DNA from: Agrocybe praecox
Lineage: Eukaryota > Basidiomycota > Agaricomycetes > Agaricales > Agrocybaceae
DNA: 64,000 nt
Assembly (NCBI GenBank): GCA_964017145.1
Contig: OZ024844.1
Coordinates: forward strand, 3,534,001-3,598,000
Direction: 5' to 3'
Below, one piece after another: positions 1 through 64,000 of this stretch. Made by a program: the position numbers and the translations under genes. The notes beneath the pieces are model-generated. The model was given only the letters and a program-made list of their open reading frames with translations. It had not been told where the DNA came from and did not search any database. How positions within the stretch are numbered: position 1 is the first letter of the stretch; every line of letters starts with the position of its first letter.

Positions 1-119
1 AATAAGGTCTCAAGCGGCGAGAACTTTTGAGAAGGAAAAAGACATAGCTTCTCTATGAGACATGATAACAACAGAAGCATTGCCACCAAGAAAAGTAGGA
101 CCAGCCGGATTTTGCCCCA

Positions 120-430
120 CAAGTCTCGCGAGTTCGGAATTCCGCCCCCAAGCGTATTTGTATGCAGTGTTTTCACTGTTCAGGACCTTGAAGCCTTAAC
201 TTGTCACCCAGACTCAGAATCCCCGAAAAGGTCTTTTATCGCACCATGCAGTGGCATGTCCGCCTCGATGAAGTGAGAACTGGACCAGTATTGACCGAAG
301 AAGATGGATTTGAGTCTGTTGGAATTTTCGCGCGTTTGGGTGCTGTTATTTAGTGAAGAAGAGAATTTCGCGAGCTTAAGATTCTATACTTACCACTGCC
401 GGCATCCCACGAGAGTATGGCTAATGTCCT
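120..430 (+). pseudogene. F-box gene relic
   Basis: This stretch is a decayed relative of the F-box gene that starts at 1540. In one frame it reads 'VQDLEALTCHPDS', matching 'PRDLEALSLVNLEL' of the intact gene. In a second frame, from about 220, it reads 'IPEKVFYRTMQWHVRLDE' and later 'EEDGFESVGIFARLGAVI', which ends at a TAG near 351. A third frame gives 'EENFASLRFYTYHC', matching 'NENIACQVRSWYC'. At least two frame changes and a stop are therefore needed to follow one 110-residue stretch of the family. I see no intact start. Resemblance to the neighbour is by eye; the pseudogene call is inferred from the frame breaks. Confidence 0.6.
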
Positions 431-1539
431 TAATTCCGGTAAAGACAAAAATCGAGACGAATACTGACGTTTCGGCCGCGTTTCGCGTTTCTTGAAAGAA
501 AGATAAAAAATATAATATCACAATTCAAGTTTTCTGACAGTCCGAATTCCCAACTATTGTGTTTATTTTCGGCACAAATAAAGGTGTTTTTTGATTACTA
601 TACTATTAAGCAAACGCGCAAGTTCGTGTGTACCTGTTTGTTTTTGCATCTCTTCAGGTAAATCTTATTGTTCTTTGCACTCCTTTTCTCATTTTGATGA
701 CGTATTTTTTATTGCCATCCTTTGTCCTCCATCTCTCCATTGTACCTCGCCAAATTTGAAACTATTTTACAGATTTTATCATGCTTTTTCAGTGTCTTCT
801 CTTTCCTTTGATTTTGGTATCATTTTGATGCCTACACTTTACGGCTATGCTCTAATTCCTCCTTGCCATATGCTCTCCAAATTTTATTCGTATTTTTGGT
901 GCCGGAGCGAAGCGAGGCGCATACCTTGTTGTCTAAAAACAATTAACTGAATTGGTTTTTGTGTTTTCAGATGCGCCGATATATCTATTTTTAGCGGTAC
1001 TTACGGACCATGGCTGAACATCCCGTTTCGGGGCAGGTTTACACGGTGACAAAAAAATTGAACAAATACTAGCTTAGTTTTTAATTAACATGCATGATGT
1101 CCCAAAATTTTGAATATATTTCACGATTGATAATAGACTTGTTTTATAAAGAAAAACTAGGGTTTCTCGGAGGTTTTCAGGTGGCCTAACAAGTTGGACT
1201 CCCCGGAGTGACATAAGTATGGAATGTTTTCTATTTCCAGGCCTGTGGCCGTGTGAATCGGGGAGAAAATACTATCTATCTAAAATCCTCATATCTTGAC
1301 CTCACGTCATTCCAGCCAGTGCCCAGAGAATCATGACATGATCAATAAAAATCGTTATGGGCAGCGGGTTGGTGGGTGAGTGTGACCATTGTTCGCTATT
1401 GAAACAATGGGTCTTTCCCTATCTGGGCAGTACGGTGGGGTAGATTGATTTAAAGCCCAGTTTCGCAACTACATACTAGAACCCACAACGAGTTCTCCTT
1501 GCATGGTAATCGCGCACAAAATCGCCTGCATACTATCCA
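431..1539. other. AT-rich non-coding stretch
   Basis: No convincing coding region. Open frames here are short and of low-complexity composition. The final 100-200 bases would contain the promoter and leader of the F-box gene at 1540, but no clear TATA box is visible. Confidence 0.4.
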
Positions 1540-3503
1540 ATGCCTACCCAACTTTCCCCCTCCCACACAGAATCACAATCTTCCCAAGGACCCCGTGAAT
1601 TTCCACTGCGCTACCAGCTCGAGCATATTTGGGAGATCATCGGAATATACTGTACCCCGAGGGACCTTGAAGCCTTGTCCCTGGTTAACCTTGAATTGTG
1701 CAAAGTAATCCGTTCATTGGTTTTCAAGCAGCTCATCTTCGAAGTAGACCATGAAGATTACGATGGTGTGGACCCCGAAGATTTACAACTCGTGCATGAA
1801 GAACGTGCGTCTGCCGCTGTGGGACGGTTTTTGGGTCTCTCTTTGAACGAGAATATTGCATGCCAAGTTCGTAGTTGGTATTGCGACGGCACCTATTCGG
1901 CAGGGAACATCATATTGGAGAAATACCACCAGGACACCATCCCGATCTTCTTTGACACCCTCCATAGATACACAGCGCTGAAGAAATTGGTTTTAATTGG
2001 GGTTCAAGTAGACACTTCCTCGTTGGGCACAATCGCTATGCTCGGAAACCTCGAGACATTGGATTTCGATGGCGTGGACTTCGAAGATTCCTTCAATATA
2101 ACCAACCCACTTCCTTTGAAGGCACTTAGGATCGAAGACGAAGAGGACCAAAATTCTGCTCACACCCACGCGCCCTTTGACTTCTGTCGACCAGAACGCC
2201 TTGAATTTGTCGTGTTGAATTGCAGATTCTCAATGGATTTGCCGTTCGCTATCTTGACCATGTTGCTTTCCAAAAATTGCTCCAGTCTAGTGCAACTCGA
2301 AATCACATTGAACGAATCAACGACCCCACTTTTCTTCACGCTGCTTGAACGTTGTTCTCAGTTGCAGGGCTTGACCATCAATGAAGATCCTTCAGATTTC
2401 GACAGAAATTGGTTCATCGCGCACAAAGGCTTGACCAGACGGGCCTGTCGACATTTATCCGATTTCGCAGGTCCTGCCATTGCTGCTCTAAAGATAATTC
2501 AAGGGCGGCCTATACGCAGATTGTTCATTCGAGGATCGGGTGTCGAAGGTTCCTATTGCCCTGTTGAAGATACCCTAGACGTCTTGACTGCAGTCGAGAC
2601 AGAGAACGTAACAGAGTTGCATTTCGAGCGGACCAAAACAGGAGACTCTCGAAAGCTCCTGCAGCGTATTAGCGAGCTCCAATTTTCAAATCTACGCATC
2701 CTCGCAATACCCATCGATGACCGGGACGAGAATGCAAATTTGACTGACCACGATATCATCTGTATGCTGGCACGACTGAAGGGGAAAGACGATACGGAGG
2801 AGGACGAGGCCCACGATTTGCAACACCGGTTTAAACAGTATGAGTCTTGCTATGACATAGAAACCTTGGGCAACTTATCAGGATATCTCATCCGAGATGC
2901 AGACGGACGACACCGAACAGACATTCGTGTTCAACACTACGTTGATGGGTATCCGGTAAAAAAATTTCTTGTGCTTTTTAGATGTGATATCGTCGTTTAC
3001 GCACATGTTTTGACCAGCGTCTACTCGCAGACATTATTTCAGGGATAATCGATCTTCCCAAGAGCATCGTCAAGCTACACATCAACCAATCCCGTATATT
3101 TAAGCGTATGCCATTCACGAAATTCCACGAGCTCGCTATCATGATCGCATTTGCGGACCTAGCCAATGAACGATTGACTAATTTGTCATATGTGTCTCTG
3201 GGTATAGAGAACGTATATCACAAGGCTTGGCAGGTGAACATGTTTCGCCAGTGGGGTAAACCAAAGGTGTATGCCAGAGTGGAAGGAAGGCCTGAGCCGA
3301 TATTGACAGGGACGCTGGTGATGTTCCCTAAGGGTAAGAAGACTTTCATAGAAACTATGAGTTCTAGTTATTTGCCGTATCACTTCGGTATAGTACCCAA
3401 GACCGGTGCCTTCAAGTTGAACTTGGACGACGTAGGTCTGGCTGTAGCGTATGAGGAGATGGAACCAGCATGGTGGGAAACCCAGGGTTGCCTTGCACAG
3501 TAA
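1540..3503 (+). CDS. F-box/LRR-like protein
   Basis: Likely a substrate-recognition subunit of an SCF ubiquitin ligase. The model joins 1540..2983 and 3043..3503, giving 634 aa. An F-box-like segment lies at about residues 25-65 ('HIWEIIGIYCTPRDLEALS'). After it come irregular leucine-rich segments such as 'LGNLETLDFDGVDF' and 'LPKSIVKLHINQS', the usual layout of the large agaric F-box families. The 59-nt intron (GTGATA...TTTCAG) is inferred because the frame changes there; it is the least certain part, since the donor is not the strongest possible. The C-terminal exon is well-formed coding sequence ending in 'WWETQGCLAQ'. The partial copy at 120-430 and the broken gene at 62541 belong to the same broad family. 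The substrate cannot be inferred. Confidence 0.7.
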
Positions 3504-3665
3504 ATGCAATATTTTGAATACGAATGATACTTCATCCACATATAAACACTGCTGTGGTCAAAACTTCGTCGTTCGCATAATGGCATACATAGCGATTTGT
3601 CGTGTAATAGCTTCGTTAATTAAAACTTTTGCGTTCTTTCAGAAGAGGGGGTCGAGCCAAGTGAT

Positions 3666-5458
3666 CTACGTTGAGTCGGGAATATGTGTTCGTCGGTACG
3701 TTGGAGGCCTACGTGTCGATGGTCTATGCGTAGAAAGTGCATCGTAAGCAGGAGGTGCTGGAGTTTGACTCGGTGTCGGGTATATAATTGAGGTTGAAGA
3801 AGTGGAGTCGTTCAAGGGTGGTGGTAAGGCAGGTGCTGCAGCATCTGGCAGCCTAGGTGATATGCTCACTTTTCGGTCGTAATTGGGGTCATCACCAAGC
3901 ATATTAACACGAGGTTCGTCATGGTTTCCAGCACGAACGGGTGTTGGCCTGGGTCCAAAATTGAACAGTCTTTCCCTTCGAGCGAGATCATTAAGCAAAT
4001 TTTCACTGTTTGTATTAGGAGGAAGATTTTGCGGAGGCGTCGATGGAACTTTCAGTAATTCATCAGAGTAGGATGTAATTAATGGGGCCGATTGTATAAA
4101 CCCAGGTCGAAGAGGAGAGAGTTGTGGGACTGTCAATGCAACACCTTTCGCTGATAATATATTGTGAGATTTTGGGTGATATTTGATGCGCATATGCACT
4201 AACCTTGGTTGTAAGAAGGATTGGTACCAGTAAATCCATTTCCATCCTGCGGATAACTAACAGATTCCGGGCTCCGTGAGGATCTTCTTCGTCTTATCCA
4301 GAATATTAAAAGTCCAATAAATAATAGGAGATTTATTCCTCCAACAACTCCGCCAACTACAGGCCCAATTGACGATGTTGAGCGCTTTACAACAGATCCC
4401 GGGACAATGGAGCCTGTAGGCCCACCATTCACCGAAGATGCTATCGAGGTTGCCGATGAATCGCCAGGGACACTGGTGAGGTTGGAAAAAGGTGCATATG
4501 TCATATAGTCGAACATGAATACCTGGGCTCCGACTGGTATAACAGTCACGAGTAGCGTATGTTTCTGCGCAGGCAGACCATCTTGAGTAAAGAAAGGGAA
4601 GTTGAACACATTTCCGACATTGTTTTTGAACTGTGGGGTATTCTCGTCTACTGTGTAGCTCTGTGAAACGGGGGTGCGGTCATCTATAGAGTATGAAACC
4701 GTCAAGGAACCGAGAAGGTTCCAACCGAAGACGCCATAAAGCGAGATTGCGGTTCCTACAAGCAGAATTTTTTTATAACTAAAATAAAATGAAAGAACAT
4801 CGGAAAACTGACGGACCTTCAAAATCATACGAGAATGTAGAGTCATGCGTAGTACATCGATGGGTGGTATTCCCCAGAGGGAAAGCACTACTATTTGTCC
4901 CGCCATTCAAGCCGTCTGTATTCCTCGCCCAGGCAATGGAATATTGTATTCCAGGGTCATCGTCATCCACAAACACCGTCTTTCCTGCCATGTTCGTATT
5001 AGGAGATAACTCAACGAAGGCAAGGTCGAGAGAGGCCGCATCGATTTCGTTGACTGTGACATTATGTTTACCGGGTGGTAGCGCTGGTGTTTTGTACCAT
5101 TGTAAATAGATTGGTGATGAAGCGACGGTTGGATATAAAATTTGGTATGCAGGAGCACCATCTATGCTGACTGTCGCATTCTGCGAGAGCCTCCTAATTG
5201 GTATGGTACCGACAAATGCTATGGAAGTGCCTATGACAGAAGAATGTTTGAATATCCTCCAATTTCGCAGGGCACACAAAACGTACCTTCAAACTCCACA
5301 CTAAAAGATCCCAAGAACCCGTTTCCTGTAGATGTCATAGGGAAAAACGCGGTCCCGTTATACCAACTCGACAAAGTGTTGTGAAACCATTGCCCATCTG
5401 AATACTTGAGGCCAGTCGCCTCATTGTCAATGATTTGGATAATCGTCGTGTTGGCCAT
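3666..5458 (-). CDS. single-pass membrane protein, LDDRD family
   Basis: The model has four exons (5458..5287, 5230..4817, 4755..4204, 4129..3666) and encodes 533 aa; every junction keeps frame. The N-terminal half has two copies of a beta-rich ectodomain unit. The first begins 'IIQIIDNEATGLKYSDG' and the second 'VFVDDDDPGIQYSIAW'; each runs to a motif like 'FEGTSIAFVG' / 'FEGTAISLYG'. One hydrophobic helix at about residues 325-350 is followed by RRRR, which predicts an outside N terminus and a cytoplasmic tail. The tail is Pro/Ser-rich, ending near 'PPAYDALSTHRPSTRRPP'. Start 5458 was chosen because it gives the 'MANTTIIQIID' head that matches the paralogs at 44.2-48.7 kb; a start at 5539 is possible. 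No enzyme motif is visible; a wall-sensing role is only a guess. It is divergent from the CCCH gene. Confidence 0.8.
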
Positions 5459-6458
5459 CCGGGAGAAGGAGACGGAGTTCGTGGTGACGGGAGAGTCAAC
5501 AATTGGGAAGAAAGGACATCGGGGGGAGAGGCGTGCCATCCGGTTTGGTATTAAAACATTGGTGTTTCGGATACATAACGTAAGTGCACACGCAGGGACT
5601 GTCGTGAATGAACCAAAGGCTATGTCCTGTATACGCTTTGATGTGATGGCGATCAGGCATTTGGGCGTTAATCACCGCGCGGTTAAGGGATTTTCATGTG
5701 CCTGGTCCTGGTGGCGGAAAGTATGTTTTTCGTGCTATGGTGCCAGGAGTGAAAACAGAGGGGCACGGGGTTCCAGGTGTTAGTGTTGACAAGCGTACAA
5801 TAAGCAAAAGTGAATTCGAAGGTAGGAGACGGATGCCATTGGCCCTACGGCTGAGAGAAATTTAACCTCTAGGTGCGCAGAATGGAGAGTGTTTCTGCAT
5901 CTGACAGCCTGAGATACGTGAAGTATACCGCGAACACGCTGAGAACTTTAGTGGGTCAATGACAGAAAACCATAATTTCCCGGTAGTTTTACAGCCCCCG
6001 TATCGCGTAGTCCTTCGAATATCAAAACCTTTCTTCTTCAAGCAGCAACAAGGGATAACCAGATACAATAACCCTCACGCCCGATATTTCAACAGCGAAC
6101 GAATTTCAAATATTATCAGGCATAGCCTTAATTCGGAGACAAGAAATTTGTGAATATAGAAAGCAACAAAGTCCAGACAAAGAACACAAGTACCTCTTTC
6201 CAACGCGAACTATCACAACTTGGCACTTTCCTTGTTTCCTATTGAGGTTGCCCTGGTGATGAATAAGATCTTTTGTGGGATAAATCTCAGGTATTGCTAT
6301 CGAATTCGGAGTGATATTGTGTACCAGATGGTATAAAGCAAGAGGTTTTTAACTCTTTTGATGTCGCGCTCTCGTGACGGTCCTGCATGATCAGTTAAGA
6401 TACCAACTCTCTCTTTCTCACCAACGCATATGATCCTGACCCCCTTAGATTCAGCCTG
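5459..6458. other. divergent intergenic region
   Basis: About 1 kb separates the start codons of the membrane protein (-) and the CCCH protein (+). It should hold both promoters. I see no supported gene and no strong TATA element. Confidence 0.4.
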
Positions 6459-8864
6459 ATGAGGTCGTCCAACAAGTACAATAATGAACCAGACACTAAA
6501 CTCATACGATGTTATGTACGTACAGGCGCGACATGCTTTGATCCCAATTTAACGCCCAATAACCCTATTTTTCATCAGTTTGATACGTCGGCATCCGGCT
6601 GCAGAAAGGGCAATTACTGCAATTTTGCTCACCAGGGCGACCCCACCTGGGGGCAGGCACGCATAACACACCGGTATGATGATAGGACCCCCGGAAAGTC
6701 TCGATACAGTGACCGTGGACGGGATTATGACTATGAAGGAGAGTTTGAACGTGAACGCGACCGTGAGGATCGCTCAGTGCGGCGAAGATCTCGAAGCAGA
6801 CAACGTTCTCCATCGCCATCAGACCGCGCAAGACACCGACAACGCAGTCACTCCCCGGTGGCAGGTTCATCGAGGCGAAGAGAAGACCGTACGCCGTCTG
6901 GTTCTAGGGGAAAGCATAAAGTTAATGACTCGATATCTTCCACGCCCGAGGGGGAAGGCCGAACTCAAACAAGAACGGTCTTACCGACGCCTCCTACTAC
7001 CGGTGTCGATTCCAGCATACCCTTCTCTTCACGATCCGTCAAGCAAGAAGATCGCGCGATGCCAGGGCCAAGTTTGGTTACATCACCCCCAACCGCACCA
7101 CGAGGTATGCGCCAGCCTATTGATGCACCTCAGTCAAGCTCTTCAAGCGCTGTTGGACCACCAAAACCAACAGCTTTACCTCAGACCATGCCACCACCAC
7201 CACCATCATCGCTACTACCACCACCACCATCTACTCCACCCCCTCCACAAGCACCTGCCCCAAGTGAGCCACTGGGACCCCCTCCACCGATCCCAGAAGG
7301 ACTGTCGCTCAATGTTCCTGTCCATCACGAGCAACCTAATGATCAAGCGAAAGCGAAGCTAGTGGATGATCGAACAAAGTGTGTCTCCTTGTTCTAATAC
7401 CCAGCCAACATTATTGATATAGCTGTTCAGCCTGATGTTCAAGGCCGTCCAAGCTATGCTCGATGTCCAGGAGTTGGAAGAGGAGCGTGCTCATGCGGCC
7501 ACCGTCGTTGCAGCGCAAAACTTCTCTGCTCTTCCTGATGCAGTGCAGGCCCGCATGCTGGGGCAACTCGCAGCAATCGAGGAAAGGCTGCGGCTGGCCA
7601 ACCTTAATCTTGCGCAGTTTAAAGATGATTGGATCAAGGCCGATTCCTGGCCGGTCAAACCTCCTCCAGTGTCTAACGAAGCTGCTGCTGCTGAAGAATT
7701 TAACCAGAAGAGTTTTGAAACAATCGTCAAATATATTAAAGATCTCAGCACTCATTTGGACGATATTCTTGCCAACATACCCCAATTGAAGAACAAAAAT
7801 CTTCATCTATCGATCTCGACAGAAGACGATGGTGATGCCATGGACATCTCACGTCCTGAATCAGCTATGGATATTGATCAGGAAGGTGACCAACAACCAG
7901 GCCCTTCAATACCACCAACCACAGGCGACAACTCCAATAGCAGGAAGAGGCGAAGGTTGGCCACCGACGTGGATGGTTTCTTGCGCGACAATCTGCAAGG
8001 AAATGAAGAGGTAACAAATGAAGATATCGAAGCACTTCGCCACAAATTACAGCGGCTCGAAGCCTCTGTTCGGGACATGGAAAATGAAATAGACATTAAC
8101 GACATGGACATCCAGGACAGAATCGTCGATGTCGTTAATTCCTCCCAGTATGCACAAGCTCAGGAATTACGTGCACGAAGTAGGAGACGTAAAGAGAAAG
8201 AGCGTGAGCAGGACAACTCAATAGACAGGGCAAGGCACGAGCTTTCAGAGGCAAACGAACGGGTGCAACTGCTGGCTTCAAATTACACGAATCTATCACA
8301 AGAGATAAGCGCTGCGCGAGCACAAATGGAGCAGCAGAATCAAGAAAGAAGTCGCAACATGGCAAGATTGTCAGAGGTGAGTAGTCATACTAATGATTAA
8401 CACTGTCTTTTGTTTTCTCTTGGCTGATATCCGGCTCGTAGTTGGAAGAACGTATCAAAAAGTACTCCGAGAAACAGAACGAGAACCAAGCACGGAGTAC
8501 CACTCTCCGCGCAGCCTTAGATGCATATAACGTCCCACCTGCTTCCTCACAACGGACCCTAGATGGTGTCGTTATTCCATCCGCCGATTACGTCCTGTTA
8601 GCGTTGAGAGAACGCATAGAAGAAGAGGTCAGGGCAAAACTCCAGCCTCTCATTAACAACCATAGAGCAGAAGTAGTGAACGAGATCCAGAAGGGGAACA
8701 CAGAAATAAGCAGCAGCGTATGGAAGTCGACAGAGCATATCCGTTCCTTCGTGAGCGCGGTTTCTGGGATGTTGGAGAAGAGTCCAAAGCGGTCGCCGCC
8801 CCGCCGAAATCCCAGTGCTGGTTCTTCATCGGAAGGGTTGGGACACTCTCAGGAATCACTGTAG
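6459..8864 (+). CDS. CCCH zinc-finger protein with coiled coils
   Basis: Four exons (6459..6515, 6579..7378, 7431..8376, 8442..8864) encode 741 aa. The first intron is 63 nt and keeps frame; removing it creates a C-x8-C-x5-C-x3-H finger, 'CYFDTSASGCRKGNYCNFAH', at about residues 18-37. This finger type binds RNA. After it come an Arg/Ser/Asp-rich stretch resembling RS domains ('RSVRRRSRSRQRSPSPS'), a proline-rich region with PPPPP runs, and a long charged region with heptad-like coiled coils (about residues 290-700). The tail is Ser/Pro-rich. The combination suggests a nuclear RNA-processing or export factor; I do not recognise a named ortholog. If the first intron is retained, the open frame continues but the finger spacing is lost. 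Confidence 0.85.
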
Positions 8865-9366
8865 ACGCCGCTAAATTTGTTTCCACACAATAAATGGGCA
8901 CAAGAAGAGCTACTTTCCCCCTCCCTTCATTGTATTGTTTCTGTCTTTCTTTATCTGCCGCACTTTGTGTTGTATTATGAATGTAGACTCACATTTCTTG
9001 CTTGCATCGAACTATTATACGTAAGTACGTTGTAACTCCCCAGTCAAGGAAATTATTTTGTAGCCTTTAAAAATGAATCATCAAATTTCTATCAAATCAC
9101 TCTAACAAAAAAATGTATGTAGTCACTCCAACACGCAAAGATAATGTGTACATATCATTTGGTACATGTATCAACGTAGTCTACGTCCGCCATCGACGGT
9201 GGCGAGCGTCTCGGGACTGTCAATAATAGTCGATTCGGGACCGAGTCAGCTGACTCCTCCGTAGACGACAGAGATAAAGTTAGAAAAAATTGGATTTCTC
9301 ATCTTTTGACAGTCCAACGCACATCATTCTTCGACCTCACAAACTCCTCTTACAATTTAAAAAACA
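8865..9366. other. intergenic region
   Basis: About 500 bases between two genes on the same strand. It holds the 3' end of the CCCH gene and the promoter of the RING ligase gene. It is AT-rich with no supported coding sequence. Confidence 0.4.
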
Positions 9367-12053
9367 ATGTCCGCCGAAGTTGTAACCCAAGTTCGCACTT
9401 CTTCGACGAATGAATCGTCTCGCGGCAAGAGAAATAATAGGCCTCGCGGCGGAGGAGAAGGGGGAAGGAGCAATAACAACAATAACAACCGTGGATCCAA
9501 TCGCGCACCACGCCAAGGAGGAAATAAGAAAGGAAAGGATGCTGAAGCGGAAGCTGGAGAGCCAGTCGCAAAGGCAGGCCAGAAGCAAGACCAGGATATA
9601 GTTCAACAGATGGCTGCTGTCGCTGTTTCCGAAGCTGGCGACGTCGAAGTGTGCTGGATCTGTGCAGAACCTATCAAATACTACGCAGTCTCGGAATGCA
9701 ATCATCGGACGTGCCATGTCTGTGCTATTCGTCTGAGAGCACTGTACAAGAAAACGGATTGTACCTTCTGTAAAGTGCGTTATATCTCTTGCTTCATGCC
9801 GGCCTTGAGTCTTGAGAGATGGCTTATATTGTAATGACAGGAACCTCAATCTCATGTCATATTTACAAGTTCTCCAGATGCTCCATACTCCTCTTACGAT
9901 CGCGCAAATATGCCTTACAAGGACGCTAAGCTTTCTGTATCCTTCGAGACGCAAGAGATGATGGAAGATGGGCTTATCTTGCTTCGGTTCAATTGTGCAG
10001 ACACCGAATGTGACTACATAGGCAATGGATGGGGAGATCTTAGGCTGCACGTTCGCGCAACCCATGGAAAGCTAATGTGGTACGTGTCCTGAAACTCATT
10101 TTATAAGATAGACCAATCCCTAACCATCAATAATAGTGATCTTTGTATCAGATATAAGAAAGTCTTCTCTCATGAACATACTCTATATACTGTCGCTTCT
10201 CTTGCCGTACATCTTCCTTCGATGAACCAGCGTCCGAGTAAAGCAGCTTTGAAGGAACCACCGGAGGGAGGTATCCATCCACTTTGTGCTTTCTGTCGTG
10301 AATGCTACTTTGGAGACGATGAGTTATACGCACACATGCGAGAAAAGCACGAAGAATGCTTCGTTTGCAAAAGAAACGAAGTTAGAGACCAATAGTGGGT
10401 TTAGTCAATTTATCACCTCAATCGTTTTTTAATATATTTTCCTCTAGCTTCCAGAACTATGAGAGTCTCGTAAGTTACATGAGAGATATTCCTGTATAAT
10501 TTACTCACTCGTATTCAGGAACGGCATTTCAATACTGCTCATCACCCATGCACTCAGTCAGAATGTCAAGCGCGCAAGTTTGTTGTATTTAACTCCCCTC
10601 TCGACCTCAAGGCCCACATGGTCGAAGAGCACAGTGGTGACATGAATTCGAGAGACATGAAAGAGGCACGGAGGATTCAAGCTGAATTTGCTTTTGAAGA
10701 GGCCAACCACGGTCGGCATGGGCGCAGGGACAGAGAGCGTGACAGGGATCGAGACCGAGACCGCGAACCACCTCCACAACAAAGACAGCCGCAAGCCTCA
10801 TCTTCGGCTGCTGCTGCACCTGCACCTACGCGCCCTACTGCCGTAGGCAACAGAAGAAGAGAAGGGTTCGGAGGCGCGTTGACAGAAGCGGGGCCATCTA
10901 CCGTTGCCCAATCTAATAACCGTCAACAAACAAGACCGTCTACCCCGCAGAATAATGCTGATGTAGATCCTGTTGTTGCTGAGTATGTTGTGCGCTTTCT
11001 ATACCTTATTTTTTATCTTAACTTTTTTTTTGCAGGAGGCATACGGCTTTCTTGGCTCGTTTACAACAACTTGCACCTAACCCTACAGCTGCAGTTCCCG
11101 CTGTTAGAGCTGCTACACGTAGTTATCGATCGTCTGAGTCGAGCGCTCGTGATTTGATTCTGACTGTTTGGAATGTTCTTGACCGTAATCTGGATTATAC
11201 GGCTAGCATTGTAAACATGTTCATCGATCTTCTGGAGGACGAGGAAAAGAAACAGGACTTATTGTCGTCCTGGAAAGGCTTTGCAGTTGAGGTACATTTC
11301 CCATACTTCTCGAACTTGGCCGATTTCTGATCGCGAGTCTCTTTTTATCAGCAACGTCGACAGTTCCCTGACCTCACACCAACGGCTATTGGATCGGGAT
11401 ACGCGGGAATTACTTCTGGTCGGGTGTTAAATGTTAAACACTCTACTGCGACACGCTCGTCGCAAAGCCAGCAAGTGTGGAACAGAGTAGCTCTAGCAGC
11501 TACCAATTCTGCCACTGTGCCCCCACCAGGGACCGTTCCTCGCCCGAGGATACCAGCACCGCAACCTGCACCCCAGCAAGAAAAGTTCCCCTCCCTGCCT
11601 TCAACTACTTCTGCTTCTGGCTCTGGAGCTTCTGCATCATTGGCTCCGTCATACAGGACAGGACAGCGCACAACACCGTGGTCTGCTAGCTCGGCTCAGC
11701 CCTCGAATGTTCGTTCGCAACCCACCCCTGTATCTGTCTCCATGCCAGCTTCACGGGCAAGTTCGAAGAAGACTGCTGCCCCGCCAAAATTATCTAACGC
11801 ACTGTTCCCTGAACTTCCCACTTCCTCATCTGCGAGAAGTAAGCCTCAAGTGAGCGGAAACGTATCCCTCAAAAATATCCTGGGAACTGGTAATGCACCT
11901 CCACCGGCCGCCTGGGGCACAAGTAGTGGAAGCGCAGAGGGCGGAAACGGCAGTCCAGAGGATACTGATGCTCCACCACAAGGTGGGAAAGGAAAGAAAG
12001 GCAAAGGAAAGCAGAAGCAGACTCTTTTCACACTTGGATCTTTCCCTAATTGA
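9367..12053 (+). CDS. HEL2: E3 ubiquitin ligase Hel2/ZNF598
   Basis: Seven exons (9367..9774, 9841..10079, 10137..10394, 10448..10469, 10519..10982, 11036..11291, 11352..12053) encode 782 aa. A C-terminal-shifted RING finger begins 'CWICAEPIKYYAVSECNHR' at about residue 97. It is followed by the family's characteristic region ('EPQSHVIFTSSPDAPY') and several C2H2-like fingers, for example 'CRECYFGDDELYAHMREKH' and 'CQARKFVVFNSPLDLKAHM'. The rest is low-complexity and basic, with RDRDRD runs and an Ala/Pro/Ser-rich tail. Hel2/ZNF598 senses collided ribosomes and ubiquitylates small-subunit proteins to start ribosome-associated quality control; the domain order fits that family closely. Exon 4 is only 22 nt and restores 'YFQNYESL'. 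The N terminus is rich in Arg, Gly and Asn, as in other fungal members. Confidence 0.93.
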
Positions 12054-12318
12054 AGGGTGACTCTTCCTCATAGTATATATTATTGATGTCGACTGTTTTA
12101 TAACAATTGATTCTATCCTGAAATCATGTTGCCCGCTATACGTGTATCTCGGATACATAATTTTTAGTATGGCATTTGCCTCTTGAAATGGCCTTGATCA
12201 TGGTGCGGATGCAAACTCAGGAAACTAGATGACTAACATCCAGCGCTACTTATAATGGGCACTGGATCAAAAATATCCGAGTGCCGGTCCGTTATTCATA
12301 ATCGCTTGGAAGCTGACT

Positions 12319-12345
12319 AGTGCTAGTGACTACTAGTAGTACTCC
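12319..12345. repeat. CTAGTGAC-type dispersed motif, copy 1
   Basis: The bases AGTGCTAGTGACTA followed by a CTAGT-containing tail and ACTCC recur near 28082-28110 with almost the same order. Both copies lie in non-coding DNA before a gene. Nothing here shows what the element is. Confidence 0.45.
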
Positions 12346-12370
12346 ACCACCACCACCACCACCACCACCA
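12344..12370. repeat. (CCA)n microsatellite
   Basis: About nine tandem CCA triplets in the intergenic region between the RING ligase and the F-box gene, directly after the dispersed motif. It is a simple repeat and likely variable in length between strains. Confidence 0.9.
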
Positions 12371-12578
12371 TCACGTAAAGATTTAGTCCTGATTTCGGAG
12401 GGCAAAAGGGCATTTCTTGGTAAATCTTGTCTCTAGAATATTCGCGTTCTTTGACTGCGTATCTCGAGACCTGGACGGTATCGGTGGAAGAACGAACTCA
12501 GGGGTATGTACGCGTTTACATTATACATGAAGCGTCAAAATAATCAGCATCGCAGATACTTTCATCAGTATAATTAAT

Positions 12579-14250
12579 ATGATGGAATCACGCGATCATA
12601 CCCAAAAACTCCCTGTGGATGTCTGGAGGGAATGCTTTGACTTGCTCACTACGGAGGAATACTTGAGCCTATATCGAACGTCTCGATTCTTCAATGGAAT
12701 TACTACACCCCTGGTGTACAAGAGAATCAAATACGTGTATAACGTCGACATGAAATCACATCATATGGCTCAGCTGACACAACAACTGAAGGCCGTCAAG
12801 AGGCAGGTTCAGCATTTCGTTCATTTGGCTGAAGACGCGTCTCGTTCAACATGGGTGCGGGAATGTCGTTTAGTTTATTCTCAGCACATTCCTGCAAAGG
12901 CCTCTGACGAATGTCGAGAGAACGCTGAGAAGGAATATGCGACATACGTCGAAGCTTTCATAACGCACATCAAGAAGTTCAGTAACCTACGACGAGTCCA
13001 TTTCGAGTTCAATAAGAATATGGACAAGAAAATCATGGGCGCTTTATCTTCCCTTCCCCATCTAGAAGACGTGATTTTGCGTGGGGTGAAGTTTGGAGCT
13101 CACAAGCTACAGCCACGCTTTAATATTCGAAGACTCTGCATCACAAATGGATCCACGGACAGGAACCCAAATAAAACTGCGAAGACGTTGGACATATTTT
13201 CAAATGACTTCCTCGAAGAAATGGACCTTAACTCCTGGGCGTATAGTCCCAAAATCTTTGCCTCTTTGACCGTTCAGGGGAGTTCTAAATGCCTCCGCGA
13301 CTTAAAATTTTCATTGGATCCAAAAGTCGTCGGTATCCTATATAGGTTCCTTGAAACCTGTCCCAACCTCGAGTCCATCCACTGGATGCCTTTCAGCAAG
13401 AAGTATTGGCATGCAGCAGATTTCCCTGCTACGCTTGAACGTTTACCAGCATCCGCCATACCGCGCCTAGAATTCTACTCTGGCCCCAACGTAGGCGCAA
13501 AGGCGTTCATCCCAGGCAGACCTGTGAAAAGGGTGGTATTGAGCAACGAGAAATCAGATAGCCAAGATTGGGTCCATACTCTGCACGCCATCTCCCTCAG
13601 TAAAAGGGCGATCACTTCTCTCAGTATCGAAGGAGTCGATTGTAGTCCCGACTCACTAAGTACCATTGCCGAGAGATTTCCCGAACTTACGAACCTTTGT
13701 TTGGGCTGGGGAAAAGACAATATGTTTACGGGAGAAAACCCCAGCGATGTTCATTCTGATATCAATTCGGCTGGGATCGCCCTTGAGCCTGAAGGACCAA
13801 GCTTGCAACCCAAAGTCTTTCATGCGTCTTATTTGGTACGTGTTTCCTTTTTCCTTTTTCCACACTTACAAACTTTCATCCCAGAGCATCGTTCACTGGG
13901 CAGCGCTTGGAAGGATACAGCTGCCACCGAAGCTCGAGCTACTTCACCTCCTAGGCGATTATCAATTTCGTTTAATCATCGGTACTATGTTGGCCGGCGA
14001 AGAAATCGACGAAGAAATCGACGTTGACTCATTGGACAACAACAACTCTGAGCAACAAGAGGACGCTCACGGCCAACTTTATTCTCTTGCGCAAGCGAAA
14101 TATCTATTTGCTATGTTTTCTGAGCGATACCCAGCTATGGCCACACTGCTTGCTGGAGATAGCGAACATAAACAATTGTCGGATAGACTGGTATGGAGGA
14201 AAGAAGACAATAATTTATGGACATATGTAAATGGGCCTTCTGCGCGATAG
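12579..14250 (+). CDS. F-box/LRR-like protein
   Basis: Two exons (12579..13835 and 13885..14250) encode 540 aa. An F-box at about residues 10-45 reads 'LPVDVWRECFDLLTTEEYLS', with the usual Leu-Pro start and Trp. LRR-like segments follow ('LSSLPHLEDVILRGVKFG', 'FLETCPNLESIHW'). The second exon begins 'SIVHWAALGRIQLPPKLELL' and ends in an acidic, variable tail. The 49-nt intron has a GTACGT donor and a CCCAG acceptor. The decayed gene at 20592-22561 is a clear paralog, sharing 'FIPGRPV(K/T)RV', the '(V/M)HW...LPP' second-exon start and the same intron position. It probably acts as an SCF adaptor; the target is unknown. Confidence 0.82.
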
Positions 14251-14685
14251 AAACTTGTAATTAATAACTTGCATGGCATTTCTTTGCTCGTAATACGTAT
14301 ATTATGTGTAGTTCCTGACCACTTCATACGCCCTGACAATCGAGAAGGATAGGTAACTATATTTAACTATTTGCACTCTTAAATCTAGTCGGTTTACCCC
14401 GTATCTTGACTGTGCAGTGCGAGTACCATCCTTGGAAAAAATTATGAAGGAGGTCCGCCGTATCCGGCATCGTGAATGCGAATGCGGGACCCAGGTAGCT
14501 GATCTCCATATGTCAATTCTCTAAGGCGGCCTGACCTGGAAAGATGACTTGGAGCACATCGGAGGGTGGTTTGAAGTGATACTGATGCCTGTTCCATCTT
14601 CTTTGGGTCATCTGCGCGGTGATGCGCAGCGACATAGGCTTTTCTGTCAGATCGTCTCAGAAAAAAATAGACAACGTGAAAATTG

Positions 14686-14693
14686 TATAAAAA
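14686..14693 (+). promoter_or_regulatory. TATA box
   Basis: TATAAAAA lies about 90 bases before the start codon of the NAD(P)-binding protein at 14779, a usual distance for a fungal TATA element with a short leader. Confidence 0.55.
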
Positions 14694-14778
14694 GTGGAAA
14701 GGAACGACTAAAAGACTTCAATTCAACTCCTACGACTTTACATTTCTCTGCTTCTTATAACAACCGACTTCCCCCACT

Positions 14779-15724
14779 ATGTCTTCTAAACTGAACATCC
14801 TTGCGATTGGAGGCTCCCGACACATAGGCTACCACGCTTCTCTGAGATTCCTTGGTATGTCCTGACAATGATTGTGATATAAGCGTCGAAAAACTGAGAT
14901 TCTGCTTCGTAGATGACGGCGCCACTGTGACGTTCCTTCTAAGAGATCCAAGCTCTATGGACGGAGACCTGCGCATCCAGGAGCACGTCCGATCAGGCAA
15001 AGCTCGTTTGATCAAAGGAGATGGACTGGTTCAGAATGATGTTCGAAACGTCTGGAATGAAGCCTCTGAAGAGGGGCCCGTTGACGTAGTTCTCTTCACG
15101 GTTGGATTTAGTAAGTTTTTGTTATCCATATACACCTATTCAAAGATGCTAATTTGCTCCTTGCAAGCTGGGAAACCATCTTTCCATCTCACAAAAGGCT
15201 TCGTCATTACTCCACAGAATCTTGTCTCCCAGTGCCTGTTGAACCTTTTGTGCGAGATGCCAAAGACCAACCCTATTCCGAAAATTATCGCTTTGTCTAC
15301 CGTCGGAAGTACCAAGTCATCGCGCAAGCAAGCATCTCCGATGTTGAAAGTGCTTTATGGCTATCTCATCCAGTCTCCTATAAAAGACAAGCTGGGCATG
15401 GAGCGCATCATCTATCATTGTGCAGGGTGGAACTGGAACCCGTATGATGGAGAACCCGAAGAAGAAGTCGTAGGAAAGGGATGGAGGCAAATATCAGGCT
15501 TGCCCGCACCTGGTACACTAAGGAATGCCATGGTCGTCCGAGCAGGAGTGTTGACAGACGGTGAATGCCGTGCAGACAGCAAGGGGAGTAAGGCGTACAG
15601 AGTAGCGGAAGGCGAAGTTGGGGGTTATGATATTTCGCGAGAGGATGTTGCCCATTTCATCTTCCAGGCCGTTAAAAACCATTGGAACAAGTACGGCGGC
15701 AGGCAGGTTAGCGTAGCCTATTAA
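14779..15724 (+). CDS. NAD(P)-binding Rossmann protein
   Basis: Three exons (14779..14854, 14913..15110, 15168..15724) encode 276 aa. The N terminus 'MSSKLNILAIGGSRHIGYH' holds a GGSRxIG nucleotide-binding turn after the first beta strand, and 'DDGATVTFLLRDPSS' forms the second strand. The layout fits the atypical short-chain dehydrogenase/NmrA-like group (NAD(P)H-binding, PF13460-type). Later segments are 'IIALSTVGSTKSS' and 'VVRAGVLTDGECRADSKG', where that group contacts the cofactor and substrate. There is no clear YxxxK catalytic pair in the usual place, so it may be a redox sensor or epimerase-like protein rather than a classical dehydrogenase. It ends 15 bases from the end of the convergent COX16 gene. 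Confidence 0.85.
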
Positions 15725-15739
15725 CCTTTTGGTTCAAGC

Positions 15740-16189
15740 CTATTGCTTGGACGGTGGTTCGGTTGGAGGCACACCCCATTCTGGCAATCCTTTTGGTCTT
15801 GGGACCCGCTTTTGCTCCCAGTCATCCGTAGCCGCACTTAATCGCTGAAATTTCGTTTTAGAATAGAAAGTATGACAGAGATAGAAACATACATAATATT
15901 CTTCCCTAATATCGAACTTTTTCCTCTTCTTATCCAACTTTAGTTCTTGCTCTTTCGAGACCTGGTGTAACCATGAGTATAATATCATAATATTCGCACA
16001 GCGTAGATGGCCTACGTTCTTAATCTTCTGGTCATGCATATCATATCGGGTTTGAGTGAATGTCGTCAGTCCAAACGATGCAGCCACCATGAGGACTATG
16101 AATGGGATACCGAACGCGCTTGGATGTTTGCGCACGAACTGGTTAAGAGACCTAGGCGCCTTGAAAGTTTTGGCAGTAAATACGGCCAT
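15740..16189 (-). CDS. COX16: cytochrome c oxidase assembly protein COX16
   Basis: Three exons (16189..16016, 15961..15893, 15844..15740) encode 115 aa. The protein has a short basic N terminus, one transmembrane helix ('FGIPFIVLMVAASFGLTTF', about residues 26-44), the family block 'TRYDMHDQKIK', then 'FDIREEYYRL' and 'DDWEQKRVPRPKG'. These match COX16, an inner-membrane factor needed for assembly of complex IV (copper delivery and joining of the COX1 and COX2 modules). Length and single helix agree with the family. The gene faces the adenylosuccinate synthetase gene across a 289-bp divergent promoter region. Confidence 0.95.
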   Translation of the reverse strand: MAVFTAKTFKAPRSLNQFVRKHPSAFGIPFIVLMVAASFGLTTFTQTRYDMHDQKIKNVGHLRCANIMILYSWLHQVSKEQELKLDKKRKKFDIREEYYVCFYLCHTFYSKTKFQRLSAATDDWEQKRVPRPKGLPEWGVPPTEPPSKQ

Positions 16190-16478
16190 AATGCCAGTAC
16201 TACTAGAAGAATTTGGTCAAGACGCGGTGCAGCAGCGCCAAGCAGTCTTGCGCGGGAAAAAGAGCAAGCGAGCGGAGTTTGATTCGGCAGATTACGGCCG
16301 ATGGAGCAATTTAAGGATCGCCGCAAGCGATTTCAAAGATAAAATGGCTTCCTCTCTTACTTTCGCCGAGAGCTCCTCGTTTTTGCGATATTTGGGCTAC
16401 AAAGCTCGTTTTATTGCCCGTTATACTAGATAAGTTCTTTGCAAGTACTTCCAGGCTATCTCCAGCCAACCAACGGTT
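16190..16478. promoter_or_regulatory. bidirectional promoter region, COX16 / ADE12
   Basis: Only 289 bases separate the two divergent start codons, so both promoters must lie here or overlap the transcripts. No TATA box is evident in either direction, as is common for housekeeping genes. Confidence 0.6.
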
Positions 16479-18171
<1,693 letters not shown>

Positions 18172-18670
18172 AAACATGTGACGAACAGTGGTAGTGAGGA
18201 CGAACGAACCAGAAAGGACAATACACTATAAACGAGGTTTTGGAAATATGTGCGATCGAATAAATGAAAGGACTGGACACTACATTATATCTATATCGGA
18301 GTAATTTATCTTCTTGTAACGTAAATTAAATCGATTTGATTTTTGTATTTGAGAATTTCGGTTGAACGCTTGTTCAAGTTTCCATGCAGTAAAATCGTTG
18401 CTAAATAAAGTAATTATTTCCAATTTCGGACGCCAATCGCGAGTATTGATGGGGTTGGTGATATTACAAAAAGCTTACAAGCAGAAAAACTACTTTACGG
18501 CTTGTAAATAAATTACATATACAAGTGCTAATACACGCATAGAAAAAGGACGACAATACAGTAAACAAATTATCCAGGAAAATATGAAGGATATAAATAA
18601 CATGAGCACTAAATTATAGCTCTATCAACAAGAACAAGAGATCCAATAACAAAAAGAGGGTTGCATATGG
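18172..18670. other. convergent 3' intergenic region
   Basis: AT-rich, about 500 bases between the ends of ADE12 and the minus-strand gene beyond. It probably holds both polyadenylation regions; no gene seen. Confidence 0.4.
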
Positions 18671-19450
18671 TTAGATATTTTTGTTTCGCAGACGAAACTT
18701 GGAATAGTAGTAGGGCGGCGGACTGAGCGCAATTGGTATGATTTCAGACTCGTCAGGCTCGATGATGTATGGGGGTTGGTATGAAGAACTAGTCCGTGGT
18801 AGGCACCAGTCATGGATATGTTCCATTCCAAAATCAGGGACAAAATCCCCAGATGAATTTTTGTGTAGGAAACGAAGGAAAGGGGGTCGATCACATTGTG
18901 ACGTAGCACCAGAAATGGAGGTGACACCTGAGGCTAATGAGCCACGTCGGATAGGAGCGTCTCCAGGGTTTGATTCACCCTTTTGGTGTTCTATTTCGTG
19001 GATGTTGGCGATGATTTTACCTCTGCGCGAGTTATCTGGCTATCGCAAACAAAAGCGTGAACTCTTAGCACAGTTGTCAAGGATGAAACAGCATAGAGGA
19101 CATACCGATTCTTGTTCTACCTCCTTTTCCACGACAACAGCTTCTGCGATGAGGGATTGCTCAGAAAGCGCGGTCTTCAAGCCTAAGTCTAGGACTGTAA
19201 GATCGGACGTTGGCTGGAGTGTAGTTGTACTTGGTGCATCGAGTGGTAGGCCTGTGGCGGTTCGGCCAGGTTGGTGTATAAGATAGTCCAGTCTCAGTGA
19301 TTTCCGGACGACCGTCTTGAATCTCTTCCTACCCGAAGACGGATCGTTACTCAGAGAGAACATCCGTGGTATGAACGGCATAGAATCGTCGTGGATTCTA
19401 GAAGAGGGCGATCCAGAAGAGTAACGGTCCAATATTAGTTTTCTGTACAT
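18671..19450 (-). CDS. protein of unknown function
   Basis: Two exons (19450..19106 and 19039..18671) encode 237 aa in a clean frame. The exon junction is a GTATGT donor with a GATAG acceptor and a 66-nt intron. The protein is hydrophilic, with 'FKTVVRKSLRLDYL' near residue 45, an acidic stretch 'EAVVVEKEVEQES', then 'RRGKIIANIHEIEHQKGE' and a tyrosine/proline tail 'PPPYYYSKFRLRNKNI'. I see no signal peptide, membrane helix or known domain. Start 19450 is the first in-frame ATG; an upstream exon cannot be excluded, because a GGTGAG donor lies at 19505, but the frame before it carries a stop. Function unknown. Confidence 0.6.
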
Positions 19451-20591
19451 CCGCCACGAAGTTCAGGACAAGAGTAATTATGCAGAAGCCGCAAAATCCA
19501 CTCACCTAGATTAGAATACACGGTAGTGTGTGTTGATGGTGCGGCCTTTCCTTCTCAGTAATCAAGACTAAGGTGGGGGTAGAACGATGCTGGCGACCAC
19601 TTTGACATGGAATAGAATCCTGAAGAAACACAGCAACAGCGGAGGAAATCCGAGACATGGTGCTTTCTAAATGAATGGTCGAACGGACTGTCTCTATATG
19701 GAATCGGTTTAGGCTCCGTGGTGACAAAGTCCTGTAGTCAATCCTTTGATTCCCTTGTTCCAGACTATAAGCCATAGTACTCAAAGTGTGCCATAAGATA
19801 TTCATGGCGATCGTGGCCCCATTAAGGTTGTCAACGGTAGCCAGAACGGTTACAGGGCGGCGAATGAAGTCAATGTTATTGACGGCATTGTGGCTTTTGT
19901 CACTTCATGTCGTATCCTAAATGACTTGTTAGGATAACTTGTAAAAAGACATAGCAACTATCAAGAGAAGTAGCATCGACACATGAGTTAAGGGAACGAG
20001 GAGGCAGATCGCGTCGCGTTCCCTGTGTATAAATTTATTTAAACCCCGCCAAAGTCGATGCAGATTATAAAACCAAGATTCAACTTTATAAAGGCCCTTG
20101 TGATGATAACGGTGAAGTTCGATATATAAACAGCTAGTCCTTGACAAATTCCTAGCTTTCCAGGGTCTAACACTCCTGACGTTGATTTCTTTGATCAGTG
20201 ATAACCAGACAAAAGATAGATACTCATACTTAGGGCTGGGCAGCGACCAACGTGTATCTGAATACAGCTACCATACCAAATTGTTTTAACTTGGTAGATA
20301 ACGCGAAGACATTCACAAGTTCTTTTATCCAGAAAACGAATCCGTAGAATTTGTCGAAGGAGGAGAAACCTCCGTAGTCTTACATTCAATTTAAAATACT
20401 ACCCGACGCCGTCATATCCCACGCCATAAACCCTCGAAGATGATTACAAGAAACACGGAATGCTTTTATCGATAACGGTTCGCTAATGTGTGATTGGAAT
20501 GACCCGTTTTTGATTGACGGAGGAGAGAATGTGGCTGGCAAAACTTTGGCGCTGCATGAAGTACAATTCCATCCTGACTACAGCTGCCTCC
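19451..20591. other. gene-poor stretch
   Basis: About 1.1 kb between two minus-strand loci. Only short, unconvincing open frames on either strand. It should include the promoter of the gene at 18671-19450. Confidence 0.4.
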
Positions 20592-22561
20592 TTAGACTTC
20601 GCACTCCACCCATGCCGAATGAGAGGGTTGTGTCCATTGCTCTGCGACAATGCGACAAAAACGATGTCGTGCATCTTCTGAATACACTGAAACCGCCGAT
20701 TCCGTTCGGCTCTCGCAGCGCCTGCGCCTCCGTACGTGAATGAGGGAACTGAGCAAGCAATAAGAGCGGGAAAGAATTGGGTGCTTTAGGCGTGGATGTA
20801 TAACTTCGACCGGTTCGGTCCTCGAGTAATCCCACTCTCCTAAATCATCTTTTTTTTTTTTCCATGGCACATCTTTTGTAAATCCACGCCCAACACGCAA
20901 ATTCTCCAACGTCGGATAGTCTCCAGAAATCTTGGAGAGAATTGTATGCGCTTCAGACAGTGAGTGTTCAAAATTAGCTTCGCGCCAGGTTTGGCATTCC
21001 TTCTCGTAGTTAATGTTCCGCCTGTGATCTTCGTCCGTATCGTTGAGTAGTTCAGCGAAGCTCTTCAAACCGAAAAAGGGGTCGCCACGCAGATAAAGCG
21101 ACTCCAAGTACGGGGGAAGTCTCAGCTTATTCAAGGATATCCAATGCATGAACCGCTGTGGTAGACGATTAAGAGTTCGATGAATTCGGATTTAGAAAAG
21201 GAGATAAATATACCATATATAGCGCATGTTGCGCAGGGGTCTGCAGCAAGTCTTCCCCCTCAGATCTCAGGACTCGCTGACCTTGCATCGTCGATTTATG
21301 CAGCTAAGTCCTGGGAATTATCTTCCGAGTCACTGTCATAGGGGTCGTCGCTGGAAAAAGTTCAAATTCTTCTCCTTCGGCTAGGTGGAAAGACAGATGG
21401 AGGAGGTGAGGGGAAAGCTGCGCGATCATACCCAAGGCATGCTGATCACATATCAAGTATCTCATATCCAGGTGCATAATCGGACCTATGCTCTGTGAGA
21501 TCAAAAGGAAAGCGTCGTCATCTTCACCCTCGCCGAACATCATATATGGTACCGGAACAGGCTTATAGCAGAGGTCCAGACTGACTCTCGTGACAGGGCG
21601 GCCAGGTATAAATGTTTTCGCGGCCAGAAGTGGTCCAATACAAGTCGACAAGCGCGGAACTGTAGTGTCCGGTAGGGGTGAAAGGGTGGCCAATCTCGGC
21701 GTCTATCATGCTTGCGATGCCTGTAATCAGACTTGAAGGCGATGTTGGTGATATTTGGGCATTTGGCAAGGAACGAATAAAGATCTCGCACATCATTCCC
21801 GCAGAGGCTGAAGGATAGCGACGTTAAATGGGTTGCACAACCCTGGTCCTTGAGCGCAACAGATGTTTTTGAAGCGTATATGTTGGTAGAGAGCATAAGC
21901 TTTTCCACCCTCTCGTTCGACAGAATCTTCAAAGACTTTATAGCGCGAATAGGATCGTTGTCAGGACCGGGGTTACAGATGCTAAATTCTTTGAGGTGCA
22001 ATAAACGCTTGAGTTCACGCGTAGCGCCGAATTGTGCGTTGATAAGGACAACTCTCTCCAAGGAAGGAAGAGATGCCAGCGTAGCCAGGATCTTCATATC
22101 CACATTTCTGTGACTATTATCGGTGCCAATGATGGATACCGGCTGCAAGTTTCCGAAAGGCCAATATTGTCTCTGAAGGTTTTCGAAAAGTCTGCATATG
22201 CCTTCTTGCTTATATCTTGTAGTTGCTTCGTCTTGAAGAAACTGGGGCAATCGAATAGGAACTTGAATTCACGGACAAGGGGGGCGTATGCCGCGTTGTT
22301 CGCCAATCCAACCAGGTTTGACATCGTGATGTCGTTTTAATGCATGAGGAATTCAGTTCCATTAAAGCTGTATACCAGCATATTGGAAGCATAGGTAATC
22401 GACCCCAAGAGAAATGGGAGGCAGACGCCATGAAAGAAACGACAGGTCAGGGCCAAGTTTTTGTGCGTTTCTCTTGGAAGAAACGAGAAACATTGTCTCC
22501 AAATCCCGACGGGAAAGGTATAAGAGGTTGAAGATGCGATAAATTTTCCTTTTGTTGACAT
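20592..22561 (-). pseudogene. F-box/LRR gene, broken
   Basis: A paralog of the gene at 12579, on the opposite strand and no longer intact. The F-box head 'FPVGIWRQCFSFLPRETHK' starts at 22561. The frame meets an in-frame TAA at about 22337, after 'GTEFLMH', and continues in the same frame as 'MSNLVGLANNAAYAPLVRE'. A frame change is needed near 22170 to reach 'ILATLASLPSLERVVLI'. Another near 21700 is needed to reach 'AAKTFIPGRPVTRVSL'. The second exon (from about 21166) starts '(F)MHWISLNKLRLPPYLESL' and runs to about 20592, extending past the length of the intact paralog. Coding traces remain strong, so the loss is probably recent. Sequencing error could explain one break but hardly three. 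Confidence 0.75.
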
Positions 22562-23107
22562 TCGTTAACTTGCTTTATGAAAATACAGATAAAAGAAGCA
22601 TACCGTTATGCGGATTCATCAGAGACAAGGAGTAATGTGCAGAACAGATAGAGTTTGAGACAAGACGAAAGCACGACTCATGCTGGTTTCATTGTTGTCG
22701 GAAATTTGAGACAACGACATTGTGTTGATGTTTCTGCATTGACCCTTTGACAATGGAAGACAACTGGAAGGTATGGGGCTTGTCGAAGTTTCTAGGAACA
22801 ATTGCGTATCTTTCGCGGTCACAATATCGTTTCAAAAAAGAAAAAAAGGGCGTGTAGAAGTTCTATCTTCCAATCGTACAGAATCATAGGAAAATTATAA
22901 ACTGGGAATGAGATATGATAACATTGATAAAAGCTGTTGGAAAGTTTGTGTTGGTTTGTGTACAAGCCTAGGCCCTAATGGGCGTTACATAAGCGTTACG
23001 TGTTTGTGACATTCCCGAACTAGTATCGTTACTCCCGCCACCTCTGTTGGAAAAAGAAAATTCAGTTTTTTCAAGAGACCCCAAGGACCTCGATCGCTGG
23101 ATAAGAA
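22562..23107. other. divergent intergenic region
   Basis: About 545 bases between the broken F-box gene (-) and the Q-rich gene (+). No gene seen; expected to hold the promoter of the Q-rich gene. Confidence 0.4.
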
Positions 23108-24701
23108 ATGTCGCAGCAACATATTCAGCATCATCATCAAACGCAGTATGTGCATTATAATCCCCCGACGTCGCATATACAGCAACAACCTTTACAACAA
23201 CCTTTACAACAACAACAGCAGCAGCAGCAGCAACAGCACACGATAACCCATATCGCACCTCAGGACACTCAACACCAGCAGATACAGCAACGCCCAACTT
23301 CAGTGGCTGAACAGACTGGTCAGGGTCAGCAACAACCTCAGGCTAGTGGGTCGGGGTCGGCCCATCCGCTGATAGCAAGAGGAGACTGGACGAAAGACTT
23401 GGTTCAATTAGCGAAAACAGCCGAGCTGAAGTACGTGATTTATTTTTGCTTGATTCTCAGTCTGGATGGAGAAAGAAGAGAACGTGTTGGAAAACTCTTG
23501 ATTGGCGCCCTTTGTAGACGCCATGTTACTTCATTTTCGTCTCGGCACGTTGGTATTCAACTTGTTGTCAGGAACTGGCGACATATCACTCCTTTGGAAA
23601 AGGGTCATGATTGTAATTAACGACCTAAACACTAACAACCCCTTGGATTATTCTTATCTGCGAGCGAAGATTCAATATCTTTTGCTTTGATTATTATCAC
23701 ATCCAACAATGGGACGGGTTTTGATGTCTATGTAGACCTTTGGGGGTCTAACTGCTTTTCGGGGATTGATATCTGTTTCCATGGACTTGCGTTGACTTTC
23801 TTGGTGATCCATTTTCAATAGAAAACATGCCTTGACATTGCAACTCCATACCGCACATATTCTGTCTGCGCATGCATCCCTCGAACAAAAAGCAAAGGCT
23901 ATAGAAGACCTGCGAGAGCAAAAAAACAAGTAAACCATTTTCTTGTTTGTCGTGTTATGTATAACACTGATTCGTACCTTTTTCTAGACTGGAAAGCGAG
24001 CGTTCGCGGCTACTAAATTCTCTCCGCGAGGTGCTTTCTTTCTGACCTTCGTTGACTATACACTCATATCTCTCGATCATCGCGTAGATTAACGAAGACC
24101 GTGATAAAGTAAGATCTGGTTCTGACATTTATATGTTCCATTTTGAGTTTATAACATCGTTAGGTTGACATGATGCAGGCATCCCTAGAAAAAGAGTGAA
24201 CAATGCATCTTTATCATTTGAAGGATGCTCAGCTAATGCAGGTTTCAAGATGCACTGAGACACGGACCAAAATCGACACTTTGACAAAAACAGACTATGC
24301 AGTAGCCAAAGCTGATGTCGACCGCCTACGGGCAGAATTAGGACAACCGCCATTGCCCAGTTTGCAAAGCACGCTGGATGAAAAAACATCACAGTTGGTC
24401 TTTCTTCTTCCATATATTGCTTTCGTCATGGAAAATCTCTAATTACCCTTTTTATACTTCTTTCAGGTATCTGAACGAACGTCGCCTCAACGGCAATGAA
24501 AATCAAAACCAAGCGACTACCTCTCAAATTCCAATCACCTCCGCTCAGAGAAGTACGCCCGGCGCGTCTTCTGCTACACCAAACAATAAGCGTAGCGCTC
24601 CTCCTGCTCCCACTTCTCATGATGGTCAAGCAAAACGACCCAGGGGACGACCGAAAGGTAGCAAAAATAAGACCAAAACTTCACCCAATGATGGTGAATG
24701 A
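23108..24701 (+). CDS. Q-rich coiled-coil protein with AT-hook
   Basis: Seven exons (23108..23430, 23822..23929, 23988..24030, 24088..24108, 24164..24195, 24250..24393, 24467..24701) encode 301 aa. The N-terminal 75 residues are rich in Gln and His, with an uninterrupted polyQ run. A central coiled coil follows, built across tiny exons ('LEQKAKAIEDLREQKNK', 'SERSRLLNSLREINEDRDK', 'VDRLRAELGQPPLPS'). The C terminus has an AT-hook-like motif, 'KRPRGRPKGSKNKTK'. This suggests a nuclear DNA-associated protein, perhaps a chromatin or transcription cofactor; I recognise no ortholog. The first intron is unusually long (391 nt), and one acceptor (AAG at 24249) is non-standard; both are the weak points of the model. 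Confidence 0.72.
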
Positions 24702-26021
24702 AGTTTCGAGGCAGTTGTGATACGGACTTGTTGTGCTTGAAGTTAAACCAACTTTCGTTTGCCATAGAGACCTATCATCAAGTATTTAAAAAAACTCTTG
24801 TGTCTGTAGTGCGTCCTAACTACTACCACTACTTGCCATGCGATGTATACCATACATACCTTTTGTCGCTGATCTTGGTGTTGTAAATTTTTTCTCGTTC
24901 TTGAGCTCTTTTGTAATTTCCCCCCAGACATGCTAATAATTGTACATTTCCACCCAATTTCCAGAATATAAATGGACTTGCATACCCGCCCTCATGCCGA
25001 GGCCCTAAGCTGCTTAGTAGATTCGTTCCTTTCCTCTTGATGTTGAATGATTGGTTGAAAATTGAAATTCGATCGGTAAAGGATGAAGTTACGCTGTGCA
25101 GTAATATATATGTGATGCAAGCATCTACATCGACTTCTTACCGCCATGATGATGATGATCTCTGACAATCACTGCGAGTATGTGTGCGCTGAAGATCCTT
25201 CAGTGCCAAGGGTGACCGGGTATTACTCGCCACATGTGAGGCCTTGAGGGGCAAAACTCGGTAAAGGACTGGGGTAAATGCCCAACGGACTGAAGGCAGG
25301 AAGAACCGTACCGCCCATTCGGGTGTGTAGGATTTCCCTACCATTCTAGTGTCCGTATTGCGAAAACTGAAACCCGACACAGGCGGCTAACAACAAGTAA
25401 TTCTTGCATGACCGAGGGATGGATGAGTACGTATTTCATTGATCATCGCAATATTTGCATGATTTCCTCTTTTCCAAGTTGCAGCTTCGCGTCCACCTCA
25501 GTTTACTGGTATCTGGTTGTTAGGACCGGAATCAAGGATCTTCCAGTGGAATTTCATAGCCTTCTCTCTCTTTCTCCAACTACTTTGAAGGGCTGTTCCT
25601 AACACAGGGGCATGGCAATGATATGTCGCAGTGCGAGTACTCCGGAAGCTATTTACGTCACGCAGTCTCCGCCCAAGTCCACGAAGTGTTTCAGCATGAA
25701 TAGCGCATGAAAGTCTCCAAAATAGGAAGGTAGTTTTTCCCCAAAACTTACCCCGATGCTATGCAATCGTCGTTGATGGTGGTTTTTTGTATGCTACTTT
25801 AATCAAAGGAGAATCTCTGCTGTGAGCAAAGCTCTATATGCTTTGCGTAACACTGTTTATAACAACTTTTCATCGCAGATTTGTTTGAAATGAGAAGGAA
25901 TTACAACAAATTTTTACGCGTGGGTGGGCATGACAACTTGGCTTGCGACATGATTCCACAGGCCCATCTTTGATTTTAGCCTTGGATTATGATAGACTCG
26001 GCAAAATCCAGGGGCCAGGAG
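24702..26021. other. gene-poor stretch
   Basis: About 1.3 kb with no supported gene on either strand. The longest open frame (about 80 codons, minus strand, 25138-25380) has neither family resemblance nor splice partners. The 3' part is the upstream region of the secreted repeat protein. Confidence 0.4.
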
Positions 26022-26029
26022 TATATAAA
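26022..26029 (+). promoter_or_regulatory. TATA box
   Basis: TATATAAA, 136 bases before the start codon at 26165. A clear TATA box fits a strongly or inducibly expressed secreted protein gene, in contrast to the TATA-less housekeeping genes nearby. Confidence 0.65.
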
Positions 26030-26164
26030 CACGCAAGCCATGATTGCGTTTCTCCAGCTGGCCTCATCCTACCAACACCCCCAAAACACATCCATAACTT
26101 TTAGCGTAGAACGCTTCCAGAAAACTCAACCAACTACTTCCTATTTCAAAACACATAAATAATC

Positions 26165-27640
26165 ATGGTTCAATTCAGATACACCGCTCTTGCCGTCATC
26201 GCCGCCTCTGTCGTTGCTCCTGCCCTCGCCAACAATGTCGGCTACGACAACTCCGTTGATGCGTACGTATTCCCAGATTTTGCTTATGCCTGTGTCCTAA
26301 TCTTCCTACAGTCGTGAATACAATGACCTCGTTGACTTTTTCGAGAGAGACTTCCAAGTGTGAGTAATATGAACACAAATACCTTGGAAATCGAGTACTT
26401 ATATAGTATTTCAGGGACGCCCGTGAATTTGACGAGGAAGTCTTCAGGCGCGATCCTCTCTTCGGCTTCATCAAGAAATGGTGGAACAACCGAAAGGCTA
26501 ACAAGGCTGCTACTGCTACTGGCGGAGACCAGTAAGTATTGTTTTTTATATTTTTGCAATGAACTTCAATAACCGTTAATGTTCCTAGGGGTATGGAAGC
26601 TCGTGAGTACGACGAAGAGCTCATGACCCGCGAGTTCGACGAGTACTTCCGTCGTGAACTGGAGGATCTCATGGAACGCGATCCTCTCTTCGGCATCAAT
26701 CACATCAAGAAGTGGTTCGGAAAGAAGACCCAGCCTGCCCCAGAACAACAACAGTACGCCGAACGTGACTTCGAAGAGGACTTCGAGGCTCGTGATTTTG
26801 AGGAAGAGCAGTTTGAGGCTCGCGAGTTCGAGGAAGCGGAGTTTGAGGCCCGTGAATTTGACGAGGAGCTCGATGCCCGTGAATTCGATGAGGAACTCGA
26901 CGCCCGTGAATTCGAGCTCGAAGAGCGCGACCCATTCCTTGGTTTCAACCACATCAAGAAATGGTTCAGTGGCAAGAAAGCTCAGCCCCAACCTGCTGCT
27001 GACCAATTCGCCGAACGCGACCTCGAGGAACTCGATGCTCGTGACTTAGAAGAGTTGAACGACTTGTTGGAACGCGAACCCTTCCTCGGTTTCAACCACG
27101 TTAAGAAGTGGCTCAGCCGCAAGAAGGGTGCTGCTGCTCAAGCCGGCGCTGATCAATATGCCGACCAGCAACAAGCTCGTGACTTCGAGGAGGATATTGA
27201 AGCCCGCGAACCCGAGTACGAAGAGGTTCTTGAGCGCTACTTCGATGACCTCTACGAGCGAGAACTCAATGACGAACTTGAGGTCGTTGAACGGGAAATT
27301 AGCGATGAGCTCGAACTTGCTGAGCGTGAGGAAGAGGAGACCAGCATCTTCCAACGTGAGGATATTGATGAGATGTTCACTCGTGGATTCGATCTCAAGG
27401 CTTGGTGGAACAACCTCTGGCACCCCAAGAAGAAGCAGGACAACCAAAAGAAGCAGGACAAGAAGGCTACCTCCACTTCGGCTGCTGCTCCTGCTGCCAC
27501 TTCCGCCGCCGCTGCTGAACCCGCTGCTGAAGCTTCGTAAGTTTATGTTTTATCTCGTCAATTGTGCCTCAATCTGATGTTATTGCTGTAGGACTGAGGA
27601 GAAAGAGGCCCGCGAATTCGAGATTGATGAACTTGACTAA
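26165..27640 (+). CDS. secreted acidic/cationic repeat protein
   Basis: Five exons (26165..26262, 26312..26359, 26415..26531, 26589..27536, 27592..27640) encode 419 aa. A signal peptide, 'MVQFRYTALAVIAASVVAPA', ends near 'ALA-NN'. The mature protein alternates acidic spacers with repeated '(D/E)AREF(D/E)EE' units and five cationic, Trp/Phe-rich cores: 'RDPLFGFIKKWWNNRK', 'RDPLFGINHIKKWFGKK', 'RDPFLGFNHIKKWFSGKK', 'REPFLGFNHVKKWLSRKK' and a divergent 'FDLKAWWNNLWHPKKK'. The last four end in, or run into, Lys/Arg pairs, where a Kex2-type protease might cut. The middle three are followed by an Ala/Gln/Pro-rich linker; after the fifth core the tail is Lys/Gln- then Ala/Ser/Thr-rich, ending 'EAREFEIDELD'. 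The layout resembles multi-copy peptide precursors, with acidic parts balancing basic ones. A structural wall or surface protein is the alternative. No known family comes to mind. Confidence 0.85.
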
Positions 27641-28052
27641 ATTTTATGTACATAGGATAATTGCTTTGAGTAATGGACGTGTATTGTATACATGCTCACT
27701 CGCACAATATATGGGAATTCAAACACATACGTTCTGTCTGAGGTTGTGTGGACCGCATTTTTCTGTTGAGTCGTTGAGTTATGATTTCTTCTGCTTTGAA
27801 GCTACTCTGGTCTTGCGTTCCAGTAGGTTTCAGTTTTTGGGCCATAAATACTTGTTTTCAGAGTCCATTCTTCAAGCTTCCTATCTCTTCGGCTACCGGT
27901 AATGTAGCAAATTCAATGATTAGACACCTTTACTGGAGTATTTTGGACTTATCACGGTGTTTTCTTTCGTTTTCATGCTTAGCTGGGAATGGGCATCGCT
28001 AATATCGAGTTACTGAAGTAACTCAAACTTAAAGTCTCAAACCACTAGAAGC

Positions 28053-28072
28053 GTGCAACACCCGTATTGCAC
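28053..28072. repeat. small inverted repeat
   Basis: GTGCAA and its reverse complement TTGCAC flank an 8-base spacer. A short hairpin or dimeric protein site is possible, but 6-bp arms occur often by chance. Confidence 0.3.
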
Positions 28073-28081
28073 ACGATAGGC

Positions 28082-28110
28082 AGTGCTAGTGACTAGTGAC
28101 TAGTTACTCC
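28082..28110. repeat. CTAGTGAC-type dispersed motif, copy 2
   Basis: AGTGCTAGTGACTAGTGACTAGT followed by TACTCC; internally it is a tandem of TAGTGAC. It matches the block at 12319-12345 apart from a small indel. Confidence 0.45.
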
Positions 28111-28470
28111 ACATACCGCGGTATTTAAACTTGTCTGAACGCGTCGGGCTCCCTCATCGGCCGCTTCGAAGTGCTCTCACTCCAAGAAACTCTATTGAAT
28201 TTGATCTTTATGGATTTTCGGGGCATGTTCTGTGGCTTCCGTGGAGGCCGCAATTCCGCGCGGGTCAAGCCCTCTGACGATCCTGGGTTGCATATATGTG
28301 GCCAACTGCGCCTCGTTAAAGTTTGTCTTCCTTGCGTCGTTTTCTAATTTCTGTTCTTTACTCAAACCTTGAACACTTGCAGCAGTGGAACGAAGGTCTG
28401 CCCACACTCTCTTTGTCTTTATACAACGGTGGAATATCATCCTAAAAAAACCCGTGATGCTCCACTAGCG

Positions 28471-30262
28471 ATGGATAGCGACACAGTAAAATGGTTATCC
28501 ATTGACCGAGATTACTCTTACTTCATGCGTGAGTCTTTGTATTCCTATTTCCAGAACGTCATCGTTAAGGAACACATCGATTCTTATAGTGGCAATTGCG
28601 ACATGGGTTATCTACGATCACAGTTAGTCCCCACAGTCCATGATTGTATCTCGGACAATCTTTGTTTAAACGTCCTTACGTAGTCACCACCTTTGGTGAC
28701 GAGGTAAGCCGCAGCAGTACCCTGACCGCAGCATAATAATTGTTAATTTGCTTACTATATATTTACCTCAGGTAGAACTCGTATGGGTAGGTAATGTTGT
28801 TGCAAACGAATTGAAAAGGTGACGATATCCTGTTCAGAAACGGCGTAAACTGAGTGTGGTACAAGTGCTATTTTTTCTGGTAAGTCGTCAATGACAATGA
28901 ATGAATCGCACAACTTCGTACAGTTTCTGATTGCCATCTTTAGAACCGCTACACGGGAGCAGTGTTACAAATGTATGAATTTTTTCTTCGTTCCAAACGG
29001 CTAAGTTATATCGTTTTCGCGCTCTCTACTATCTCTGTAGCTACCCTGCCTTCGGTGAGAAGTGTCCTGAATATGAACATAACATTAATCTGAAGTTTTC
29101 TTCAAGTTCTTGTTCGCCATATCGTGGACGACACCGAAGATGTGAGCATCTGAAAATATCTGTGCCGAACCGTTCTTACATGGCTTTACATCTCTCTATC
29201 TTTGGCACTCAGAGGTTTGTCTTTTTTTTAAAAAAAAAAACTCTTCCTAAATACTGAGCTGATGGCGCGCCTTGAAGCTGTGTGTACAGGAATCTCTGCC
29301 CCATCAATAACCGTTAAAGACCTAATCGTATCCTCCAGGCGACTTCTTCAACAATCTTATAGGCTATCTTGGAACAGTTGTTCTATGTGCTTCCCAAGGT
29401 ATTTATCGAAAGATCTGGTTATACACACATACAGGGACTGATTTTGTTGTCCTGCTGGTCAGGCATTTCGATTTATAGAATCTCAAGCATTTATAACCAC
29501 TCGCGCAAAATCATAGCTCTGCTAGTAACAGCCATCATATTTGAAATCACTTCAATGGTTGTTATCCAAAGCATCGCGAATAGTATACATGCTGGTGCGG
29601 GTGATATTTTACCGCTCTCCCTTTTGTTCTTACCCCTCATTCATCCCTTTTACCGATAGTTGTTCCCGAACCTGCTCCAGACGTACATTTGTGCAAACAG
29701 AACAGCTTCCCAAGATGGTCAGCAGCTTTGTGGATCCCGATAATATGCTTCGAGCTCGTTGCCTTGATTCTCGTCGTTTCTGAAGGTATCAGATTTTACA
29801 AGTCAAGAAAATTTATACGGGATTCAATCGTTACAACTTCTGGACAACACTCATTGATGTTTATTCTTCTACGCCAAACTATAGCCTTCCAAATAATGTA
29901 AGAAAATTCACTCAGACGATTTAAATTCAAACATCTTTGTTCTGATAAGTCCTTCCTTAGAGGCATTATAATCTGCATTCCGGACGTCGTGGCGTGGTAT
30001 AGATTACCGGTATGTTCTTGTCAAATAATTATCGCATGGTACTAGTGCCTGAGTAAAACAATAGTACCTGGCAGGCCAAATGACTTTCTCATTCGTGCTT
30101 GGGACGACGTGTATCATGAGTTCTCGTCTCATCCTCAACCTGAGGGAGGCTTATTATCAACCGTTCGAGGAAGAAATGAGTTTACGGTTTGTCAATGATG
30201 TCAACGAAGACGATGACCTTAATATGTCATTGAATGATATACCGGATTTCAATATTCCCTGA
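28471..30262 (+). CDS. DUF6533 multi-pass membrane protein
   Basis: A many-exon gene of about 315 aa. Well-supported exons are 28471..28528, 28590..28622, 28684..28703, 28772..28786, 28838..28879, 28944..28972, 29041..29054, 29107..29141, then 29463..29594, 29660..29897, 29961..30009 and 30065..30262. The part between (about 29259..29283 and 29339..29398) is uncertain. The N-terminal DUF6533 core reads 'ATWVIYDHITTFGDEVELVW' then 'KRRKLSVVQVLFFLNRY', typical of basidiomycete seven-helix-like membrane proteins. Later helices include 'GYLGTVVLCASQ' and 'IIALLVTAIIFEITSMVVI'. 'SSRLILNLREAYYQPF' lies near the C terminus. Function of the family is unknown. A paralog with the same exon sizes lies at 41193-43078. 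Confidence 0.8.
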
Positions 30263-30606
30263 TATCTTTCTTCTGTACGTAACTAGGGCGCTTAATGGTT
30301 AAATAATGTTCATTGAAATACTAGCATTATGTAAGTAGCTTATAGATGGCTTATAATATTACATAGAGGAGACGGAACGCGGATTTCATATGACAAGAAA
30401 TGTGTTCAACTGCATTGATTTATGTGGGGTATAAAAATACACATGATACACTTTCCAAAATCCGAAACCTAGAAATACAAAGAAAAGCAATTCCACTTAA
30501 GCAGAATTCGAATAAACAACGAAGATATACAACGAGACCATCGAGATCTCTTATTTTTGAAGAAAAGAAGTGCGAAATTTAGAATACAACGACAAAACCT
30601 AGAAAG

Positions 30607-31590
30607 CTAGAGGTTCCTCCGTCCCCGTCCTTCTTTAAGTTTCTTGACCACCTTTCTTTCCGCACGATGTAAAGCGAGCTGGATGGTCAGGCCGACTGCA
30701 ACGTATTGATGGCGAAGGACAGAAAACATGGCCGAGACAGGGTGCTCCTTTCTTGTCGGCTCAAGTTCCTCCTCCTCCAGATAAAATGGTTCCTCATCTG
30801 GATAATGCGACTCCAGAGCCGTGTTCTTCCTGTTCCTTCTTGATATTCTTCTCCTGAACCGTTCGACTTCCTCCATCGTCCGCTGCCCAGGAGCTTGCTC
30901 TGACAGGAACGATGTTCGTCGGACTGGTTTTTGTGATCCAGATTTGTTCTGGTAGAAATGGTAATCTTCGTTTACAACAGTTTCATCGGAGGAACAAGTC
31001 GCCGATCGGGTACGTTGTGTTGGTCGCAGGAAGGACGAATCGTCGTCAACGCAAGTAGCATCAGAGTCGGAACGGTGCTTCCGTCTAAGTGGTAGTGATA
31101 TTTCGATTGATTGCTGAGGAACCTGACGCACGGCAGGGAAACGTGAAAATGTGGTATAGTCGGTTTCACTGCTGCTACTGGCACTACTAGCAGTGCATTC
31201 AACAGATAGATACGATGTAGAAGACAAAGCCTTTGCTATAGGTGAAGTGGTGTAAGTATATATTTCTCCAGTAGAGTGGCATGAAAGAGGAGGAGTAGTG
31301 AGGAGGAGGGAGGAAATTAGTGCTTCATCTGGTTGGCTTCGTTTGGAGGACCTGGGCAAAGACGTCGTCGTATTGTGGTTGGACCAGTCGTACCCTGATA
31401 GCTCAAGCGTCCGTTCAAGGTCGCGGAAGACGCGTGGAATGCGCTTCGACGAAGGAGCGTTGGGTGTAAGATGTTCATAACGCGCAGCAAAGTCGGCCTG
31501 CGCACGGGATTGGGATTGGGACCGCGACATAACTGAATTGCACTGCGATTCGGTATGTTCTCTGTTCATCGCATCAGCCGTACTCAACAA
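30607..31590 (-). CDS. protein of unknown function
   Basis: A single 327-aa open frame without introns. It is rich in Ser, Thr and Arg, with 'SRSQSQSRAQADFAARYEH' near residue 23 and 'RIPRVFRDLERTLELSGYD' near residue 50. A basic region follows ('RFRRRISRRNRKN'), then an acidic patch 'YPDEEPFYLEEEELEPT', and a more hydrophobic C-terminal segment 'VLRHQYVAVGLTIQLALH' that might be amphipathic. Most of the chain looks disordered. No domain is recognised. Continuous frame and biased but non-repetitive composition favour a real gene. Confidence 0.6.
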   Translation of the reverse strand: MLSTADAMNREHTESQCNSVMSRSQSQSRAQADFAARYEHLTPNAPSSKRIPRVFRDLERTLELSGYDWSNHNTTTSLPRSSKRSQPDEALISSLLLTTPPLSCHSTGEIYTYTTSPIAKALSSTSYLSVECTASSASSSSETDYTTFSRFPAVRQVPQQSIEISLPLRRKHRSDSDATCVDDDSSFLRPTQRTRSATCSSDETVVNEDYHFYQNKSGSQKPVRRTSFLSEQAPGQRTMEEVERFRRRISRRNRKNTALESHYPDEEPFYLEEEELEPTRKEHPVSAMFSVLRHQYVAVGLTIQLALHRAERKVVKKLKEGRGRRNL

Positions 31591-32769
31591 TGATCTGCGC
31601 GGCTGAGACGTACGATATATGTGCTACTCAGCAGCACAGGTAAGTGCCAGTGGATGGTGATCACAAGGAAAGACTTCGAGGATGCAAGTCTCTTTTATCG
31701 TTGAGAGAGGGGAAGTGGGTGAGTCGATATGAGAGTCATCTCTGCGACTGGGCCACTTTAAAAGAAATCCAATGTTGTTCAATGCGTCGATGAAAGCGAG
31801 TCATATTCCTTTCAGAATGAGCAAAGCAATTCGTAAATTCCCCAATATGGATCACTTGAAAGGGAAGAAGATAAGTTAGGATACACGCCAATGTAAAGAC
31901 AAAGGGAATATCCCACGTCTCGCTAAAGTACGCGCATGCTGGCCGGGATGACATGTGGTCTTTTACTCTCTCCTGGTTGCACAATCAATGCCCACAATGC
32001 GTCCTCTAACTAGGAGTTGGCGGTAAGCGTCCAGTAATTCTATTCTGGGAGATGACTTCAAAGCGCCTATACAATCCTCAAATCCACACGGTTACTTAGT
32101 AGTGTATAGGTGAAGGTTGCCGCTGGTGCTAACCGAAGGACTTGCCGCCACATGAGCTCATGAAAGACCAAATTAATAGCAAGACTGTCAAGGACATGAA
32201 AGGAAACGACATCATGTGCTAATCGGCGTTTCTCATATCGGACTTGGGGGCACAATTCGGACAAACGGTGATTTATTGATGTCCTTAAAATGACGTGTTT
32301 GCCCCTGCAATAGAGAATCAGGCAGGTTTTGATCAAAATGGAAAGGAATGGGTACGATGTTCACTCAATTATGGACATTCCTGCACTCCAAGCTCGACTC
32401 GATTGCTCAAGTGGATGCCGCCCAGGGTGAATGTGGGCTCTCAAATGCTATGCAATGAAATGCAACAGGATACGGCGCGCTGTTAGCGCCAATTTCTTGA
32501 AGAGAAGCGCGCGTCGAATTTCCTTTCACGATGGACCCACCACCGATATCTTATGTCATGGACTTAGGAGGGTGCGACCACCAGCATTGTTATAGACCGC
32601 TTTGCGGGTTGTATTATGATTAGTACTACTTTTAACAATTATACACTGCAGAAAGATATTACTGTACATTATTTGAATGCCATAGCGAATGGGGTCGCGT
32701 GATAATAGAGGTGATAGAAATAGCTTGAGTAACAGGAACATGGGACGCTCGATAGAAGACATCAAAATA
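31591..32769. other. gene-poor stretch
   Basis: About 1.2 kb between two minus-strand single-exon genes. Open frames are short and unconvincing. It should contain the promoter of the gene ending upstream. Confidence 0.4.
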
Positions 32770-33765
32770 TTAAGAGGAGTAGAGGCGAAGAAAAGGAAGA
32801 GGTCTACGTCCCACAGCCGCGGTCGAGTTACGGCCTGCAAGTGGGCTTGTGGGTAGTTTGTTGCCACTAAACCGACCATCTTCAATCTCGACCTTGATTG
32901 GCGGTGATCCGCAACTGAGGCGCGCGCTGGAGGCAGGAGAGTCGTAATAGGAATCCGTGGACGAATAACTTTGAATTGAAGAAGAAATGGAAAAAGACCT
33001 GGGCCTAGAATTATAACGGTTGGCGTATGCTTCGTTGGGAGTAAATAAATCTTCTTGCCACTCGTCCATGGTCGGGTCAACGACGCACGCTTCCACATTC
33101 GATCGAGGCCCATGTGGCACCTTGGCTTGAAGATCATCGAAGATCTGCATACCGCAGCCTGATTCCATCTTCCACGAGTCGTCCGGAGTTTCCGTAGTCG
33201 CATTTTCATCGCATTGTTGGTCCTTTCCTTCCTCCTTGGCGATACACAACGTCATGCGAATAGAAGGATAATGCCGAGCCAGATACGCAGCAAACAAGGT
33301 TCTGTTCGTTGGAGCGCCTTCTTCCCCTGTGGCCACGCCACACATAAATTTCTTCCGCCTCTGCATCCTCACACGTGCATTTCTTGGTCTCCGGTTGTAC
33401 CGTTGAGGATTGCGGTAGTACCAGGAATAATCATCCTCATCAATTTCGCGTTCTGCAGCAGCTTCGGCCTCGGCGCATGCCCAAACATGTATGTCGGGTT
33501 TATTCCCGCCCTCAACCCTCTTTGATCGGTCTGTATTCACCCGTCTGTTGTTCTGCAGAGGTGAGACAGCATCTGTCGGAATGTTGAGTACCTTGGATAT
33601 ACAGCATGGTGATACAGGTATGGTGTCGAGGAAACGCTGTACAGCATAATGTACTTTGCAAGTTGCCTTACTCGACGTAAGTAATGCCGAGGCCGAAGGT
33701 GTAGGAATGGAAAGTTGAAAAGGAATATGATCGGAAGTCATAGTGAGCTCGCAAGTGGCATTCAT
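32770..33765 (-). CDS. protein of unknown function
   Basis: A single 331-aa open frame. Seen features: 'CKVHYAVQRFLDTIPVSPC' near residue 36, an acidic Tyr-containing segment 'REIDEDDYSWYYRNPQRYN' near residue 110, a basic stretch 'RRPRNARVRMQRRKKF', and a Ser/Tyr-rich region 'SFSISSSIQSYSSTDSYYD' near residue 270. No signal peptide, membrane helix or known domain. It could be a disordered regulatory protein. A long leader is likely, as the nearest TATA-like element on this strand is about 570 bases upstream. Confidence 0.6.
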   Translation of the reverse strand: MNATCELTMTSDHIPFQLSIPTPSASALLTSSKATCKVHYAVQRFLDTIPVSPCCISKVLNIPTDAVSPLQNNRRVNTDRSKRVEGGNKPDIHVWACAEAEAAAEREIDEDDYSWYYRNPQRYNRRPRNARVRMQRRKKFMCGVATGEEGAPTNRTLFAAYLARHYPSIRMTLCIAKEEGKDQQCDENATTETPDDSWKMESGCGMQIFDDLQAKVPHGPRSNVEACVVDPTMDEWQEDLFTPNEAYANRYNSRPRSFSISSSIQSYSSTDSYYDSPASSARLSCGSPPIKVEIEDGRFSGNKLPTSPLAGRNSTAAVGRRPLPFLRLYSS

Positions 33766-35148
33766 GACTAGGGCGGGCTATTATTTGGGGGGAAGGGACC
33801 AGAAACTAGGCCGTCAAGATGGCGAGGAAAGAGAGGGTCGTAAGAAATTTGTCCGTTAAAAAGGTAGATGCCTCGAGGCGAGTGGGTTCAGATAGGGCGC
33901 AGATTGAGGGTGTGTAGCGTAATTTATATATCTGTTTCTGTACAGAGTCGAATGCGTATAAGGTCCGTCGGCGGTATCGTTCTTTATGTGATTGTGGAGA
34001 GCGTGATAGTAAAGTAGGATTATGTGCGGGTTTGGAGAGTCTTATGGAGCTCAGTGGCGAAACAATGCGTAGAAAAGGTTGTGTGAGTAGCAATGTAGGG
34101 TTTTCCGAGGATTAATTGCTAGCGTTAGTAGAAGTATGTTGGTGGAGTATAACAAGGGAAGCGTTCATGAAGAGCCTAGAGATCAAAGGAGAGAGACGGT
34201 GAAAACGGCTGGCTGCGACATGCAAGTCGACTTGACGAAAGAGGGTAGAAGGTAGAAGTTGACGGGTAAACCAATCCTTCTGCCTGAACCTAGAGGGGGG
34301 TTAAATGAAGGAGAGACGGCGGACACACGCGGTCCTATTTATATGTGGAGCGGTATGGAGGATCCTGCGACTGCGGTGAATTGTGAGTATACGATGAAAC
34401 GAGGTACCCGCACGATCCGGCCAGGTCTATCGTACTGAGGTTTAACCTATTGACAAACATGAATTAGCGTGCCACCCGTGCAGTATTGAAAGGATGTGAG
34501 GGTTGAATAATGCATCATTAAGGGCCGAAGAGAATAGGTAAAGTGATAAATTATAATGCGTACCAAATAGTCAGATGCCGTTGTTGCTTAGCCCTCCGGG
34601 TCCCGGAAAGTCAACAATGCCTCTAAAAGACTTGAGTTTGAAGTTAAACAACGACTAAGGCTCCTAAGGGATGTTAGTCGGCATGTTTAGACGTGTCGAA
34701 TGATACTTTATAAGTAAAAGAGTGGCGGCATGGCACTTATGACGTCCATTGCATCCTTCGGGGACGGAGGAGGCTGTGAGTCAACTGTCAATGACTTGCA
34801 AGATTGACTCATAAACAGGAGATCACATACATACCTCTATCGTGAGAAACGGAGCTGCGTTGGGCGTTTCAAGTACGCAATTCAACTCTCATGCTACACA
34901 AAACCACCAGGTAGGAGCAAGCAATAGCATACAATTAGGTTCCATCGGTTACAAGCTCATCTCGCGACTGTCAACTTGATGACTCAAGATGAGATGCGTT
35001 TCTTGACTTTGGTGTGTACTAGTTTGGCTGAGTTTGTTTCGCTAGCGCGTTCCAACGGGCATTTGAAGCGGTACCATTCCCAGAAATGCAAAAAATAGAT
35101 TGTGAAGGGTCAGCCATCGGACTGGACGGACGCGTACATCATCATTTT
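33766..35148. other. long upstream region with possible leader ORF
   Basis: About 1.4 kb upstream of the minus-strand gene at 32770. It contains a 95-codon open frame on the minus strand (33806-34093) and, farther out, a TATAAATA box. The rest, toward the NACHT gene, shows nothing supported. Confidence 0.4.
34336..34343 (-). promoter_or_regulatory. TATA-like element
   Basis: TATAAATA on the minus strand. If used, the transcript of the gene starting at 33765 would have a leader of roughly 500 bases. Confidence 0.35.
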
Positions 35149-37852
35149 TTATTTTCGACGCCGCCACTGCACCGCTCCTTTGTCTTTGCATCCACAAGCA
35201 TCACAAAAAGGTACTGCTGCTTCAACATCTTGTCGATAACAAGCAGCCTCCATCACACCGCCCTCTACTCCTGCCCTCTCCAAGTATCTATTCATCTCCT
35301 TGTTCAAACGGCCGAACCGTTCTGGATAGTTGCGCTCGAGATCAATGCCGGCATACAGTTTCCGGTGGTAGAAACAAGGTCCAGGATTCTGACACAGGTC
35401 AATAAGAGGTTCATACCGTCCGGAACGAGGGAGTAGAAATAAGATGAACGCCAAGAGACGATACGTATCGATGTCACTTGCTGTTGTAGCCCTTGTATCG
35501 TTCCGTGTTGTAGGGTCCAGGTCATCTTTCCCATTGTCATCATATTCAACAACGTTGATGGCGGACAAGTCTTCCCACTCGGTCGAATCATCTAAATCCT
35601 CCGTGATTGAAGAGAGAGCTTTCAGAGACCCAGTAACATCGTAGGCAGCCAGTGCTGTCAAGCAATCATACGCAGCAAGGGTGAACAGTCGTGTACTAAA
35701 CGCGTACTCTTTAGAGAGTTCAGAATCTTGGAGGAGGTCGCTAACGTAGTCATCGAATGGAACATCATTCACAAAAATGTTTGGTTTATGCGAGTTGAAC
35801 CCTCTTAAGGCGAGTGGATCGTAGGGCCCGGAGTGTTGCATTGAGAGGAGGGGTACTGGTTTGAATAACGCGAACATTTTACGGAAGCAGAGCCACACGA
35901 GGTCCAAGAATCGGTTTGTAAGGGCGTAGTAGAGTGGAAGGCGAGAAAGGATGACCAGGTCAAGCTGATCCAAGTAGTCTTCTAGTATATCTTTATCTTG
36001 CTTTTGGTGGAAGACTCGATTAGTGAATGCTCCTCAGAACATATGAGACAAACTCACCAGTCGGGGTAAGAATCGAAAGAATGCGGGTATAAATTCGTGA
36101 AACAGTTTGAGGGACTTATCCGTCGTATTAGAGTCATCAGCAAGTTTCTGCAACGAAAATTGCTCCATCTCTGACTGAAGCTCAGGAGTTAGTGGGCAGC
36201 CTGCAGAAAGCTGCTTTGTACTGAAGTTGTAGGGGGTAAGCCTCTGTGGTCCGCCCGGAACTAGGGTAAAATAAAAACGCTTGAACACATGTAATGGAAA
36301 GGTGATCAGTAGAACTCACGAGCAAAAATTCGAAATGCATTGACGAGATGTTTTGATTTGTGCTCTTCAAGGTTGATGTAGAATTTCTTTGAGCGGGCTG
36401 GATCGAGCAAGAAGTCCTCGAAGGATGCATGAAGGAACTTTGCCGTTCCAGCCGAGATAGACATAATTGCATGAATATCACAAAGTGAAACTTCAAGTTC
36501 GCCTTTCTCAAGGGACAGGATACATTCGATATCATCCATGCTTTTGGGTCCACCATCCAATATCATGTAACTGAACGCTTGAAGAGCAGGCTCCGCGTCT
36601 ATCATCGAAGACAATATATGCATATAGAGCGAGTCGAGTTCTGAAAATGGGAGGTTCTTGTTGGAAGGGCGAAGCTTCAAAAGGATGTCCAGCGAGTGGT
36701 CAGGCCGGCGACGGAGGAACTTGACGAATTTGACGACAGTAGCTGCATAGACAAATTGACCAGATGATTTTGCAACGATTTCCCGCATGCTATTTTCCTC
36801 TGGCCATGTTGATGAGAGATGGCGTCTAAATGGATGATCTTTCTTGATTTGTGCAAAAACACTCCGGAGGTACAAATTTATATCCTTGACCGACTGGTAG
36901 TCATTATCTAGCGTAAGACGCGTAAAAAGGCCGCTCATCGAGTCGAAAGTTGATCTAATGTCGAGTTCTGGCCGACTTGCAATAAGAAAAATGAACGGTA
37001 ATTCGAATTGACGTATGCCCGACGCGAGTGTTTGCAGGATGTGGCACTGGGCATCACGATCCAAGCATTCGTCTAACCCATCGATAGCCACCAGAAAGCG
37101 AGGCGCTGAAGAGAGGCTTTTTACAGGACCAACAATGATAGAGCTGAATTGATGCGCCAGAGACCGGGTGAAAAGAAAGTGGTCATTATCCATCACAGAA
37201 AGCATATGATGGCGAATGTCCGGAAAGGATTGATATAGCTGAAAAGCTAACGTTGCGATGAAAGCTTTTACATGATTGCGGCTGGGATCTGATCTCCAGA
37301 AAAAGAAAGACGCGACGCCAGATTCCTCTGAGGTCAATTGTTCTAAGACAGTATGCATGATAGCCGTTTTTCCTGCACCAGCAGCACCGTTAAGCCACAT
37401 CATGGGAAATGTGCTAGTTTTCTCGTCGCAACCATGGACCCAATCGACGATTTTCTCCAAAATCGCAACACGAGTGTTGGCGTGACATTTGGGAGGGTCG
37501 AACTCTGCACCGGAATTGTGAAAGGCGTTAGGAGCTACAGATTCCTTCAGTATATCAAAAGACCCTAACGCCGTATAAGTAAGAGAATTAGGGGACAATA
37601 TGGATAATAGAATTCACCTTTCTGAATCGTCTGGCTAATATGCTGGATAAAATTTCCACCGTAAAAAACAGCATTCTGGTTGAATGACATCATTGGAAAG
37701 CCATTTTCAGGGATGCTCTGAGAAGCTTGAAGGCTGATGTGCTGTGTAACATTGGGCCTGGTCATCATAATTGGTTGATTAAAGCTCAATGCATTGTTTT
37801 CCTGATCCGACCGTGCTGGAAGTTGGGGTATGATTGGGTTCAGGGAAGACAT
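35149..37852 (-). CDS. NACHT-domain NTPase (NLR-like)
   Basis: Four exons (37852..37618, 37564..36320, 36260..36058, 36000..35149) encode 844 aa. The N terminus carries the agaric 'NAVFYGGNFIQHISQ' block. 'AFHNSGAEFDPPKCHANTR' is the typical linker before the NACHT domain. Walker A is 'WLNGAAGAGKTAIMHTV' and Walker B is 'FLVAIDGLDECLDRDAQ', followed by 'IFLIASRPELDI'. These proteins are STAND NTPases, thought to act as fungal innate-immune or heterokaryon-incompatibility sensors. The C-terminal half ('FLHASFEDFLLDPARSKKF' onward) has no visible WD, ankyrin or TPR repeats, so it is the short, repeat-less type. It is divergent from mL54 with 241 bases between. Confidence 0.92.
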
Positions 37853-38093
37853 GATTTAGTTCGGTATGAGGTGTAGGTCTTCGTTATGGTAGTTCCAGGT
37901 TCATAATCATTCTTTATGTCAACGAGGCAATGGCGAGGCAAGTTGCAACTGAGCTCCGACTATGAGCCTTGTCAATGCATGTGTGACCCGTACCAGCAAT
38001 CAAATAACGCCACGTGACCAGACGGACAGAGGCTGTCACTCACATTTATTATTTGAAACCGAAATCTGCTACATACTACAAAATACGACAAAA

Positions 38094-38527
38094 ATGTCCT
38101 TTCCATGCTTGAGGCGGATATCGGTGAATGCTTCAAAGTCATCATGGACATATATTAGGGCCTACTCTATCCCTGCGACGACCACCTCGAGCACAAAACA
38201 AGCTGGTGGGTCTAGTTACGCACCACTCTGCTGTATTTACTTACCAGGTTACTCCACGCGTTTTTCTTAGCTGGAAGCGCGCCTCAAGCTGCGGTTACAC
38301 CCTTATCCTCTTGTGCAGCTGATACTGTGCTTAAAGGTGTCAATTACCTTAAAGGTCAACCCCCAGTCGTCGCACTTGCGGACGAAGCCTATCCCGAGTG
38401 GTTATGGGACGTCCTAAAACCGAAAGTGTACGAAGATGATGGGCCTGGAGGAAAGAAAGAAAGGGTGGAAAGGCGGAAAGCGAACAGGCAGGCCATTAAA
38501 GATCGTAATTTCATGCAGACACAATAA
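38094..38527 (+). CDS. MRPL37: mitochondrial ribosomal protein mL54
   Basis: Two exons (38094..38205 and 38271..38527) encode 122 aa. A basic, Ser/Arg-rich N terminus ('MSFPCLRRISVNASKSSW') looks like a mitochondrial targeting peptide. The conserved domain reads 'CAADTVLKGVNYLKGQPPV' and 'LADEAYPEWLWDVLKP', the signature of mL54 (yeast MRPL37). The C-terminal basic tail 'ERRKANRQAIKDRNFMQTQ' also fits. The protein is part of the large mitochondrial ribosomal subunit. The 65-nt intron ends TTCTTAG. Confidence 0.93.
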
Positions 38528-39416
38528 TTTTCTGCTGGTCTTATATTTATGGTATTCGGTAAGTGCTCTCGTATGTATCTCAGGAAGATATTTGACTTGG
38601 CCAACAGATATAGTTCAAAAACATATATATAATCATGCATTCACTGAATATTTCGCATGCTACACCATAACTCGTGCCGCTCGTCCACTTCTCAGATGAT
38701 CCTCGCTCGCCGGTATTTATACGCAACGTTCCAGTTTCTTTCCTTCAAAAACGATCGCATTCTACTCCACCTCTTCTAGAACCTATCATTTCGTCCTCAG
38801 AATGTTTGCACACCCTCATATGTCAGAAAGACTGGAACATGAACCTCGAACCCTAATCGAAAGCTTCACTTCTGTTACGTAGGGGAAAGCATGGAATAGG
38901 CTCTCTCGTAAAAAGGTGCTCAGAGCCGATTGGTTATAACTCGAGATGCTATTCTTCACTTGTCCAATCTCCAGGGTGATTCCATTCAAATTCACCAGCA
39001 TTACGTATAGTTTCTTTCCTAGTAAAGCGACCACTACTCAAAAGCGTTGCCTTGCTAATTTGTCGGATGATTCGATAGAGACCGACGCGCAAGAATCCGA
39101 GGCAGGTCTTAACTCAGACGCGGCTTCATTTTCACTTTACGTGCTGCCTCGACACACATCCTTGCTTCTGATGCCGAAGAGAAAAATCTGTGATTCTTGA
39201 AGCGAAAAAAAAAACAAGACGAGGTCGAGACATTATTTTGTACTTGTCGCATGGGAACAACTTTACTGATGTATTAAAATGAAATAATTAAGGGGTCAAA
39301 TTCAGATTACCCATTTTGATAAGCCTTGGTACTTTCACACCCCAACCACTACCTTGAAAACTACATACAAGTATACCCTTCTACATTTCGATACCATACA
39401 ATCCGGAACATTAAAC
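38528..39416. other. intergenic region
   Basis: About 890 bases between two plus-strand genes. An 84-codon open frame at 38946-39200 has no splice partners or family resemblance and is not called. Otherwise nothing seen. Confidence 0.35.
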
Positions 39417-40561
39417 ATGCCAGCTGTACAAGGATCTAGGACATCTTCGACAGAGGTACCTCGAGACGCCTTTCGCGTTCTGGTGACAGGCTTCGGGGTG
39501 AGTGTATGTTCCGCCGTTTTTCTTAGGAGTCGTGCATCAATCAACGCGCGCTCATAATCTCAGCCCTTTCAACATTACGAAGGCAACCCATCCTGGCTCG
39601 CCGTAGAACCCCTTCAGAACCAAATACTGCACACCGACGTTCCAGCGACTCTCGTCTCCTCAAATCCCAAACCGACCGCGCAAGATCCGGCGATTGATAC
39701 CCATCCCAGACCAATCCATATAACCACATTGCAAATCCCAGTTGTCTATGAGTCTGTACTATCTATCGTCCCAGGTCTGCACGCCCGACCGCCGATCTTG
39801 CCTGACGATGCGCCCGAGGACTGTGCTGATCCCCCAGAGAAAAATTACGACTTTATATTCCACCTTGGAGTTGCTGGACGCGGACCACTGCGAATGGAAC
39901 GTGTCGGACACAAATTAGGGTATCACATGAAGGATGCCAAGGGTCAACTTGCCCCCGTTGTGAGAGTTTCTACCAAGGACTTCAGTCGCCGAGAGAACGG
40001 TGGTGCCCCTGGCAGTGCTGTCACCGCAAGCGCTGCAATTGTGTCTGCAGCTGAGAACATGGAGCGAGAAAGATTAGGAATGGACCTTGTCGAAAGTGGT
40101 AGCGAGAATGTAGTCAGGCCTTCGAGAGGTTTTGGCGTAGGATACGAAACTTTCCCAGATGAGATCAATACCGACATCGACGTAACGAGGCTTGTGCAAG
40201 ATCTCAAACGTTCCGGCGTAGAGGTATGAGTATTCCTCTTCTTACGCTGTTCATTTTTCTCAACGATTACCTTTCCATCGCTCAACACCAACAGCAAATA
40301 TACACTTCCATGGACGCAGGACATTATCTCTGCGACTTCATCTACTATTGCTCCTTGGCAGAAGTCAAGCGATCTTCGAAACCTTACGAGAAGAGACGCA
40401 ATACACAGGTCTTATTCCTCCATTGCCCACCTGTTAATCAGCCTTTATCTACCGAGGAAGTGACAGACGCGATCAAGCGCATTGTCGTCTGGGTTTGCGG
40501 CGAACAACAGGTCCACGACTCAAAGGACGAGGCTGCGACCGCTGCAGGAGTTGCAAAGTGA
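39417..40561 (+). CDS. pyroglutamyl-peptidase I-like
   Basis: Three exons (39417..39497, 39564..40223, 40295..40561) encode 335 aa. This cysteine peptidase family (C15) removes N-terminal pyroglutamate. The N-terminal 'FRVLVTGFGPFQHYEGNPS' matches the family's opening. The predicted catalytic Glu lies in 'HLGVAGRGPLRMERVGHKL', the Cys in 'SMDAGHYLCDFIYY', and the His in 'VLFLHCPPVN', so the triad appears complete. The protein is about 120 residues longer than the bacterial enzymes; much of the excess is an insert between 'VVRVSTKDFS' and 'GYETFPDEINTDID', plus a long segment before the Glu region. Cytosolic location is expected, as no signal is visible. Confidence 0.88.
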
Positions 40562-41192
40562 AATTGAAACTTTTCTGAAACGATCTCCCTCTTTTCGGTT
40601 GTTTTCTTCATTCTCTTGGAACAAACAGATTCCACAGCTATAGTTCCGACCTTTTCTGCTCACTTCCAGTTCCAGGCCACTGTTCCCGTTTGGACTCAAA
40701 TGCTCAAGATTAACTCGCATCATCCACTTCCGGCTTGTATTGTGGTATATTACCCCCAATGGCCCCGTTAGGGCAATCTTCATATTAACCCTTTTCACCT
40801 CCATTCGACCTCCTGGCAGTTGCTTGCTATATGAATCCCAAGTAATGTTTTTGTAAGTCTTTACGTATTCCATATTTGTAATTCTCCTTAGGGTATGCAA
40901 ACGAACCATGAAATTGCATTCAAACGGAATCTCAATCTTTGGAATGATCCAAATTCAGCGCTCAGCACAACCTCGTCCAATATAACCGATGTCAAACATG
41001 AAATAGCATTTGTGAAAGCGAGAAAGTATACATTTGTTTATGAGAGCATATCGCCAACAGTTTAAACACGAACGAGCGGCAATGAGAGAGCAGAAGAAGC
41101 GAGTAAAACGAGGAAAGCAAAGAAAAGCAGAAATAGCCGAGTCGACGAGGTATCTAGAGTTTGATGATGCCCGTGTGCACTGAGCACATTTT
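40562..41192. other. convergent intergenic region
   Basis: About 630 bases between the ends of the peptidase gene (+) and the DUF6533 gene (-). Nothing beyond 3' untranslated sequence is apparent. Confidence 0.4.
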
Positions 41193-43078
41193 TCAGAATT
41201 CCCCCTGTTCACGGCAAGAGCCCCTTGATGTCGTATCCTGGAAATTTCTTGCACCGCCGTCCAGCGTGATCAGGTGAATGTCTTCCGTTGGCGACTCGAC
41301 ATTAACACTAACTCTAGGGGGGTTGCGGCAGTGATCCGTATGAGGAATGGACAAGATGTTAGGTATCGAGTCTGGAGCATTGCATTCTTCCGTGAAGGGA
41401 AGATAATAGGCTTCACGCAAATTGAGGATCAGACGCGGACCCAGGATGCATGGGACAAAGGCAGCTGCTGCAAAAGCAATCTGTATGATCATGTACTAGT
41501 AAATTGACAAATTAGCAGTTTACTTCAGGCCTTTTTGAAAGCATCACGCACCGGTTGTGTTATCCAAACAACAAAATTAGCGATGCAGAAGCTCAAACAG
41601 CTGAATCAAAGGTAAATCGAGTAAACAAAACAGACCAGTAAGCAAGAGGGGGAAAGCAATACACACATGAACGGAAAAGTGATGCTATCCCGAAACAGAA
41701 TATAAGCGAGAGACTCTGGGTTGAACCGGAAAACAGTATCCAACTCTTTCCACCTATGGTATGCCAAAGCAAGCAATAAAGACAGCCCAAACACGAGGGA
41801 CTCGAATAAAGCTACAGGTATCCATATAGTAAACATCCAATTCGACCAGGCGTCTTGTGTACAAAAGTGCACATTTGGGACAGGGGTGGGAACAGCTGAA
41901 CATGGTGAGAAATTTCAATAGAGGACGACAGTAGAAATACTTTATACGCACGCATTCCCCGGATCGCAGAGGTGGATTGGATAGCTAAGACACTAATCGT
42001 TTCCAGCATGAGTGCGCCGACCAGAAGTATGACTACTTGACGCCTATGAAGGTACATGGTTGAAACACGATACACCATTATGGCTAGAGAAGGGTAAAAC
42101 AAGAGTTAAAAAATCATTGATGATAATAACGGCGGCCCGAATACCTTGCATAGAACATAGCACCCCGCTGATCATGTATCCCAGTAGAGAGTTGATCAAA
42201 TTACCTACAACCGGAGTCATTATAAGTAATCCGAGGGTAGTAGATAACTTCAACTGCATGACGTACAACTAGTATCAATTCAACACAGGTTAGCGACTAT
42301 TTTAGTGTGATAACCAGGGAAGGATGCTCACTTCTGAATTTCCGATTATTTCAAGAGAAAGTAGACACACATAAGAAAGCAAAATAGGTTACTAACACTC
42401 ATCAAACTTACTTTTTCTGTGCCTTTTTGTACATGCCGAATAAAGACTAGACAGAGATTTCTGTAATTCGTTCGCTTCTGCACTTTCATTACAGTCAAAC
42501 ATACCTATGCAAGCGAATCTTGAGTCGAATATAGAGCATGAGTTTAATATTGGGATTTGGGATGACAAAGGTCAGAGGTACATACATTTGTGCGGCATCG
42601 CCGAGGTATCTATTCTTTACGAGGGTGTAAGCCAAAAGTTCGAGGGTGTAGAAGATCGATGGAATACTTACAAGGAAGAAAAGATACTGTACAACCGACC
42701 ACTTTTCCCTCTTCTGGAAAAACGCGTTAGTATCAAAATCGTAGTATACTAACCTAGAGAAAGAGAAATACCCAAACTAGTTCTACCTGTTTCCAATATA
42801 AGTCATGGTAAATCTAGCGGGAAATGGTCTAAAAAGAAATTCCTTACTTCGTCGCCCAATGTCGTCACTGAATGGCTGGTCAGAATTTTACAATCTTATA
42901 GGGGGAAAATACAAACGATGATCGTAGACAACGCAAGTCGACGTTGCAACTAACAGCAGGAGTTAATTAGTACTTTTGCACTGTGTATACCTAAGACTAG
43001 CGACTCACGATAGAGAATTGCCAAAGATCGATCGACCGTTAGCCAGTGTATCATCTCACTGTCTATTGCAGTGGCCAT
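41193..43078 (-). CDS. DUF6533 multi-pass membrane protein
   Basis: Thirteen exons (43078..43009, 42949..42917, 42867..42848, 42786..42772, 42713..42672, 42614..42586, 42518..42505, 42446..42412, 42268..42145, 42083..41952, 41895..41667, 41591..41552, 41495..41193) give 361 aa in frame. The DUF6533 core reads 'ATSTCVVYDHLTTLGDEVEL' and 'KREKWSVVQYLFFLNRYLG'. Hydrophobic helices follow ('LLGYMISGVLCSMQA', 'VVILLVGALMLETISVLAI'), then 'GPRLILNLREAYYLPF'. The C-terminal tail of about 70 residues is hydrophilic. Exons 2-8 and 10 have the same lengths as in the paralog at 28471. The part from 42412 to 42145 is less certain: a 143-nt intron is needed, and a second internal intron is possible. Function unknown. 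Confidence 0.8.
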
Positions 43079-44217
43079 ATTTAGACCTTGTCGTTGAGTA
43101 CTTCGTAACAGTCCCCTGTTTCTGACGTTAACAAAGATAATACAGGTATAGAGTAATAGAAATAGCAACGCACTACACCAGTCTTGCCCTCCGATTCACT
43201 TCCAATTCGCCTTCGCACAACTCTTCAGTATGGAACCAGCTAAAGTTGTTCGGAGAGCGTGAGGAACATAACAGTGAGAACAAAGAAAGAATGATCTAAG
43301 CCCCAAAGTTTTTTTTCTGATCCAAGCCTCGGTGGCGATGACAAACTGCTGTGAAAAAAAAGAAGAATTTGATATTTCCATCGGTACATGTTTATCATCA
43401 TAGAATCTGTCATCACTTCACGTGTGTAGCGCTTGTTTTTCGAAGCTTAGACGGTATTGCGACCGTGAGCCACTAGAGTGGGTTAATGTATCCTTTAATG
43501 GGTAATGTTGTTTTTGTGTTTCCGCTTTTTTTTTGTAAAAAAAGACTAGTTCGTCGAAATTCAAGAAATAGCCAGAACGGAGAACACGGAACTTCCGGTT
43601 CGTTTCCAGTTCAAACTATTACCAGTGATTGAGTTCTCAACATCACAGCTTTATCGACAAAGAACGAAAAATATATCCTGTTGCGGTATTGTTGGGTTGG
43701 TGTTCACCTGGGTCCTGGTTGACTAGCAGTTTCCCCGTCTTGCCTCCACATTGGGATCTAAGCAGGCAGCCCGCCCGTTCCGACCTAGCGCAGTTAATAT
43801 AACTAGGAAATGGATGTTCTCAGCAACAGCCAGTTCAATGCTGGTCGAGATAGCCCCGAAATTAGATATGAGGAGACCAAGCTACAATTTATGTAAAAAC
43901 CGAGAGGTCAACATTACCACTTCAATGATTTAACCAACTCCGTTTGTAACTCCGATACAATATTTGTCGCTTAGCTAAACTTTACGAACTCCAGCCTTGC
44001 CCTAAAACATTGAACGCGCTTGTCCTCGATTAATGGATAGAAAGTCCATATAATTCCCTCGAATTAAATGTGAATATAATAATGTCAGGACCCGCAAATG
44101 CCCTCGAAACAGTTCGAGAAATATATCCTTCTTCCCATCATGCTTGGTATAAAGGTGGCGGGTTCTTTATAAACACAACCCATCAGGTGTGAAGCAAATT
44201 TTGCATGAAGAGTTAGT
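43079..44217. other. gene-poor stretch
   Basis: About 1.1 kb between two minus-strand genes; the promoter of the DUF6533 gene should be here. No supported coding sequence. Confidence 0.4.
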
Positions 44218-45473
44218 TCAACTTACGATAAATGGGTCAGGCAATAAGGTATTGGATGCCAACCGGCTTTTACTCGCATATGATACGGCGGAAGGCACGG
44301 TCGGGGCAGTGGTATACGCATTCACCGAACTGTTGTATAATTGGCCCGACGACGCGCTGTATATGTCGGATGTGGAGGAAACAGTCGCGGTATGGCCATG
44401 TTGCGGTGACCATTGACGCTCTACCAAATGTGATCCTGAACCAGCTGTGGCGTATGACATGTTCATTGTATTTGTCGGTTCGTCAGTGAATGGAACGATA
44501 TGGGGCGATGATGCTGATATTGATAAAAGGCTCTAACTTCAGTTGATAAACTTATGATGAATAGCTCGACGTACCTAGACCGTTATATCGTGTCTCTGGT
44601 TGCCCGGGAGGTAGAGCCGCGACAATACCGTTTCCAGTTCGTCTACGGCGCATTCTGAGGAACCATATTAAGAGCAGTATCAGAATGACCAGCGCCAGAG
44701 ATCCTATTATCGCGCCGATAATGACTCCTACAGAAGACTTGCCAGATGTTGATTTGACTGCCGCATTGGAATCACTTGGAAGACCAGTTGGACCAGTAAT
44801 GAGTGAAGAGCTTGAAGAGAGTGTTAAGGAGGTATGCTGAATATTATTCGTTGAAGCCGACTGAGAAGCTGAAGACGATTGAGGTCTAGAGTTCGAGGAA
44901 GAAGAGGACAGAGGTGCCAAGGAAGTAGAGGATGTCGGGGACGACGCAGCGGTAGAGGAAATTGAAGAAGAGCTTGTAGTTCGGGGCGCAACACTTGAAC
45001 TCCGCAACGAAGAAACCTGTAGTGGCAATGAAACAACCTCCGCATAATCGAACCAAAAGTAGGCCGAGCTTGAGACACTTGTAATTATCAAGGTGTGAGA
45101 CGAAGGCGACAGTTCTGAGGACCGAAAAAATAGTTGGCGGTACTGAACAGCATCCAGCTGGGCACCATTGAATGATTGAGGCGCCGACCCATCCACGCTA
45201 TATGTAGAAGAAGGAGGACCTCCCGTTCCATTGGGAGAAATGGTACCAAAAACACTAATTTGGGTGCCTTTCAGAGGGGGAACGGTCACTCAAAATTTGG
45301 GTAGTATTAAAGGTAGAGTTCATACCAGTGAATGGAATCGTGATCGTCGAACCCGCTATTGTGGTATCCGATGTGGTGCCAGCATTTTCCTGTTGTACAC
45401 CTCCTTGTCCCCAGTTTCCAGAAGGCGCGTACGATATGGAGCTATCGCGGTCATCCAACGTAACGATCGACAT
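44218..45473 (-). CDS. single-pass membrane protein, LDDRD family
   Basis: Three exons (45473..45326, 45267..44575, 44513..44218) encode 378 aa. The head 'MSIVTLDDRDSSISYAPSG' opens one beta-rich ectodomain unit that continues with 'GTQISVFGTISPNG' and 'SHTLIITSVSSSAYFWFDY'. A long Ser/Thr-rich stalk, probably O-glycosylated, precedes one transmembrane helix ('VIIGAIIGSLALVILILLL', about residues 223-245). The cytoplasmic side starts RMRRRR. The tail ends 'LLPDPFIVS'. The ectodomain unit is the same as in the two genes upstream and, in two copies, in the gene at 3666. Exon 1 is 148 nt here and in the gene at 47770. A role in surface sensing or adhesion is possible but unproven. Confidence 0.85.
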
Positions 45474-46323
45474 TTTTTCCGTCAATAGGAAGGAAAGACT
45501 GAGAAAGAACGTGAATCAGTAAGAGGTTGGAACTTCCGCTGTGACTGGGCGGCTTGCAAGAGAGGACTACCTATAGTGCCCTACGCCGGCACAACCAAGG
45601 GGGATCAATAGAAAGATCACCATCAAGGCCGAAAGCTGTGAGAATTTATCAAAGGTTAACGTTAGTGAAACAGTATCATCCAAGACATACCCCGTATCCA
45701 CTCCAACTCCTCCACATAGAATCTACTTGGGGTACCTACGTGCAGCGAAGCTCAGCTAGCTGCCTATGTACGCGAATAGACACATAAACCAGTTGCCAGC
45801 GAGCTGCCGGGGAGGGGAGGAAAAGTTTGTTGTGCGGGACTTCTATTTTGGGGTACAGATCATACCTGAGTTGTACCAATCAACACAGGACTCCACATAG
45901 ATGCCTGTAGGCCCCAGTACTAGTATGTGAGAGTATGTGCGTAAGTTCTCCAGACAAATATCCAAGCTTCCTGGAAACGGAGCTATATACATTCGATTGA
46001 AAAATAAGCGCCAACACGATATATGGAGAAGTGGTCTATAAATAATCTTGAGCGTCCTAAGGTGCGCATGTTTAGATATTTAATACAGTGTGTCTGTAAT
46101 TGTAACCGCAACAAAAGCATCCTGCATATATCGCCGAAATATTTGTCATGATAGAGGCGGTAGCAGTTACTCGACTTCACGGTATTGGGATGGTGGACTC
46201 TCCTGAATATTATCAGATTATTAGAACACAAGAAAGCCCTCAGGCTGTTAGGCATAAAGCGACTTACTACCCTCGGCTCTTGGGATAAATTATAACTTGT
46301 CCCCGAGTCGTACCCGTGGAAAT
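45474..46323. other. intergenic region
   Basis: About 850 bases between two members of the LDDRD array. Contains the promoter of the gene at 44218; no coding sequence seen. Confidence 0.4.
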
Positions 46324-47308
46324 TTACTGCAGTAATGTCGCGTAGATTAAATGAGGATCCATGGATGTAAAAGGACGACGAGAACTACCTTGATCATGCA
46401 CTGCATGCGACTGGCCCTCACGAAATGAGTTGTGTGGGGCATTTATTTGGTGAGTTGAAGGATTGGTCGTGAGGCGTTCAATGTCGACAAGCACTCTGTA
46501 CTGCGTACCCAACAGGCGAAGTGGCTTAAGTTGAATATGTTAATACCAAGCCATGAAATGCCAGCCATACGAATAAAATTAACTTACGTTTACTTCATTA
46601 ATAGAATAGTCTGGTTGGGATAAAAGAGTTGCAGTATTTCTTTTTCTTTGTCTCAGTAAAAACCACCCCACAAGAAGAAATATAGCCAGCGATATGCTAC
46701 CTACGCTAGCACAGTAGCACAGACAATCACCGTAGCAGAGGGCCTGCTACTTAACGCGTTTACAGAGGCAAAAGGAAAATTAGAGCTTGAGCTCTGTTGG
46801 CTGCTATCGGGTATCGCAGACTCGAAGGCGAAAGGAGAGTTTGTGTTGGTGCTCTGTTGGCTGTTATCGGGTAGTGAGACCACTTCAGCATAGTCAAACC
46901 AAAGATATCCAGTACTGGATGTACTCGTTACTATCAGCGTATGTGCTGAAGGCAAAAGTTGCGAGGAGCGAAAAAACAATTGGTGGTACAGGACTTCACC
47001 TGAAATTTGAACGCCATTAAAGATCTGTGGCGGTCCTCCGTCGACACTGTATGACGGGATTAGAACCCGTACCAACTTTAGATAGTGTACCGAAAATGTT
47101 AATTTGAGTCCCTGAATATGTGTAAGTCTTCGCATAAGAATATCTTGTATATTTGGGATAATAATCGTACCTGTAAATGGGATTGTAATCGTATGATGGT
47201 ATAAGATGTCGTACTATTATACTCTTGCCGTACACCACCCTGTCCCCATTCACTGGATGGAGAATATTGTATTGATGGGTCACGATCGTCTAATGTCTGA
47301 ATAGACAT
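46324..47308 (-). pseudogene. LDDRD-family membrane protein, broken
   Basis: The middle member of the tandem array has decayed. The head 'MSIQTLDDRDPSIQYSPSS' is intact, but the frame shifts before the expected 'TITIPFTG', which is present in another frame at about 47190. In exon 2, 'GTQINIFGTLSKVGTG' is followed by a second frame change before 'SYSVDGGPPQIFNG'. A third lies just after 'ATVIVCATV', so that the membrane helix continues as 'VGSISLAIFLLVGWFLLRQR' in another frame. A last exon ending near 46324 ('FTSMDPHLIYATLLQ') is still open. The stalk holds an internal duplication of about 20 residues containing 'DSSQQS'/'DNSQQS'. Three independent breaks make a sequencing error unlikely. Confidence 0.8.
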
Positions 47309-47769
47309 TTCAAGGATCGTTGTCCAGAAGACAGGTTTTCAAGAGGGTGTGGATATCTGGAAAAAGAAGCCTGAATGGGGGATTCAAGACGTACCTTGAG
47401 CTGAGTCAACTTGACTTGGTGAACGAGGTAATATACTATTATTGACCCTAAAAAAGGATCAGGAATACCGATGGTTGCAAAAATGTGCTTGTACTCAAAG
47501 TTTCCCGCCGAACACAATTGTAGTGATCGCTTTATGATGTATGTAGAGAAGGAACTGGCAAGTGAGGCGGCCCAGTGTATTTTGATTTGCTTGTTTTTTT
47601 GGTACGCCGGTCGGTCGTGGTGTACGACCTCAATTGAATGAATACAGACAAGTGAAGGTTTGAAGAAGGGTGTCGGTTCCTGATTATCATGATATCAGAA
47701 TGTAGAATGTCTCTGTTAAGAAATTGGCTAATTATCAACGGCTCTTTACCGACTCCCGAATATATGCGC
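47309..47769. other. intergenic region
   Basis: About 460 bases between the broken and the intact member of the array. No gene seen. Confidence 0.4.
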
Positions 47770-48698
47770 TCAAGACGAGGTGTCAAATGCCGAGGAAACA
47801 CCATTTGCATGAGTATGCGTTTGTTGTGCAGAATATTGGCTTGCTGATGCCGGTGCATTCACAGACGTAGTTGAGTTGGATGGGAAACTCATTTGGTATC
47901 GGTTGTTAGTCCTTGGTTGCTCGACGAAAGCAAACCCTCGGTACTGTGGACTCGATAACTCTAATGCAGAAAAATCAACTTTAATCATATTTTTCCAGCT
48001 CCACTCATAGGTACTCACCTATGTCACCCATCCGAGGTTGTGGCTTCAACGAAAGTTGTGATGCACCAAGTGTTCTCCTTCGCCTCCACAACAGGAAACC
48101 CAAAACAAGAGATATAACCAGTGCTATGAATCCCATGACAGTACCGGCAGTCGCCACAACAAATAGTCTACTGGTTGACGGATGCACCACGGAAAAAGAG
48201 CAATTCGAGGAGCATGATTCGGGAGTCAAGCATGGGTTCCCTTGGGCGTTACAAGGTAGCAAAACCACGTCAGCGTAGTCAAACCATAAAAATCCATAAG
48301 ATGTACTGTTTATCACCAGCGTATGTGGTGAAGGAAAGAGTTCGGAGGAACGGAAGAAGAGTTGGCGGTACTGAGTAGAATCCATTTGGGAACCGTTGAA
48401 AGACTGTGGTGACCCTCCATCGATGCTGTACAACGAAGACGGGCTACTGCCTCCACCAATATTAGATATTGTTCCAAAAATGCTGATTTGAGTCCCTGGA
48501 TTCGCCCATGGCGTAAGAATAAATTGCTACCCGCATCACAATAGCCATACCTGTGAATGGGATTGTAATCGTAGAACCTGGATCACCAGTAAAGGATGTC
48601 GTGCAGTTATACTCATAGCATACACCAGCTCGTCTCCAGCTGCTATACGGAGAATATTGTATAGATGGGTCGCGGTCGTCTAATGTCTGGATAGACAT
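47770..48698 (-). CDS. single-pass membrane protein, LDDRD family
   Basis: Three exons (48698..48551, 48495..48019, 47960..47770) encode 271 aa. The head is 'MSIQTLDDRDPSIQYSPYS', then 'GSTITIPFTGTQISIFGTIS' across the first junction and 'HTLVINSTSYGFLWFDYAD'. The stalk is short and holds several Cys ('NPCLTPESCSSNCSF'), unlike the Ser-rich stalk of its neighbour. One membrane helix follows at about residues 152-175 ('VMGFIALVISLVLGFLLW') with RRRR after it. The cytoplasmic tail is Ser/Thr/Gln-rich and ends 'GVSSAFDTSS'. It is the most intact close relative of the broken gene at 46324, sharing nearly the whole first 20 residues. Confidence 0.83.
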
Positions 48699-49357
48699 TT
48701 CTGGGAATACTGCCCTAAATTTTGATTTGGGCGGGGTGTGGATGACTTAACCACTCGAGACCTAAAAAAGAGCAGCGTCTTCAGGTTCTCTTTCTTTCTT
48801 ATTGCAAAACAGAACACAGCACCAAAATATACTTACTATTGGGCGTACTACCATCGACGATTCTCGATGCACCTCAATTGATTAAACGCAGCTTTATGCA
48901 TGTCAGTGCTTGTTCTAGCAGCTAAACATAGGAGTTCAACTCGCAGATCACTTCGTCCGTGTCTGCAGGGAAGTTAGCAAGCAACAGAGCCAGTGCCAGA
49001 TGAAGGTTTCGACGATACGGAAGCTAGGGAGCACTTTCAAGGGCTTGTTGTCTGGTATCAATTCCTGTTTACTAATTGTTGGTGGTAAGAATAAAGCAGA
49101 GACAAAGCAGAGAGGGTATTTGGAAACAAGACCGCCAGCATATCAACGGCCAGTTGTCGGAAGACCAATCTTGAGTTTATCCAAGGATAGGGCTCAGTCG
49201 ATGATACAACAGTCATTGATTATGGAACCATAAGATATAGATTAGTCGATGGTAAGAGTGTCCGATATATTGATAATTGTCCCGTCATCACAAATTACAC
49301 GAAAGCGGACTGTTTTTGAAAATCTGTCAAATGGAATAGCGTGTGATAGAGAGAAAG
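48699..49357. other. intergenic region
   Basis: About 660 bases upstream of the LDDRD gene and downstream of COA1. No gene seen. Confidence 0.4.
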
Positions 49358-50077
49358 TTACTCACGGATGGTGAAAGGTACACCCTTCTCTTTTCTAATG
49401 CTTGTGAAATATAATGTCCCGGAGCCTGTGGGCGTGGTAACACGTCAATCCATGACGGATTCGAATGATAAAACAGATAACTTGACCTTTTGACCCACGT
49501 ATCCTGAAGCTTACATCGATATTGCCTTGTAGTTGACTTATCTAATCGAAATAAAAAGCATCTATTAGAAATATCCTGGGCAGACGTCATCGAAGAACAT
49601 ACCCGGCCTTTAATATGTGGATCACCATTGAGATACCATTCTGGTTGGGGTCTAATGGCCTCGCCCATCACCTCTCGTAGGTGAGGGTCCGCCTTCAGAG
49701 CACGTACAATACTTCGATATACGGAGCTCGACAACTTCTCCTGATTCGTGGCGAATGTCATAAATATAGCCCACCCGGACACTCCGATAGCCAGTGCAGT
49801 GAGAACTATCGGCCACTGCGACTTTGAAAGGGTGTCAAACGCCTTTAATTTCTGAGGTATATGTGTGCAGTACCTTGGATCTTGGAAGGTCTCTGAATGG
49901 CGGGTGTTTCGCGTAGTACGGCCGGGGTTTTGAAGGTTCAGAAAAGGTTTCAATGACGGGTTGGCGGGTTGGTGGAGGTGGTCGAGGAAGCTCTGTAGCA
50001 TAGTTCCTGACAGTCAGTTTTCGTGTAACCACACGCCGTAAAGTAGCCTGCGTTGCCTTGAAGGATGCAAGGGACAT
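49358..50077 (-). CDS. COA1: cytochrome c oxidase assembly factor COA1
   Basis: Four exons (50077..49874, 49821..49603, 49541..49487, 49425..49358) encode 181 aa. A basic N terminus ('MSLASFKATQATLRRVVTRK') looks like a mitochondrial presequence. One membrane helix, 'WPIVLTALAIGVSGWAIFM', lies at about residues 71-89. The family block is 'LREVMGEAIRPQPEWYLNGD', then 'QGNIDVSFRIRGSKGSG' and 'TLYFTSIRKEKGVPFTI'. COA1 is an inner-membrane factor in early COX1 maturation. The third intron uses a GTCAAG donor, required by the conserved 'GSKGSG' across the junction. It is the second complex-IV assembly factor in this window, with COX16. Confidence 0.93.
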
Positions 50078-50500
50078 CGTAGTCGTAGGAGAGTGTTGTA
50101 TTGCCGTCGTCCCAAAAATGAAGAGCATTACGGTCTGCCACCCCTGCCGGCAAGAACGATTCCGGAGCCGGCCATAGTCAACTTTCCCATCACGTGAGTA
50201 TCCCCTCGAACGCGCAAGTATAGTTCAAACTCCTTTTACGTTCCCTGCAGACGCGCCATTCTAAATAGTGGTCAACACAAAATCTATTTCTTTTTCAACT
50301 GGATTGCGCGTGATACTATTTATGGCAACGAAACACCGAGAAGCTCCACAGAAGCTCACTCACCACACACTCAACTTTGACCTCGCAGAGTTCTATTTTA
50401 CTAAACTCTGAGCGTCCGCCTGTGTACACGTCTTCTTTCTATATCAGGACAATCGAAATACGAGTTATTTGTTTCCAGCACAGACACGCAAAAATTAGAT
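50078..50500. other. intergenic region
   Basis: Upstream region of COA1, about 420 bases. No supported gene. Confidence 0.35.
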
Positions 50501-50949
50501 ATGCATGGTCATTTTCGTGAGCTCCAGCCTCTGCAAGCCTCTGGCAACTCATATCTCGTTTGCACTGGGCTCAGTGTCTTTGTCCGTCTCATGGGTGACA
50601 TGTCGGAACAAACTTTCCTCCTGCGAGATTCTCAGCTCTGTGTCTCGATTGCTGAGGAGCCTCGGTGAGTATTTGGAGCATAAAAAAAGTCCATATCGCC
50701 CAGACTCGATTACGCCAGATATCATTACTCATTACTTCACAGGACATACATCCTTGGTTCTCGCATCAACAGCCAGTTTTCTATCTAGACATGTACATAA
50801 ACAACGGAATGCAGCTTTCGGGATGTTGTTACACATTCCCGGCTGTGTTCTGTCAAGTGTATACTTATCGTTTGATAGGAAGGCGTCCCGGATGCAGACA
50901 ATTTCACTGCCCCTGTGCAGAGCTTGGCTGGCACATCCTACAATATTGA
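50501..50949 (+). CDS. possible small protein gene, uncertain
   Basis: A frame opening at 50501 reads 'MHGHFRELQPLQASGNSYLV' and stays open to a GTGAGT donor at 50665. A second open stretch to 50949 reads 'DIHPWFSHQQPVFYLDMYIN' and 'CCYTFPAVFCQVYTYRLIG', with many Cys. The composition looks coding-like in both. However, the simple splice to the CACAG acceptor at about 50743 does not keep frame between them, and an unspliced 164-codon frame from 50505 competes. I cannot fix a model, name a family or exclude chance. Confidence 0.22.
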
Positions 50950-51915
50950 ACTTTAGGGATTACCGCTCAGCGTCAACATTTTGGTGTTTCGCCTTATGAC
51001 ACTTGAGACTCATCGATTGTTAAGCCCGAGTGAATACTAGGTGTCAAATAAGCTTGCTCTTCTCGTTATTGTAACTGGGACAGTGCTTAGAGCTTGTACT
51101 ATGTGATGTGCCTTGTCGTATGTGTTCGATAGACACCTAGCGAAATCCAGATGGCTGATATTATTATCCCTTCGCTTCAAACCGTTTATGCATGCGTGAT
51201 ATGGGACAATAGTGAAAAATGCAGGCACAATTACATCGTTAATCAACTTTTACTACGTACGATAATCATGTTCATACATTCTTTATATGTAGATCTTCGA
51301 CTACATATGTCGAACTCCGTGATGGCGTGTTTTGTGAAATGGTATTCAGCTCACAATGGTAAGAATCGGATATAGAATAAGGATGGGAAAGAATGTCTGA
51401 TGGCACATAAAATCGCATGTACCCAACAGCCTGGCCGATCTCCGAAGTTGGCATTCCCGGAAGAAGTTCAAGGCACATTTGTTTGTCACCGCTTCACGTC
51501 TGTTTAGTGTTCATTCCGGAAGAAAACAGATATACATACCTTCGGCCTCTCACGGGATGCTAAATAATTATGATTTTGATCAGATTCTACGATTGATTGA
51601 ATGTGACATTCGTGGACAATAAGTACTAATGGTCATTAAGAAATCTACGAGTAAGAAGAAAATAATATACACTACAGCGTCCAAAAGCAACAAAAACCCC
51701 TCAATAGTAGTACGCCGCTCCCAATATAATAAAAGTAGAACAATACAGAGCAAGACTGATAAATGAATGAAACGAATGACGGTTAAGTAGCAACACAATT
51801 TCGGGCATGTTTAAGCGTATGTGAAAAAAGAAGAATCATTAAGGTTTGACGAGTCCGACGCTCTGGGGATTTGAAGCGCAGCAGCAAAGACAGCCAGGGG
51901 ACAGGGGAAGATGGC
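50950..51915. other. gene-poor stretch
   Basis: Nearly 1 kb of AT-rich sequence before the end of the KRE6-like gene. No supported coding region; short open frames only. Confidence 0.4.
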
Positions 51916-54253
51916 TTAACAGTGCTTCCACATCTTCACGTAGTCACTGCCGACGTTGCGAGACCATATGTTGAGAATATAAAAAGGTATTTTTGGAATT
52001 CGCATCAAGGGGCAGAAAGACAATAATAGAAAGACAATGTAAGCAAGGCGTGATTTATGGAGCAAAAGTAGATACGTACACAATCATTGCACGATCCTCG
52101 ACATTTGATGGCCACGTAGGATACCATTGGCCCAAAGCTTTGGCAAAGTCGTGAGGAGGGTCTATTTGCAGAGTTGAGAAGAGGAGCATCAAACAAGAGA
52201 GGAGTTACTGACTTTGAGAACGGTCTAACCAAGGTTTGTTGCCTTGTGCCTCAGGGAACCAACCGTTGGTAGAGCCAACCCCGACGTTCATGATGAGGTA
52301 AAACTCTTCAAAATTAGATGGTGAGATGAGGAATAGATAGCCAGAGTAATTATATTAAGTATGTTACCTTGGTCGAAAGGAGTAGCGTTGGTCCCATTTA
52401 TCCACGGGTTTTCCAATGCGACGAGACTGGAACCATTGAACCAAACTTCAGGGAATTGACCGCGTTTGAAGAAGGGTTGATTAAAGCGCATGTCGAGGAG
52501 GGTATGCAATTTGGTGTCCACAGAAATGCGTCTGTAAATTTAGGTACGTTAGTTCTAGCGTAACTAAGGCGTGCATCACCGCGGTCAGCAAAGACCATAA
52601 TACTCACAAGAAGTCTTCTGTCCATTCTAAAGCGTATGTATGGAAGTCTGAGGCAAAAGACTTCCGCTTATCCGTCCACCAACTGTGCGACTTGGTAACG
52701 CCGTTCAAATCAGGTGCGGGTCCCCAGTTGAGCGAGCCTTCGACGAAGTTAGAGCCGCTGTTAGAAAAAAGAGAACAATTCGAAGACAATTAGCACTGCC
52801 CGGCTGCGGCGGTGGAGCACGCTCAGATGTCGACTTACTGTGCGGTGTAGCGCAAGCCGTTCCCGCGCGATTCTACGATGTCGATTTCACCTATGAAAAA
52901 CATGGCCGTCAAAATCCACATAATTCCGCAGAATATAATTGTGATAGATGTACCACTAAGAGGCCACGGTCCGTAAACATTGTCTTTAGGTAACATCCAG
53001 ATAGCGGGCCACATCTAACAGCGATGTTAACATCGTGTTCACGATAACAAATTGAGAGACGATGCTTACCCAATCACTGCAGGAAAGCGGCGCCAAGAGA
53101 GAAGGGCCAGATTAATTAAAGATAACTTTATTTGTTCTTAGAATAAATCTTATCTTACCCATTTGGCATCTTTGCCCTGACTTCGACTCTGCCGTAGCGA
53201 ATACTTGCACTGTGCTGAGTAGTGAGTCGTGCGCTCTGGACGGGGTTGATGACTGTTCCCGCTGTAGCGTTGCTCACAGCGCTGCAGGATCGGTAATAAC
53301 TGTCCCAGTCAAATTGCCGTACGCCGTCGGAAATGATGAACCCATTGTCAGGACGTGTGATGTTGAAAGTGCAGTCGGTGATGTTGTAAACTGTACCATC
53401 GAAGACCGCGTCCATTCCAATATTGTCTGACGTCAAGGTGGGTACGATGTAGAGTTTTCCATCCCGAATAAAGGAATTGTTTCGTGAGGTGGTAGTCATT
53501 TCGAATTCTCCGTTTCTAAAAATAATAACGCAATGAGCACGAAAGATCGAAAAGTCACCGGCTGCCGAGCAGTTGTGCAGCGCACATCAGATTGAATGAT
53601 AGCGAAAAGACAACTTACCCGAAGCCGTCCATGTTGACCTCTCTGAAGAATGACCCACCTGGGCCGAAGACAGATGTTTCGTCGTCGAAGTTCTCATCGA
53701 GAACAATGCAGAGTGGGGCCTTGTCGAGTGCAACGTGGATGTATGTGAAATAAGATTGAACGGCTCCTCCAGCGATTCCGAGGGCGATAATTATATAGAC
53801 GATCCAATACGAGAATATTTCTCTGGGTGTCTTCTTGCCCTTCCAGGGTTTCTCGACATTTGCGCCTTCTGGAAGCATGTGGGACTTCATGCGGGGTATT
53901 TTGCTTTTTGCCACCGTCGTGGTAGCAGGAGCATGGTTGGCGAGATGCGCCGCAGAGAGGCGAGAGGCATTGGACACTGCCGTGGAAAAAGCCGGGGTTC
54001 CAAAGCCAGACTGACTGAGTATGGATCTGCGAGGAATACTCGTGCTCGAGTCGGGGAAAGAGACTTTGGAAGAGCTGGGGCTTGGTGGCTGGTGGCGGAT
54101 GGAAGGTGCACGGCTTGATACTGGAGATGCGAAAGGGTCTGTCAACCCAGCAGAACCTGCGGTATTAGGTCGAGTGTCTGTGACTGAGCCATTGCCCGTG
54201 TTGGGACGAGAGTCCTTTTCCTTGAGACTCTTGCTGGTGTCGGACATGATCAA
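51916..54253 (-). CDS. KRE6: KRE6/SKN1-type beta-glucan synthesis protein (GH16)
   Basis: Ten exons (54253..53619, 53515..53159, 53076..53070, 53014..52954, 52890..52839, 52757..52608, 52531..52368, 52305..52213, 52161..52080, 51946..51916) encode 543 aa. A Ser/Pro-rich cytoplasmic N terminus of about 145 residues is followed by one signal-anchor helix ('YWIVYIIIALGIAGGAVQSYF'-like, about 150-170). A lumenal GH16 domain comes next: 'FDDETSVFGPGGSFFREV', 'YGRVEVRAKMPNGDW', 'MWPAIWMLPKDN', and the catalytic block 'GEIDIVESRGN' with both Glu present. Later segments are 'SFASDFHTYALEWTEDFL' and 'YLIMNVGVGSTNGWFPEAQG'. The family is needed for beta-1,6-glucan in the fungal wall. Exon 3 is only 7 nt and encodes the DW of the conserved 'GDW-WPAIW'. 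Start 54247 is an alternative. Confidence 0.94.
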
Positions 54254-55719
54254 AGGAGCGTGGGCAGCAAGCGAGTCGAAAGGGGAGTTCTGAGAGTTGA
54301 GTTGATAAGAGTTTTATAGAAAGACAACAAAGGCTTCGAATGGGGTAGGAGCCTAGGAGGACATATGTCAACAAGATTGTACAAGTAAGTTTTGGGACGA
54401 CCGGTTTTGACAAGCGGTGTGCGCGTGAGTGTTGTTCCGCGTTTTAAATTCTGGATGGTCAATTGAGCGTTTTCTTGTCCAGGGGAACCAAAAGTGATAG
54501 CACCAGGTACCTGGTGAGAGCCTGAGATACAAACGTGGAACATCACTTTGACTGCAAGACGTCTGGACCTTGAATCGGCATCAGGCGTCTTACGTGCAAA
54601 CCGCTGCCTGCAAGTCAACGTCGCTTCTTTTTGATCAGAGAGGCAGAGGGACATACAGTGGCCGATGCATACACGGCCTCCATATGCGGACTCGGGCACG
54701 AAAGCTTCTGCGGAGCAAAATGCGATTCATTTATTGTGGGAACATCTTTCGAATTTCGGATGGACACGCTGTCATGGGCTATATTCCGAGCGAGGAACTG
54801 AAAGTGTGATAGAGTCAAAAATATCAGGTTTGTCTAGACACTGTCTCCGATGCCACAGCCGCTTGAGACATATCAGTGCCATATGTTCTATGGAAGCGAC
54901 AGATGGAATCCCAGGCAGAGCTCTCCTAGCAGGCCGGATGATTTGGCGAAGGGTGTTACAGAGGCCATTCAATTCATTATCGAACGAAGGAAGCGTCACA
55001 TAGTTTATTATTGAGGCATATAATGCGGTATTTGTTAAGCTTATGTCCTCACAGAGCAGTAGGACGTATATAAAGCCATTCATGGTCGGTATATCGTCGG
55101 CGACGAGTGGCAAAGACAAATTAGACAGCAGGTATTCTCGAGGCACTGATAGATATGCCAGCTTGTCAAAGAGCTGGACCTCCGTGAGCAAGATCTTGAA
55201 GCGAGTTTAGACGAACCAATCATTCCGATAAGAAGGAGTCTCATCAGTACAACCACGCTGTGAACAAGAAACTGTCATTTCGGAATAAGAACAGTCATCG
55301 GTTATAGCGCGGAAAACTCATGAGAAAATAGACATTCCAAGGAACAGGAACACAAGGCTAGCATATTGAACAATGGCAAGCAAGAAAAACGGAGCAGGAA
55401 CAACCACGAACGGAACGGTGGCTGTATGCTGGTCGAGACAGAGTTATGCCAAACGTGTGACAGCAAATAAAATAACTGTCACGAAAGTCACTGATCATTT
55501 TCGTACTGCCGGTGTCACGTCAACCTCACCTCATAGATCTGAATACTGGCAGAAGCATGTATAAAGTGCTTATCTTCCGAAATGCCTTACTTTGGCCCCG
55601 TTCTTGTTCCTCTGCGAGACGGCTGCTGGTTATACATAATTCTCTCCAGTCCCTAATTTTCCCCCACGCCCTACCCTTATCCATCCATCCTTAATCCTTC
55701 TGGTGCTACTCTGCCCATC
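54254..55719. promoter_or_regulatory. shared upstream region of two wall genes
   Basis: About 1.47 kb between the divergent starts of the KRE6-like gene and the GT2 gene. No coding sequence seen. Co-regulation of the two is possible but not shown by any element I can name. Confidence 0.4.
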
Positions 55720-58700
55720 ATGTCGGGCCCCGTTACCATATACAACAGCGACTACGATTTGTGGGATGCGTGGCTGCATAAAATCTGTAATTTTTGTCTT
55801 TATCGATATTTTTGTTATCTTTCTAAATCACTTCGTAGATGAGAGCACCCAGCAAGAGAATTGGTTTATGCCTCTCGAGGAAACCGTTGCAACTGGTGTC
55901 GCCATGCGCGTCGAGAACGGTTTCTTCCGCGTGTTTCCTTACGAAAATCCAGCTCTCATTCCCTTTGAGGCTGCTGTGCGTAAGCTAAACCCAGTAGTGG
56001 CTGTCAAAATCCGCAACACGTCCGTGCAGGCTGCTATCAGGAAAATGTATGTCTATATTCCCTAGAAAGTTGCACATATATTCACCTTTATTTATTTAGT
56101 GGTCCCAACGACGACTGTCTCTACATCGATGTGAATACGCGTATACAAATTTTGGACTCGATTGATCAACTTCCTTCTGCTGAGAAAGACCAATGTGGTG
56201 CCTTCATCGTAAGGGTCATAAACATCTACATCTATTTATACTGACTTCCGAACTTAGCGCGACGAGCGTGCTGTCGTACTCTGGAGTTATAACTTGGAGA
56301 CGATACTCCCCCTTTGCAAAGAATTCGAGGAGAAACTTATCAAGCACATCTGGAGAACGCGCACCGTTTCACACAGACCGACGCCCTCTGTAACGACTGC
56401 TTCTCAGCCACAAACGGCTGTAGTATCTCCTGAGGGTTCTCAAACCGCACTTAACGAGAAGGCAGCCGCCGAAGTCGTTGTAGAAGAAATCAAACCCGAG
56501 AAAGAGGAAGTCCAGACAGCTCAACCCGCTGCTGTTACACCCAACTCTCGTTCTTGGTGGAGCTGGAAACTACAGCCGCGCCCTCCGACGTCTTCTGACT
56601 CAGAGAAGGGTGGCAAGCGCAAAGAACGCAAATTGGTTCTTATTGGCCCTGTATATGCAGGAATGGGTGCTGGCCTTGCCGCTTGTTCGTATCATTTCCT
56701 TTTCATCCTTGCGTTACCTTGATGTTAACCATCCGCTTCCACAGATTTCATATCTTCCAGTTTCTCCATCCTACTGGAAGAATATGCTTTGGATCACGAT
56801 TTCACTCGTTTTGCTCTTATCGTCACCATGCCTGTCATTTACTGTGTTTCTATTGTAAGGATCCTTTTTCTACCCTTGTTCCGTGAAAACTTAATGCTCC
56901 ACCTGCAGTTCTTTTGTCTCCAATTAGTCGGTAATCTGTGCCTGATGTAAGCATTATTTAGTAACATACATCTCATATATTTACTAACGGACTCTCAGCT
57001 TGGGCCCGGTAGCGCAGTACCATGAAAACTCCATGTACTACTCTGCGGTCAAGCCAGAACCGAACACAGAAGTTGATAGAAACCTTCCCCACATCACAAT
57101 TCAACTGCCCGTTTACAAGGAGAGTTTGGAGCTGACAATGTAAGTCAATTTATATTGTTTCTTCGCAATCCAAAAATTTAAACGTTTTATTCAGTGCTCC
57201 TTCGGTATACTCTGTTAAGAAGGCCATGCAAACGTATGCTCGTCAAGGTAAGCTCACTGCTCGCGAATTCGGACTCACATTCTTATCATATACGTCCCTT
57301 TTCTACGCATATAGGTGGTACATCTGCCATTTTCATCTGCGACGACGGATTGCAACTTATTCCGGAAGCTGATCGTGAAGAGCGTATTGCGTTCTACGCC
57401 AATCATAACATCGGTTGGACCGCTCGTCCTGGACACTCTTCCGCCCCGGGTGCATTCAAGCGCGCTGGAAAGTTCAAGAAAGCTAGCAAGTAAGTTTTGC
57501 TCGTCATGTTTTTCTATATCAAGATATCGATGGTTTTACCCAAAGCATGAACTACGGCCTAGCACTTTCTCTCAAACTGGAAAAATTCCTGGCTCAACTC
57601 GAAGCTGAAGGCGCTGACGACGACCAGGAAGAATGTTTGGAAGACAGAGCTATGAAGATGGCTCAGGAAGAACTCTACGCGGAATCAGGTCACAAGTTCA
57701 GGCCTTGGTGTGCTAACGGCAAATCTTTGAGGATGGGCGAGATCGTGCTCATTATCGACGCCGACACCATTGTACCAGAAGATTGCTTCAGAGATGCTGC
57801 TCGAGAAATGTATGAGTCACCAGATGTTGCGATAATCCAGCATGAATCAGGTACGAGTTTACGGCGGGTTATATTAAATGTTGGACTTATTCTTATTTTA
57901 ATTAGATGTCATGCAGGTCGCCCACCACTACTTCGAGAACGGTATCACTCACTTCACCCAACGCATCAACAAGTGCATTTCTCTTGGATGTGCTAATGGA
58001 GAAGTTGCACCTTTCGTAGGACATAACGCGTTTTTACGCTGGTCTGCTGTGCAAGATGCTGCTTTTATTGACCCGGCTGACGGGAAGAAGAAGCAGTGGT
58101 CGGAAGCCAACGTATCCGAGGACTTCGACCTTGCTCTGAGGTTGTTGCTCAAAGGCTATAATCTTCGATGGGCAACCTACTCCAACGGTGGCTTCAAGGA
58201 AGGAGTGTCTTTAACAGTCGTGGATGAATTGGCGAGATGGCAGAAATACGCGTATGGTGAGTAGTGCTTTCGTTTTCGATCTGTGGAGTCGTGCAAATGT
58301 TGATATACGTATAGGTTGCAACGAAATTATCTTCAATCCGCTCATTCATTGGTGGAACCGTGGTCCAATCAGCCCTCAGCTTCGGGGATTCGTTTGGTCG
58401 GCGGCACCCTTGCATTACAAAGTTGGAATGATGTCCTGTGTGTACTTTTCATTTCCTCTATCGGGTTTTCGAGAATGCGATTTGCTCATGTCACCCTATC
58501 TCTTATCTTAGACATGTTCTCGTACTGTGAGTAAAAATATCTTGACCCGCACACGCCGTGACATATGTCCCTTGCACACCAACCGTCTGTCCAACGGCAT
58601 ATCACGTCTTGTCCACATTCATACCATTTCTAGTATATGGCAGAGCTAACTTTGGCCTTTTATAGATGGAATCGCAGCCGCTACTGTGGGCTCGATTTTG

Positions 58701-59512
58701 AATTACTTCCTTCTCGGCTTGGCCCCTCAGCTCGACAAATTCTACCTGCACAGCTTCGAAATTCTTCTCGCATGCACGGTTGTGTTCCCTGGTATAGGAA
58801 ATGTTGGCTACACGCTCCTTGAATATCGATTGGGCCAGACAAACTTCTTCGGTGCTATGTTTGAAAACCTCCGATGGATTCCTTTCTTGTGCGTATTTCT
58901 TTCATCTATCACAGCTCGTATACATGTGCTGCCGGTTACCTGATGTGATGTGTATATGACTATGGCTGACTGGTCGTCTCTTGGTTGCAGCCTATTCTTC
59001 TTTGGCGGCATGAGTATCCATCTGTCTACAGCACTTTTGGCACATCTGTTCTCCTACGACATGTGAGTATTGAAGATGATAATCATCGCTGCTCTGTTTC
59101 TGATTATCTATCCTTTTACAGGACATGGGGATCAACTGGAAAAGAAGTCGAACTTTCATCGTTCTGGATTGAAGGTATGTGGCCGCGTTCTTGCTTTTAA
59201 AATAGAGTAATGACTAATCAATTTTACGACACGAAAAATAGTACCACGTATCTGGCGAAACTTCAGGCTGTCGTTCATTATATGCTTCGCATGCATTGCA
59301 GCCATGATCATATTTTCCTCGACCGACATTATACCGTTTGAATGGCAGATAGGACCCAACTATGCCCTGATTATCCCGTTGGCATTGGTTGTTGGGTGCC
59401 ATATATTGGTACCGGTGCGTTTTTCTATTTCTCTTTTGCTCGTCTGGGATAAAATATTGACTCTTATGAACAGATCGTTCTCAATCCATGGCTCATGATA
59501 TTCTCCTATTAA
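55720..59512 (+). CDS. GT2-family membrane glycosyltransferase
   Basis: Eighteen exons from 55720..55786 to 59474..59512 encode about 893 aa; all junctions keep frame. The first 140 residues form a separate N-terminal domain ('ENWFMPLEETVATGVAMRVE', 'DQLPSAEKDQCGAFI'), followed by a charged linker. Two hydrophobic segments then lead into the glycosyltransferase core: 'NLPHITIQLPVYKESLELTI', 'GGTSAIFICDDGLQLIPEA', 'LIIDADTIVPEDCFRDA' (metal-binding DxD) and 'NVSEDFDLALRLLLKGYN' (ED base motif). Several membrane helices close the protein. Where chitin and cellulose synthases have QxxRW, I see 'SPQLRGFVW', which is not canonical. It is an integral-membrane polysaccharide synthase-like enzyme whose product is unknown. 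Exons: 55839..56046, 56100..56208, 56258..56684, 56745..56854, 56909..56946, 56999..57139, 57195..57247, 57315..57489, 57546..57850, 57906..58256, 58315..58437, 58512..58526, 58666..58888, 58991..59062, 59122..59174, 59242..59414. Confidence 0.92.
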
Positions 59513-60081
59513 AAAAGAGAAATAGACTGTCTGCAAACCCAAATTCCTTCATTTTTTCATCATTCGCCATGAACATTTTTTATGTATCATGGACCCGAAC
59601 TTTCACATCCCGACTCGCTTATGCCCGAACCATGCAACCGGAATTTCCTAATGATACGTTCGCTTGTCTTGAGACGCCCACTCTGCGTCACCTCCTGTCT
59701 TTTATCTCTTGCTTATACTCTTAATTATACTTCTCGCTACGGACCTTCCTGTCTTTACCTGAACGCTATTTGTACAATCGTCTTTTTTTTTGCTTTGGGA
59801 TTGGGTTGATTTATGGACTCCTGGGCAAGTAGTCGTTAGTTTTGTTTATTATCTTAGATTCGATTCCTTCCTTGGTCTGACCAGGCTAGGTATCGTTGTA
59901 TATAATGTATTTTCGTACGGAAATCCTCGCGGATTACTTAAATTAATTTCGTTGTTACTTTCCGAGTCATATGCACAATTTGACTTTTGTGGTTTATTCT
60001 GGTGTATTACCAGTGTACATTGCAGCCTGGTAGATATTATTAAGTATTCGACAAGTTTACAAAGCTTCTTACAATTCAAAT
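59513..60081. other. convergent intergenic region
   Basis: About 570 bases of AT-rich sequence between two gene ends. No gene seen. Confidence 0.4.
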
Positions 60082-62004
60082 TCAAAGCTTCGCTTGCAAT
60101 TTGTCGCTGGTATGCTGGCGTAATTTAATAACAACTTTTCCGAAGTGATTTCCTGCTTTGATAAGGTCGAAACCTTCGTCTGCTGATTCAAGGCCATCGA
60201 CAACATGTGAGACGATAGGCACAATGCGGTGATGAGCGATGAAGGCTGTGGCTTCTTGAAGGTCTTTACGAGACCCCATCGTAGACCCTGTGATGAATGG
60301 TTTTCGGCGTCAGTTGCGTGTTGATTGCGGATTATGCGCATCAACGGTGTAATTCAATTAAAGAAATAAATGGGAAGCAAAGAAAGCTCAGTGTTCACAG
60401 GCTCGGAAAGGTAGAATACCATTGCCCATCAGTGGACATGAGGTGGTATGGGATGAAAAAGATGAGATAGGTTAAGGAACAAGAAGTTGTTGTGGTTGGT
60501 TGGTCATGATCGGAAGTTAGGTTGAAGTTTGATATTATTGGAAAAAGTGGGAATTTTTCATTCGACTCACCTAAGAGCTGTTGATTTGCGAGGACTTGCC
60601 GCATCGTTAGTATTATTTTGGGGCTTGCCGTCCTGTCAGATTGTGGTGTTAGTGAGATGAAGCGAAATTAGAGATAGAAACAGAAGAGGAAATGGAAGGG
60701 TGATAAAAAAGACCATATAGTAAATGAATGTATGTATATCGACAATATACACCATCCAGGTATTAATGGATATGTGAGCAGTGCTTAAGTATTTACGGCA
60801 AGGGTATCGAAAAGGTATAGTCGAGACGTACATGCCATAGCAGACCACACGACCTCCTTGCTTCAAAAATTTACCGACCTGACCCATGATGTCTCCCCCA
60901 GCGGAATCAATAATGGCGTCGATCATGGAGCCCTTCCCAGAATTCTTTGCAAGTAAGGCACTTATCTGCGCGGGCCAGTTCTCTGCAACACATGATGAGT
61001 TTAAGGTTCGTGTTTCGTTCCAGACAAGTCGCGAACACAGAAGAAACGGCATTGCAATTGAGTACATACTTTCTTTATAGTTCGCGCCGCCTTGGGCCCC
61101 CAGAGATATGGCTTTTTGGATCTTGCTCTCGTCTCCGCTGGTGACATAAACATTCGCTCCTTTCGCAAGACATATTTGGAGAGCCAGAAGAGCTACGCCG
61201 CCTCCGATACCGGTGATGAGGACGTTCTGTCCATTCTGGACTTGAGCATTTACATGGACGGCCCTAGATCAAGATAGTTTAAATTTATAACCAGGAAAAG
61301 GGCGCTGTAATGTATGTTGTCAGACCTCCAGGCTGTTACACCGCCAAGTGGCCATGCTGCTGCATGAATATCGTCGAGGTAATCAGGAGTTAGGATAACT
61401 TCATCTCGTTCAACAACGACATGTTCTGCAAACGTGCCGATAGGAGGGAAGGTGCCGCCCCCTAAAATACCAAATCTATTGTATTCCGTCAGCCCATCCA
61501 GCAAGTAATTTGATTGCAAGGATTTGCAATACCAACTAACTTACTTTGATTCTGGTGCGTGAGGATCTTCTATCCATCCCCTCGTTGGAGTCAAGAAGAC
61601 GCGCTTGTTAAGCAATGGATCATTTGGAGTACCCGATGCAATTACAACCCCTAATTTACACGATGGGTTGATTAGCTCGCTTCGTATGACACCCTCCTGC
61701 TTAGAAATTAGAACTTACCAACACCGTCGCCTCCATAAACCCCACCCATCTTGATGCCTGGATATTGCCCCATCCTAACCCATACCTAAGCATCACTGAG
61801 CTGCGGTCGTCATACGCATTAAGATGACGAGCTACTGACATCCTTATGGTTGAATGCCGTTGCAGTGATTTTGACGACCACTTCTCCAGGTTTTGGAGCA
61901 GCAAGTGGACATTCAATTAGGGCAGCATCATGGTAAAGTGGTTTCTTCGTAACTTTGGCCTCTTGAATCGTGAGCGCTCTTGTATGCGTCGGTACTCTGG
62001 ACAT
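60082..62004 (-). CDS. MDR-superfamily oxidoreductase
   Basis: Eight exons (62004..61840, 61785..61719, 61650..61545, 61475..61326, 61263..61070, 60982..60832, 60632..60571, 60287..60082) encode 366 aa. The GroES-like N-terminal domain includes 'AFNHKDVWVRMGQYPGIK' and 'GGVYGGDGVGVV'. The Rossmann domain has 'NVLITGIGGGVALLALQI', with its GxGGGVA nucleotide loop, then 'SGDESKIQKAISLGA' and 'GGRVVCYGM'. The C-terminal 'GNHFGKVVIKL' is the usual MDR ending. The catalytic zinc Cys/His pair of alcohol dehydrogenases is not present in the N-terminal domain, so it is more like the zinc-independent quinone or enoyl reductases. The cofactor is NAD(P)H; the substrate is unknown. Confidence 0.9.
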
Positions 62005-62540
62005 TTTTGCGTGTATATGGCACGGTTGTGGTTGGAATTCGTCTTCGTTTATTTAAAGTTAAACACACTAGTTTCGGCAGTCGGGGTGTGAAGAAGCCGG
62101 TTCATATACGGCTTGCCACGGTCAGTTTCATCCTAAACACATCGCGCATCGTCCATGAGAGAAAGACCTACATATTTCTTGGATTACAATGTCTTTGAGG
62201 TCTTCATTTGGATAAGACTTGAACCAGCTTGTGATATAATAGTATAAAATTATCAGGAATGAAAACTAAGGTACCAAGCTCACTGTTTCTGTGTGCCATT
62301 TTTCAACGACGAATACTAACATAATGGCCGAATTATAGACTTATTTTGCAATGACGTCCGAATGATATCAAATCGCGTCGAAGAACGCGTTATAGATAGG
62401 CAATTGGAAAAGGGTGGAGAAGAAAGGGAGTTCTTTATGCGAACGTGACTTACCGATAACGGATATTAAAGCGGAGATTAGAAAAAATTGATAGTGCCCA
62501 TCTGGAGACTGGCGCTAATTTTCATCCTTTAAATTAACTC
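62005..62540. other. divergent intergenic region
   Basis: About 535 bases between the oxidoreductase start (-) and the broken F-box locus (+). It should hold the oxidoreductase promoter; no gene seen. Confidence 0.4.
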
Positions 62541-64000
62541 TATGGCATCCCCCCGACAATATCGCCTTCCGAGAGAAATCTGAGAAGAATGCTGGAAATA
62601 CGTCTCAGAAGTTCGAGACCTAGCGTCATTGAGCGAAACACGTGTACTATCTTGCGATATATGCCAGCCCATCCTTTTTCGAATCCATGAAATACAACGA
62701 CGGAGGATCGAGATGAGCGCTTTTCAGAAATGAAAGAACAAGACTACCGGGTACGGTGGCCTGGAACCGCCACGATGTTTTTCAGTTTTCACTGTAAATT
62801 GACCTGCTACAGTGCAAAAACTTATAATAGACACTCCACAGCCTTATTTGTTCTTGGCCGTGTCAAATTTCTTATCTCACATCCCAAGCATCGATACAGC
62901 GTGAAGAAACTGTCTTTCCAGGCACCATCTAGAGACGCCCTAAGACCTGGGGACGACTCCAACTTTCGTGACGTGTGCATAGTATTGGAGTCTCTCGTTT
63001 TCGCGTTGCCTTAGACTTCTGCAGGAATATTCGCTCAATAACTCTGGTCAATTCTTTATTCGACGACTCTATCATGAAGTCATTATGCAAACACCCATTC
63101 CTAAAACACGTCTTTGTAACCTTCACACCTTTTGTGTTGACTGAAATCTCGCCCACCATCGAATTGGAATCGCTCACTTTCGAGTGTTTTACGGGCCCAT
63201 CTGAATATTCGCACGTGCACCCTATGCAAATGTTCTCCGATCGACGGTTGAAAACCCTTGACTTGGTTGAATGCACTGCCTCTTTTCTACCACACTTCAT
63301 TCAGCAGGGGTCCAATAACTTGCTAACAAATCTTTCCGTACACATCAATGTATCCTACCTTCCATTCGTACTGAGTACTACTCGCCTTTCTTAAATTTGT
63401 CCGGTACTGGAAGAACTCGCTTTATTCGAAAACTGTGAAGATGATATCCGTCCTCCACTTCCGCGAGTGCAGTTATCTGCAGGCGCAATCTCGCTGCTCC
63501 GCTCTTATCGAGGGCCCACCAATATCGCACTCTCGATTGTCCGAAGTCGTCCGGTTACCTTCTTACATGTGGCGGACATCGCTGAAGAAGAGTCCGTCAT
63601 GACAGAAAAGGAAGCGCGTCATTTCTTGCTCACTTAATCCCAAAGTTCTGCCTCAGTTCACAATCTCCGGGTCTCTCAGTTACCTGTATACCCTCGCATT
63701 TTCAACGATATTTGCACTTTTTTCCCTTACGCTCAGTCCCTTACGCTCAATTTTACCGGCGACGTCGATCTGGTTCCTATTTCATCACCAAACCCCAACC
63801 TTGAAGCGTATCCGGCTGCTAGAGATAAAGATCGTCGTTCCACGGGCCGTCATCTTCGAGATTCCAACAAAGATCAACTCCGATTTACCAACACTTTGAA
63901 GGTTTGTCTTTTCCACTTCAACCACATGCAATAATTTTTCTTGATGGACGTGTCTTGTTCATGCACACCTACAGGGCCGTCTGGAACACCTGTCTTACGG
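62541..64000 (+). pseudogene. F-box/LRR gene, broken and cut by window end
   Basis: The start 'MASPRQYRLPREI' is followed by TGA where the F-box would have Trp ('LPREI*EECWKYV'), then 'EVRDLASLSETRVLSCD' continues in the same frame. Frame changes follow before 'SITLVNSLFDDSIMKSL' and 'ELESLTFECFTGPSEYS' (about 63030-63210), and again before 'SLLRSYRGPTNIALSIV' (about 63490). An in-frame TAA at about 63637 interrupts 'EARHFLLT' and 'SQSSASVHNLRVSQLPV'. The LRR-like part then stays open to 'DSNKDQLRFTNTLK', where a GTTTGT donor seems to start an intron near 63903. The locus runs out of the window, so the length of the original gene cannot be judged. Confidence 0.72.

Follow-up and report, generated by a model that had tools for sequence, protein, structure and literature searches.

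A candidate secreted multi-copy precursor of cationic aromatic peptides in Agrocybe praecox, marked by single arginines in acidic surroundings

A gene on contig C5 of the 59.2 Mb Agrocybe praecox genome (G000) encodes a protein in which acidic stretches alternate with basic, aromatic ones. It raises the question of whether short peptides are cut from this protein and, if so, at which residues. The gene lies at 26165-27640 on the plus strand of a 64,000-nucleotide stretch (C5:3534001-3598000, here "the window") and is composed of five exons, with an ATG at 26165 and a stop codon ending at 27640; the longest single open frame within it covers 315 residues. Its model is supported by P0001, a 419-residue relative with 98% identity over 100% of the query. 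The longest contig carrying P0001 has 1,438 nt, whereas the gene with its introns spans 1,476 nt of genomic DNA; this contig must therefore be a spliced transcript, and this near-identical full-length relative is thus spliced and transcribed. Many other relatives are found on contigs of ~0.9-1.4 kb, barely larger than their coding sequence, which suggests that these are transcripts too. A TATA-like sequence was noticed by eye near 26022-26029. Long antisense open frames run across the gene (26196-27549, minus strand) and are taken as by-products of its codon composition. An Rfam scan of the whole window gave no match at the gathering score, and elsewhere in the window (36309-37613, minus strand) lies an exon of a NACHT/NPHP3_N-type STAND NTPase. 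The features of the gene and its product are as follows.

26165..27640, + strand: whole gene; five exons, 419 aa; pI 4.3 without the signal peptide
26165-26262, 26312-26359, 26415-26531, 26589-27536, 27592-27640, + strand: exons, four introns removed
26165..26230, + strand: signal peptide, residues 1-22, by inspection; conservation 0.81
26231..26451, + strand: acidic spacer 1, residues 23-61, two introns inside; invariant Arg 34, 45, 52, 61
26452..26505, + strand: core 1, residues 62-79; V-F-R-R before, D-P at start
26602..26679, + strand: acidic spacer 2, residues 93-118; invariant Arg 93, 102, 110, 118
26680..26727, + strand: core 2, residues 119-134; M-E-R before, D-P at start
26761..26928, + strand: acidic spacer 3, residues 146-201; repeated (D/E)AREF(D/E)EE; mostly missing in other rows (occupancy 0.38)
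26929..26979, + strand: core 3, residues 202-218; E-E-R before, D-P at start; extra copy, occupancy 0.12
27016..27075, + strand: acidic spacer 4, residues 231-250
27076..27126, + strand: core 4, residues 251-267; L-E-R before, E-P at start; extra copy, occupancy 0.12
27178..27267, + strand: acidic block, residues 285-314; best conserved post-signal part; invariant Arg 285, 294, 304, 312
27385..27435, + strand: core 5, residues 354-370, W-rich, ends HPKKK; M-F-T-R before, no X-Pro
27605..27637, + strand: C-terminal acidic tail, residues 409-419, ends DELD; conservation 0.80

The initial annotation had described a signal peptide followed by acidic parts alternating with five basic cores, three of them close copies, and had seen in this a secreted multi-copy peptide precursor. 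The layout is borne out, the signal peptide being recognisable by inspection and conserved, and the precursor remains the best reading. Cores 2-4 are the close copies, cores 2-5 end in GKK, GKK, RKK, and PKKK, respectively, and the motif [DE]AR[DE]F[DE]E is present five times. Across 51 representatives of the family, 257 acid-free stretches of at least 12 residues with at least two K/R are counted, whereas 100 shuffles give 135 on average and never more than 153, so that the alternating layout is more than chance. Over 15 codons, synonymous differences number 6, 3, and 4 in the three pairs formed by cores 2-4, and non-synonymous ones 3, 6, and 3 (dN 0.09 with dS not computable, 0.18 with dS 0.77, and 0.09 with dS 1.27). 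Cores 2-4 are diverged repeats, and the pattern fits selection on the peptide, over few codons. Pfam identifies no domain in the window protein (DUF7746, at E 0.12, stays below its cut-off), and a sequence search of solved structures returned nothing at E 1; the match of an array paralogue (see below) to an anti-CRISPR structure, at E 0.059, was taken as chance. AlphaFold2, given the window protein and 28 relatives, produced a largely helical model of low confidence (mean pLDDT 52.6, pTM 0.17); for one exon of an array paralogue and 10 relatives it reached pLDDT 42.8 and pTM 0.25. Both models are too weak to be interpreted.

This layout is shared by at least 116 proteins, collected with three queries. 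The window protein retrieves at least 66 at E 0.001 or better, a paralogue exon at least 29 additional ones, and the Clonostachys member P0043 at least 21 new ones among at least 35 matches; these counts are lower bounds, as scoring was confined in each query to the roughly 8,000 candidates with the most words in common. Four members (P0073, P0078, P0083, and P0094) look fragmentary or doubtful. Those sources that are named belong to the Agaricales (Cyclocybe, Psilocybe, Termitomyces, Tephrocybe, Agrocybe, Gymnopilus, Crepidotus, Hebeloma, and Coprinellus) and, outside this order, the ascomycete genus Clonostachys (P0043, P0050, P0056, P0059, P0088, P0096-P0102, P0104, P0107, P0108, and P0112-P0114). 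One Clonostachys member is 51% identical to the array of the window genome over 85 residues. The patchy spread over Agaricales and Clonostachys raises the question of transfer between fungi. The acidic tail is common to the family together with the layout: an [DEANSQ]LD end is found in 47 of 62 representatives, and in 30 of those 47 it is DELD. Of note, this end (residues 409-419, 27605-27637 in the window protein) is very common although the rest of the protein differs greatly between members; ER retention would call for an -EL end.

Exon-by-exon searches of the same genome reveal at least eight paralogous loci, six of them in a tandem array on contig C13 (C13:1124799-1147578, minus strand, loci L015-L018). 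There, starts resembling signal peptides (e.g., MVQITNTLVAAAIIVPAFAAP) and xLD-ending exons take turns, six of each; from these starts and exons, the array is read as six putative tandem genes. Array cores, e.g., HFNIGKVFKTVGKVASNFI, have x-x-A-R at one border and R-[ED] at the opposite one. The two further loci lie at C13:752128 and C6:2405512. An Agrocybe pediades contig likewise carries several members (P0068, P0069, and P0073).

The strictest feature of the family is a single arginine in acidic context, [DE]-L-x-[AE]-R↓[DE] (the arrow marks the candidate cut). Conservation was counted in those 16 of the 29 aligned rows that are less than 80% identical, in columns with at least 60% letters; these columns cover 22 of the 31 post-signal Arg. 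Seventeen of these 22 columns are 100% Arg, and mean conservation is 0.83 for Arg versus 0.57 for Lys, 0.61 for Glu, and 0.50 for Asp. In Arg columns with an acid on both sides, Lys occupies 0 of 249 cells (234 Arg, 15 others), while Arg occupies 16 of 116 cells in the core Lys columns. The same division is seen in the 51 representatives, with an R:K ratio of 430:21 in spacers versus 315:612 in cores. This set comprises 53 sequences at under 60% identity, chosen from 96, less P0073 and P0094, which have fewer than six R[DE]; the filter tilts the set slightly toward R[DE], and it was not applied to a held-out set of 11 representatives drawn from the 21 new proteins, where spacer R:K is 133:3 and core K:R 201:75. 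So sharp a distinction between Arg and Lys speaks against a purely electrostatic role, and a protease requiring Arg at P1 would explain it.

The surroundings of these arginines are also constrained. At 529 Arg-then-acid sites having an acid among the four preceding residues, P5 is E/D in 83%, P4 L/I in 73%, and P2 A/E in 74%, with Glu at P2 in 35%. Glu at P2 is poor for yeast Kex2, and monobasic yapsins or a trypsin-like enzyme would be alternative candidates for cutting after E-R or A-R. Counting D or E as the acid, an acid-context Arg stands at 66% of the N-borders of the 257 stretches (100 shuffles: mean 47, max 57), where KR/RR is found at 4% (mean 10), and an Arg before an acid at 67% of the C-borders (shuffles: mean 48, max 64). 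Per representative, the median is 14 single R-[DE] sites and one KR/RR site. In the window protein itself, only cores 2-4 come after an Arg that has an acid within positions -2 to -4 (LMER, LEER, and LLER); for core 1 (VFRR) and core 5 (MFTR), the nearest Glu is at -5. On the C-side, an Arg before acid is present in one of six stretches, and the cores run into Ala/Gln/Pro linkers.

A second signature, X-Pro, follows the arginines that face a core. It is present after 89 of 190 core-facing Arg versus 4 of 263 spacer-facing Arg in the 51 representatives (Fisher p 3.6e-35, a value that overstates independence, as the family sequences are related), and after 23 of 57 versus 0 of 71 in the 11 held-out ones. 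Taken protein by protein, X-Pro favours the core side in 27 of the 38 proteins having both kinds of Arg and the reverse in none; the 11 ties, among them the Clonostachys member P0043, have no X-Pro at core sites. In the window protein, X-P is found at 3/3 counted core-facing sites, core 1 shows RR then D-P, and core 5 has none. The Pro could alternatively be the first residue of a helix. This reading is somewhat less likely, as the residue preceding the Pro is Glu more often than Asp (63:28, versus 148:162 at spacer sites); Glu is a poor helix cap. The core-side X-Pro is as expected for kexin-type cutting followed by dipeptidyl-aminopeptidase trimming, X-A/X-P being given as the signature of Ste13-type dipeptidyl aminopeptidases in the relevant passages of the KEP papers (PMC9769878, PMC6339444).

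The genome contains candidates for each step of such a pathway. Three kexin-like loci possess a P-domain and have Kexin as best PDB match, and one DPPIV_N locus and 31 exon matches to S10 carboxypeptidases are found. Two of the three kexin loci adjoin, ~3.4 kb apart (C13:2727605 and 2731000); a duplication linked to substrate diversification is possible. Three KEX2 genes are likewise reported in C. cinerea and other Agaricomycetes (PMC9769878, in part). The same passages describe three C. cinerea precursors that yielded, in Pichia, peptides apparently ending after a single Arg; they also describe peptides that persisted in the kex knock-outs of that study, and synthetic peptides of its own devoid of antibacterial activity (PMC9769878). 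As to C-terminal amidation of the GKK cores, no PAM match was obtained in the genome, and control genomes were equally silent.

The explanation that we favour, with moderate confidence, is that of a multi-copy secreted precursor releasing cationic aromatic peptides through single-Arg cuts, X-Pro trimming, and a C-side cut; processing of some kind is likely. A kexin-type protease of the secretory pathway would cut after the single acid-set Arg (consensus [DE]-[LI]-x-[AE]-R↓[DE]), and a Ste13-like dipeptidyl aminopeptidase would then take D-P or E-P off the new N-terminus of each core. On the C-side, the cut would fall at the next Arg before an acidic residue, a mark that is clear in the paralogue array, or, in the window subfamily, perhaps at the basic pair near the core end, with a Kex1-like carboxypeptidase trimming the basic residues. 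The window peptides freed in this way would be cationic and aromatic, resembling FLGFNHIKKWFSG(KK) and perhaps retaining a portion of the Ala/Gln/Pro linker, and the acidic spacers would neutralise the cores before cleavage. Cuts, trimming, protease, and peptide action are all inferred. Among the observations that count against this model are the atypical N-borders of cores 1 and 5, the scarcity of C-side Arg before acid in the window protein, the enrichment of basic pairs in its subfamily, and the strong conservation of the acidic block 285-314, which a plain spacer need not show.

The initial annotation had pointed to dibasic ends, and Kex2 might indeed release the cores at Lys/Arg pairs, as in an ordinary KEP, giving short dibasic-ended peptides. 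KK ends cores 2-5 and RR precedes core 1. Of the 54 distinct acid-free stretches in the window subfamily, 39 carry a basic pair beyond residue 9, whereas the fraction in 300 shuffles averages 0.38 and peaks at 0.52; both residues are basic at columns 75/76 in 12 of 13 rows and at 368/369 in 15 of 16. KEX2-type KEPs are furthermore described as common in fungi (PMC6339444, PMC7329392, in part). Most of the details, however, make this reading unlikely. The pair is KR/RR in only 2 of those 54 stretches, and at core N-borders KR/RR is rarer than in shuffles. At columns 69/70 and 133/134, both residues are basic in 7 of 13 and 4 of 16 rows, and of the RR pairs in the window protein only the second Arg is kept (R60 0.08, R61 1.00; R109 0.14, R110 1.00). 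Its two RR, with no KR, delineate three KR/RR fragments; in-silico cutting at every KK gives more but splits each core inside I-K-K-W. In the other subfamilies, a pair is present in 124 of 245 stretches, which is chance (shuffles: mean 0.46, max 0.53). Across the representatives, single R-[DE] sites far outnumber KR/RR sites. Among 62 representatives, at least four KR/RR fragments are obtained in 18, only via KK in 28, and by neither in 16, counting fragments alone without the motif step of the published surveys. The enrichment of pairs therefore stands for the window subfamily, where a KK/RK pair near the core end is a trait of shifting position. The pair may mark cutting on the C-side, or just belong to a peptide that is basic anyway. 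What does not stand is the dibasic end as the strict mark of the family, which falls to the single Arg. In conservation, the cores themselves score below the acidic block (core 1, 0.48; core 2, 0.61; core 5, 0.62; block 285-314, 0.82), and cores 3 and 4 are missing from most aligned rows.

That two acidic parts, the block and the tail, are conserved above the cores could also mean that the protein is never cut and assembles as a block polyampholyte into a wall, mucilage, or adhesive layer, its Arg being kept for specific salt bridges; the largely helical structure model, of low confidence, agrees with this. Salt bridges should nevertheless tolerate some Lys, which is seen in none of the 249 cells, and an uncut protein offers no obvious reason for X-Pro almost only at core-facing Arg. 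The core copy number also differs between relatives, and this proposal is improbable. The same conservation, highest outside the signal peptide at 285-314 and 409-419, would fit acidic fragments (e.g., residues 285-314 or the DELD tail) as the products or functional part, with the basic cores as linkers. Against this, the spacer repeats vary in number and the basic cores recur across subfamilies, flanked by X-Pro in 27 of 38 proteins; we regard this as highly improbable. A last alternative shares with the favoured explanation all its evidence for processing and differs in the fate of the products: instead of acting on other organisms, they would coat the surface in the manner of the Ustilago repellents. 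Rep1 is a precedent for Kex2-released structural peptides, and the window-subfamily cores are aromatic and not helix-amphipathic; the cluster paralogues and the other subfamilies, in contrast, have amphipathic helical cores, more like lytic peptides. A coat is thus conceivable, if rather doubtful.

Among known systems, the nearest kind is that of the KEPs (PMC6339444, PMC7329392, PMC9769878, each in part). Like these, the window protein is probably a secreted multi-copy precursor, for which kexin, Ste13-type, and Kex1-type trimming are expected, in a genome having three kexin loci, as Agaricomycetes have three KEX2 genes (PMC9769878, in part). The KEPs of these passages, however, are repeats between KR/RR/KK(/RK) sites, and here single acid-context Arg are found with an alternation of acidic and basic parts; the formal KEP rule could be reached only through KK sites whose cutting would also split the cores. 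In the precursors of spider linear peptides, the PQM is an Arg at -1 with a Glu at -2 to -4, the iPQM is its mirror image, and the acid is thought to mask the core (PMC9788040, PMC6832493, in part). The acidic spacers, the cationic cores, and, at three of the five window cores, a presumed cleavage site whose Arg has Glu within -2 to -4 resemble the PQM, and the Arg then Glu/Asp on the C-side of array paralogues resembles the iPQM, a mirrored mark that the window cores lack. In contrast, the PQM passages of these two papers contain no X-Pro trimming, and a comparison of the window protein with the spider family PF08025 gave no match. An array paralogue does reach 43.6 bits against PF08025 (cut-off 25), only when summed over repeats, and the unrelated family EURL also passes its own cut-off there. 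The likeness to spider precursors has apparently arisen by convergence, with no demonstrable common ancestry.

The yeast alpha-factor precursor shares with the window protein a signal peptide and a Leu at P4, together with the kexin cut before an acidic residue and the dipeptidyl-aminopeptidase trimming that are proposed here. It differs in its dibasic KR site, in having X-Ala and not X-Pro dipeptides, and in its pheromone product. The candidalysin precursor Ece1 and the Ustilago repellent Rep1, likened here by description, are fungal kexin-processed precursors of amphipathic peptides with KR sites. Dikaritins (ustiloxin-type RiPPs) also derive from repeat precursors in the secretory pathway; a dikaritin precursor was ruled out, since none of the 17 UstYa/DUF3328 matches in the genome is on contig C5 (window) or C13 (array). 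The statement in the initial annotation that no described fungal family has this pattern agrees with searches of open-licence papers, in which none was found, although supplementary tables on KEPs may list members as such.

The role of the peptides may differ between subfamilies. Outside the window subfamily, the helical moment of 146 distinct cores exceeds that of their shuffles (mean z 1.37, 47% above 1.64), while the same cores at a 160-degree strand angle give a mean z of -0.15 (8%) and 258 spacers one of 0.34 (9% above 1.64). In the window subfamily, 30 distinct cores show no helical amphipathicity (mean z -0.28; 0/30 above 1.64), and segmental (head-tail) amphipathicity was rejected as well (mean z 0.78, 3% above 1.64). 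Arg hydrophobicity was set to -1.8 in the 30-core, 146-core, and segmental tests, and to another value in the remaining amphipathicity tests. Amphipathic cores, as first proposed for this gene, are therefore found in its relatives, including many paralogues of its own genome, and not in its own subfamily. The window-subfamily cores are short, aromatic, and Lys-rich, and their peptides may have a different function, e.g., binding a surface or polymer. Spider antimicrobial peptides are the top-ranking Pfam family for an array paralogue, but none of the individual stretches is significant, which makes this a hint at most. Most likely, the peptides would be active at membranes or surfaces, whether those of other organisms or the fungus's own, which in the case of the window cores is a guess.

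Taken together, the family is probably a real, widespread, and apparently undescribed variant of fungal multi-copy precursors, in which a single acid-flanked Arg stands where KEPs have KR/RR. A bolder version, which we consider somewhat less probable than its negation, is that Agaricales and Clonostachys possess unrecognised cationic-peptide-array precursors that have converged on the logic of spider venom precursors, with core-masking acidic spacers, monobasic acid-flanked Arg sites replacing KR/RR and read by a diversified kexin paralogue, and tandem arrays yielding many lytic peptides per mushroom, and that dibasic-only surveys have missed them. Two surveys of fungal repeat precursors are described as cutting in silico at dibasic sites only (PMC6339444, PMC7329392, in part). 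If the single-Arg code is true, mushrooms and Clonostachys make a class of ribosomal peptides that has mostly escaped notice, and the recognition motif stated here makes it searchable and testable. The family would also show that peptide precursors of fungi and spiders can converge, and would provide candidate substrates to account for why Agaricomycetes keep three KEX2 genes (PMC9769878, in part). For activity tests, the C13 array, with its typical amphipathic cores, is a better first target than the window gene. Elsewhere on C13, the exon at C13:752128-753438 (L019) has an acidic, Arg-rich start followed by a very long Lys/Gly/Val/Ser repeat, unlike the other members seen.
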